Virus record (IMG/VR): IMGVR_UViG_3300008450_000135 | Coordinates: 1 to 38,630 of that record | Strand: one strand, 5' to 3' | Length of the DNA stretch: 38,630 bases | Origin: a virus | Shown here: one piece after another, positions 1-38,630 of the stretch | Position numbering within the stretch: position 1 is the first letter of the stretch | How the letters are laid out: the number at the start of each line of letters is the position of its first letter | Notes under the pieces: generated by a model | Database searches by the model: none | What the model saw: the letters and a program-made list of their open reading frames with translations, nothing else | Told to the model about the DNA's origin: nothing | Made by a program: the position numbers and the translations under genes

Positions 1-817
1 TACAGGTGCGTACACGGTGTCTCAATCAACATCCACACCACCAACAGGTTTTCAAAACTTTATGCGTGTCCAAAGAACCAATGGTTCCAGTAACACGGGA
101 ATACCACAAATTGCACAAAGCCTTGAAACAAGTTCTTCAATCCCGCTTCAAGGCAAACAAGTAACTGTTTCTTTTTGGGCAAGGGCTGGTGCTAATTACT
201 CAGCAGCAAGCAACACATTCAACTGGCGTATCTACGGTGGCACAGGAACAAACCAAAATGTTTTTTCCTATACAGGGCAAACGATTGTTGTTGATCAGTC
301 TGTAGTTCTAACGACATCATGGCAAAGATTTACATATACAACTTCGGCATTGGCTTCGTACAACGAGTATGCGTTGTTTTTCTTTTCTACCCCAACTGGT
401 ACTGCTGGTTCTAACGATTTTTTTGATATTACTGGTGTGCAGTTGGAGGACAATACGCAATCTACGTCGTTTGAACAACGACCATACGGTCTAGAACTAT
501 CCTTATGCCAAAGGTATTACACCAGTCTGACAGACCCAACAATGCGTGGCGTGTTTGGTGGTTCAACAAACATAAATCGCTTAGGAACAATTCTCCCTGT
601 AACAATGAGGATTGCGCCTGTTGTCTCTTTGTCTGGTTCAATTTCTATTTATGATGGGTCAACTACGGGCACCGTTACTTCACTCAGCGTTACTTATTCA
701 ACAGTTAATTCTATTGAAATGGACGCACCTGCGGCAACAGGTACTTTTACTGCTGGCAGACCAGTAATTGCTTATATCAATACAGGTGCAAAAATTAACT
801 GCGAGTCGGAGATGTAA
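1..817 (+). CDS. tail fibre, C-terminal part (5' end outside the window)
   Basis: The frame is open from base 2 to the TAA at 815-817, giving at least 271 residues with the N-terminus missing. The first residues read TGAYTV, like the exit from a Gly-X-Y collagen repeat. A beta-rich domain follows (WARAGANYSAASNTFNWRIY, then GVQLEDN and FEQRPYGLELSLCQRYY). The last motif is common at the end of carbohydrate-binding phage fibre and tailspike domains. The role is probably receptor binding at the tip of a fibre. The right end of the window carries an N-terminal collagen-like gene without a stop codon, so this is most likely the other half of the same gene. Internal GTG or ATG codons such as the GTG at 17 are unlikely to be true starts because the frame is open to the edge. 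Confidence 0.75.
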   Translation, partial: TGAYTVSQSTSTPPTGFQNFMRVQRTNGSSNTGIPQIAQSLETSSSIPLQGKQVTVSFWARAGANYSAASNTFNWRIYGGTGTNQNVFSYTGQTIVVDQSVVLTTSWQRFTYTTSALASYNEYALFFFSTPTGTAGSNDFFDITGVQLEDNTQSTSFEQRPYGLELSLCQRYYTSLTDPTMRGVFGGSTNINRLGTILPVTMRIAPVVSLSGSISIYDGSTTGTVTSLSVTYSTVNSIEMDAPAATGTFTAGRPVIAYINTGAKINCESEM

Positions 818-978
818 TGTGGTACAAAACAACAATTAATGGTGCGCCTGCTTTTATGTTTTTTGATGGTGAACATCGTGTTTGTTTCCCTGTTGGAGAA
901 AACCCGATGGGTTGGGGCGATAGGTATCTTGCGTGGGTTGCTGAAGGAAATATTGCCGAAGAACTTGTTTCGGAATAA
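817..978 (+). CDS. small hypothetical protein, 53 aa
   Basis: The ATG at 817 overlaps the stop of the fibre gene as TAATG, implying translational coupling. The product begins MWYKTTINGAPAFMFFDGEH and ends in an acidic tail (AEGNIAEELVSE). It has no membrane segment and no motif that I recognise. Its place between the fibre and a glycosyltransferase suggests a small tail accessory or chaperone role, but that is inference. The reading frame, clean overlap and tight spacing to the next gene (21 nt) support it being real. Confidence 0.6.
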   Translation: MWYKTTINGAPAFMFFDGEHRVCFPVGENPMGWGDRYLAWVAEGNIAEELVSE

Positions 979-999
979 TATTTACCAGAAGGGAACATA

Positions 1000-2034
1000 A
1001 TGAAAATAGCGGTATATACCATCGCCAAAAATGAAGAACAGCACGTTGCACGATGGGCTGAGTCTTGTAAAGAAGCCGACTATCGGTTAATTCTTGACAC
1101 CGGCTCAACAGACAACACACGCCAAATAGCTGTGGAATCTGGTGTCACTTTAGAAACAGAAATATTTAATCCATGGCGATTTGACCATGCGCGCAATGTT
1201 GCGCTTTCCTGTCTTCCAGATGATATTGACTTGTGCATCTCGCTAGACATGGACGAGGTCTTACAGCCAGGTTGGCGTGAAGCTTTGGAGAAGCTAGATA
1301 TCAGCATCACACGGCCACGCTACAAATACGTATGGTCGTGGAATCCCGATGGTTCTGAAGGACTTACCTATGGTGGCGACAAAATCCATGCCCGATATGG
1401 ATACATTTGGAAACACCCGGTACATGAAGTATTGACTTCTCAAGTGCCTGAGACACAAAAATGGTGTGACTTGCAAATTCATCATCATCCTGACCCAACA
1501 AAGTCTCGAGCGCAGTACCTGCCGCTACTTGAACTGGCCGTAGAGGAAGACCCCCGTGATGATCGCAACCAGTTCTATCTAGCGCGTGAATATTATTTCA
1601 GCGGTCGATTGGACGATGCAGTTAACCATTTTCTTGAACATCTCAAACTATCCCGATGGGGAGCTGAACGGTCAGCTTCTTTGCGGTATTTAGCCAAGAT
1701 TGAACATTGGAAAGCAGAAGAGCATCTAGTGCGGGCGTGTGCAGAAGCACCGGGACGCAGAGAACCTTGGCTTGAATTAGCAAACCACTATCACAAACTG
1801 TCAATGTGGCAGTCATGCCGTAACGCCTGCTTCAACGCTTTAGCCGTAGAAGAAAAACCTCTCGACTATCTTTGCGAAGATTGGGCTTGGGGTGAACTGG
1901 CCTATGACCTGATGGCATTGTCATCCCACAAGCTTGGCCTTCGGGCAGAAGCGGAGAAGTACGGACTGCTTGCTTTGGAGATGAAACCCAATGACGAGAG
2001 GCTTCAAAACAACATGGAGTTCTATCGTCTATGA
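1000..2034 (+). CDS. GT2-type glycosyltransferase with C-terminal TPR-like repeats
   Basis: A 344-residue protein. The N-terminus shows a GT-A family 2 fold: MKIAVYTIAKNEEQHVARW, then LILDTGSTDNT at about residues 29-39, and a DxD-like SLDMDEVL near residues 85-92 that would bind the metal and nucleotide-sugar. A histidine-rich stretch IHHHPDP follows. The second half is helical, with TPR-like units (FYLAREYYFSGRLDDAVNHF, EPWLELANHYHKL, LGLRAEAEKYGLLALEMKPN). This GT2-plus-TPR architecture occurs in bacterial and phage glycosyltransferases. An AGAAGGGA ribosome site precedes the ATG. Its neighbours are tail genes, so glycosylation of a virion protein is the simplest idea; modification of host surface sugars is an alternative. 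Confidence 0.85.
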   Translation: MKIAVYTIAKNEEQHVARWAESCKEADYRLILDTGSTDNTRQIAVESGVTLETEIFNPWRFDHARNVALSCLPDDIDLCISLDMDEVLQPGWREALEKLDISITRPRYKYVWSWNPDGSEGLTYGGDKIHARYGYIWKHPVHEVLTSQVPETQKWCDLQIHHHPDPTKSRAQYLPLLELAVEEDPRDDRNQFYLAREYYFSGRLDDAVNHFLEHLKLSRWGAERSASLRYLAKIEHWKAEEHLVRACAEAPGRREPWLELANHYHKLSMWQSCRNACFNALAVEEKPLDYLCEDWAWGELAYDLMALSSHKLGLRAEAEKYGLLALEMKPNDERLQNNMEFYRL

Positions 2035-2041
2035 TTGCGTC

Positions 2042-2929
2042 ATGTCAACAGTTGCCCATCTCATCAATAGGACTCAACGCCAACTCCTATCAGGAGTAGT
2101 AGAAGAACGCAACAAAATATCTGCTGCTTTGACCGCTACCGCAACAAGTGTGGTTTTTTCCTATGACATCCGTGGCATCCAGCCTGGGGCAATTGTCGAG
2201 ATTGACTCAGAGCTGATGTACGTGTGGGAAGTTGTTTCCGGCACAAAGACAGCGACGGTAGAGCGTGGTTTCAACGGGACAACAGCTGCGGCCCACACGG
2301 TTGGTTCCATCTGCACCGTTGACCCTCGTTTCCCGCGGAACCAAATCCTTGAAGCTTTCAACGATGATCTTGCCGATCTTTCTGCTCCGATGAACGGCCT
2401 GTACCGGGTGAGAAGCCTTGACTTGAACTACAACGGCAGCGACACCATGATTAACCTGCCATCAATCGGCGATGTCATTGAACTGCTTGATGTCCGTCTT
2501 CGTTATTTGTCAACTGATTATCCGATGATTCGAAAAGTTGGGATTGTTCGAAATCTGCCAACATCTGACTTTGGTTCAGGAACAGCTTTGAAGTTCAACG
2601 AACCTACCCGCTCTGGCAGTCTTCGTATCACCTACAAAGCACCATTCAACCGAATCCTTAAAGAAACAGATGATCTTCAAGTGAACACCGGTTTTCCTAT
2701 TTCGGCTGAAGACATTCTTATTTTGGGCGCACAGATTCGTTTGATGGCTCCGCGTGAGATTAAGCGCAACTTCACAGAGTCACAGGGAGATACCCGTCGT
2801 GCTGATGAAGTACCAGCTGGTGCAATTTCAAACAGCATTAACCAGTTGCAACGTCTTCGTCGTGACCGCATCGCTGCCGAAGCAACCAAACTTGACTCTC
2901 AGTATCCGCTGTATCTGAATCGAGACTGA
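2042..2929 (+). CDS. putative head-tail adaptor / short-tail protein
   Basis: The start at 2042 (MSTVAHLINRTQRQLLSG) is preferred because the longer frame would overlap the glycosyltransferase gene by more than 40 nt. The 295-residue product has an N-terminal beta module, VEIDSELMYVWEV then VERGFNGTTAAAHTVGS, which recurs in the collar-domain fibre at 4812. The C-terminus is helical and basic (NQLQRLRRDRIAAEATKLDS). Size, and position just before a 625-residue beta-rich protein, resemble the adaptor/nozzle pair of podoviruses. I see no diagnostic motif, so the role is inferred from order. It ends one base before the next ATG. Confidence 0.5.
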   Translation: MSTVAHLINRTQRQLLSGVVEERNKISAALTATATSVVFSYDIRGIQPGAIVEIDSELMYVWEVVSGTKTATVERGFNGTTAAAHTVGSICTVDPRFPRNQILEAFNDDLADLSAPMNGLYRVRSLDLNYNGSDTMINLPSIGDVIELLDVRLRYLSTDYPMIRKVGIVRNLPTSDFGSGTALKFNEPTRSGSLRITYKAPFNRILKETDDLQVNTGFPISAEDILILGAQIRLMAPREIKRNFTESQGDTRRADEVPAGAISNSINQLQRLRRDRIAAEATKLDSQYPLYLNRD

Positions 2930-2930
2930 T

Positions 2931-4808
2931 ATGTCAGACATCATTGACTTTCGGCGTGACAATCTCGCTGATGTTCCTGCGTTCTTTACTGGGGTTAGTG
3001 CTTCTTCTTTGGTCCCCGATGTTTTCCCGGTGGCTATTGATGGCCGTCCGTACATGATTGATCAGAAGTCAAAGCAGTTTGTGCGCGGTTTTGAACCTCG
3101 TATTCGTGATTCAGTTGACCAAGGTGTTGAGCCTGGTGAGGCAACTATTAACCCTCAGGGTTTGTGGCGACGCAATCAGACTTCTTGGCATTCTGGTGCT
3201 GGCCAGGTTTATGGCGATGTTGATTCAGCTCCATACCGTTTCTACAAGTCAAAGGGTGTTAACCCTTGGTCTAAGGGCCAACTTTCTTTGTTGAATGCAA
3301 CGAAACGTTCTTTGGAAAGTGCCAATACAAATCTTTTTACTTGTGTTGTTGAGACAGGTGGAACGCAGTATTTGTATGTAGCTGATGGTGCAGTAGTTAA
3401 GTTTTCGAGTAACCCGTTTGATGCCACGCCAACATGGACTTCCATTACTACGGCCACATCTGGCACATTGCCGACAACAGCTATTTCTGGTTTAGAAAGC
3501 AACGGTCAGAATGTTTATATTGCGTGGACAAGCAACGACGTTTGGTACACAACACCAGGTTCTACATCTGCCACATTCTTTTATCCGACATCTGGTACAA
3601 AAGACCAAACTTATTCTTCTTTTGGTTACGCAAAGAACCGTGGGTTTGCGGCTGTTAATCAAGACCTTTACCAAATAGGTCTTGGTTCAGGTTCACACAG
3701 CATTTTCTTTGACAACCCTGATACAACATTCCGTTGGGTTGGTTCAGCACCAGGACAAAACGCTGTATATGCAGCAGGCTACTCAGGCACACATAGCATC
3801 ATATACAAAATCACCATCAAGGCAGATGGAACACTTGATGTCCCAGTAGCTGCTTTAGAACTCCCTGTTGGTGAAGTTGTTTCAGCTATCCACGGCTACC
3901 TCGGGTTTATCCTTATTGGTACAAACAAAGGTGTTCGTTTCTGTTCAACAGATAATGATTCAAACCTTGTTGCCGGATCAAACATTCCTACATCAGGAAA
4001 AGTAAACGACTTCACTTCTGAAGGTCGATTTGTTTGGTTCGCATACACAAACTACGACGGTGTTTCAAGCGGTCTTGGCCGTCTTGACTTGTCTGTATTT
4101 ACTTCTCCTAACACGCCAGCTTGGGCTACTGACTTGATGTACACATCCACGGCAAGCGTCCAATCCTGCACAACAGTCAACTCAAAGCGCGTGTTCACAA
4201 TTAGCGGTGTCGGTGTCATAGTTGAAGATGAAAACACCAAGGTTGAATCCGGGAATATTGAAACCGGGAAATTCCGCTGGGGCATCATGGACCCTAAGTT
4301 CGTGGTGAAGGTTGATGCCCGCACAACACCATTGGTTGGGTCAATCACTTTCAGCACATCTATTGACGACAACGCATATGTAGAAAACGGAACTTCTTCT
4401 ACTGCATTAAAAACCCAACACACGTTTGATGGGTCAGAATCCAAAATGATTGAAGCCGCTTTTAAGGTTGTTCTGACGCGTGATGCTTCCAATGGTTTAA
4501 GCCCCACCTTGACTCGTATAACAGCCCGTGCGTATGCCACCCCGACACGAAGCGAATACTTCAAAGTCCCTGTGTTACTCCACCGCCGGATTGATATGTG
4601 GGGCCGTACTTATTACTTTGATGTTTTGGCTGAACGAGCAGAACTGCGCGAGCTGGTACATAATCCTCGAGTTGTCAAATACCAAGAAGGCAATGAAACT
4701 ATTTCTGTGATTATTGAGGACATGGAATGGCAGGCCGAAGATGCCCATGATCGTGAATGGGAATGGGATGGGACTGCTATTATCACAATGCGATCCATTG
4801 AGGAGTAA
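2931..4808 (+). CDS. large beta-rich tail protein (candidate tail nozzle)
   Basis: A 625-residue protein with no signal peptide or membrane segment. The N-terminal region contains PVAIDGRPYMID and GLWRRNQTSWHSGAGQ. The middle is a series of beta-propeller-like repeats with periodic W/Y and Gly-Asn turns (TCVVETGGTQYLYVADGAVV, LESNGQNVYIAWTSNDVWY, AVNQDLYQIGLGSG, IHGYLGFILIGTNKGVRF). The C-terminal domain holds RIDMWGRTYYFDVLAER and an acidic end. Proteins with this N-terminus are found among minor tail proteins of actinophages (from memory). The gene follows the putative adaptor and precedes the collar fibre, so it may be the nozzle of a short tail. A minor tail protein of another tail type is possible. 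Confidence 0.6.
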   Translation: MSDIIDFRRDNLADVPAFFTGVSASSLVPDVFPVAIDGRPYMIDQKSKQFVRGFEPRIRDSVDQGVEPGEATINPQGLWRRNQTSWHSGAGQVYGDVDSAPYRFYKSKGVNPWSKGQLSLLNATKRSLESANTNLFTCVVETGGTQYLYVADGAVVKFSSNPFDATPTWTSITTATSGTLPTTAISGLESNGQNVYIAWTSNDVWYTTPGSTSATFFYPTSGTKDQTYSSFGYAKNRGFAAVNQDLYQIGLGSGSHSIFFDNPDTTFRWVGSAPGQNAVYAAGYSGTHSIIYKITIKADGTLDVPVAALELPVGEVVSAIHGYLGFILIGTNKGVRFCSTDNDSNLVAGSNIPTSGKVNDFTSEGRFVWFAYTNYDGVSSGLGRLDLSVFTSPNTPAWATDLMYTSTASVQSCTTVNSKRVFTISGVGVIVEDENTKVESGNIETGKFRWGIMDPKFVVKVDARTTPLVGSITFSTSIDDNAYVENGTSSTALKTQHTFDGSESKMIEAAFKVVLTRDASNGLSPTLTRITARAYATPTRSEYFKVPVLLHRRIDMWGRTYYFDVLAERAELRELVHNPRVVKYQEGNETISVIIEDMEWQAEDAHDREWEWDGTAIITMRSIEE

Positions 4809-4811
4809 ATA

Positions 4812-5885
4812 ATGCCTAAAACACGTAGACAGTTTGCAGGTGGAGCTGTAGCTTCAACTCTGACCGGTTCTGTGGCCGCTGCTGGTGTTACAACTTTTGG
4901 TATTGCCGCTTCTACGAACTGGTCTACTTCTACGACTATTCCGTTTTATGTGGTTGTTTCGCCTCAGACATCCTCTGAAGAAAAGATGCTCGTTACCCTT
5001 TCAAGCAATACCTTGACGATTGTTTCACGGGGTGTTGACGGAACCTCTGCAGCATCTCATGCGTCTGGTGCAAGCATCTATCCGGTGTTCACAGCCACAG
5101 ATGCAAATGAGGCAAATGAACTGACTGCTAAGTACGCAAACCGCGGTTCAATTGTTTATCAAGGTGCATCTACTTTTGAAGAACTCGCCAAGGGAACCCA
5201 AGGCCATCCTCTTATCATCGGTGCTAATGATCCAGCGTGGGGCCAAGTCGGCACAGTCGGAATCGCTGACGACGCAATAACTTCAGCAAAGATTGCAACT
5301 GGTGCTGTCGGGTCAGATGAATTGGCATCAACAAGCGTGACCCTTGCAAAGTTGGCTACGGCTGTTGCTAATGCTCTTGTCCCTGTCGGGACTATTGCTA
5401 TGTACGGTGGCGCGTCTGCCCCTACTGGCTGGCTTTTGTGCGATGGCACAGCCACCACCGGCTATACCGCTTTGGCTGCAATTGTGGGTGGCACAACCCC
5501 TGACTTGCGTGGTCGTTTTGCTTTGGGTGACAATGCTTCTTTGACCTTGCTGGCTACAGGTGGTTCAACGACCATCGGCATTAACAACCTGCCGAGCCAC
5601 AGCCATGCCAATACCGCTAGTGCATCAACATCGGTATCTGTCTCTGACCCTGGACATGCCCATACAATCAACGGTCAGGAATCGCTTTCGGGCTTGGATT
5701 ATGTAGCACAGATTCTTCAAGGTGGAGCAGGCGGTCCTACATATACCGAATCAACAGCATCAAACACCACAGGTATTTCAGCCACAGCGTCAACTTCTGT
5801 AACCATGTCTAACGCCAACACAGGCGGTGCAGAGGCTTATTTCCAGCCTCATGTGGTTGTCAACTACATCATCAAGCACGACTAA
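4812..5885 (+). CDS. tail fibre with phage collar domain
   Basis: A 357-residue protein. AGGAG inside the end of the previous gene precedes the ATG. Residues about 1-110 form a beta module with SSNTLTIVSRGVDGTSAASH, the same RG-x-x-GT-x-A-x-H pattern as in the protein at 2042. A stalk-like segment follows (GIADDAITSAKIATGAVGSD, an AKIA/DELA repeat typical of fibre shafts). A collar domain runs from about residue 192: VPVGTIAMYGGASAPTGWLL, then CDG and TPDLRGRFALGD. The gene ends with a His-rich loop region (NNLPSHSHANT, DPGHAHTING) and EAYFQPHVVVNYIIKHD, both typical of collar-domain fibres. The N-terminal RRQFAGGAVAS resembles a Tat signal but is almost certainly coincidental in a virion protein. 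Confidence 0.88.
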   Translation: MPKTRRQFAGGAVASTLTGSVAAAGVTTFGIAASTNWSTSTTIPFYVVVSPQTSSEEKMLVTLSSNTLTIVSRGVDGTSAASHASGASIYPVFTATDANEANELTAKYANRGSIVYQGASTFEELAKGTQGHPLIIGANDPAWGQVGTVGIADDAITSAKIATGAVGSDELASTSVTLAKLATAVANALVPVGTIAMYGGASAPTGWLLCDGTATTGYTALAAIVGGTTPDLRGRFALGDNASLTLLATGGSTTIGINNLPSHSHANTASASTSVSVSDPGHAHTINGQESLSGLDYVAQILQGGAGGPTYTESTASNTTGISATASTSVTMSNANTGGAEAYFQPHVVVNYIIKHD

Positions 5886-5929
5886 CCTGCTAACCTCTAG
5901 CCGTTGAAGGGCCTACCAAGGAGCTTCAA

Positions 5930-6190
5930 ATGTTGTCACTCAAGATTGCGAAAGACGTAGCAAGTCGTATCGTTGCTCTGTTCATCATGTCGAGCCTTAC
6001 AATCATCACCGGCTCAAGCATCATCAACTCGGTCGGCACAGGCGTAGCTATCCCGCTTTGGTACTCAGCAGCTCTTGGTGGATTCCACGCAATCGCAGAC
6101 GTTCTCGTCAACCTTGCCAAAGCATCTCTTGACGGCAAGCTCGAAGCACACGAAGTGGATGCAGCCTTCGGCGTGAAGCGTGACGCGTAA
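5930..6190 (+). CDS. holin-like membrane protein
   Basis: An 86-residue protein preceded by AAGGAG. Two hydrophobic segments are visible at about residues 12-33 (ASRIVALFIMSSLTIITGSS) and 38-58 (TGVAIPLWYSAALGGFHAIA), followed by an amphipathic tail ending in KRDA. Size, two-helix topology and position upstream of an M15 endolysin fit a phage holin. The last 11 nt overlap the GTG start of the PA14 protein gene. Function is inferred from topology and context; other small membrane genes nearby (7413, 8205) could be the true holin or an antiholin. Confidence 0.65.
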   Translation: MLSLKIAKDVASRIVALFIMSSLTIITGSSIINSVGTGVAIPLWYSAALGGFHAIADVLVNLAKASLDGKLEAHEVDAAFGVKRDA

Positions 6191-7400
6191 TCTCGGTCGC
6201 GCAACACTTTTCATCATAGGGGCAACAGTTCTGTTCCTCTCCGGAGGGGCAAAAGCCACGCCCGAACCAGGCATCAACGTCACCGTCTACAACAACCGTT
6301 GGTACAACGCTTCTCCACCTTTACCGGGGAATGACCGCATCGTGGGCCAGTTCGTAGGCGAAGACATCAACGACAACTTTGATCAGAACCCTTTGTTTTA
6401 TATGTACGAAGATTTCGTTGTTAAGTACGATGGTTTCATTACCGCACCATGTACTTGCCCGGTGGAGTTCATGGCCCAGGCTGATGACGGCACAAAGCTT
6501 TATTTGGATTCCGTTCTGATCACAAACGACTGGCGCGACAAAGGCGGCGGTGGATCAGTATCTCAACCTGTCCAGTTTGAAGAAGGCGTGTCTAAGCAAA
6601 TCACGCTGTGGTTCTACGAAAACGGCGGTGGAGCTTGGGTTCAACTGTGGTGGATGGTCCAAAACGAATGGGAAATCATCCCAGCATCAGCGTTTACCAC
6701 CCACGAATTGTTGCCCACAACAACGCCCCCACAAGCAACAACCACGGACCCACCTCAAACAACAACGACATCTACTGTTCCCATTCCTCAAACAACAACG
6801 ATTCCATCAACCTTGCCACCAACGACAACGGAACCGCCAACAACAACTTCAACTTCTACAACCACTTCAACAACTTCGACAACAACCATTCCCGAAACGA
6901 CGACAACGATTCCACCGTCCACCACCACAACCGTTCAAGAAATACCCACAACGACCACGACATCATCAACGACAACAACCACAACAACAATGCCAGTAAC
7001 AACAACGATTTCTCCTTCTACGACGACTACGACAACAATAGCTCCGCAGTTGGAGGAATTGCAGACGCTGATTGAAGACGGGCTAAATGACGAACAGGCC
7101 ACGGAACTAGCTACTGATTCAGCCGTACTAGAAGTGGCCACCGCCGAAGTCGCCGAAGAAATCTTTGCCGCCATTGACGAAGAAGCTTTGACCCCAGAAT
7201 CTGGTTTAGCCATTGTTGAAGCAGTCCAGTCAGCTAGCGAAGAAGTCCGGGAAGCTTTCGAGCAAGAAATTGACATCTTCGCTGGCAACACAGACACCTA
7301 TGTTCCAGTCGGATCATCCATCCCAGTATCCCAACGTCGCTCCCTCATTGCGATCACAACGGTGATGATGACCGCTCCTATCGTGACCCGCCGGAAATGA
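6180..7400 (+). CDS. secreted PA14-domain protein with Thr/Pro-rich stalk and C-terminal hydrophobic segment
   Basis: A 406-residue protein. The start is GTG at 6180, the only start upstream of the signal peptide, overlapping the holin gene. Residues 1-26 look like a signal peptide (ATLFIIGATVLFLSGGAKA). Residues about 27-175 match a PA14 fold: AQADDGTKLYLDSVLITNDW and a following GVSKQITLWFYENGGG. PA14 domains usually bind glycans. Residues about 176-290 are almost only Thr, Pro and Ser, a mucin-like stalk. The next 80 residues are acidic helix (EVATAEVAEEIFAAIDEE). The end has a hydrophobic run (SLIAITTVMMTAPIVT) and RRK, the layout of a membrane or cell-wall anchor but without LPXTG. It may be a surface protein shown by infected cells, or a virion decoration. 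Confidence 0.7.
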   Translation: MTRNLGRATLFIIGATVLFLSGGAKATPEPGINVTVYNNRWYNASPPLPGNDRIVGQFVGEDINDNFDQNPLFYMYEDFVVKYDGFITAPCTCPVEFMAQADDGTKLYLDSVLITNDWRDKGGGGSVSQPVQFEEGVSKQITLWFYENGGGAWVQLWWMVQNEWEIIPASAFTTHELLPTTTPPQATTTDPPQTTTTSTVPIPQTTTIPSTLPPTTTEPPTTTSTSTTTSTTSTTTIPETTTTIPPSTTTTVQEIPTTTTTSSTTTTTTTMPVTTTISPSTTTTTTIAPQLEELQTLIEDGLNDEQATELATDSAVLEVATAEVAEEIFAAIDEEALTPESGLAIVEAVQSASEEVREAFEQEIDIFAGNTDTYVPVGSSIPVSQRRSLIAITTVMMTAPIVTRRK

Positions 7401-7412
7401 TAAAGTCAGGCC

Positions 7413-7583
7413 ATGCGTAAGTACTTTTCTAACATGATGTCGCTGGTGCTATGGGCATCCGGTACAGGTCTTGTGCTTATTACGCTGTCGGGCGAAACCT
7501 TAAGAAAAGCAATGATTATTAGCTTCATTACGCTTGGTTTCAATGTTGCTGCAATTGTCCTTGGCGTAGAGGCCGAGGAATAG
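7413..7583 (+). CDS. small two-helix membrane protein, 56 aa
   Basis: The ATG lies 12 nt after the PA14 gene. The product begins MRKYFSNMMSLVLWASGTGL and contains two hydrophobic stretches (LVLWASGTGLVLITL and AMIISFITLGFNVAAIVLGV), then VEAEE. It is not similar to anything I can name. Its place between the holin-like gene and the endolysin suggests a second holin, antiholin or membrane anchor. It is immediately followed by a strong inverted repeat, so it is probably the last gene of its transcript. Confidence 0.6.
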   Translation: MRKYFSNMMSLVLWASGTGLVLITLSGETLRKAMIISFITLGFNVAAIVLGVEAEE

Positions 7584-7585
7584 CA

Positions 7586-7619
7586 AATGCCGACGGGGAA
7601 GGGACGACCCGCCGGCATT
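7586..7619 (+). terminator. hairpin after the small membrane gene
   Basis: Twelve-base arms, 7586-7597 (AATGCCGACGGG) and 7608-7619 (CCCGCCGGCATT), pair with one A-C mismatch around a 10-nt loop. There is no U-tract downstream, so it may be a weak or Rho-assisted terminator, or a 3'-end stabiliser. It separates the tail/holin transcript from the endolysin gene. Confidence 0.55.
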
Positions 7620-7649
7620 GCCGAAGGAATCATAGCAGTTAATTTCCTT

Positions 7650-7692
7650 GTAGTATCTTGACACTACGAAGGGCTGACTCTAGGAGAGATTC
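7650..7692 (+). promoter_or_regulatory. possible promoter/dyad before the endolysin gene
   Basis: The segment has TTGACA at 7658-7663 and an inverted repeat GTAGT (7650-7654) / ACTAC (7663-7667). TAGTAT at 7651-7656 could be a -10 box, which would place the dyad near the transcription start. CGAAGGG at 7668 and AGGAGAG at 7682-7688 follow; the latter is the ribosome site. If TTGACA were the -35 box, the -10 would fall on the ribosome site, so the exact promoter is uncertain. Confidence 0.35.
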
Positions 7693-8205
7693 ATGGCCCG
7701 CAAGTACACAGGCAACAGCGATGGTGTTTCGCGCACAGGCGCACGACCAGGTTTGGTGAAGCTGGTTCAGCTTTCTCAGAAGCGTTGGGGTTTTTCCAAC
7801 ATGGGCACGTTTTCCAATCGATCCATGAATAACCCGAAAGCAAAGAAGGGTGATCCTCGCTGGCTATCAGTCCATGCAACTGGTCGAGCTTGCGACTTGG
7901 GTTACAAGGATCGTGCCGATGCGGTGCAGGCGTGGGATTGGTTCCTTGAACACGCCGATGCTCTAGGCATTGAGGAGATTCACGACTATGCATTTGACAG
8001 CAATGTGAAAGACAATCAGTTGGGATGGGGCCGTGGGTATCGTTGCCAGCGTAAGCCTGGTCAGCCACTAGTCAAGATTTATGACGATCAAGATAATGCC
8101 GGTTCACGCGGAGGTCGCTGGCTGCACCTCGAACTTGCGCCTGCTCTTGCGGATGACGCTCACAAGTTCGAAGCTATCTGGCGTTCCCTTCCTAAGCCTG
8201 CATAA
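7693..8205 (+). CDS. endolysin, M15-type peptidase
   Basis: A 170-residue protein. The zinc-peptidase M15 signature S-x-H-x-x-G-x-A-x-D is present as SVHATGRACDLG at about residues 54-65, and GRWLHLEL near residue 143 supplies the third metal ligand. M15 enzymes cut peptide bridges of peptidoglycan (D-Ala-D-Ala or L-Ala-D-Glu type). There is no signal peptide, so export would depend on a holin, consistent with the nearby membrane genes. The length is that of a single catalytic domain without an obvious cell-wall-binding domain. A GGAGAG ribosome site precedes the ATG. The stop overlaps the next start as TAATG. Confidence 0.85.
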   Translation: MARKYTGNSDGVSRTGARPGLVKLVQLSQKRWGFSNMGTFSNRSMNNPKAKKGDPRWLSVHATGRACDLGYKDRADAVQAWDWFLEHADALGIEEIHDYAFDSNVKDNQLGWGRGYRCQRKPGQPLVKIYDDQDNAGSRGGRWLHLELAPALADDAHKFEAIWRSLPKPA

Positions 8206-8378
8206 TGGAAGCTGTAGTTGTCGCCGTTATTGCTGCTGTTGGCGGTGTTTTGGCGGCATTGGTGCAGGGGTTCCGCAAAGAGAACAGGGATGATCATGCA
8301 ATGGTCAGCCAAGCCCTGAATCGGATTGAAGTGAAGCTAGATAATCACATTGACGACCACCTCAAAGGCGACATTTAA
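8205..8378 (+). CDS. small membrane protein with basic/acidic tail, holin-like
   Basis: A 57-residue protein, coupled to the endolysin by TAATG. The N-terminus is one hydrophobic helix (MEAVVVAVIAAVGGVLAALV), followed by a charged stretch QGFRKENRDDHAMVSQALNR and IEVKLDNHIDDHLKGD. A single helix plus a short coiled-coil tail and a location right after the endolysin resemble the small holin-like proteins (DUF2746-like) of mycobacteriophages, from memory. It completes the lysis cassette; which of the three small membrane proteins is the true holin is unknown. Confidence 0.65.
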   Translation: MEAVVVAVIAAVGGVLAALVQGFRKENRDDHAMVSQALNRIEVKLDNHIDDHLKGDI

Positions 8379-8383
8379 GGTAG

Positions 8384-8418
8384 ATTGGCATTCCGCTAAA
8401 CGAAGGGTGCTTGCCAAT
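8384..8418 (+). promoter_or_regulatory. 7-bp inverted repeat covering the next start codon
   Basis: ATTGGCA at 8384-8390 pairs perfectly with TGCCAAT at 8412-8418. The right arm runs into the ATG at 8417, and the loop holds CGAAGGG, the likely ribosome site. The dyad could be an operator or an RNA hairpin that controls translation of the 8417 gene. Confidence 0.5.
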
Positions 8419-8611
8419 GGGGCTAAAGTTTGACAGAATAGACCTGTGGACAATAAGGGCATTCCTAACAAGGGTTGTACCAAGGGGTCCGCAAGAAGAA
8501 GATGAACTCATCGGTCTTGTTGAAAAGATTGATTGTCACTTAGAGGGGGACACCCATGTCAATACTGGACAAACTCAACCAGGGTCCGAAGCCACCGGCT
8601 CGGCTCTGTAA
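8417..8611 (+). CDS. hypothetical protein, 64 aa
   Basis: The product begins MGLKFDRIDLWTIRAFLTRV and contains a charged helix (QEEDELIGLVEKIDCHLEGD). ATG 8417 is preferred over the in-frame TTG at 8411 because AAGGG sits 10-14 nt upstream. Its C-terminal third overlaps the next gene by 56 nt in a different frame, which is long for this genome and weakens the call. The central region with helix-like charge spacing looks like real coding sequence. No function is recognisable. Confidence 0.45.
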   Translation: MGLKFDRIDLWTIRAFLTRVVPRGPQEEDELIGLVEKIDCHLEGDTHVNTGQTQPGSEATGSAL

Positions 8612-8807
8612 ATATGTTGTCGTTAGGGCAACTATTGATAAAGCATTAGCTGAAAAAATTGATGAAATCCTTGGCAAAATTGCTGATGGAACTGGGGAGT
8701 ACAACTCTAATTGGCTTTCCAGAACTCTTCGTGATGAGAGCATCTTCTTAAACCACCAAACGCTTCTGCGTCATGCACGTAAGGAGTGCTGCTGTTATGC
8801 CAATTAA
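8556..8807 (+). CDS. hypothetical protein, 83 aa
   Basis: GAGGGGG lies about 7 nt before the ATG. The protein starts MSILDKLNQGPKPPARLCKY and continues with an amphipathic segment (AEKIDEILGKIADGTGEYNS) and NWLSRTLRDESIFLNHQT. This resembles small helical DNA-binding or regulatory proteins whose N-terminal helix pair is followed by a basic segment, but no family can be assigned. The end overlaps the metallophosphoesterase start by 11 nt, indicating coupled translation. Confidence 0.6.
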   Translation: MSILDKLNQGPKPPARLCKYVVVRATIDKALAEKIDEILGKIADGTGEYNSNWLSRTLRDESIFLNHQTLLRHARKECCCYAN

Positions 8808-9870
8808 TGATTCACCTGAAGTTGTAGAACTTCGAAAGTCATACGAAAAACTTTCCATTGAAATCAACAAGGTTCGTCGCCAACGAGATTCGGCCACTAA
8901 TCAAATTGTTTCGCTGGAATCGCAAGTTGACAAACTTGAACGCGCTTTAAGTGTTGTTGATGCTGTTGAAGGTTCAGCTATTGACCCGCCTAAATGGCTA
9001 ACAAAAACAAGCAAAGCCAAGAACAACGCAACTGTTGTTGCGATGCTTTCGGACACGCACTTTGACGAGGTTGTTTTGCCTGGTGAGATGGACGGATTGA
9101 ATTCGTACAACCGCAAGATTGCAACACAGCGTCTTGAACTGTTCACACAGAATGTGATTCATCTTTCACAGAACTATCTGTCAGGTGTTACCTATGACGG
9201 AATGGTTTTAATGCTTGGTGGAGACATCTTCTCCGGTGACATTCACGAAGAACTTGCCGAAACAAACGAAGACACAATGCTCGGATCGTTGCTGTTTTGG
9301 TCTGAACAAATCGCAGCATCTATCGAACTGTTTGCATCAACATTCAAGAATGTTCATGTGATTGCAGTTCCCGGTAACCACGGTCGTATGACTCGTAAGC
9401 CCCGGGCGAAGCTTCGTGCCAAAACAAACTTCGACTGGTTGCTGGCCAAGATGGTTGAACGCCATTTCGCTAACACCAAGAACGTGACATTCAATGTGCC
9501 AGACTCAGCTGACGCTGTTGTGGACATCTATGGCTACCGCCATCTGTTGACCCACGGTGATCAAGCCAAGGGTGGTGGTGGCATCGGTGGTATTTGGCCA
9601 ACTGTGATGCGTTTGCGCGCCCGCAAACTTCAACGCTATGCCGATACTGGCAGGCCGTTTAAGACCATTTGGATGGGGCATTGGCATCAGTACATCTCAA
9701 CCCCTGAACTGGTCGTCAACGGCTCAATGAAGGGCTATGACGAGTACGCCATGATGAACTCATTCCAGTTTCAAGTACCCCAGCAGGCTTTGGCGATTGT
9801 GACCCCACAGCACAACATCACTTGGCAATGCCCCGTGTTCTGTATGGACAGGGTCAAAGAGAAGTGGTGA
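8797..9870 (+). CDS. calcineurin-like metallophosphoesterase
   Basis: The start at 8797 (MPINDSPEVVEL) is chosen because AAGGAG lies 10 nt upstream; an ATG at 8773 has no such site. The 357-residue protein has an N-terminal coiled coil (residues about 8-50). The full metallophosphoesterase set follows: LSDTHFD, LGGDIFSGD, VPGNHGR, THGDQ and MGHWHQY. All metal-binding Asp, Asn and His residues are present. Phage members may act as nucleases or phosphodiesterases related to SbcD/Mre11; substrate cannot be read from sequence. Upstream of the recombination operon, a DNA-processing role is plausible. Confidence 0.88.
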   Translation: MPINDSPEVVELRKSYEKLSIEINKVRRQRDSATNQIVSLESQVDKLERALSVVDAVEGSAIDPPKWLTKTSKAKNNATVVAMLSDTHFDEVVLPGEMDGLNSYNRKIATQRLELFTQNVIHLSQNYLSGVTYDGMVLMLGGDIFSGDIHEELAETNEDTMLGSLLFWSEQIAASIELFASTFKNVHVIAVPGNHGRMTRKPRAKLRAKTNFDWLLAKMVERHFANTKNVTFNVPDSADAVVDIYGYRHLLTHGDQAKGGGGIGGIWPTVMRLRARKLQRYADTGRPFKTIWMGHWHQYISTPELVVNGSMKGYDEYAMMNSFQFQVPQQALAIVTPQHNITWQCPVFCMDRVKEKW

Positions 9871-9882
9871 TACGGTGGACTC

Positions 9883-10017
9883 ATGCGAGAGCGTATCCTT
9901 AACTGCGAATTCTGTGACATCGAATGGCCCTCCTCCACCGGCCGTAACTGCCCTGAATGTGGTCGTAGGGGAGTGGAAGAAGATGAACCAACCCGAACCC
10001 GATTCCCCGCCGACTAG
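9883..10017 (+). CDS. small zinc-ribbon-like protein, 44 aa
   Basis: The ATG lies 13 nt after the phosphoesterase stop. The product begins MRERILNCEFCDIEWPSSTG and has two CxxC pairs (CEFC and CPEC) spaced 12 residues apart, the arrangement of a zinc ribbon, followed by RRGVEEDEPTRTRFPAD. It overlaps the next gene by 35 nt in another frame. Conserved cysteines spaced this way are unlikely by chance, so I favour it as real. It may bind nucleic acid or a protein partner. It is one of several Cys-rich mini-proteins in this early region. Confidence 0.6.
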   Translation: MRERILNCEFCDIEWPSSTGRNCPECGRRGVEEDEPTRTRFPAD

Positions 10018-10258
10018 CTACCCCATTGTCCGAATCGTGTGGGCTGATGCCCATTGTGGTGATTCAGGCTGGCTGGAGCTGGACAACGTTGAAGACGATG
10101 GAGAGATGCTGATCACAACTGTCGGGTTCCTGATACCTCCAGGTGAAGGTGGCAAAGAAGGCCACATCACCCTGTATCAGACCTACACAGATGGTGAAGG
10201 TATCCACCCATTTTTCATCCCAATCGGGATGGTTCGAGAAACCAAATTATTGACTTGA
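9983..10258 (+). CDS. hypothetical protein, 91 aa
   Basis: ATG 9983 follows AGGGGAG by about nine bases. An upstream GTG at 9875 would overlap the zinc-ribbon gene entirely and gives a low-complexity N-terminus, so it is rejected. The product starts MNQPEPDSPPTSYPIVRIVW and looks like a small beta-barrel: WADAHCGDSGWLELDNVEDD and LITTVGFLIPP. It ends FFIPIGMVRETKLLT. It is compact and soluble, resembling small phage proteins of unknown function. Its stop lies within the promoter motif of the recombination operon. Confidence 0.6.
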   Translation: MNQPEPDSPPTSYPIVRIVWADAHCGDSGWLELDNVEDDGEMLITTVGFLIPPGEGGKEGHITLYQTYTDGEGIHPFFIPIGMVRETKLLT

Positions 10259-10306
10259 CACACCCCGTGGTTACGGTTACCGTAGTCACTTGAAAGGAAG
10301 GGACCC
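10250..10306 (+). promoter_or_regulatory. early promoter of the recombination operon
   Basis: TTGACTTGACAC starts at 10250. TTGACA at 10255-10260, then 17 nt, then TACCGT at 10278-10283 can be read as -35/-10 boxes. A perfect dyad TACGG-TTA-CCGTA occupies 10272-10284. GGAAGGGACCC then leads directly into the ATG at 10307. The same TTGACTTGACAC plus GGAAGGGACyC arrangement precedes the genes at 16637 and 18099. Confidence 0.55.
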
Positions 10307-11245
10307 ATGAGAACTTGGACTCAAATTGAAAAACAAACACACGGTTCACAAGAATGGTTGAATCAACGATTCGCTAATGAAACCGGGGATAAGCAGGTGT
10401 CAGCTTCGGTTGCTGCTGCTATCTACGACAAGCACCCATTCACTTCGGCCGCAGCTTATGCTGCGGAGCTTCTGCGGGACACACCCCCAGTCCCGCAGGA
10501 GCAGAACGAAGCGATGGAGCGCGGTAACCGCCTAGAGCAAACATTGCTTGACTGGACAAACGACAAAGTCAACGGATCATTCACCACTCCTGAAGTGATG
10601 TATGTCTTCTCTGATGGAAATGCTCGCATGATTGCAACCCTCGATGGTTTTGATGGTGAGCGCATCTTGGAAATCAAGACAACAACGCGTGACTGGACAG
10701 GCGAGTTGCCTGAGTACTGGCGTGTACAAGGCATCCACCAAGCTGTGTGTGCGAACGTGCATGAAGTGTTGTGGGCTGTGTTTGACCGCTCACAGACATT
10801 GAACCTGCACAGCCAGTTCGTATCGTCCGATGAAAAAGAAGCTCACATCAATGCTGTTAGCCAATGGCTTTCATACATTGATATGGGTATGACCCCGGAA
10901 GGTGTCGCTTGGACTTACGAAACAATCTCAAGCCGTCACCAGCAAGACGATGGTGGCCTCGTTGAACTCGGACCTAAAGGTTCTGATCTTGTAGCGCAAC
11001 TCAAGCACATCAAGTCAGAGTTGAAGTCTTACGAAGCTATGGAAGATGCCTGCAAGGCTGAACTGTGCGAACTCATTGGTGACGCTGCAACTGCTGTTGT
11101 CGCCGGCGAAGTCGTAGCAACGTGGAAAACAACAAGTCGTTCAAGCCTTGATACTAAGGCATTGAAAGAAGCGCATCCAGATTTGGTTGCGTCCTACACA
11201 CGGGAAGTTCCTGTGCGTACATTAAGGCTGAAGGGAGCCAACTGA
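10307..11245 (+). CDS. YqaJ-type recombination exonuclease
   Basis: A 312-residue protein with features of the YqaJ/lambda-exonuclease branch of PD-(D/E)XK nucleases: QEWLNQRFANETGDKQVSAS near the N-terminus, an AMERGNRLEQTLLDW segment, TLDGFDGERILEIKTTT with the catalytic D and ExK, and EYWRVQGIHQAV after it. It would resect double-stranded DNA ends to give single strands. The C-terminal 90 residues are helical with a conserved-looking VVATWKTTSRSSLDT segment. It overlaps the annealing-protein start by one base, making a lambda-Red-like two-gene pair. The start follows a GGAAGGGA ribosome site. Confidence 0.85.
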   Translation: MRTWTQIEKQTHGSQEWLNQRFANETGDKQVSASVAAAIYDKHPFTSAAAYAAELLRDTPPVPQEQNEAMERGNRLEQTLLDWTNDKVNGSFTTPEVMYVFSDGNARMIATLDGFDGERILEIKTTTRDWTGELPEYWRVQGIHQAVCANVHEVLWAVFDRSQTLNLHSQFVSSDEKEAHINAVSQWLSYIDMGMTPEGVAWTYETISSRHQQDDGGLVELGPKGSDLVAQLKHIKSELKSYEAMEDACKAELCELIGDAATAVVAGEVVATWKTTSRSSLDTKALKEAHPDLVASYTREVPVRTLRLKGAN

Positions 11246-11880
11246 TGGAAACATCAAAGAACGTGCCATTGCACGAAGTATTAACCAAGTACGGAGTACC
11301 CGACCCAAAGATTGTCGGCAAACTTCCTAAGGGTGGCGCACAGCTTGACTTCGTTGGTCATGCCGATGTCACCAAGATGCTCATTGAGATTGACCCGATG
11401 TGGACATGGGAGCCTGTCGCATTCGATGCCGATGGCCTTCCTGCCTACCGCGTTGAAAACGGAATGGCACATATGTCCGGCTGGCTCGTCATCAATGGTG
11501 TACGCCGTCTTGGTATCGGATCAGTAATGCATAACAAGCCTGATCTTCTTAAGGAACTTGCATCTGATTTCATCAGGAACGCTGCGATGCGTTTCGGAAT
11601 TTGTCTCAGCCTTTGGACCCGCCAGGAGTGGGAAGACATCCCAAGCAAGAATGCACCGGTACAACCAAAGGTTGCACCAGTAACTGCTGACACCCCGTTG
11701 CAGAAGACACAAATCAATCAGTTCGTGAAGGCTTGTGAGAAGGCCAACATCCACGCTGAAGATGTAGCTACCAGAGCAAATGTTTCACTTGCAAAAGCCA
11801 CACATGGTGATCTCGAGAAGTTGCGCGCAACCTACAAAGAGATGATTGCCGAAGCAGCTAACAAGCCGAAGGAGGACTGA
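11245..11880 (+). CDS. single-strand annealing protein, Rad52-like
   Basis: A 211-residue protein. The N-terminal core reads GHADVTKMLIEIDPMWTWEP, then GWLVINGVRRLGIGS and LASDFIRNAAMRFGICLSLW, the pattern of the Rad52/Rad22-type annealing proteins of phages (motif recognition by eye). It pairs single strands produced by the adjacent exonuclease. After about residue 140 there is a Pro/Val linker (NAPVQPKVAPVTADTP) and a helical C-terminal domain that may contact SSB or the exonuclease. It overlaps both neighbours by one base, so the whole operon is probably translationally coupled. Confidence 0.75.
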   Translation: METSKNVPLHEVLTKYGVPDPKIVGKLPKGGAQLDFVGHADVTKMLIEIDPMWTWEPVAFDADGLPAYRVENGMAHMSGWLVINGVRRLGIGSVMHNKPDLLKELASDFIRNAAMRFGICLSLWTRQEWEDIPSKNAPVQPKVAPVTADTPLQKTQINQFVKACEKANIHAEDVATRANVSLAKATHGDLEKLRATYKEMIAEAANKPKED

Positions 11881-12065
11881 TGTTTGTAATTACCTACTTA
11901 GCAAGCATTGTCTTTATCGGCGCACTCGGTCTATGGGTTTACACTTTGTGTGAACAACGCGTCCAGGATGTGCAAACAATTTCACGCCTTCGTCGCAAGG
12001 TTCGTGATTTGGAAAACAAGGTTGAAGACCTTGAAAGCCAAAACGCAATGTTGCGGGTGTTCTGA
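11880..12065 (+). CDS. small membrane protein with coiled coil, 61 aa
   Basis: One N-terminal hydrophobic helix (FVITYLASIVFIGALGLWVY) is followed by a heptad-patterned tail (RVQDVQTISRLRRKVRDLEN, KVEDLESQNAMLRVF). TGATG overlap with the annealing gene supports the start. The product should be membrane-anchored with a cytoplasmic coiled coil. This is unusual inside a recombination operon; a role in tethering or in superinfection control is only a guess. Confidence 0.6.
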   Translation: MFVITYLASIVFIGALGLWVYTLCEQRVQDVQTISRLRRKVRDLENKVEDLESQNAMLRVF

Positions 12066-12385
12066 TGCTGCACAATCGAAGCACATACCTGAAGCACAAG
12101 TGTCGTTGCGACATCTGTACCCAAGATGCAAAGAAGTATCGCCGTGAGTACAAGCTCAGCAAGGGTGGCGATATGGCTGTACGTCTTGATGCAACACCAT
12201 TGATTACCCGGATGGTTGCCGATGGCACTATTCGTCACATTGATCATCAGACATGGAAGAAGTGGTTGAACCGTGGCCTTGACCCATACACCGCTGATAA
12301 GTGGTGCATCAAGTTTGGTTACCACCCAGCAACCATCTTTGGCAATGCCTTCTACGAGGGCTGTACTGGAGACATCAATTTCTAA
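12065..12385 (+). CDS. putative DNA-binding protein with Cys motif
   Basis: A 106-residue basic protein, TGATG-coupled upstream. The N-terminus HNRSTYLKHKCRCDICTQDA carries a C-x-C-x-x-C cluster followed by a basic helix (KKYRREYKLSKGG). This head motif recurs in small actinobacterial and phage proteins. The C-terminal half (LITRMVADGTIRHIDHQTWK, then KWLNRGLDPYTADKWCIKFG) looks like a helix-turn-helix of the kind that reads a two-position DNA site. A small transcription factor is the best guess. Confidence 0.55.
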   Translation: MLHNRSTYLKHKCRCDICTQDAKKYRREYKLSKGGDMAVRLDATPLITRMVADGTIRHIDHQTWKKWLNRGLDPYTADKWCIKFGYHPATIFGNAFYEGCTGDINF

Positions 12386-12720
12386 TGAGTAAAGCGAAAC
12401 AGAAAGGGACGGCCGCAGAAACTGCTGTGGTGCGTTTCCTTCAAGAAAACGGTTTCATATACGCCGAAAGACGCGCCCTTCACGGGACTGTAGACAAGGG
12501 AGACATCACAGGATGTGGTCCTATTGTCTTCGAAGTGAAGGATCACGCAAAGCTCACTTTGTCTGAATGGGTAAAGGAGCTTGAGGTTGAGATTGCTAAC
12601 GCTAAAGCTTCCACCGGATCGGTTGTTGCGAAGCGACGTGGCAAAGGTGATGCGGGAGAGTGGTATGCCATCCTCCCGTTTGCGCGCCTAGTTGCATTGC
12701 TGAAAGAAGCTGGCTACTGA
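12385..12720 (+). CDS. PD-(D/E)XK Holliday-junction-resolvase-like endonuclease
   Basis: The start at 12385 (MSKAKQKGTAAETAVVRFL) is supported by TAATG overlap; a longer frame to 12301 would lie inside the previous gene. The 111-residue protein shows the archaeal Hjc-like or phage resolvase pattern: KGTAAETAVVRFLQENGF, RALHGTVDKGDITG, and IVFEVKDHAK with the D...ExK catalytic core. It would cleave branched DNA produced by recombination, consistent with exonuclease and annealing genes upstream and no other obvious resolvase. The end is TGATG-coupled. Confidence 0.75.
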   Translation: MSKAKQKGTAAETAVVRFLQENGFIYAERRALHGTVDKGDITGCGPIVFEVKDHAKLTLSEWVKELEVEIANAKASTGSVVAKRRGKGDAGEWYAILPFARLVALLKEAGY

Positions 12721-12863
12721 TGGACGATAACGAATGCCCTGGTGGCCACACCAATCCACGCAGCCGATGTGGATGCAACAGCAGATCAGAACAACCATGT
12801 TCATTCTGTGATTGGTGGGAATACCACCAGCATTGTGAACCACTAAAAGATGAAGAGGAATAA
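12720..12863 (+). CDS. Cys-rich mini-protein, 47 aa
   Basis: The ATG overlaps the resolvase stop (TGATG). The product begins MDDNECPGGHTNPRSRCGCN and continues SRSEQPCSFCDWWEYHQHCE. It has six cysteines and two histidines, including CSFC, suggesting a zinc-binding fold. Acidic residues end it (PLKDEEE). It is too small to assign a family. The tight overlap at both ends favours it being real. Confidence 0.6.
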   Translation: MDDNECPGGHTNPRSRCGCNSRSEQPCSFCDWWEYHQHCEPLKDEEE

Positions 12864-13084
12864 TGGCCAAGTACGAAGACCAGCTTGATGAAATGGAAGA
12901 GAAGGTGAAACTTCTCCAATTCAAATTGAAGCAAGCGAAAGAAGAAGCTGAAGAGTGGCGCAAAATTTCTAGTGCCTTGGCACACGCTCTTGCGCTGCTC
13001 GATGCAAAAAAGCCACAGCCAACCTGGATGAAACAGTATTACGCCCAATGGGAAAACAAACAAAAGGATTGGTTCAATGTCTGA
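12863..13084 (+). CDS. coiled-coil protein, 73 aa
   Basis: TAATG overlap at the start. The first 45 residues are charged and heptad-like (KYEDQLDEMEEKVKLLQFKL, KQAKEEAEEWRKISS), predicting a coiled coil. The C-terminus has aromatic residues (PTWMKQYYAQWENKQKDWFN). No enzymatic motif. Its stop overlaps the next gene by 8 nt. Confidence 0.6.
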   Translation: MAKYEDQLDEMEEKVKLLQFKLKQAKEEAEEWRKISSALAHALALLDAKKPQPTWMKQYYAQWENKQKDWFNV

Positions 13085-13265
13085 GCATCCGGTATGCGAA
13101 ACCTGTGACCACTACAACGGTGACAACATTGATGGCCAATGCCGGCGATACCCACCAAGCGTGAAACAAACATCACCCGCGTACTGGTCATTCCCAATCG
13201 TGCCTTGCTACTACTTCTGTGGCGAGTGGAAACCCTTACAAATCAAGGCTTCCAGCCCAAATTGA
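13077..13265 (+). CDS. Cys-rich protein, 62 aa, zinc-site type
   Basis: The product begins MSEHPVCETCDHYNGDNIDG, with CETC, then QCRRYPPSV and FCGEWKPL. The C-x-x-C...C-R-x-x-P...C-G-E-W order is a recurring small phage and bacterial family that probably holds a metal. It overlaps the coiled-coil gene by 8 nt. The gene ends immediately before a dyad at 13264-13286, which suggests the transcript is controlled again there. Confidence 0.65.
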   Translation: MSEHPVCETCDHYNGDNIDGQCRRYPPSVKQTSPAYWSFPIVPCYYFCGEWKPLQIKASSPN

Positions 13266-13340
13266 TAGGTTTAATACTTCCCTATCGAGAGGAGCCACCA
13301 TAAGACGAAACGCCATGTCCGTCAATTAAAAGGAGGGGTG
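13264..13340 (+). promoter_or_regulatory. leader with dyad before the secreted transglycosylase gene
   Basis: GATAGG at 13264-13269 and CCTATC at 13281-13286 form a perfect 6-bp inverted repeat. The spacer contains TTTAATACT, a possible -10 element (TAATAC, 13272-13277). An AGGAGG-type ribosome site (AAAAGGAGGGG) lies just before the ATG at 13341. The 54 nt between dyad and ribosome site hold no gene that I can support. Confidence 0.4.
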
Positions 13341-13757
13341 ATGAAACGTATCACCACAACAATTTTTCTGTCCATATCCATTTCTATCGGCCTCACAGCC
13401 ACCCCACTATCGGCTCTCAGTAGCCCGGCAAAGCCGCCAGTACAGGGATCATGCCCTCAGTACGAAGAGCTATTCAAGAAGTACAAACTTCCTGTCAAGG
13501 CCTTCAGCAGAATCTCGTATCGAGAGTCGCGCTGCAACCCCAAAAGCATCTCAGCAGTCCGGAAATCAACTGGTCGCCCAGATGTGGGTTTGGTCCAAGT
13601 GCAGGCTTCCTGGGCTACAGTCACAAAACAAATTTGCAAAGTGACATACAGCCAAGTTGTTAAAGCGTTAACCAATGTCCATTGCAATTTGAAAGTTGCT
13701 TCATACCTGTACCAAAATGGTGGACTAGGTCATTGGAAAGCAACTAGCGGAAGCTGA
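13341..13757 (+). CDS. secreted lytic-transglycosylase-like protein
   Basis: The start at 13341 is taken because of AGGAGGGG just upstream; a GTG at 13338 is also in frame. Residues 1-25 form a signal peptide (KRITTTIFLSISISIGLTAT, then PLSA). The mature protein has an SLT-type signature: FSRISYRESRCNPKSISAV with catalytic-like Glu, and VGLVQVQASWATVT as the G-L-x-Q-x motif. The end (VASYLYQNGGLGHWKATSGS) matches the last helix of such enzymes. It would act outside the membrane on glycan strands. It sits in the recombination operon, not with the lysis genes, so a role in DNA entry, release or cell-wall remodelling should be considered. Confidence 0.7.
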   Translation: MKRITTTIFLSISISIGLTATPLSALSSPAKPPVQGSCPQYEELFKKYKLPVKAFSRISYRESRCNPKSISAVRKSTGRPDVGLVQVQASWATVTKQICKVTYSQVVKALTNVHCNLKVASYLYQNGGLGHWKATSGS

Positions 13758-13796
13758 TGTTCTCGGGAATCTGAAACAAGGGAGTATCCTTAACAT

Positions 13797-13952
13797 ATGG
13801 ACGGCCGTAACTCACGTCGTAAAGACTGGCATTGCCCCAAGTGCAAAGTCAGAATCACAACATTCGTAAAGGTGACATCACCTCCTACGCATCGCTGCCC
13901 CAAAGCAGCTAACCAACCAAAACAACTTCAAGAGAAGGAACCAACAGAATGA
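13797..13952 (+). CDS. Cys-containing mini-protein, 51 aa
   Basis: GGGAG precedes the ATG. The product begins MDGRNSRRKDWHCPKCKVRI, then TTFVKVTSPPTHRCPKAAN. A CPKC knuckle and a later Cys and His could bind one zinc ion. The stop overlaps the SSB start (ATGA). Its size and position next to SSB suggest a small nucleic-acid-binding protein, but no family is recognised. Confidence 0.6.
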   Translation: MDGRNSRRKDWHCPKCKVRITTFVKVTSPPTHRCPKAANQPKQLQEKEPTE

Positions 13953-14332
13953 ACCATGTATACATCGTCGGTCGTATCGGGCGTGATCCCGAACTGCGAT
14001 TCGCAACATCAGGTAACGCAGTAGCAAACTTCAGCGTCGCTGTAACCCGCAAGCCAAACGGCCAAGAAGAAACCACATGGTTTGACTGTGTCGCATTCGG
14101 TGAGCAGGCAGAGAACTACTGTGCTGACTTTGTCAAGGGCAGTCGCGTCATCGTTACTGGCCGTATTGAAATCAAGGAATACACCGGCAAAGACGGTGTT
14201 GACAAGAAGAAGACACAGATTGTTGTTGACGAAGCTGGCTTGTCTTCACGCTGGAAGAAGAGCAACGCAAGCAACCCAGAAGATGTTGCAACACTCAAGA
14301 ATGCATTCCCTGAAATTGAGGAACCATTCTGA
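13949..14332 (+). CDS. ssb: single-stranded DNA-binding protein
   Basis: A 127-residue SSB with the OB-fold start NHVYIVGRIGRDPELRFATS, GNAVANFSVAVTRKPNGQEE, TTWFDCVAFGEQAENY and KGSRVIVTGRIEIKEYTG. The tail is shorter than in host SSBs but keeps an acidic end, EIEEPF, the usual docking tip for partner proteins. It protects single strands made by the exonuclease and supports annealing. ATGA overlap upstream and a one-base overlap downstream with the methyltransferase place it mid-operon. Confidence 0.95.
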   Translation: MNHVYIVGRIGRDPELRFATSGNAVANFSVAVTRKPNGQEETTWFDCVAFGEQAENYCADFVKGSRVIVTGRIEIKEYTGKDGVDKKKTQIVVDEAGLSSRWKKSNASNPEDVATLKNAFPEIEEPF

Positions 14333-16158
14333 TGGCAACTTTCGGCAGCCTTTTTGCCGGTGTTGGAGGGTTCGATATTGGATTTGATAACGCAGGCTGG
14401 GAATGTGGATTCCAAGTTGAATGGGACAAGCATTGTCAAGAAGTACTTACTCACCATTGGCCTGAAGTGCCGAAGTGGTGGGATGTTTCCGAAGTCAACG
14501 GTGCAGAACTGCCACCAGTTGACCTAATCACTTTTGGCTCACCATGCCAGGACTTATCACTCGCCGGCAAAAGAGCTGGCCTCATGGAAGGTTCTCGTTC
14601 GAACCTTTTCTTTGAAGCAACACGAATCATCAAGGAGATGAGAGATGCAACCAATGGACAGTACCCAAGATGGGCTATTTGGGAAAACGTGGCTGGAGCC
14701 TTCAGCTCCAATAAAGGAGAAGACTTTGACGCAGTCCTCCAAGAAATGGTCAACATCGGGGGTCATCACGTCGAATGGCATTGCATGGACGCACAGTTCT
14801 ACGGAGTCCCCCAAAGGCGTAGACGAGTGTTCGTCATCGCTTGCTTCGATCCTTCAATCCTCGAAAGAGGTGGAGAAGCGTTACTACCTGTCGGCGAAGG
14901 CCGCCGCAGGAATACTTCGACGCGCAACAAGGAGAGGAAAGCATTTGCCTCCACGTTTGGAGAAAGCTCTGATTCAGGTAGCGGGAGACTTGATCAACGA
15001 GTAGAACCTGAGTTGCCTTGGGCTGCTGGTTCTACGGACGATGATGTTTTAACTACATCTGTGACATCCAAATGGCATAAAGGTACTGGTGGACCTAGTG
15101 GCTCTGAGCATTACAACCTTGTCGTTGAACCAATGTTGATTGATGGCACACGCGTTGATGATGTGCGTATCTATGAGTCACCTGTGCAAACCTTGATGTC
15201 CCGTATGGGTACTGGTGGGAACAATGTTCCGATGGTGGCCGTTGACGATCAGCCTGTGTTGATGCGCCAGCGTGAAGGTAAACCAGGCGGTGGAAAAGGT
15301 CCGTTGCTTTCGGATACTTCGCTCACGCTCGCCGGCAGTAACGACCAAGTGTTGTTCCAACCAAACGCAATTGCGTTTAGTCACACACAAGGACTTGATG
15401 CTCAACCTTCCGAAGAAACTTTCCCAACACTTCGAAGCGGTGGAGCGGGGCAAGCTGTTGCCATCCCCATCCAAGATGGTCGAGAAATTGAAAAACACCA
15501 AAACGGTTTAGGCGTAGGCAACGAAGGTGATCCTTCATACACGCTTGACCAAACAGGTGGACAAGCTGTTGCATACCCAATACAGGGAACAATCATCGGA
15601 CGCTCAGATACCGCAGGCCCGCAAGGTCGTGGTATTGGAGAAGATGGTGACCCTATGTACACGCTTGACACAATCAGCGCACACGGAGTAGCCGTTGCCT
15701 ACACAGGCACATCTTTTGCACAATACGCAGAAGGCCTAGGAACACTCAAAGCAAATGGTGGTGACCTCGGTGGAGGAAGCGAATCGTTAATCGTTGAAAC
15801 AGACGTTGCACCAACGCTGCGATCAGGTGGCGATGGTGGCGTACCATCATCACGCGGAGAACACCTCGTGGTCGAAGCATACGATGAATACAACGATGCC
15901 CTAGGCGGTCATGTTCACCAAGCTCTTCGTGCCGGCACCAAACAATCAACAGGCGTACTTGCCGACATGGTTGTACGCAGGCTCACACCAGTTGAATGCG
16001 AACGCCTCATGGGCTGGCCTGACAACCACACCCTGTATCGAGCTGACGGAACAACAAACTCCGATACCACCCGATACAAAATGTGTGGAAACGGTGTCGC
16101 ATCACCAGTAGCACAATGGATAGCAGAACATCTTCTTGGATTCCATACCGCTCTTTGA
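14332..16158 (+). CDS. C5 cytosine-specific DNA methyltransferase with large repeat-rich TRD
   Basis: A 608-residue protein with all core motifs: FAGVGGFDIGF (I), GSPCQDLSLAGKRAG (IV, catalytic Cys72), WENVAG (VI), QRRRRVFVIA (VIII, residues 161-170), RRLTPVECERLMGWPD (IX, about 549-564) and GNGVASPVAQWI (X). It transfers a methyl group to cytosine in DNA. Between motifs VIII and IX lie about 380 residues, far longer than a usual target-recognition domain. They hold repeats: PTLRSGG occurs twice, and GxGxxGDPxYTLD with a following H/QAVA occurs twice. Such multi-unit regions can recognise several target sites. No restriction partner is visible, so it probably protects phage DNA. Confidence 0.93.
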   Translation: MATFGSLFAGVGGFDIGFDNAGWECGFQVEWDKHCQEVLTHHWPEVPKWWDVSEVNGAELPPVDLITFGSPCQDLSLAGKRAGLMEGSRSNLFFEATRIIKEMRDATNGQYPRWAIWENVAGAFSSNKGEDFDAVLQEMVNIGGHHVEWHCMDAQFYGVPQRRRRVFVIACFDPSILERGGEALLPVGEGRRRNTSTRNKERKAFASTFGESSDSGSGRLDQRVEPELPWAAGSTDDDVLTTSVTSKWHKGTGGPSGSEHYNLVVEPMLIDGTRVDDVRIYESPVQTLMSRMGTGGNNVPMVAVDDQPVLMRQREGKPGGGKGPLLSDTSLTLAGSNDQVLFQPNAIAFSHTQGLDAQPSEETFPTLRSGGAGQAVAIPIQDGREIEKHQNGLGVGNEGDPSYTLDQTGGQAVAYPIQGTIIGRSDTAGPQGRGIGEDGDPMYTLDTISAHGVAVAYTGTSFAQYAEGLGTLKANGGDLGGGSESLIVETDVAPTLRSGGDGGVPSSRGEHLVVEAYDEYNDALGGHVHQALRAGTKQSTGVLADMVVRRLTPVECERLMGWPDNHTLYRADGTTNSDTTRYKMCGNGVASPVAQWIAEHLLGFHTAL

Positions 16159-16333
16159 GTTCACCCGCTCACACCCTGACTGCACCCATTGCGGAACCAT
16201 CCAACGTGCAATGACAATTTGGCCACCTGAAGTACATAAAGAATGTGAATGCATATGTCACCAACATCGAAAAATAACGAGTTCGCCCCGGTCTGGTGGA
16301 AAGACAAAGCCGCGTGCAAAACGCTCCCGATAG
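16136..16333 (+). CDS. possible Cys-rich mini-protein overlapping the whiB-like gene
   Basis: A frame from TTG 16136 to 16333 encodes FEFTRSHPDCTHCGTIQRAM then VHKECECICHQHRK, with five cysteines and several histidines in zinc-site spacing. It overlaps the methyltransferase end by 23 nt and the whiB-like gene by about 85 nt, and no good ribosome site is seen, so it is uncertain. The Cys pattern in the non-overlapping part is the main argument for it. Confidence 0.35.
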   Translation: MDSIPLFEFTRSHPDCTHCGTIQRAMTIWPPEVHKECECICHQHRKITSSPRSGGKTKPRAKRSR

Positions 16334-16560
16334 AAGTCTTCTTCCCTGAAGAATCAGGAAACTCCAGCCCTCGTCTTTATGAACCAGGAAAGCAATTCTG
16401 TGATGGGTGCGAAGTCCGTGATATGTGCCTTGCCTTTGCCATGCACCACGAGAAAGATCAATGGCGCAGGTTCGGTTTATTCGGGGGCAAAACCCCCAAA
16501 GAACGCCTACAGCTCCATGCCGTTGACCCCCATAAAAACTGGCTCAAAGAATTTCCCTAA
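16249..16560 (+). CDS. WhiB-family iron-sulfur transcription regulator
   Basis: A 103-residue protein (or 101 if ATG 16255 is used). All WhiB landmarks are present: WWKDKAACKTL with the first Cys, FCDGCEVRDMC giving the C-x2-C-x5-C, and the beta-turn plus basic tail RRFGLFGGKTPKERLQL. WhiB proteins bind a 4Fe-4S cluster and the primary sigma factor, and are confined to actinobacteria and their phages. This is the strongest host marker in the window. As the last gene of its operon, just before the next TTGACTTGACAC promoter, it may act at these phage promoters or reprogram the host; the target is unknown. Confidence 0.92.
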   Translation: MHMSPTSKNNEFAPVWWKDKAACKTLPIEVFFPEESGNSSPRLYEPGKQFCDGCEVRDMCLAFAMHHEKDQWRRFGLFGGKTPKERLQLHAVDPHKNWLKEFP

Positions 16561-16561
16561 A

Positions 16562-16636
16562 TTGACTTGACACCGACAGACCCATCTGTCAAAATTCTGT
16601 TGTCGCAATAACGCGACCATAACGGAAGGGACTCCG
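16562..16636 (+). promoter_or_regulatory. early promoter with operator-like dyads
   Basis: TTGACA at 16567-16572, 17 nt spacer, CAAAAT at 16590-16595. The spacer holds GACAGA-CCCA-TCTGTC (16575-16590), a perfect dyad that looks like an operator. A second dyad, GTCGC-AATAAC-GCGAC (16602-16617), starts near the predicted transcription start and would form a 5'-end hairpin. GGAAGGGACTCCG leads into the ATG at 16637. Confidence 0.6.
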
Positions 16637-17149
16637 ATGAACTGTCAAAAATGCAACCAGCCAACAATTGGCAAAAGCAAATACTGCGCTATCCACCGTG
16701 CCGAAGCACGTGCAAATTTCGTAGTCATGTGTGCAGATTCAAAACTTGCGCGTGAAGAACGTGATCAGAAGTTTGAAAAGCTGCTAAACGATTTAGCTCT
16801 TACTGCTGAAGTTGCCTACAAGCTCTGCACACCAGCCCCTATGGCCGTCTATGAGACTGCTGGACTATCTGATGCACCAAAGCCAGGTGGACGCTCTTGG
16901 TATGTCTCAGAAGGTGTATGTGGCTTCGCATGGGTCGTAGTAAAACCAGCAACATCATCGTTCGCTAAGTACCTTTCCCGCAACGAAATTGGTTACAAGG
17001 CCTATGACGGAGGCTGGGTGCTTCCGATGCATTACTTCATCGCCGGCATGAGTCAAAGCCTTGAACGTGCCGAAGCAGCAGCTATGGCCGTAGCTCTTGA
17101 GCTACGCAAGCACAACATCAACTGTTTCGCTACATCAAGGATGGACTAA
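16637..17149 (+). CDS. hypothetical protein with N-terminal zinc finger
   Basis: A 170-residue protein. The N-terminus MNCQKCNQPTIGKSKYCAIH has CxxC and CxxH, a small zinc finger. A charged helix follows (REERDQKFEKLLNDLAL). The C-terminal domain, from about residue 85 (GRSWYVSEGVCGFAWVVVKP) to ELRKHNINCFATSRMD, contains AYDGGWVLPMHYFIAGMSQS and looks like a compact alpha/beta fold. I do not recognise a family with known function. It is the first gene after a strong early promoter, so it may be an early host-takeover protein. Confidence 0.7.
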   Translation: MNCQKCNQPTIGKSKYCAIHRAEARANFVVMCADSKLAREERDQKFEKLLNDLALTAEVAYKLCTPAPMAVYETAGLSDAPKPGGRSWYVSEGVCGFAWVVVKPATSSFAKYLSRNEIGYKAYDGGWVLPMHYFIAGMSQSLERAEAAAMAVALELRKHNINCFATSRMD

Positions 17150-17337
17150 TGGAAAACCCCAATTGCCCTGATGCCCAGTATCCAGAATTCAACCCCGCAA
17201 CAGGCGAATGCTTTAATGTCACATCAGTAGCTGAAGGATTCAAAGAATTCCAACAGCAAACAAACCCAGCACCAATTTTTCTTGGTGCATTCGTCCTCAT
17301 TGCCCTCGCTGCAATGTTCATCAAAAGGAAATCATGA
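17149..17337 (+). CDS. small C-terminal-anchored membrane protein, 62 aa
   Basis: TAATG coupling to the upstream gene. The N-terminus is hydrophilic (MENPNCPDAQYPEFNPATGE). It ends with one hydrophobic helix (PIFLGAFVLIALAAMFI) and KRKS, so the N-terminal part would be on the outer side if inserted by the positive-inside rule. Two Cys lie in the soluble part. Function unknown; it may act at the cell envelope early in infection. The next gene overlaps by 4 nt (ATGA). Confidence 0.6.
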   Translation: MENPNCPDAQYPEFNPATGECFNVTSVAEGFKEFQQQTNPAPIFLGAFVLIALAAMFIKRKS

Positions 17338-17876
17338 ACGCTCAACAAGAAATGATGAAAATTCTTCAGGCCACAAATGCCTTCTACACATCCCCAATTC
17401 AGAACGGTTGGGAACTTTGCAAAATGTCAGAATCCGTATTCGCAACTCACAATGTCACCGGCATCAGTTATTTTTTCACTCTTGATCCTGAAAGCAAAGT
17501 CATCAAAGCTGAATCCTGGCACATGGATCAAACCCATTCGATTACTTTGTACACAGGAACAATTTCCCTCGGCGGTCGCTTAATTGCTCCCGACATGATT
17601 TTGACGTTGCACAAATTATTCAGTTTTAATTTCGCTTCCGATGAAGTGTTCGTCGTTGAAAATAACCGCACAAAAAAAATCCCGCCGGCAAAAGCAAAAA
17701 AGAAGTTCAGTATCGCTTCCGATGATTCGCTAGCGGCCCAAAAACTCAATGCTCTTTCTGTCCCGGAATCTAAAGGTTTGTGGGATGAAGCTGTTTCTAC
17801 CGTTGCTGGTCGTAACAAATTTTCCAAGTTTGCGCGTCGCATTATCTATCCCAGTTTTCGTCGTTCAGATTCTTAA
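17334..17876 (+). CDS. hypothetical protein, 180 aa
   Basis: The product starts MNAQQEMMKILQATNAFYTS and has beta-rich central segments (SVFATHNVTGISYFFTLDPE, SITLYTGTISLGGRLIAPDM). The C-terminal part is Lys-rich (KKIPPAKAKKKFSIASDDS) and ends with a basic helix (KFSKFARRIIYPSFRRSDS). No known family recognised. It ends a three-gene early operon and is followed by about 220 bp without a gene. Confidence 0.65.
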   Translation: MNAQQEMMKILQATNAFYTSPIQNGWELCKMSESVFATHNVTGISYFFTLDPESKVIKAESWHMDQTHSITLYTGTISLGGRLIAPDMILTLHKLFSFNFASDEVFVVENNRTKKIPPAKAKKKFSIASDDSLAAQKLNALSVPESKGLWDEAVSTVAGRNKFSKFARRIIYPSFRRSDS

Positions 17877-18025
17877 AAGTTTGTGCTAGCGCATTCGCTT
17901 CGCTCAATTGCTCTTTAATTGTTGGTTGCCGTTTTTTGCGCGATCGTCAAAGGGTTAGGATCGCCCCAAGTGTGATCCTCCGCAAGTTGTCACCCCCCCC
18001 GCTCTTGGCGGGGGGGGTGCTTCGC
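17877..18025 (+). terminator. intergenic region with a very GC-rich terminator-like hairpin
   Basis: No gene is seen. AGGATC (17957-17962) and GATCCT (17974-17979) form one dyad. A perfect 12-bp hairpin follows: 17991-18002 (CACCCCCCCCGC) with 18008-18019 (GCGGGGGGGGTG), 5-nt loop. It lacks a U-tract, but its stability should stop or stall transcription. CTTCGCTTGAC follows directly into the next promoter. Confidence 0.6.
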
Positions 18026-18098
18026 TTGACTTGACACAGCCCGGAAAATTTGCAATAATTCTCTAGTCGGAATTCGCCGACTTGATGGAAGGGACTCC
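18026..18098 (+). promoter_or_regulatory. early promoter with start-site hairpin
   Basis: TTGACTTGACAC starts at 18026. TTGACA at 18031-18036, 17 nt, AATAAT at 18054-18059: the clearest -35/-10 pair in the window. The predicted start falls on a perfect dyad AGTCGG (18065-18070) / CCGACT (18077-18082). GGAAGGGACTCC then joins the ATG at 18099. Layout is the same as before 16637. Confidence 0.65.
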
Positions 18099-18542
18099 AT
18101 GAAACAGAAAAAGCTAATTATCAACGAAGCACAAAAGGCCCTAAAAGCCTTAGTGCAAATCTCGGAATTGATCTCCGATTATAACCACGACCACCCGCAC
18201 GACAATCTCGGTGGTTCAGATTGGTTCTGCAATGCTTACCCATTCGGCGCAGACCTTGACGAATTCAATTCGGAAATGTCCACATGGATTGAATCCATGC
18301 ATGAAAACATCGGGCAAACTTTCCTCGTAAAGGAACGTTACGACTGTAACGATTCATGGCGAGAAGTCGCAGAGTTTACAAGTCATTGTGACGCTTCGAA
18401 TTTTGCAAGTCGTCACTACGACACCAAGACAAACGAAAACCCTTCCTACCCTTGCCGTTGCAAAGAATGCCGAGATGGTTGGAAGGCCGCAGAATGGCAA
18501 AGCTACGAAGTCGGAACTTTTGAAATTGAGGACGGACAATAA
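18099..18542 (+). CDS. hypothetical early protein, 147 aa
   Basis: The product starts MKQKKLIINEAQKALKALVQ and carries a His/Asp-rich stretch (SDYNHDHPHDNLGGSD). A C-terminal Cys cluster reads YPCRCKECRDGWKAAEWQSY, with C-x-C-x-x-C that could bind a metal. Acidic overall. It is the first gene of an early operon with a strong promoter, which in phages often codes host-takeover or defence-blocking proteins. No family recognised. TAATG couples it to the next gene. Confidence 0.65.
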   Translation: MKQKKLIINEAQKALKALVQISELISDYNHDHPHDNLGGSDWFCNAYPFGADLDEFNSEMSTWIESMHENIGQTFLVKERYDCNDSWREVAEFTSHCDASNFASRHYDTKTNENPSYPCRCKECRDGWKAAEWQSYEVGTFEIEDGQ

Positions 18543-19009
18543 TGAGAAACGATAACGAACATTTAGTGAAGGCTCTAAAAGAAATTGCACCCGCGATCTA
18601 TTGGGAGGATATCTCAACGGGTGGCGGTTGTACTTGCATTTGGGGTCACTTCAAAAACAAAAAAGCCCGAGTAATTATGATCACCGATGGCGATGCACAC
18701 AGCCCGGAAAATTTCGCTGAGGAATCTGTCGCCATATATTGGGAGAATCACGAGATGAACGAACATTGGTCAAAAGCTTGGACAGAACCAAAGCCATTTT
18801 TTGAGTTGTTGACAGAACTTAAAAATGATCTGTACGAATGGGAGAACGAAGAAACCGAACTCGAAAAACTGATGTATCGCCTCGGCGAATTAGCAACGGA
18901 ACTAGAGATGGACGATGTCGTCCTACACCCACCCGCACGGGAACAATTAATAGATGATCTAAAAACTGCCGTGGAACTTTTAAACACTCACGCAAAATCA
19001 GAAGGATAA
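18542..19009 (+). CDS. hypothetical early protein, 155 aa
   Basis: An acidic protein. The N-terminal half looks alpha/beta (NEHLVKALKEIAPAIYWEDI, then GGGCTCIWGHFKNKKARVIM). The second half is long helix (FFELLTELKNDLYEWENEET, ELEKLMYRLGELATELEMDD), a probable coiled coil. TAATG overlap supports the start. I cannot name a family. It lies between two unknown early genes and may act with them. Confidence 0.65.
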   Translation: MRNDNEHLVKALKEIAPAIYWEDISTGGGCTCIWGHFKNKKARVIMITDGDAHSPENFAEESVAIYWENHEMNEHWSKAWTEPKPFFELLTELKNDLYEWENEETELEKLMYRLGELATELEMDDVVLHPPAREQLIDDLKTAVELLNTHAKSEG

Positions 19010-19014
19010 GCAAA

Positions 19015-19902
19015 ATGAAAACACCGAGACAAATTGAAATTGAATTAACAGATGCTGCAATTCGTGCCAAACAACAATTAAACAAAAGTTGGATGTGGGC
19101 AGATGAGATCGCACACGCCCGCCAAGTTTTCCAATCATTGCGGGAGGCTGAAGGATTCTCTAGCACTTCGAAATTGTTTAGCACGGAAATCTCAAAACTA
19201 AACAAAGACGACGTTACGATCCTTGGGCTTCCACTTCTGCCCGCTACTCATTCAGGCATTGGCAATCTTTGCGCCTTTTCGGATTCTTGCGCTAATGACT
19301 GTGTCGCATTTTCAGGAAATGGAAGTTTCCCGAAAGTGTTTAAATCACGAATGGCCAAGACGAATTTATTAGTGAACTATCCCAATGAGTTCATGGTGCT
19401 GATGGTGTCAGAGTTGTTTGATGCTGTGTGGAAAGCTGAAAAGCAAAGCCAGGAATTAGCAGTACGACTCAACACTTATTCAGATATCCGATGGGAAAGA
19501 ATCGCACCGTGGCTCTTCGAAATGTTCACAAGTGTTCAGTTTTACGATTACACAAAACACACCACGCGATCCCGCCCCGAATCTTCACGACCCAAAAATT
19601 ACCACCTCACCTATTCAGTCAGCGAAAACACAACACCCGCAGAAATTGAGAAGGCCGCAAATCTTGGGCGACCTCTTGCCGTTGTTGTATCTATTAGGTC
19701 AGGCAAAGTTTCAACACTTGGAACGATGCGACCAATCCCCGAAACTTGGGGAGGGTTAAAAGTTGTGGATGGTGACAAGTCAGATTCACGATGGACAACC
19801 CCACCGGAAAGCGTTGTGATCCTCAGAAGAAAACACACGATGGACAAAAACCACCCAATGATTCAACACGCCGAAACACTCAGAGAGGAACTCGAAAAAT
19901 GA
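19015..19902 (+). CDS. Gp88-like protein with three-Cys cluster
   Basis: A 295-residue protein with AAGGA upstream of the ATG. The core shows a C-x5-C-x3-C cluster (GNLCAFSDSCANDCVAFSGN), then PKVFKSRMAKTNLLVNYPNE, RLNTYSDIRWERIAPWLFEM and VQFYDYTKHTTRSRP. This order (Cys cluster, R-x-x-K-T, R-N/D pair, YDYTK) resembles the phage Gp88 family of unknown biochemical role, from memory. The C-terminal part has VVVSIRSGKVSTLGTMRPIP and a basic RRKHTMDKNHP. The motifs suggest an enzyme, perhaps using a metal or Fe-S site. Next gene overlaps by 4 nt. Confidence 0.6.
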   Translation: MKTPRQIEIELTDAAIRAKQQLNKSWMWADEIAHARQVFQSLREAEGFSSTSKLFSTEISKLNKDDVTILGLPLLPATHSGIGNLCAFSDSCANDCVAFSGNGSFPKVFKSRMAKTNLLVNYPNEFMVLMVSELFDAVWKAEKQSQELAVRLNTYSDIRWERIAPWLFEMFTSVQFYDYTKHTTRSRPESSRPKNYHLTYSVSENTTPAEIEKAANLGRPLAVVVSIRSGKVSTLGTMRPIPETWGGLKVVDGDKSDSRWTTPPESVVILRRKHTMDKNHPMIQHAETLREELEK

Positions 19903-20072
19903 GCTACCAAGCAGAATGCAACAATTGTGAAGAAACATATCTCACCGATGACCCCGACGAAGTGATCGGTAAATGCCCCTACTGTGAAGAATGGATAGAA
20001 GCAACTCCCATCATGAATGAAGACGGACGATGCTCTAACTGTGGAGATTATGCGAGGGACTGCCAATGCTAA
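19899..20072 (+). CDS. zinc-finger mini-protein, 57 aa
   Basis: The start at 19899 (ATGA overlap) is preferred over the upstream in-frame ATG at 19791. The product reads MSYQAECNNCEETYLTDDPD, then VIGKCPYCEEWIEAT, then GRCSNCGDYARDCQC: three CxxC knuckles plus a terminal CxC, enough for one or two zinc sites. The first two knuckles are spaced like a rubredoxin or zinc ribbon. It is probably a small nucleic-acid or protein adaptor. The end overlaps the next gene by 7 nt. Confidence 0.7.
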   Translation: MSYQAECNNCEETYLTDDPDEVIGKCPYCEEWIEATPIMNEDGRCSNCGDYARDCQC

Positions 20073-20188
20073 GTCAACTAGTCCAAAGCTGCACCGCCAA
20101 CCCCGCAGGATTCATAGATGGGGTGACCGTTGGAGTCGTGTTCAGCGTTCTCACAGCGTTTTACATATTGCGCAAGCATTACAAATAA
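20066..20188 (+). CDS. tiny membrane protein, 40 aa
   Basis: ATG at 20066 overlaps the stop of the zinc-finger gene. The product is MLSQLVQSCTANPAGFIDGV followed by TVGVVFSVLTAFYILRKHYK: one hydrophobic helix and a basic end. A terminator hairpin begins 7 nt after the stop, which fits the last gene of the operon. Tiny size leaves some doubt. Confidence 0.5.
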   Translation: MLSQLVQSCTANPAGFIDGVTVGVVFSVLTAFYILRKHYK

Positions 20189-20194
20189 GGCCCT

Positions 20195-20235
20195 ACAGCA
20201 AGCCCCCAGCCCGCAAAGGTTGGGGGCTTCGCTGT
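20195..20235 (+). terminator. terminator hairpin ending the third early operon
   Basis: AAGCCCCCA (20200-20208) pairs with TGGGGGCTT (20221-20229), and ACAGC (20195-20199) with GCTGT (20231-20235), giving a long stem around a 12-nt loop. A U-tract is absent, as in the hairpin at 17991; both have GCTTCGCT at or near the right arm. Confidence 0.65.
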
Positions 20236-20258
20236 GTGCTAACTATTGCAAGCACCCC

Positions 20259-20287
20259 AAAAAAATTTTCGCGTGCCTTCGGCACGC
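20259..20287 (-). terminator. candidate intrinsic terminator on the minus strand
   Basis: Read on the minus strand, GCGTGC-CGAAG-GCACGC (20287-20271) is followed by GAAAATTTTTTT (to 20259), the layout of a Rho-independent terminator. It faces leftward out of the non-coding region. No minus-strand gene is visible to the right, so it would end an antisense or non-coding transcript, or block read-through into the early operon. Confidence 0.4.
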
Positions 20288-20349
20288 ACGATCCGTCACT
20301 ACGTGCCGGCTCTCAACCTCACCCTCACTACGTTCGGGCAAGGAAACAG

Positions 20350-20361
20350 CTCGCAAGCTCG
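20350..20361 (+). repeat. left copy of a 12-bp inverted repeat
   Basis: CTCGCAAGCTCG at 20350-20361 is the exact reverse complement of CGAGCTTGCGAG at 20722-20733. Similarity extends loosely further (a CGACcACACCA-like block beside each copy on opposite strands), so an older and longer inverted duplication is possible. The copies flank the skew switch. Confidence 0.6.
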
Positions 20362-20692
20362 CTTTGCCTCGCTCCCGCTCGACCACACCACACAATGCAC
20401 ACAGACCATCTAGGCGGTACACCTAGCACCCCGCAAAGTTTTTACTAATCGGCTGGTTGTAAAGCCGGTTGCCGACCGCACCCCCCTCTTTTGTCAACAC
20501 CTCCCCCATAAAAACTCTCACGCGCTACTGCAAACTACGTTCGCATCCGCTTGTGGCCTGCATCGCCAACACGTTGGCTCGCAGCACACCAACAACTGGG
20601 GGTCTGCCTCGTCACTCCCCGAGGGGTATATATATTACGTTGTTTGTACGGTGTCACTCTTTTGGTATTCTGATGGACAGGATGTTGTGTGC

Positions 20693-20872
20693 CGGGTTGG
20701 TGTGTCGATGTGTGAGCAACCCGAGCTTGCGAGGGGCGGTAGTGAAAGTGTTTGGCGGGGGGTTGAAGGGTGTTTGCTTCCCCCCACGCTTTCAACCGTT
20801 TTGTGGTTGCGGTGGCCGTTAGCTAGTTCTTTTAGCCGACACCGTGATGTTGTTGATCAGTTGACGTTGATC
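20693..20872 (+). ncRNA. candidate structured RNA with four consecutive stem-loops
   Basis: Perfect arms: CGGGTTG 20693-20699 / CAACCCG 20717-20723; GGTTGAA 20761-20767 / TTCAACC 20791-20797; CGGTG 20810-20814 / CACCG 20840-20844; GATCA 20855-20859 / TGATC 20868-20872. GGTATTCTGATGG at 20664 could hold a promoter -10 (TATTCT). Four neighbouring stems in a gene-free, G-rich stretch suggest a folded transcript. It could also be a set of protein-binding dyads. No known RNA family is recognised. Confidence 0.35.
20722..20733 (+). repeat. right copy of the 12-bp inverted repeat
   Basis: CGAGCTTGCGAG, exact reverse complement of 20350-20361. It lies just after the first stem-loop of the candidate structured RNA, sharing its last two bases. 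Confidence 0.6.
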
Positions 20873-21077
20873 TCGCTGCTTGAACCTCTGACGCAATAGG
20901 GGTCGTTGTATGTCTCGTCGCGGACTTGATTGCAGGGTTCATCTACCCCAGTTCCCTGGTGTGAATTGCCCCGTACCTTGCAACCGGTATACAGCCATGC
21001 TTGCCTTGACGCTTCCCAGCGTGGAGGTCTTGATCGTTTGCGTTGTTGAGTGTAGCAGGTGTTGTAGTGTTTTTGTT

Positions 21078-21242
21078 ATGAAGAAAAAACAAGTGTGGGA
21101 TAAACCGAATCCGAAGAAGAAGTCGACTCCGTTGACTGATAAGCAGAAAGCTTCTGCGAAGGCTCGTGCGAAGAAGGCTGGGCGACCTTACCCAAATCTT
21201 GTTGATAACATGGCCGCATCCCGTAGCAAAAAAGGAAAATGA
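21078..21242 (+). CDS. small Lys-rich basic protein, 54 aa
   Basis: The product starts MKKKQVWDKPNPKKKSTPLT, then DKQKASAKARAKKAGRPYPN and LVDNMAASRSKKGK. It is strongly basic and should bind nucleic acid. The family-like LVDNMAA ending appears in small proteins near phage terminases (from memory). There is no good ribosome site. Together with the next three genes it forms a basic-protein cluster ahead of the terminase. Confidence 0.65.
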   Translation: MKKKQVWDKPNPKKKSTPLTDKQKASAKARAKKAGRPYPNLVDNMAASRSKKGK

Positions 21243-21243
21243 T

Positions 21244-21603
21244 ATGCCTCAGGTTGGAAAGAAAAAGTATCCATACACGGAAGCTGGTATGAAGGCTGCG
21301 AAGATGGCCGCTAAAAAGAAGCCAGCGTCTGCAGCGGATTTCCGTAAAGCGGATCAGGCTTCAATTGTTAAGCAAGGTCCTTTGAACGCTAAGGACATGA
21401 AGGATTATTCAGCTATGCATAATGCGATTGCTGAAAAGGGCATGAAGATCGGCGGCGCAGCTGAAGGCAAGTATGTCCGTATGTACAACAAGTACAACAA
21501 GCCAGCAGACAAGATCACCGGTTCAACCTATATTGCGTTGAAGAAGGACTATCAGGCTCTTGTTGGTCTTCCAGCAAAGAAGATTGTTCGAAAGAAGAAG
21601 TAA
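21244..21603 (+). CDS. Lys-rich SAADFRK-motif protein, 119 aa
   Basis: The start is ATG 21244, one base after the previous stop; a longer frame to 21166 would lie in the previous gene. The product begins MPQVGKKKYPYTEAGMKAAK and contains PASAADFRKADQASIVKQ, the motif also present at 35684 (SAADFRKADQASMVKY) and in shorter form at 21606 and 21923. The C-terminal half has KYVRMYNKYNKPADKITGS and ends VRKKK. Strong basicity suggests DNA binding, perhaps packaged with DNA. Paralogue status is visible from the shared motif. Confidence 0.7.
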   Translation: MPQVGKKKYPYTEAGMKAAKMAAKKKPASAADFRKADQASIVKQGPLNAKDMKDYSAMHNAIAEKGMKIGGAAEGKYVRMYNKYNKPADKITGSTYIALKKDYQALVGLPAKKIVRKKK

Positions 21604-21605
21604 TC

Positions 21606-21920
21606 ATGGCTGCTAAGAAAGCTCCTGCTAAGAAGGCTCCAGCTAAGAAAGCTCCTGCCAAGAAAGCTCCTGCATCGGCGGCTCAGTTCCGCATGAAGGA
21701 AGAAGCCGACAAGAAGAAGATGGCACGTACTGACGCTCGTGGTAATTCCGGCATGGGTTTTTCGTATCCTCGTCAGGGCAAGGTCGACAGGTTTTGGGGA
21801 TCAACAGCTGGCAAAGCAGTAATCGCTACAAACCCTCTGTTGGGTGCTGCAGCTCTTATTAGTGCCGGCGAACGACGCGTTCGTAAGAAGCTCAACAAAA
21901 AGGCATATACTGACGAGTGA
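21606..21920 (+). CDS. histone-H1-like Lys/Ala-rich protein, 104 aa
   Basis: The N-terminus is a tandem AAKKAPAKKAPAKKAPAKKA repeat, like bacterial H1-type tails, followed by PASAAQFRMKEEADKKKMAR, a variant of the SAADFRK motif. The middle has a short hydrophobic patch (GKAVIATNPLLGAAALISAG) that may be a weak membrane or packing segment. It ends RRVRKKLNKKAYTDE. It could condense DNA or help loading of the capsid. The gene overlaps the next open frame near 21920. Confidence 0.65.
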   Translation: MAAKKAPAKKAPAKKAPAKKAPASAAQFRMKEEADKKKMARTDARGNSGMGFSYPRQGKVDRFWGSTAGKAVIATNPLLGAAALISAGERRVRKKLNKKAYTDE

Positions 21921-21922
21921 TT

Positions 21923-22318
21923 ATGGCCGCTAAGAAAATTGTCCCCAAGAAGGTAGCTCCTAAGAAGAAAGCTCTTTCAGCTGCTGATTTCCGTAAAAAG
22001 GAAGAATCCAGCAAGAAGAAGAGTGCTGATATCTCTTACGATGTCAGTACTCCTAATGGTCGTACTGCTTATGAGATTGCCAAGCAAGCCGGCGGTAAGT
22101 ACATGAACAGCCCGTACAACCGCACAAGCGTTGACAACCCTAAGGGTTATCCGGTTGGTAGCGATAGCTACTACACAAAAACAGGTGGTCGTTTCCGTGT
22201 GGCCGATAAGATCATGACTAAGGCTTATAAGGAAACTAAAGCCATGCTGGACAAGAAGTACCCTGAACTTTCTAAGCCAATCAAACCTTCTGTAACTAAG
22301 GCATCAAAGAAGAAGTAA
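21923..22318 (+). CDS. Lys-rich SAADFRK-motif protein, 131 aa
   Basis: ATG 21923 is taken; GTG 21917 is also in frame. The product begins MAAKKIVPKKVAPKKKALSA, then ADFRKKEESSKKKSADISYD. The central region (NGRTAYEIAKQAGGKYMNSP) and the Tyr/Gly-rich GYPVGSDSYYTKTGGRFRVA suggest a folded domain. The end is Lys/Pro-rich (KYPELSKPIKPSVTKASKKK). Third member of the basic family; probable nucleic-acid binding. The terminase frame begins 3 bases after its stop. Confidence 0.65.
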   Translation: MAAKKIVPKKVAPKKKALSAADFRKKEESSKKKSADISYDVSTPNGRTAYEIAKQAGGKYMNSPYNRTSVDNPKGYPVGSDSYYTKTGGRFRVADKIMTKAYKETKAMLDKKYPELSKPIKPSVTKASKKK

Positions 22319-22321
22319 ATT

Positions 22322-24292
22322 TTGGGAACAAAACGGGTAGTACCCGCAAGGGACGTAGCCCTATTTTGGCAGGCTCGCAACTCAGGGATGTCACTCGCTG
22401 ACGCAGCCCGTGTCGCTGGCATTCACAAGAACACAGCCTCCAAATGGGAAGCCAAACAAAAAGCAGCTATTGCCGCTAATGACTTGGCCAAACTAGAAGA
22501 ACGGGTCGTTTCGTCTGCCCAATCAGGTGGTGCTAGGAAACAACTCCAACAGGATCTCCTTGAAGCATCAAACCTTCCACCTGTCATCCCAGACGATCGT
22601 TTATGCGAAGAGGCAAAGAGGGGATTGGTCGACTTTGACTTCTTCCGCAAATACTATTTAGGTCGCGTTCCATCCCCGTGGCAGGTAGATGCCGCCTACA
22701 AAATTGTTCAATACCTTGAATCGGAAGACAAAGAACACCTAGTAGTAAACGTTGCCCCCGGTGCTGGTAAGTCAACCCTGTTCCACGATGTAGCTGTGTG
22801 GTGCATCATCCGCAACCGAGGCATCCGTATCCTCTACGGCTCAATCTCGCTCAACCTAGCCAAGATGTACAGCCGGCGAATCCGAGAAACACTTGAACGC
22901 CCAGTCCCCATCCAACCTGATCCTGAACTAGTCCGCAAAGGCCTAGCTATGAACGCCGAAGGATGCCTCGCCATTGACTACGGCCGATTCAGACCCACCG
23001 ACAAAGGCGCACTATGGCGCGCAGAAGAATTCATCGTCGAACAACAAACCCAATCAGGTCTAGACAACAAAGAACCAACCGTCCGCGCATACGGATTCGA
23101 CTCAGAATTCATCGGACACCGAGCCGACCTAGTCCTCTTTGACGACGTAGCCTCACCCGAAAACGCCAAAGAATCCACAGCTCGAGACAGACTCCTAGAA
23201 CGCTGGGACTCAATGGCCGAAGCCCGCGTAGACCCGGGCGGCCTCATCGCAGTAATCGGACAGCGACTCGGATCAGGCGACCTATACGCCTACTGCCTAT
23301 CCAAAGAAACCTTTGAAGACACAGATGAAGACTATGACGGCTCAGACATCCAAGACAAAACAGACCTCAAAGAACCCGTACGAATCAAAAAGTACAAACA
23401 CCTCTCCTACAAGGCCTACTACGAAGAACTAGACACAGGCCCCACCTCCAGAAAAAAATTTTCTGCACCTTGGCCAGATGGTCCCCTACTAGATCCGTAC
23501 CGTCTGTCTTGGCAAGACCTATCGTTCATTAAGCACTCCACCCCAAACAAATTCAGGGTTGTCTACCAACAAGAAGACATCGATATGTCCAATACCCTCA
23601 TTGAACGGGTGTGGGCTACTGGTGGATTAGGGAACGATGGGGTTCTATACCCAGGTTGTATTGACAATGATCGTATGCCAGGCTACATCCCTGAAGGTTT
23701 AAGCCATCCATACATATCAATAGCGTCAGTTGACCCATCGCCAACCCAGTTTTGGGCCATCGAGTGGTGGATTTACCAGCCCGAAACTAACTTGCGCTAC
23801 CTCGTAGACATTGAAAGACGCAAACTAAACGCTGAAGAACTACTGGGATACAACGTAGCCACAGGGGAATACTCTGGTGTGATGGAAGAATGGCAAGAAC
23901 GCGCAGAAAGAATGGGATATCCAATCAGCCATTGGATTGTAGAAATCAACGCAGCCCAAAGATTCCTTTTGGCACACGACTTTGTACGCCGTTGGCAAGC
24001 ATTGAACGAAGTAAACGTTGTACCCCACACCACATCACGCAACAAACTTGACGAATCACTTGGTGTTGAAGCTCTTCTTCCACCATTGTGGCGTTCAGGA
24101 TCAGTCCGATTGCCATCTATGCGCGGAAACTGGAAGACACTTGCGCTCGTAGATGAAATGTGTGCATGGACTCGAGATAAGAAACACGGAACAGACACGG
24201 TGATGGCACATTGGTTCGCAGAACTACATATGCCACAGCTTTTATCACCTCAAGCACCTCCTCGACAATGGAGGCCTTCATGGCTCAACTAA
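22322..24292 (+). CDS. large terminase with N-terminal helix-turn-helix
   Basis: A 656-residue protein starting at TTG 22322, the only start that keeps the N-terminal domain complete. Residues about 10-45 form an HTH (FWQARNSGMSLADAARVAGI, HKNTASKWEAKQ), like small-terminase DNA-binding domains. The ATPase has Walker A NVAPGAGKST and Walker B VLFDDV, with the C-motif-like AVIGQRLGS. The C-terminal RNase-H-like nuclease begins ISIASVDPSPTQFWAIEWW. It packages DNA through the portal. No separate small terminase gene is visible, so the HTH may replace it. Bases about 22690-23450 are C/A-rich with codons such as CTA and CTC and differ from the rest, ending at a CAGAAAA/TTTTCTG dyad (23449-23465). 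Confidence 0.9.
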   Translation: MGTKRVVPARDVALFWQARNSGMSLADAARVAGIHKNTASKWEAKQKAAIAANDLAKLEERVVSSAQSGGARKQLQQDLLEASNLPPVIPDDRLCEEAKRGLVDFDFFRKYYLGRVPSPWQVDAAYKIVQYLESEDKEHLVVNVAPGAGKSTLFHDVAVWCIIRNRGIRILYGSISLNLAKMYSRRIRETLERPVPIQPDPELVRKGLAMNAEGCLAIDYGRFRPTDKGALWRAEEFIVEQQTQSGLDNKEPTVRAYGFDSEFIGHRADLVLFDDVASPENAKESTARDRLLERWDSMAEARVDPGGLIAVIGQRLGSGDLYAYCLSKETFEDTDEDYDGSDIQDKTDLKEPVRIKKYKHLSYKAYYEELDTGPTSRKKFSAPWPDGPLLDPYRLSWQDLSFIKHSTPNKFRVVYQQEDIDMSNTLIERVWATGGLGNDGVLYPGCIDNDRMPGYIPEGLSHPYISIASVDPSPTQFWAIEWWIYQPETNLRYLVDIERRKLNAEELLGYNVATGEYSGVMEEWQERAERMGYPISHWIVEINAAQRFLLAHDFVRRWQALNEVNVVPHTTSRNKLDESLGVEALLPPLWRSGSVRLPSMRGNWKTLALVDEMCAWTRDKKHGTDTVMAHWFAELHMPQLLSPQAPPRQWRPSWLN

Positions 24293-24337
24293 AAATGTGT
24301 AATATCTCATGAACCATGTTGAACTTCGGAGCGTTAA

Positions 24338-26092
24338 ATGATCACAGCTGACGAGATTGTGAATTTGTATAAAATTCGACGCGAAGCACAAGGGCCACTC
24401 ATGCGTCAAATGCGCCAAGTTCAAGAACTTGTCAACGGCGACATCATCTTGCCATTGAACGAACTGGACAAAAACGCTAAATCATCGGTCGCAAACCTTG
24501 TTTCTGTCGGTCTTGAGCAGATGTCCATGCGTATTGCATCAACAATGCCTGTTCCTTACTTCCCTCCGTTGCGTGAAGGTCAAGAACGAGCTAAAGAACT
24601 GGCCCGCACCCGAAAGAGAGCAATGCTTTCTATTTGGGATTCAAACCGTATGCCATCAAAACAACGCCGTCGCGCACGACACCTGCTTGCTTACTCATCT
24701 GCCCCAGTAATGATTAAGCCTGATTTCCGTACGAATACCCCAAAGTGGCACGTCCGCAATCCTCTCGATACTTTCCCATCCCCATTGGAAGACCCAGACG
24801 ATCCAGTCCCAATGAACGTCATCTTTTCGTACTCCAAAACCTACAAATGGGTTGTTGACACATACGGTGATGTGATTCCTGGTTTGTCTTACGAGAACTG
24901 GGACGAAAAAGTCACGATGTTGGAGTATGTGTGCGCCGACGAAATCGTTGTCATTCTTGCCCCATCCGATACTGAGGGTGTGAAGTTGAAGAACTTTGCA
25001 CCAGTACAGCTGGAGCGAATTCGCAACCGTACTGGTCGTCCTTTGGCTGTTATCCCACAGCGCATCAACCTTGATAAGCAGCGTGGCCAGTTCGATGGTT
25101 CAATCGGTATGTACTACACCCGTGCGCGCCTTCAAGCCCTTACCGAAATCGCTATTGAGCGTGGCATCTTCCCTGACGAGTACCTTGTTGCCCGTCCAGG
25201 TGAAAACCCACAGATCATTCAGGTGGCTGACGGCAAGATGGGTCTTCTTGGTGTGGTCAAGGGTGGAGATATCACTCAACTTCAAACCAACCCCGGATAC
25301 AAGACAGATGTTGCTATTGACCGTCTTGAACGCCAAGAGCGTCTTGAAGGTGCTATCCCTGCCGAGTTCGGTGGAGAGTCGGGTAGCAATATCCGTACTG
25401 GCCGTCGAGGCGAAAACATTCTTTCATCCACTATTGACTTCCGTATCCAAGAAGCACAGTCAATCTTTGAACAGTCCATCATGGAAGAAGACAAGATTGC
25501 TATCGCTATTGAAAAGGCTTATTGGGGTAACACTCCAAAGTCTTTCTACATCACCGGTCGCAAGGGTGGAATGACCGACTACACACCAAACAAACTGTGG
25601 GAATCCGACTATCACAATGTGTCCTACTCCGCATCTGGTTCCGATGTGAACAGTTTGATTATTGCTTTGGGTCAGCGTCTTGGTGCAGGGCTTATTTCTA
25701 AGGAATCAGCCCGTGAAGCAGACCCTCTTGTAGCTGATCCTGAACTTGAACGTGACCGTATCGTTGCTGAATCTATGGAAGCAGCTTTGTTGTCTTCTAT
25801 CCAACAGCAAGCTGCAGACCCGAACGGGCCATACCAGCCTGACGATCTTGCTTATTTGACAAAGCTTGTTCTTGTTGAAAACGCACCTATCTATGACGCT
25901 GTTGCTCGTACACAGAAGCGCGCACAGGAACGACAGGCAACTCCTGCCCCTCCACCTGAACAAATGGGTGGGATGACACCTGAGATGATGCCAGGTTTGG
26001 CACAGCCAGGTATGGGTGCTGAACAACCTGCCCCGCCTCAAGCTGGTGGTGGCGGTATTGAAGCACTTCTTGCTCAACTCGGAGGACAGTAA
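24338..26092 (+). CDS. portal protein
   Basis: A 584-residue protein in the canonical position after the terminase. N-terminal helices (RREAQGPLMRQMRQVQELVN) and FRTNTPKWHVRNPLDTFPSP are portal-like. The middle is rich in beta (YEYVCADE-like segments), then ERQERLEGAIPAEFGGESGS and SSTIDFRIQEAQSIFEQSIM form the helical stem/crown region. The C-terminus is Pro/Gln-rich. It would be the dodecameric DNA gate to which the adaptor binds. CGGAG precedes the ATG. Assigned by order, size and overall pattern, as the portal family has no short diagnostic motif. Confidence 0.8.
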   Translation: MITADEIVNLYKIRREAQGPLMRQMRQVQELVNGDIILPLNELDKNAKSSVANLVSVGLEQMSMRIASTMPVPYFPPLREGQERAKELARTRKRAMLSIWDSNRMPSKQRRRARHLLAYSSAPVMIKPDFRTNTPKWHVRNPLDTFPSPLEDPDDPVPMNVIFSYSKTYKWVVDTYGDVIPGLSYENWDEKVTMLEYVCADEIVVILAPSDTEGVKLKNFAPVQLERIRNRTGRPLAVIPQRINLDKQRGQFDGSIGMYYTRARLQALTEIAIERGIFPDEYLVARPGENPQIIQVADGKMGLLGVVKGGDITQLQTNPGYKTDVAIDRLERQERLEGAIPAEFGGESGSNIRTGRRGENILSSTIDFRIQEAQSIFEQSIMEEDKIAIAIEKAYWGNTPKSFYITGRKGGMTDYTPNKLWESDYHNVSYSASGSDVNSLIIALGQRLGAGLISKESAREADPLVADPELERDRIVAESMEAALLSSIQQQAADPNGPYQPDDLAYLTKLVLVENAPIYDAVARTQKRAQERQATPAPPPEQMGGMTPEMMPGLAQPGMGAEQPAPPQAGGGGIEALLAQLGGQ

Positions 26093-26475
26093 TGGCATAT
26101 CCAAATAGGACTGATTTGAACAACGCAATGAATCCAAAGGTTGCTGTACAGACGGCTACTGGTCAAACCTACGGGAAAGCAACCGAGCAACGTAACGCTC
26201 AGAAAGCTATGCCTATGGGTGCTTCACCATCTGATGTTCGCCCACAGGTAGCACCAGGTGGTCTTGGTGCTTTTGGTCGTCCAACAGAACGTCCGCAAGA
26301 ACCTATTACTGCTGGTGTTGATTTTGGTGCTGGTCCTGGTGCTATGCAAGCCGGCGTTAATCAACCAATCCGCACAGTTGATCCTGTCCTTGACAGGCTT
26401 CAACAGATTTACCAATCTTTCCCTAATGATGATTTGGCTGACTTAATTGATTCTTTCGCAGTAGACGGTTACTAA
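26092..26475 (+). CDS. hypothetical virion-assembly protein, 127 aa
   Basis: TAATG-coupled to the portal. The protein begins MAYPNRTDLNNAMNPKVAVQ and is rich in Gly, Pro and Gln (APGGLGAFGRPTERPQEPIT). The end is acidic and helical (LQQIYQSFPNDDLADLIDSF). It looks largely disordered. A role in the core or scaffolding complex around the portal is suggested only by its location between portal and the giant protein. Confidence 0.6.
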   Translation: MAYPNRTDLNNAMNPKVAVQTATGQTYGKATEQRNAQKAMPMGASPSDVRPQVAPGGLGAFGRPTERPQEPITAGVDFGAGPGAMQAGVNQPIRTVDPVLDRLQQIYQSFPNDDLADLIDSFAVDGY

Positions 26476-29400
26476 TGACTTGGATTGATGCTCGCGATGA
26501 ACTTCGCCTTTTAACGGATGTAGAAGCACGACAGAAGCGTGTTACTAAACCTAGTGACAAGATGGTTTCGGACAATCTTTCAATTATTTATCGAGAGTAT
26601 CCATTCCTCCCTGCGGGTGTAGCTCTTTCTCTTGCAGAGTCAAATGCTGATTCTGGAACTATTGCTTTGGCCGCTCAGCAAGCAGGTAAAACTGCTGCTG
26701 CTAAATATGCGGCAGAAGCACAGCAAAGAGCAAAAGCAGCAGAACAAAAAAATGAAAGTGGATGGAAAACTTTCGGTCGCAACATTTGGAATGGTGTTAA
26801 ATGGGTTGGATCAAACACCGTCGGCCGTGTTCCCGGTGTTAAAGAAACAAGCAGACTTTTAAGCGCAGCTTCTACTACTGGTTCTGAAGTTGTACAAAAT
26901 ACTGCAGCTCTATTTGCTCCGAACAACGAAGATGGTGTTGAACTTGTAAGTTCATTTACTCAAGGAACTTTTGGTGCTGCTGCAAAAGACTTTGTTGCTT
27001 CAACTTCTATCGGTGCTTTGGCTGGTGGCGATGATGTAGGTAGCGGATATTTTTTGGGTGGAGAAGCTGAAGAATCACGCGCCGCAGCAGCACGTCGTTT
27101 CCGTGGAACAGTCAACGGAAGCACATGGACTGTTGGCCGTGGAGCAGCAGACGGCGTTTTTATTGCTGGTTCTCTTCCATATACATTCTTGTCCGGGACA
27201 ATTGACGGTGCTATTGCTTGGAAAGCAGACCCAATCAACTTTTTTGGTAAGAAAGCAAAAGCAGTAAAAGACGCTCGTCTTGGGATTTCAGGTCTTGCAA
27301 CAGCAGATGAAATTACTGCTGCTCGAAAACTTGCCAATGGTGCAGCTGGATTGTTAAGCACAGCGGAATCTCACGCAATTGACAACTCAAAATTCTTTAA
27401 CTGGCTTGACAATTCCACTACTGGACGAAGGTTAGTTAATCGTGTTGTTGCTGAAACTGACGAACTTGAAATCATGGAAGGTTTCAACTGGAAAATTACA
27501 CCTGAACAGGCTCGACGTTTGGCGCAAGCAGACGATGTTGATTCTGTACGCGGAATTATCGCTGAACAAGCAATCCGTTTAAGCGAAGAAACAGTAACTG
27601 GGGTGGTTCCGTTTGCTACTGATGCAAGACAGATTCCTCTTGCTTTGCAGCGTTACCGTATCCCAGGAAACAAAGTTCTCCGTAACTCACGTTGGCTTTC
27701 TGGCGCACCTAAAGAGTTAATGCTTGTTAATGGCACTCCACAAGACAAAACCGATGCTTTGAAAAACATTACTAACTGGCTTCGAACAATGAACATTGAC
27801 ACCTCTACTGGCGAAGGTGCTGATCTTATGAGAAAAGCTTTTGATGCCTATGGAGCCGATGGAACAAAGGTAGATGTTGACCAACTATTCCGTATGTTTA
27901 TGGGGGATGTTGAAACAGGTGCAAGCGGGATTGTTTCTTTAGCGTTGAAAAAAGCTGGTTGGGCTGATGATGCGGTAGAAACAATCGTTTCTACATACCA
28001 ACGAAATATCAATGCGATGCGTCAGTTCGCTCTTGACGCTACTGGTGAAGTAAACGATGGTGGTTTCGTTAAATATCTTTTGTCATCAATGACACCAGAT
28101 GAAGTTTACGACATCAAAAAGTATTTCACCAAAACAAGAATTCTTCCTGGTATGACACCAACAGAAATTGACGACATCATCAATAATCTTGATGAGTCAG
28201 AAATTGTTTTGCATGGCCCTGCTGCTCTTGTTGACCTACTGAACAATGTTCAGGTTCTTCCTGATCCTAAGCAGATGCGTCGTATGACAACAATGTATTC
28301 GCCTATCAACAATCCATTTTTCCGTTTAGGTTCCAAAAAAGCAGTTACAGCACCTATTGCGACTGTTGAATGGATGCAAAACAATCTTTGGAGGCCATAC
28401 GCGTTAACAACTTTTGGTTTCATTATGCGAAACCAATTTGACGCTCAACTACGTCTTGCTGCTACTGGTTTCTCTACTGGCCGTCCTCTTGACTGGATTC
28501 TTCTTGTAATGAACAAGGCAGGAAAGACATCTTTAAACAAAGGTCAGAAATGGGTTCGTGAAGGCGAAGAGGTTGCTTTCAACATGGATGATGTTGTTGA
28601 ATATGAAGCGTTCACACGTGGCTCAACTCATCTATGGGTTGGTGACCCTCAAACCCATTTGAATCGTCTTGTAAAAAACAATGACATTGCAATTGTCAAT
28701 ACTGGTTCTTCTAACTATGGCCGTGGGTTAACAGAGTCAATGCGTCGAGTTTTTGCTGATCCGATTCTTCGTATGGTTGCGCGTTTGCAACATCTTCCTG
28801 AACCACGCCAAGTTGACTTGATGGTTGAGTTTCTTGACAATGGATCAAAAGAAGCGAATTTGATTAAGCGAACTTTGGTTCGTTATGCCAAGGATGGATT
28901 TAAAGTTGCTAACCCAAAAAATGGAAAAAGATATTTGATTCTTAAATATCCAAATTGGGAAACAATGAGTACACGTGAAGTTGTTGAAGCTTGGTATGAA
29001 AACCTTGGCAAGCCACAGGTTGAGCAGTTAATTCTTAATGGCAACGAACAAATGCGTGTGATGGCTGGGTATGGCCATGTACCAGTTTCTGCTTCTGAAA
29101 TGTGGGATGAAGCAGATGTTCTGAGTTACACCGGTGGTAAGCGTCCAAAGGTTGGTGAAGTTTTCACAGAAGATGTAACCATCGACCTTGACAATCCAAA
29201 GTTCAATCATTTTTTGGTTTTAGAACGTGAAGCACCTGCGGTTGCTGGTGGTGCGCGTCAATACAAAATTGTTCAGGTAACAGATATTGACCAAGCTTTC
29301 ATGGGTGATACTGGAAGTAACAACTTGATGAATGTTGTTGACGATTTGGTACAGCAACATGATGCAAGTCTTGCCCGTGGAGATGGGCCAGTAGTTCCAT

Positions 29401-31370
29401 ACAAGGTTCGTTTGTCCAGTATGGTGAAACCTGAAGATGTCCGTGACCCATCTGCCAAGGCTTGGGATGCGGCTCGTTACGCATTGGATTTTGTTCCTCA
29501 ATGGTTCTTCAACAATCTTGTGCCGTACGCAACAACCTTGCTTGAACGATCACCCGCTTTCCGTATGTCCTACTATCAGAATGCAGCAGAAAACTCCAAC
29601 TTGTTGTCACCAGACGAAGCACAAAAATTCTTGGACAGTATCGCTGAATTGGCAGAAATTCATTACAACGATGTTTGGGTAAAGAGCAAAGAAACAGCAA
29701 TGCACCGCGTTGTCGGTGGAAAGCCAATCTATAACCAACTTGTTGAAAATGCTAAAAAAGCAAAAGCTGGTACAAGCAACGGAACTGTTGAGCAACTTCA
29801 TACCTACTCAGCAACTTTGGCTGCTGAAGATATGAAAAATCTTTTGTTTGATGCGGCATCACGTAGCAACCTTGAAGATGCATTTCGTATTGCTTCACCG
29901 TTTGGTTATGCATGGCGTGAAGTTATATCAAAGTGGGGAAAAATTTTGATGGAAGACCCAAGTCGGGTTACCAATGCACAGAAAATTTTCCGTGGTTTAG
30001 AAGACTTTGATCCAGACGCTGATGGCCGTGGGTTTATTTGGAAAGACCCACAAACAGGTGAGCGTATGTTTACATTCCCCGGTTCTGGTCCAATCATCAC
30101 AGCGTTAACAACATTGTCAAGTTCTGCTGGTTATGGAGCAGCAATCCCTATGGGTGGTGCTTCGTTGTCTGCCCCGGTTAAAAGAATGTCTGCTGGTTTG
30201 ACTGTTTGGCCTTCTGTCGGTCCCGCTGGTCAAGTTGCTGCTAGTTGGTTGTTTAACCGAATTGACAGTCCAAAACTTAACGGTCTTCGAAAGATTGTTA
30301 CACCATATGGGGATACCAAAGCTGGTGGTTTGGTTCCGGGGTGGATAAGCAAAGCAATTAGTGCTTTTGAAGCTGACCCTTCAAAACTTGACACCATCTA
30401 TGGAAATACATTCAGCGATGTGGCCGCCTATTTGGCGACAACAGGCGAATATGACCTAGCCGATTCCAACTCCGTAACAAAGATGATGGAAGATGCGCGT
30501 CAGACTGGTGCTTTGTTGACTTATGTTCGTGCGTTCTCCCAATTTATGGGACCAACATCAGGCCGTGTTGATTATCGAGTTGACACCAATTATGGCGATG
30601 TTTATGTAAGCGAACTAATCAAAGCTTTCCATGAGCTAGAAGATGACAACTACGAAACAGCTATCCCTATCTTCCTTGAAACTTTTGGTGACCAAGCTTT
30701 GATTTATGTTGGTTCCAAAACACGTGTTAACGAAAAGTTCGGTGGCCTTGAAGCCACTAAAGAATTCGGTGAGTGGGAACAAGCAAACAACGATTTAATT
30801 ACCAGTTTCAAAACGACTGCTGCTTACCTTGCTCCTGGTGGTAGCGATTTCTCTTTTGAGGTTTGGTCTTCACAGGTTGGAACAGGAAAGAGAATCAGGC
30901 AGGATCCTGAGGAAAGAGTTGCACAAGCGCAGAAGCGTGTTGGCTCGTATCTGTATTCTGTTGAACGTGCGAAGTTTGGTATTAACCCATCAAAGAATGA
31001 ACGCGCTGAACTTCGTAATATTCGAAAAGATATCCATAAGCGTTATCCCGGTTTCCCAATTGTGTCAGAGTTCAAAACTGGAGAATTTGACAACTTCATT
31101 GATTCTTTGAAGCGACTTATTAAAGACGATCGCACTAAGGGCAACAAGACAGCTGCGACGATTAGTAAGTATCTGAAGAAGCGTGATGAAGTCAACGCAA
31201 AACTTGCCAAGAGCGGTAAGACATTGAAGAGTACGCGTCAAATTGCAATGGAAGCAAAGAATGAACTTTATGCTTATGGTGAACTTTTGATTGATGAAAA
31301 TCCTGAGTTCGCTAGAATTTGGCAACGTGAACTATCAGCAGAAGTTGAATCCGGAAGCTTGGAGGAGTAA
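26475..31370 (+). CDS. giant internal/ejection virion protein, 1631 aa
   Basis: The largest gene in the window. The protein is mostly helical with long Ala/Glu/Lys stretches (AAQQAGKTAAAKYAAEAQQR near the start). It has no signal peptide or clear catalytic motif; Gly/Ala-rich segments such as SAGYGAAIPMGGASLSAP near residue 1215 could insert in a membrane. Size and position before the capsid gene resemble the large internal proteins that podoviruses eject into the cell, not a normal tape measure, which would follow the capsid and tail tube. It ends with a basic coiled-coil section. SD GGAGGAG at its end feeds the next gene. Confidence 0.6.
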   Translation: MTWIDARDELRLLTDVEARQKRVTKPSDKMVSDNLSIIYREYPFLPAGVALSLAESNADSGTIALAAQQAGKTAAAKYAAEAQQRAKAAEQKNESGWKTFGRNIWNGVKWVGSNTVGRVPGVKETSRLLSAASTTGSEVVQNTAALFAPNNEDGVELVSSFTQGTFGAAAKDFVASTSIGALAGGDDVGSGYFLGGEAEESRAAAARRFRGTVNGSTWTVGRGAADGVFIAGSLPYTFLSGTIDGAIAWKADPINFFGKKAKAVKDARLGISGLATADEITAARKLANGAAGLLSTAESHAIDNSKFFNWLDNSTTGRRLVNRVVAETDELEIMEGFNWKITPEQARRLAQADDVDSVRGIIAEQAIRLSEETVTGVVPFATDARQIPLALQRYRIPGNKVLRNSRWLSGAPKELMLVNGTPQDKTDALKNITNWLRTMNIDTSTGEGADLMRKAFDAYGADGTKVDVDQLFRMFMGDVETGASGIVSLALKKAGWADDAVETIVSTYQRNINAMRQFALDATGEVNDGGFVKYLLSSMTPDEVYDIKKYFTKTRILPGMTPTEIDDIINNLDESEIVLHGPAALVDLLNNVQVLPDPKQMRRMTTMYSPINNPFFRLGSKKAVTAPIATVEWMQNNLWRPYALTTFGFIMRNQFDAQLRLAATGFSTGRPLDWILLVMNKAGKTSLNKGQKWVREGEEVAFNMDDVVEYEAFTRGSTHLWVGDPQTHLNRLVKNNDIAIVNTGSSNYGRGLTESMRRVFADPILRMVARLQHLPEPRQVDLMVEFLDNGSKEANLIKRTLVRYAKDGFKVANPKNGKRYLILKYPNWETMSTREVVEAWYENLGKPQVEQLILNGNEQMRVMAGYGHVPVSASEMWDEADVLSYTGGKRPKVGEVFTEDVTIDLDNPKFNHFLVLEREAPAVAGGARQYKIVQVTDIDQAFMGDTGSNNLMNVVDDLVQQHDASLARGDGPVVPYKVRLSSMVKPEDVRDPSAKAWDAARYALDFVPQWFFNNLVPYATTLLERSPAFRMSYYQNAAENSNLLSPDEAQKFLDSIAELAEIHYNDVWVKSKETAMHRVVGGKPIYNQLVENAKKAKAGTSNGTVEQLHTYSATLAAEDMKNLLFDAASRSNLEDAFRIASPFGYAWREVISKWGKILMEDPSRVTNAQKIFRGLEDFDPDADGRGFIWKDPQTGERMFTFPGSGPIITALTTLSSSAGYGAAIPMGGASLSAPVKRMSAGLTVWPSVGPAGQVAASWLFNRIDSPKLNGLRKIVTPYGDTKAGGLVPGWISKAISAFEADPSKLDTIYGNTFSDVAAYLATTGEYDLADSNSVTKMMEDARQTGALLTYVRAFSQFMGPTSGRVDYRVDTNYGDVYVSELIKAFHELEDDNYETAIPIFLETFGDQALIYVGSKTRVNEKFGGLEATKEFGEWEQANNDLITSFKTTAAYLAPGGSDFSFEVWSSQVGTGKRIRQDPEERVAQAQKRVGSYLYSVERAKFGINPSKNERAELRNIRKDIHKRYPGFPIVSEFKTGEFDNFIDSLKRLIKDDRTKGNKTAATISKYLKKRDEVNAKLAKSGKTLKSTRQIAMEAKNELYAYGELLIDENPEFARIWQRELSAEVESGSLEE

Positions 31371-32254
31371 TGGCACAAACAGGTTTTCCTGAAAATCCTA
31401 ATGTAGGTGACACTTTTAAAAAAGGTGGAAAGACTTATGTCTTTCAAGGTGATAAGTGGGTTATAAAGGGCGACTTCGCTGGCCCTAATCCTGGTACTAA
31501 GCAGGGTGAAGAGTGGTATAACCAGCGCACTAAGAAGACGTATGTTTGGGATGCGAAAACTAAGACTTGGGGTGAGAAGGGTGCAACTTCCACATCGACT
31601 ACTGCTGCTCCATCAACGACTGTTCCGGTGACAACTTCGATTGTCCCGGTGACAACTTCAACTGTTCCTGAAGGTTTACCGGGTGACATAGCAGGTGCTG
31701 TTCCAACAAAGGATTACCAATCAACTTATATAGAAGCCCAAAATAACGGTTTTGGTTATTTGACTTCTATTGATAAAAAATCACGACTTGAGTTTTTAAA
31801 TATGCTTTATGCCAAAGGGTTTGGATCAACGAGGCCAACACCTGGTGGATTACAGCCAAGCGATATTGAAATTGCTGCACAGTTTTATATTTATTTTGAA
31901 GGAAACCAAAAAAGTTCAACAAACCCAACTGGATTTGTAACAAAAGATGATGCATACAGAGAAATTCAAAAGTTCAAAACTACAGCGACTGTTGGTGCAG
32001 GAAAGTTCACACCAAAAATTGATGCCACTTCAGCTTTCCGTCAAGTAATGCAAAACGACTTAGGCCGTGGACCAACAGAGGAAGAAGTTGAAAGGTTCTA
32101 CAAGGCATATCGCAGTCTTGAATCAGGTGGAAACGCACCAAACATTTCTGCTGCTGCACAAACACAGATTCAAGAAACAATGCCTGGTGAATCCGAAGCA
32201 GCATCTTTTTCCAACTATGCAAATGTTTTTGAACAGTTAATGAGAGGCGCATAA
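31370..32254 (+). CDS. virion protein with Thr/Val/Pro linker
   Basis: A 294-residue protein. The N-terminus (GKTYVFQGDKWVIKGDFAGP and RTKKTYVWDAKTKTWGEKG) is a small beta domain with two similar halves. Residues about 73-103 are a linker (TTAAPSTTVPVTTSIVPVTT). The rest is helical and includes DATSAFRQVMQNDLGRGPTE, EEVERFYKAYRSLES, a pattern seen in structural proteins of this gene neighbourhood. Probably an internal or decoration protein. TAATG at both ends. Confidence 0.6.
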   Translation: MAQTGFPENPNVGDTFKKGGKTYVFQGDKWVIKGDFAGPNPGTKQGEEWYNQRTKKTYVWDAKTKTWGEKGATSTSTTAAPSTTVPVTTSIVPVTTSTVPEGLPGDIAGAVPTKDYQSTYIEAQNNGFGYLTSIDKKSRLEFLNMLYAKGFGSTRPTPGGLQPSDIEIAAQFYIYFEGNQKSSTNPTGFVTKDDAYREIQKFKTTATVGAGKFTPKIDATSAFRQVMQNDLGRGPTEEEVERFYKAYRSLESGGNAPNISAAAQTQIQETMPGESEAASFSNYANVFEQLMRGA

Positions 32255-33132
32255 TGGCTGCTAAAAAGAAAAAATCACTTGAAGACAACGTAAGGGAAAT
32301 GTTCCCTCAGTACGCGTATGTTTTTGATCAGCCTGAACTGTTCGGTCAAGATGTAATCAATTTGTTCCGTCAGGCCGTAAAAGGAAAATGGACCAACGAG
32401 CGTTTCGCTGGTGCTGTCAAGTCAACAGCCTATTGGCAGACAACTGTTTCGGCAGCTAAGAACTATGACGCATCTCCTGATGCCGACAAGAGAGCAATAA
32501 TTGATGCCACCGCACAAGAAATCAACACCTTTGTTGACATGACTGGTATTAACGAAACCGAAAAATCAAAGTTCATTACTGACATGGCTCGCCGTGGGAT
32601 TAAGGGTGAACAGTTAAAACGTCTTGGATACAACTTTGTGTTCAGCCGTGGCGATGGAACCAACGCACAGCAGGATGCTCTTGCCTCACCAGAAGCGGTA
32701 AAGATTCGTGGGGTTGCTAGTGCCTATGGGTACACAATCGATGACACCAAATTGGGTGAGTACTTGTCAAAAGGTGTTACCGGGGAACAAGCCCAGCGTA
32801 TGTACCTTGAAAAGGCCAAAGGTCTTTACCCGCATCTTGCCCCCCAGTTTGATGCCAACTTGACTTTGAATGACATCACCGATGATTACCGGCAGATTGC
32901 TGCTGGTGTTTTGGAGAAGAGCCGTGCGGAGATTGATTTTACAAAGCCTGAGTTTCTTGAGTCAATTGCTACCCGCGACGAAAAGGGAAATTACCGTCAG
33001 TTGTCTCTTGGTGAGTGGCAAAGAAAATTGAAGACCGATGACAAGTATGGTTATTCAAAGACAAAGCAAGCAGTCCGTGATGCACGTAAGTTGGCATCAA
33101 GCATTGCTGAATCATTTGGAAAGGTCCGATAA
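32254..33132 (+). CDS. helical virion protein, 292 aa
   Basis: The start AAKKKKSLEDNVREMFPQ is followed by YVFDQPELFGQDVINLFRQA, VKGKWTNERFAGAVKSTAYW and QTTVSAAKNYD. This W-T-x-x-R-F ... T-x-Y-W pattern recurs in phage structural proteins that lie between portal and capsid. The rest is alternating helices with a basic end (KLKTDDKYGYSKTKQAVRDA). Likely part of an internal core or ejected set with its neighbours. TAATG at both ends. Confidence 0.6.
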   Translation: MAAKKKKSLEDNVREMFPQYAYVFDQPELFGQDVINLFRQAVKGKWTNERFAGAVKSTAYWQTTVSAAKNYDASPDADKRAIIDATAQEINTFVDMTGINETEKSKFITDMARRGIKGEQLKRLGYNFVFSRGDGTNAQQDALASPEAVKIRGVASAYGYTIDDTKLGEYLSKGVTGEQAQRMYLEKAKGLYPHLAPQFDANLTLNDITDDYRQIAAGVLEKSRAEIDFTKPEFLESIATRDEKGNYRQLSLGEWQRKLKTDDKYGYSKTKQAVRDARKLASSIAESFGKVR

Positions 33133-33962
33133 TGGCCGAAGAAGATGCAAAGAAAATCATCAAAAGCACCCTTGATCGTTACGGTCTTGGGTCTTTGACT
33201 GATCGTGCGTGGGGCTTGTTGTCCGATGAGACAATTGATGCAGATGCTGGTATTGATGTTATTGGCGATGCCCTTCGTGATACCACCGAGTTTCAAACTC
33301 GATTTGCGGCCAATGCCGCTAGGGTTAAAGCTGGGCTTCCCGAGTTGTCGGTAACTGAATACATCGGTCTTGAAAAAGGTTACGAAGCTGCAATGCGAGG
33401 ATCAGGTTTGCCTGCTGGGTTCTATGACAATCCAGAAGACTTTGCCAATTTCATTTCTGCCAATACCTCTGTGGCTGAGGTTCAGTCCCGGGTGAACGAT
33501 GGTTACAAAGCTGTAGCCAATGCGAACCCTCAGGTCATTGCTCAGATGAAAGAACTTTACGGTGTCGGCGATGGTGAACTTGCTGCTTATTTCCTTGATC
33601 CTCAAAAGGCCACACCAATTCTTGTTCGTCAAGCACGTGCTGCACAGATTTCTGCCGAAGGTAAGCGTCAAGCTGGTATTCAGTTGTCAGCCGCAGATGC
33701 TGAAGCTTTGGCTCGAGAAGATGTGACTCAGACCGAAGCTCAAACTGCGTTTGGCGAAGTTGGTAGACAGCAAGAACTGTATAACCCTCTCTTGGGGGAG
33801 CAGGCGATTACTCAGCAGGAAGCCATCGGTGCTGCAACAGGTACTGATCAAGCCGCTAAGCAACGCGTTGAAAGTCGTAAGCGTCAGCGTCAAGCAGCGT
33901 TCGCTGGTGGTGGTTCATTTGCTACCTCGCAGACTGGTATGTCAGGACTTGCTGAGGGATAA
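33132..33962 (+). CDS. helical virion protein, 276 aa
   Basis: The N-terminus reads RYGLGSLTDRAWGLLSDETI, then VIGDALRDTTEFQTRFAANA. GLPAGFYDNPEDFANFISAN is a motif I associate with actinophage and metagenomic phage structural proteins. The C-terminus is basic with a Gly-rich end (RVESRKRQRQAAFAGGGSFA). Probably an internal virion protein like the two upstream genes. It is followed by about 170 nt of regulatory DNA, so it likely ends the packaging/internal-protein transcript. Confidence 0.6.
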   Translation: MAEEDAKKIIKSTLDRYGLGSLTDRAWGLLSDETIDADAGIDVIGDALRDTTEFQTRFAANAARVKAGLPELSVTEYIGLEKGYEAAMRGSGLPAGFYDNPEDFANFISANTSVAEVQSRVNDGYKAVANANPQVIAQMKELYGVGDGELAAYFLDPQKATPILVRQARAAQISAEGKRQAGIQLSAADAEALAREDVTQTEAQTAFGEVGRQQELYNPLLGEQAITQQEAIGAATGTDQAAKQRVESRKRQRQAAFAGGGSFATSQTGMSGLAEG

Positions 33963-34132
33963 ACAATGGTGCTTGCATTAGCAAGCATTGATGTGTACTA
34001 TTGTTAGCGATCCCGATGGGAGGAACCGGCTAACCGCCCCCCGAGTTAGACGTGTACATATGGGGAGACAACAACTAAGCAGCCACTCTGCTCCTCCGGT
34101 GGGGTGTGGGCTTCAAACAAGGAGAGTGCCAT
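33963..34132 (+). promoter_or_regulatory. late promoter and structured leader of the scaffold-capsid unit
   Basis: TTGCAT (33973-33978), 17 nt, TACTAT (33996-34001) is a plausible promoter. A hairpin TGCTTGC-ATTA-GCAAGCA (33970-33987) overlaps its -35 region. Downstream, GTTAGC (34003-34008) pairs with GCTAAC (34029-34034) around an inner TCCC/GGGA stem, right at the predicted start. A third hairpin spans 34081-34112 (AGCCAC / GTGGGCT with one bulge, then CTCC / GGGG). GTGTAC occurs at 33993 and 34052. GGAG precedes the ATG at 34133. Confidence 0.5.
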
Positions 34133-34579
34133 ATGTCCGATTTCAATGACTTCGATGAATCAGGTGAAGAGATTCAGGAAACACGCAATCCGTTGCGTTC
34201 CCGAATCAAGGATCTTGAGTCAGAGATCAAATCAATGCGTCAGCAAGCAGCAGAGGCCGAACAGGCGAAGCGAGAATTAGCTTTCGTTAAGGCTGGTATT
34301 GATACCAGCGATAACGCAGCTAAGTACTTCGTCAAGGCTTATGACGGTGAGTTGACGGCAGATGCGATCATGCAAGCCGCAGTTGAAGCACGGTTGTTGT
34401 CAGCACCATCACAGCAGACTGAAGATTTGCAGTCCGAGCAGCAAGCTTGGTCCCGCACTAATCAGGTTGCTACTGGGGCAGGGTCTTCATTTCAAATTCC
34501 TGATATTCAGACCCGCATAGCAAACGCTACTTCTGAGGCAGAAGTTATTGCGATTTTGGCCGAAGCACAAAATCAGTAA
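34133..34579 (+). CDS. capsid scaffolding protein
   Basis: ATG 34133 follows AAGGAG; a longer frame from 34106 is not preferred. The 148-residue protein has an acidic N-terminus (SDFNDFDESGEEIQE), a coiled coil (SRIKDLESEIKSMRQQAAEA, EQAKRELAF) and an Ala/Gln-rich tail. Size, coiled coil and location just before the capsid gene are typical of a scaffold, which guides shell assembly and then leaves. No protease is visible nearby. Confidence 0.8.
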   Translation: MSDFNDFDESGEEIQETRNPLRSRIKDLESEIKSMRQQAAEAEQAKRELAFVKAGIDTSDNAAKYFVKAYDGELTADAIMQAAVEARLLSAPSQQTEDLQSEQQAWSRTNQVATGAGSSFQIPDIQTRIANATSEAEVIAILAEAQNQ

Positions 34580-34606
34580 CCCCCCTCTTATTCAGGAGAA
34601 AACAAA

Positions 34607-35572
34607 ATGTCCTATACCCAGGTTTCATCCCTTGACCTCAACCAGACAGCGTTTGAAAAGCTCGCATACTTTGCGTTGCGCCCAGAGCTTTACTTCGACC
34701 GTTTCGCTGAAGTCGAAGCAACCAACGCAACCAGCCCAGGTGCGACCCACACATTCACCATCTTCCAGGACCTTGCAGTTGCATCATCCGAGTTGTCCGA
34801 GACAACCGATGTAACCCCTGTTGCTTTGAGCGACAGCCAGGTTTCCGTGACGATGAAGGAATACGGCAATGCAGTTGTCACGACAGCCAAGCTTCGTGCA
34901 ACCTCGTTCATCAACGTTGACCCAGTAGCAGCTAACGCTGTTGGTTACAACGCTGGTATCAGCATTGACACCGTTTGCCGTGACGTACTCCAAGCTGGAA
35001 CAAACGTCATCTACGCAACCGGTGGAGCAACCGATCCATCAAGCCGTACCACAGTCAACTCTGACGACACCCTTTCGGCGAACGATGTTCGTCGCGTTGT
35101 TGCTCAGCTTCGTGGTGCAAACGTCCCAACAATCGGCGGTTCATACGTCGGCTTCATCCATCCTGACGTGTCGTACGACTTCCGTTCAGCAACCGATGCT
35201 GCTGCATGGCGTACACCTGCTAACTATGTAAATCCTGAGGGCATTTACAACGGTGAAATTGGAATGTTTGAAGGCGTTCGCTTCATGGAGTCAGCTCGCG
35301 CTCCATTGTTTGCTAACGCATCCAACAACAGCGGTTCAACCGGCACGATTGACGTGTACGGCACATTGATCATGGGTCGTCAGGCTCTCGCTAAGGCTGT
35401 TGCTAACGCAGCTGGCTACGGCGATCAGCCAACGATGGTCTACGGCGAAGTCGTTGACGTGTTGAAGCGTTTCCAGCCTGTTGGTTGGAAGCATTTCGTT
35501 GGTTACGGTGTCTTCCGTCAGGAAGCTCTCCGTCGCATCGAGTCGGCTTCTTCGATTGGCACAAACGCCTAA
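34607..35572 (+). CDS. major capsid protein, N4-gp56-like
   Basis: A 321-residue protein following AGGAG. The pattern matches the N4-gp56 HK97-fold family: the N-terminal LNQTAFEKLAYFALRPELYF, SVTMKEYGNAVVTTAKLRAT, then GGSYVGFIHPDVSYDFRS and GEIGMFEGVRFMESARAP. The end (LKRFQPVGWKHFVGYGVFRQ) is typical. It forms the icosahedral shell and is likely the most abundant product. The codons are dominated by GCT/GTT/AAC/ACC forms, in line with high expression. A strong terminator follows, giving an own short transcript with the scaffold. Confidence 0.9.
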   Translation: MSYTQVSSLDLNQTAFEKLAYFALRPELYFDRFAEVEATNATSPGATHTFTIFQDLAVASSELSETTDVTPVALSDSQVSVTMKEYGNAVVTTAKLRATSFINVDPVAANAVGYNAGISIDTVCRDVLQAGTNVIYATGGATDPSSRTTVNSDDTLSANDVRRVVAQLRGANVPTIGGSYVGFIHPDVSYDFRSATDAAAWRTPANYVNPEGIYNGEIGMFEGVRFMESARAPLFANASNNSGSTGTIDVYGTLIMGRQALAKAVANAAGYGDQPTMVYGEVVDVLKRFQPVGWKHFVGYGVFRQEALRRIESASSIGTNA

Positions 35573-35587
35573 TCACCCGTTATGATG

Positions 35588-35646
35588 TGCTTGCCGTAAG
35601 GCGAGACACAGCAAGCAAGAACCCTCACCTTCGGGTGGGGGTTTTT
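35588..35646 (+). terminator. terminator after the capsid gene, with an upstream dyad
   Basis: CCCTCACC (35622-35629), loop UUCG, GGTGGGGG (35634-35641) and TTTTT (35642-35646) form a textbook intrinsic terminator. Just before it TGCTTGC (35588-35594) and GCAAGCA (35611-35617) form another dyad with the same arms as the hairpin at 33970-33987, so the scaffold-capsid unit is bracketed by the same stem. Confidence 0.85.
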
Positions 35647-35683
35647 GCTATATTCGGGTTATTCCATTTACCGAAAGAGGAAC

Positions 35684-36040
35684 ATGATGGCCGCTAAGAA
35701 GGCTCCAATGAAGAAGATGGCTGCACCTGCAAAGCCTATGGCAAAGAAAACAGCTTCTAAGCCTTCGTCCGCAGCAGACTTCCGCAAGGCAGATCAAGCT
35801 TCAATGGTCAAGTACAAAAAATCTGAAATGAAAACAGTTGATGCTGCCAGTAAGATTCGTAAGAAGTACGGACCTTTTACTGCCGAAGATTTCAAGGGTG
35901 TGAATCGTCGTGATTTCATTTCTGGTTTTGCAGACGTTGTATCTGAAGGTGCAGTAGGACAAAATCCTGTTTATATGCGCGCAGCAGAGCGTGTTGCTGC
36001 TGAAGCTTGGGACAAGAAGTTCGGTAAGAAAAAGAAGTAA
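35684..36040 (+). CDS. Lys-rich SAADFRK-motif protein, 118 aa
   Basis: AGAGGA precedes ATG 35684 (ATG 35687 is also possible). The product begins MMAAKKAPMKKMAAPAKPMA, then SSAADFRKADQASMVKYKKS, closely matching the protein at 21244. The C-terminal part (KYGPFTAEDFKGVNRRDFIS, GFADVVSEGAVGQNPVYMRA) is neutral and may be a folded domain. Its place after the major capsid gene suggests a capsid-associated or DNA-binding virion protein. It is the fourth family member, separated by 13 kb from the others. Confidence 0.65.
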   Translation: MMAAKKAPMKKMAAPAKPMAKKTASKPSSAADFRKADQASMVKYKKSEMKTVDAASKIRKKYGPFTAEDFKGVNRRDFISGFADVVSEGAVGQNPVYMRAAERVAAEAWDKKFGKKKK

Positions 36041-36297
36041 TGCCAACGTTTTCTCCACCAACGGACGACTTTGTTTCTTGGTCTAACGACTGGCGAGATG
36101 GAATTCTTTCCTATCTAAAGCCAGGTCCGCGTGGAAGAAACCTTTGGAAATTGACTGACGGGACATACAGCGAAAACCAGCCATACAGCATGGATGTCGT
36201 AGAGAAGGTTTACTACGGTGGCCACATTTACGAGTTGACATCAGCAGAAGAATCAGCATTAAGGGATGCTGGGTACGAGGATTACATCACGGCATGA
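36040..36297 (+). CDS. small neck-region protein, 85 aa
   Basis: TAATG-coupled. The product starts MPTFSPPTDDFVSWSNDWRD and has GRNLWKLTDGTYSENQPYSM, then YYGGHIYELTSAEESALRDA and GYEDYITA. It is a small mixed alpha/beta protein; such proteins frequently sit near phage neck genes, but no function is recognised. It overlaps the next gene by 4 nt (ATGA). Confidence 0.65.
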   Translation: MPTFSPPTDDFVSWSNDWRDGILSYLKPGPRGRNLWKLTDGTYSENQPYSMDVVEKVYYGGHIYELTSAEESALRDAGYEDYITA

Positions 36298-36593
36298 AGC
36301 ACATGGAAACACATCCAAACCTGGATGTTGAGGGATGTTTCGGATGTCGAGTTGCCGGCATTAGTTTCGGAGCGAACCCTTCAACAACTAAAGGTCAAGA
36401 AGTAGCGAAGATTAATCAGCGCGCTTCTAACTGGGAGAAGGATATGCCTGCGTATAAGCGTCTTCGCAAGAACGGTTTGCAACCTAAAACTATTGATGGT
36501 GCGGCAATGTTGGAAGCTAGAGCTACTACGGCCGCTCAAGTGGAGTCACGTCCTGATGTTGAGAAACTTATAAAGCGTGGCGTAGCTGAGTGA
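36294..36593 (+). CDS. conserved small phage protein, 99 aa
   Basis: The N-terminus reads ETHPNLDVEGCFGCRVAGIS, with a CxxC. KINQRASNWEKDMPAYKRLR, then KNGLQPKTIDGAAMLEARAT follow. These segments, especially DMPAYKRLRxNGLQP and IDGAA, recur in actinophage genes downstream of the capsid (recognised from memory). Role unknown; the CxxC hints at metal binding. ATGA and GTGA overlaps on both sides. Confidence 0.65.
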   Translation: MKHMETHPNLDVEGCFGCRVAGISFGANPSTTKGQEVAKINQRASNWEKDMPAYKRLRKNGLQPKTIDGAAMLEARATTAAQVESRPDVEKLIKRGVAE

Positions 36594-37672
36594 ACTTCCA
36601 ATCTTGGCAAGGGGTTGATGACCCCAAGTTCGGTTATGGCTCCATGCTTGCCGGTTTTAAATCTGTTGTACCTAAAACAGTAACGCTCAACAATGATGCT
36701 TCTGTTTTGGTTTATATGAACACACCTGATGGTGCAAGAGGTTTTTTATCTGGTCAGCATCGAGCGTGTTTCACCATGTGGGAAACAGATCAGTTGCCTG
36801 ACAATTTCCTGCGGTGGCTTCCTGTATATGACCAACTGATTGTGCCGTGTCAACACAACCTTGAACTGTTCAGTCAACATCATTCCAATGTACACATGGT
36901 TCCGTTAGGGGTGGATAATAAGTTTTGGTCTGGCTACACAGAACCTGATGGGACATTCAAGTTCCTTGCCGGTGGTTCATTATGGTTCCGCAAAGGTCTA
37001 GATGTAGTTGTAAAAGCTTTCCAACGTTTGGACTTACCTGATGCTGAACTGCATATCAAGGCTGCTCCTCATGCGCGTGACACACCCGATGTAAAACATC
37101 CTCGTATCGTGATGCACCGTAAATGGATGGATGATGAAGCACAACGTGAGTGGTTCAAACAGGGCCATGTGTTTATTGCTGCTTCCCGGGGCGAAGGTTT
37201 TGGGTTGATGCCTTTGCAAGCTATTTCTTTAGGTATGCCAACAATCGTTTCGGATACGACAGGCCAAGAACAGTTTTCACATCTTGCTACCGGCGTTGTG
37301 ACAACCATCCGTAGTCCTGCTTTTACCATCGGTAATTGGGATGAACCTAATCTTGATGAGCTATGTGAACAGATGTTGGATCACTATCGCAACTGGAAGG
37401 TTCATCAGGCTCAGGCTGTTGTCAATGCCAAGTTAGCTTCGGCATGGTCATGGCGTAAAGCCACCAAAGCCTTGATTGATGCTGTGCCGGTCGGGACTTT
37501 GTTGGAGGAACCAAAGTTGGAAGCTGTTGTGGTGAATGTACCTATCAGGGTGAAGAAAAAGATGTCATGCGATATTGGTCGTGCCCACTATGACTTTCTG
37601 CCTGGGGTAGAGTACGAAGTACCTGAGGGTGTCCTTCAGGTGTTATCTGATGCAAAAGTTTTGGAGATCTAA
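36590..37672 (+). CDS. GT4-type glycosyltransferase with extra C-terminal domain
   Basis: Start GTG 36590 overlaps the previous stop. The 360-residue protein has the two-domain GT-B layout: an N-terminal donor-side region (MNTPDGARGFLSGQHRACFT), then FKFLAGGSLWFRKGLDVVVK and FIAASRGEGFGLMPLQAISL, GMPTIVSDTTGQE. The usual EX7E of this family is EX7Q here (GEGFGLMPLQ), an uncommon change. The last 45 residues (VNVPIRVKKKMSCDIGRAHY, DFLPGVEYEVP) look like a small separate phage domain. It would transfer a sugar, perhaps to capsid or fibre. Confidence 0.85.
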   Translation: MNFQSWQGVDDPKFGYGSMLAGFKSVVPKTVTLNNDASVLVYMNTPDGARGFLSGQHRACFTMWETDQLPDNFLRWLPVYDQLIVPCQHNLELFSQHHSNVHMVPLGVDNKFWSGYTEPDGTFKFLAGGSLWFRKGLDVVVKAFQRLDLPDAELHIKAAPHARDTPDVKHPRIVMHRKWMDDEAQREWFKQGHVFIAASRGEGFGLMPLQAISLGMPTIVSDTTGQEQFSHLATGVVTTIRSPAFTIGNWDEPNLDELCEQMLDHYRNWKVHQAQAVVNAKLASAWSWRKATKALIDAVPVGTLLEEPKLEAVVVNVPIRVKKKMSCDIGRAHYDFLPGVEYEVPEGVLQVLSDAKVLEI

Positions 37673-37923
37673 TGGCTATTGAGTATCGAGGAGAAAAGTT
37701 CGCTGGCTATAACAAGCCGAAGCGCACACCAAATGCTTCTAAGTCTCACGCCGTCCTAGCCAAGGATGGTAACCAAGTGAAGTTGATTCGTTTTGGTCAG
37801 CAGGGTGTTAAGGGTTCACCGGATGGTTCAGCGCGTAATAAGGCTTTCAAGGCTCGTCATGCGAAGAACATTGCCAAGGGGAAGATGTCGGCGGCGTACT
37901 GGGCAGATAAGGTAAAGTGGTGA
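37672..37923 (+). CDS. small conserved basic phage protein, 83 aa
   Basis: TAATG-coupled. The product starts MAIEYRGEKFAGYNKPKRTP and contains NQVKLIRFGQQGVKGSPDGS, then ARHAKNIAKGKMSAAYWADK. The last segment, NIAKGKMSAAYWA-K-V-K-W, is typical of a widespread small phage protein (DUF6321-like from memory). It is basic and soluble, function unknown. Confidence 0.75.
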   Translation: MAIEYRGEKFAGYNKPKRTPNASKSHAVLAKDGNQVKLIRFGQQGVKGSPDGSARNKAFKARHAKNIAKGKMSAAYWADKVKW

Positions 37924-37926
37924 CCT

Positions 37927-38268
37927 ATGGCCGTACCAGCAACTCTTGACTTGAGCATCACCCGTGGGGACACGGAGACTATTGTTGTCTCTCTTACGCA
38001 AGATGATCAAACGACCCCTATCAATATCACGGGTCGTACCTATACAGCACAGCTTCGGACGAACCCTGACATCGCCATTGTGAGCGCATCTTTTGTATGC
38101 ACAGTCACTAATGGTTCTAATGGAGAAGTGACTTGTGTTATGTCGTCTTCTGAATCAGCAGAGTTAAGACCTGGGTATTACTACTGGGATTTGCAAGAAA
38201 ACGCATCAAGCGTTATTTCAACGGTGCTTCGTGGAACAGTCACGGTTGACGCTGACGTAACGAGGTAG
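37927..38268 (+). CDS. beta-sandwich virion protein, 113 aa
   Basis: The start is ATG 37927. The sequence [20 protein letters not shown], then [15 protein letters not shown] and [31 protein letters not shown] forms a repeated-strand pattern of a small Ig-like or BppU-N-like domain common upstream of fibre genes. It may link the fibre to the tail. It ends two bases before the fibre start. Confidence 0.75.
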
Positions 38269-38270
38269 CA

Positions 38271-38630
38271 ATGGCGACAACACGCGTCACAGTTGCGATA
38301 ACAAATGAAAGAACTACGGTCTACCGTAAGAACAATCAGTACGTCGTTGCACTTGCTGACTCTAATGTTCCTTTGTCTGTCGGCAATCGTGTCGTTGTGG
38401 TGGGAACTTCGCAGGCTGGACCACAAGGTGTCGTTGGTGCTACAGGAGCTACGGGGCCGACTGGTCCACAAGGAGGAACAGGTGCTACAGGACCCACAGG
38501 ACCCATTGGTAATACTGGTGTTACAGGGCCTACTGGACCAACTGGAGCAATGGGGCCAACTGGCCCTACAGGAGCTACAGGTCAAGTTGGGTCAACCGGT
38601 CCAACTGGCGCAAGTGGCAACACAGGTGCA
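38271..38630 (+). CDS. collagen-like tail fibre, N-terminal part (3' end outside the window)
   Basis: The ATG at 38271 opens a frame that runs to the end (120 codons) without stop. Residues 1-48 are a beta domain ([40 protein letters not shown]). From about residue 50, Gly-X-Y triplets dominate ([20 protein letters not shown] and so on), mostly with Thr in the Y position, giving a collagen-like triple helix. The next base would be in the repeat. The left edge of the window starts TGAYTV, a likely continuation. Confidence 0.85.

Follow-up and report, generated by a model that had tools for sequence, protein, structure and literature searches.

A putative structured non-coding RNA gene ahead of the late operon in a large group of uncultured phages

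Lambda OOP RNA and ColE1 RNA II are leftward or origin-directed transcripts that lie near an AT-rich element, and ColE1 RNA II is strongly folded and contains a G-run. The pRNA of phage phi29, part of its packaging motor, is a non-coding RNA of a few hundred nucleotides, and GOLLD and ROOL are large structured RNAs of phages and prophages without known function (PMC12286853). The locus described here lies in a virus record of 38,630 bases, the whole stretch of DNA that was analysed, called the window hereafter, which encodes a terminase, a portal, a major head protein and recombination proteins. Its early genes, on the plus strand, stop ahead of a strong hairpin (20200-20229) and the first late ORF begins at 21078; the open frames within the gene-free region are mechanical. 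This region very probably holds the gene for a structured non-coding RNA, predicted from sequence comparison to be encoded on the minus strand.

As with GOLLD and ROOL, the RNA is phage-encoded, large and elaborately folded, with pseudoknot-like contacts and a gene of its own; it differs from both in lacking an Rfam match to either, in its shorter core, in not being near tRNA genes in the window, and in host group and genome position. Like phi29 pRNA, it is non-coding, phage-encoded and a few hundred nucleotides long, with virion genes close by, but it has no Rfam match to pRNA, occurs with unrelated terminases and is not part of a phi29-like genome. With lambda OOP RNA and ColE1 RNA II it shares the leftward course near an AT-rich element and, with the latter, the folding and the G-run; unlike in those systems, no origin has been demonstrated in the window, relatives carry second copies, and a C-run lies beyond the RNA on the non-template strand. 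Comparison with the covariance models of 4227 Rfam 15 families, which include GOLLD, ROOL, pRNA, group I and II introns, RNase P and tmRNA, gave no match, only chance-level scores below the gathering thresholds. Text searches of the literature found no description of such an RNA, which is weak evidence since the subscription literature is mostly outside their coverage. The original prediction had pointed to this region as a place for something not yet described, and a feature that is both undescribed and conserved in relatives is indeed what emerged. The elements of its proposed core, derived from pair counts and covariation, are the following.

20777-21042, minus strand: conserved core, comprising P8, P7, P6, P5 with its extension, P4, P2 and P1, then the G-run
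20968-20995, minus strand: helix P7, with UUGCAA in the loop (20993-20995 with 20968-20970; 20986-20988 with 20975-20977, and neighbours)
20948-20959, minus strand: helix P6, CCAG-GGAA-CUGG, with a GNRA tetraloop, paired in all sequences
20881-20941, minus strand: helix P5 (20881-20886 with 20936-20941)
20893-20897 with 20929-20933, minus strand: extension P5x, in the window's clade
20855-20872, minus strand: helix P4, whose conserved loop contains AACG
20789-20844, minus strand: helices P2 (20810-20813 with 20841-20844) and P1 (20793-20796 with 20806-20809)
20789 with 20814, minus strand: crossing pair beside P1 and P2
20780-20785, minus strand: G-run GUGGGGGG, invariant in alignments A3-A5 and on the core's 3' side

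Model R1 matches the window at 20777-21004 with an E-value of 1.4e-53. In the window's clade (31 distinct sequences), 37 pairs are formed in 98.4% of the alignment cells and 21 of them show two-sided changes, as against only 31-41% of cells paired when the partners were slid by 1-3 columns as a control; the short-form clades (32 sequences) have 31 pairs, formed in 93.4% of cells, and 24 of these pairs show two-sided changes. The compensatory changes that keep a common fold stood out against shuffled, slid and tree-based controls. The alignments were made by sequence, and the structure was drawn from those same sequences. Twenty column pairs covary at E<0.05 (133 sequences; G-test with average-product correction) beyond a tree-based null, adapted in-house from a published approach, in which substitutions are redistributed on the tree; two of the 20 join neighbours of P6 and are not base pairs, and the rest fall in P1 and P4-P7, together with one crossing pair. 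Three inner pairs of P7 show two-sided changes and are paired in 31 of 31 sequences, but one P7 position is an invariant A-C on the minus strand, which counts against a structured minus-strand RNA. Single-sequence folding energies were uninformative and no better than those of shuffled sequences.

The strand is indicated by several features of the fold. In a loop-guided search, the P6 loop reads as GNRA on the minus strand in 127 of 128 recognised loops, the UUCC, UUUC, UUAC and UCCC of the plus strand corresponding to GGAA, GAAA, GUAA and GGGA; when perfect hairpins of 5 bp with 4-nt loops were counted without such guidance, 34 GNRA loops fell on the minus strand versus one on the plus strand. 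Wobble pairs agree: on the minus strand, the window's clade contains 58 G-U versus 6 A-C cells once one invariant A-C position is left out, whereas the raw counts of the first alignment (36 G-U versus 33 A-C) were nearly equal because of one invariant position that they include. At the 5' side of the RNA, again on the minus strand, a promoter-like TTGCAA-N17-TACACT carries TGC ahead of its -10 element, and TTGCAA is present as the -35 element in 41 of 136 loci; the -35 of the window itself is weak, and TGNTACNNT occurs only three times in the whole window. A plus-strand RNA was rejected, as loops, wobble pairs and promoter all indicate the minus strand, and the RNA would thus run leftwards, divergent from the late genes. 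A sigma-70-like promoter conserved in relatives is predicted for it, with the 5' end of the RNA predicted near 21042. The elements that surround the core are these.

21078-21242, plus strand: first late ORF, 54 aa, read from the sequence, divergent from the RNA and overlapping its -35 region
21049-21057, minus strand (reads 21057-21049): extended -10 element TGCTACACT, at the same place in relatives, mostly as TGCTACACT
20625-20776, minus strand: variable 3' domain, which differs between clades past the G-run
20598-20608 and 20627-20637, plus strand: GGGGGTCTGCC, then the AT tract TATATATATTA, a motif at similar spacing in many relatives
20262-20288, minus strand: hairpin followed by A4U7, the next terminator-like hairpin of the window in a pattern scan, kept in loci L003 and L004

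The 3' end is less uniform than the core. A U-run of at least six, 30-200 nt past the G-run, was found in 45 of 112 loci (A-runs in 21, and 12 in a control interval), and locus L140 has a hairpin with a long U-run; the window is without such a run. The RNA core measures about 265 nt, and the whole RNA about 400 nt where the U-run ends it. The hairpin at 20262-20288 is not a canonical terminator, because four A separate its stem from the U-run; it is possible that it terminates a longer minus-strand transcript of about 780 nt, so the RNA of the window may be about 400 or possibly about 780 nt long.

The distribution of the RNA was established from 80 relatives among viral contigs, found via the terminase of the window; the same search of phage records returned only distant relatives, about 25% identical, including Streptomyces phages. 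At the DNA level, conservation extends over the right half of this gene-free region, but mostly not over its surroundings, in relatives whose terminase shares only about 70% protein identity. Profile and pattern searches found the RNA in at least 171 records, one copy each, some of these records being overlapping pieces of one and the same contig. A class I or class II RNA lies ahead of the terminase in 76 of the 80 relatives, and the RNA precedes the terminase in 87 of the 90 loci with enough sequence; L041, L052, L067 and L072 have neither class, L041 and L067 holding almost no upstream sequence. Class II, which occupies the same position in 24 further terminase relatives, has a similar flank and G-run and another core, and is likely homologous to class I. 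Class II examples upstream of the terminase include L023, L025, L026, L029-L031 and L038; their hairpin CUCACC/GGUGAG has the variants CCAACC/GGUUGG and CUCGUC/GACGAG.

The RNA is also present beside another, unrelated terminase in L086 and L194; as these are two mutually similar loci, the occurrence may represent one event. The L194 genome has none of the terminase, portal and head proteins of the window, and an SSB and a lysozyme-like protein are common to both. A second, weaker copy (E-values 1e-20 to 1e-22) occurs in three of 33 near-complete genomes, on the same strand as the main one and about 10.8 kb upstream of it, at L206 6772-6901 (G011), L209 11222-11381 (G013) and L210 10453-10578 (G008). 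These copies consist of the G-run, the hairpin and P5-P7 only, with P1, P2 and P4 not visible, and a TTGCAA-type promoter is present in G011 and G013. BLAST found no homologues in sequenced isolates, and phage and plasmid records yielded nothing similar; Streptomyces phage Immanuel3 gave chance-level scores only, and none of four pattern matches in bacterial genomes was confirmed by the profile.

A WhiB-like factor encoded at 16249-16560 points to an actinobacterial host, and the hosts of the related viruses are probably freshwater actinobacteria; cultured Planktophila phages are of similar size and carry a WhiB gene (PMC10202952). Two genome layouts were found, with early genes either co-directional with the late genes, as in the window, or divergent from them (e.g., L152, L117 and L180). 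A run of small lysine-rich ORFs lies ahead of the terminase (21078-22318) and has almost no match in relatives. A 127-aa protein (9875-10258) is present in 10 of 10 complete relatives compared, including one with unrelated virion genes.

The gene-free region had drawn attention by a strand-skew flip beside the terminase cluster, and a recount returned the same base composition (26 C and 7 G in 20461-20520; 27 G and 9 C in 20701-20760) and the AT tract at 20627-20637. The GC-skew and G+T flips at 20573-20639 are the largest of the whole window, with z of 4.4-5.3 for half-windows of 200-400 bases, which exceeds chance for this sequence. Near the RNA, 137 loci of relatives show a similar flip, with a mean GC skew of -0.27 on the left and +0.22 on the right, values biased by the choice of the flip point at a minimum. 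Some stretches of the C-rich and G-rich halves are complementary (e.g., 20350-20367 with 20716-20733), but no covariation was found in them. The left half was rejected as a second covarying RNA, its profile matching only five close relatives with no supported pairs there; two short motifs in it nevertheless recur widely in relatives. One has the conserved form GGGGGT(C/A)TGCC at 20598-20608, with the AT tract after it, and the element spanning 20598-20637 possibly serves as a late promoter that reads rightwards and is of an unfamiliar type. Relatives repeatedly show TAGGCGG (20411-20417 in the window) as well, in many cases about 165 bases to the left of GGGGGTMTGCC.

The skew flip had been proposed to mark a replication origin, with an extremum expected near 20630 on the genome scale; instead, the cumulative GC-skew minimum of the window lies near 26 kb, about 5.2 kb to the right of the RNA, and 20630 is a local extremum only. 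An origin could still involve the RNA, if the leftward transcript served as a primer or melted the double strand in the AT tract (20627-20637), aided by DnaA in some phages. Such a transcript would run into the conserved AT tract, the searched window proteins included no recognisable DNA polymerase, and the RNA region has about 26 times the density of perfect DnaA boxes TTATCCACA seen outside it (loci L014, L017-L021, L042, L103 and L114, often within the P1 hairpin). However, the boxes occur in only these nine loci and not in the window, several relatives likewise lack a skew extremum at the RNA, and three genomes have the second copy elsewhere, which makes this role unlikely. Timing of the late genes, by divergent transcription and by an RNA antisense to the late leader, is a rather improbable role: the RNA always directly precedes the late operon, whichever direction the early genes take, and beyond it comes a conserved promoter-like element directed rightwards, but antisense action needs complementarity, whereas what is observed is a conserved fold with GNRA loops, and a second copy is found at another site.

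The nearness of the terminase had also suggested a packaging site, a proposal that gained no support: in nine near-complete relatives the contigs end at scattered positions, between -3.9 and +19.8 kb relative to the RNA, and an unrelated terminase is preceded by the element as well. That the position reflects a signal acting in the DNA only, such as a pac, cos or terminal-repeat site, without any RNA, is highly improbable: two near-complete relatives (L002 and L028) do have contigs that end no more than about 400 bases from the element, but the other near-complete contigs end elsewhere, and a DNA-level site would not predict the compensatory changes or the GNRA loops and wobble pairs on one strand. 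For an RNA working as part of the motor, like phi29 pRNA, its place shortly before the terminase and portal genes would be fitting; yet it also accompanies an unrelated terminase, portal and capsid, so linkage to a single motor was not seen, and the one genome that lacks the terminase common to the other complete genomes (10 compared) keeps the RNA, which renders a motor role very unlikely.

The favoured reading is that of a structured non-coding RNA gene. The host RNA polymerase would start at the sigma-70-like promoter, which lies immediately outside the first of the late genes, and, in a transcription predicted from the promoter-like element, proceed leftwards to yield a highly structured RNA with a core of about 265 nt and a variable 3' domain. 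Acting in trans, this RNA would most likely target host machinery (the polymerase, the ribosome or some RNA-binding protein) and would not belong to the packaging motor of this phage. The presence with unrelated virion genes and the second copy with a promoter-like element suggest action in trans, and make the host a likelier target than the motor; a host-directed role in trans is proposed tentatively, at somewhat less than even confidence. It is also conceivable, though less likely than not, that the RNA is the founder of a new class, common to phages whose virions are unrelated and whose hosts are abundant actinobacteria, and that it either commandeers host machinery or builds an assembly of RNA only, in a way unseen in known phage RNAs. 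The cultured Planktophila phages might make the RNA experimentally testable. That almost all phages of this large uncultured group keep a strongly conserved and apparently undescribed structured RNA points to an important task, invisible to protein annotation.
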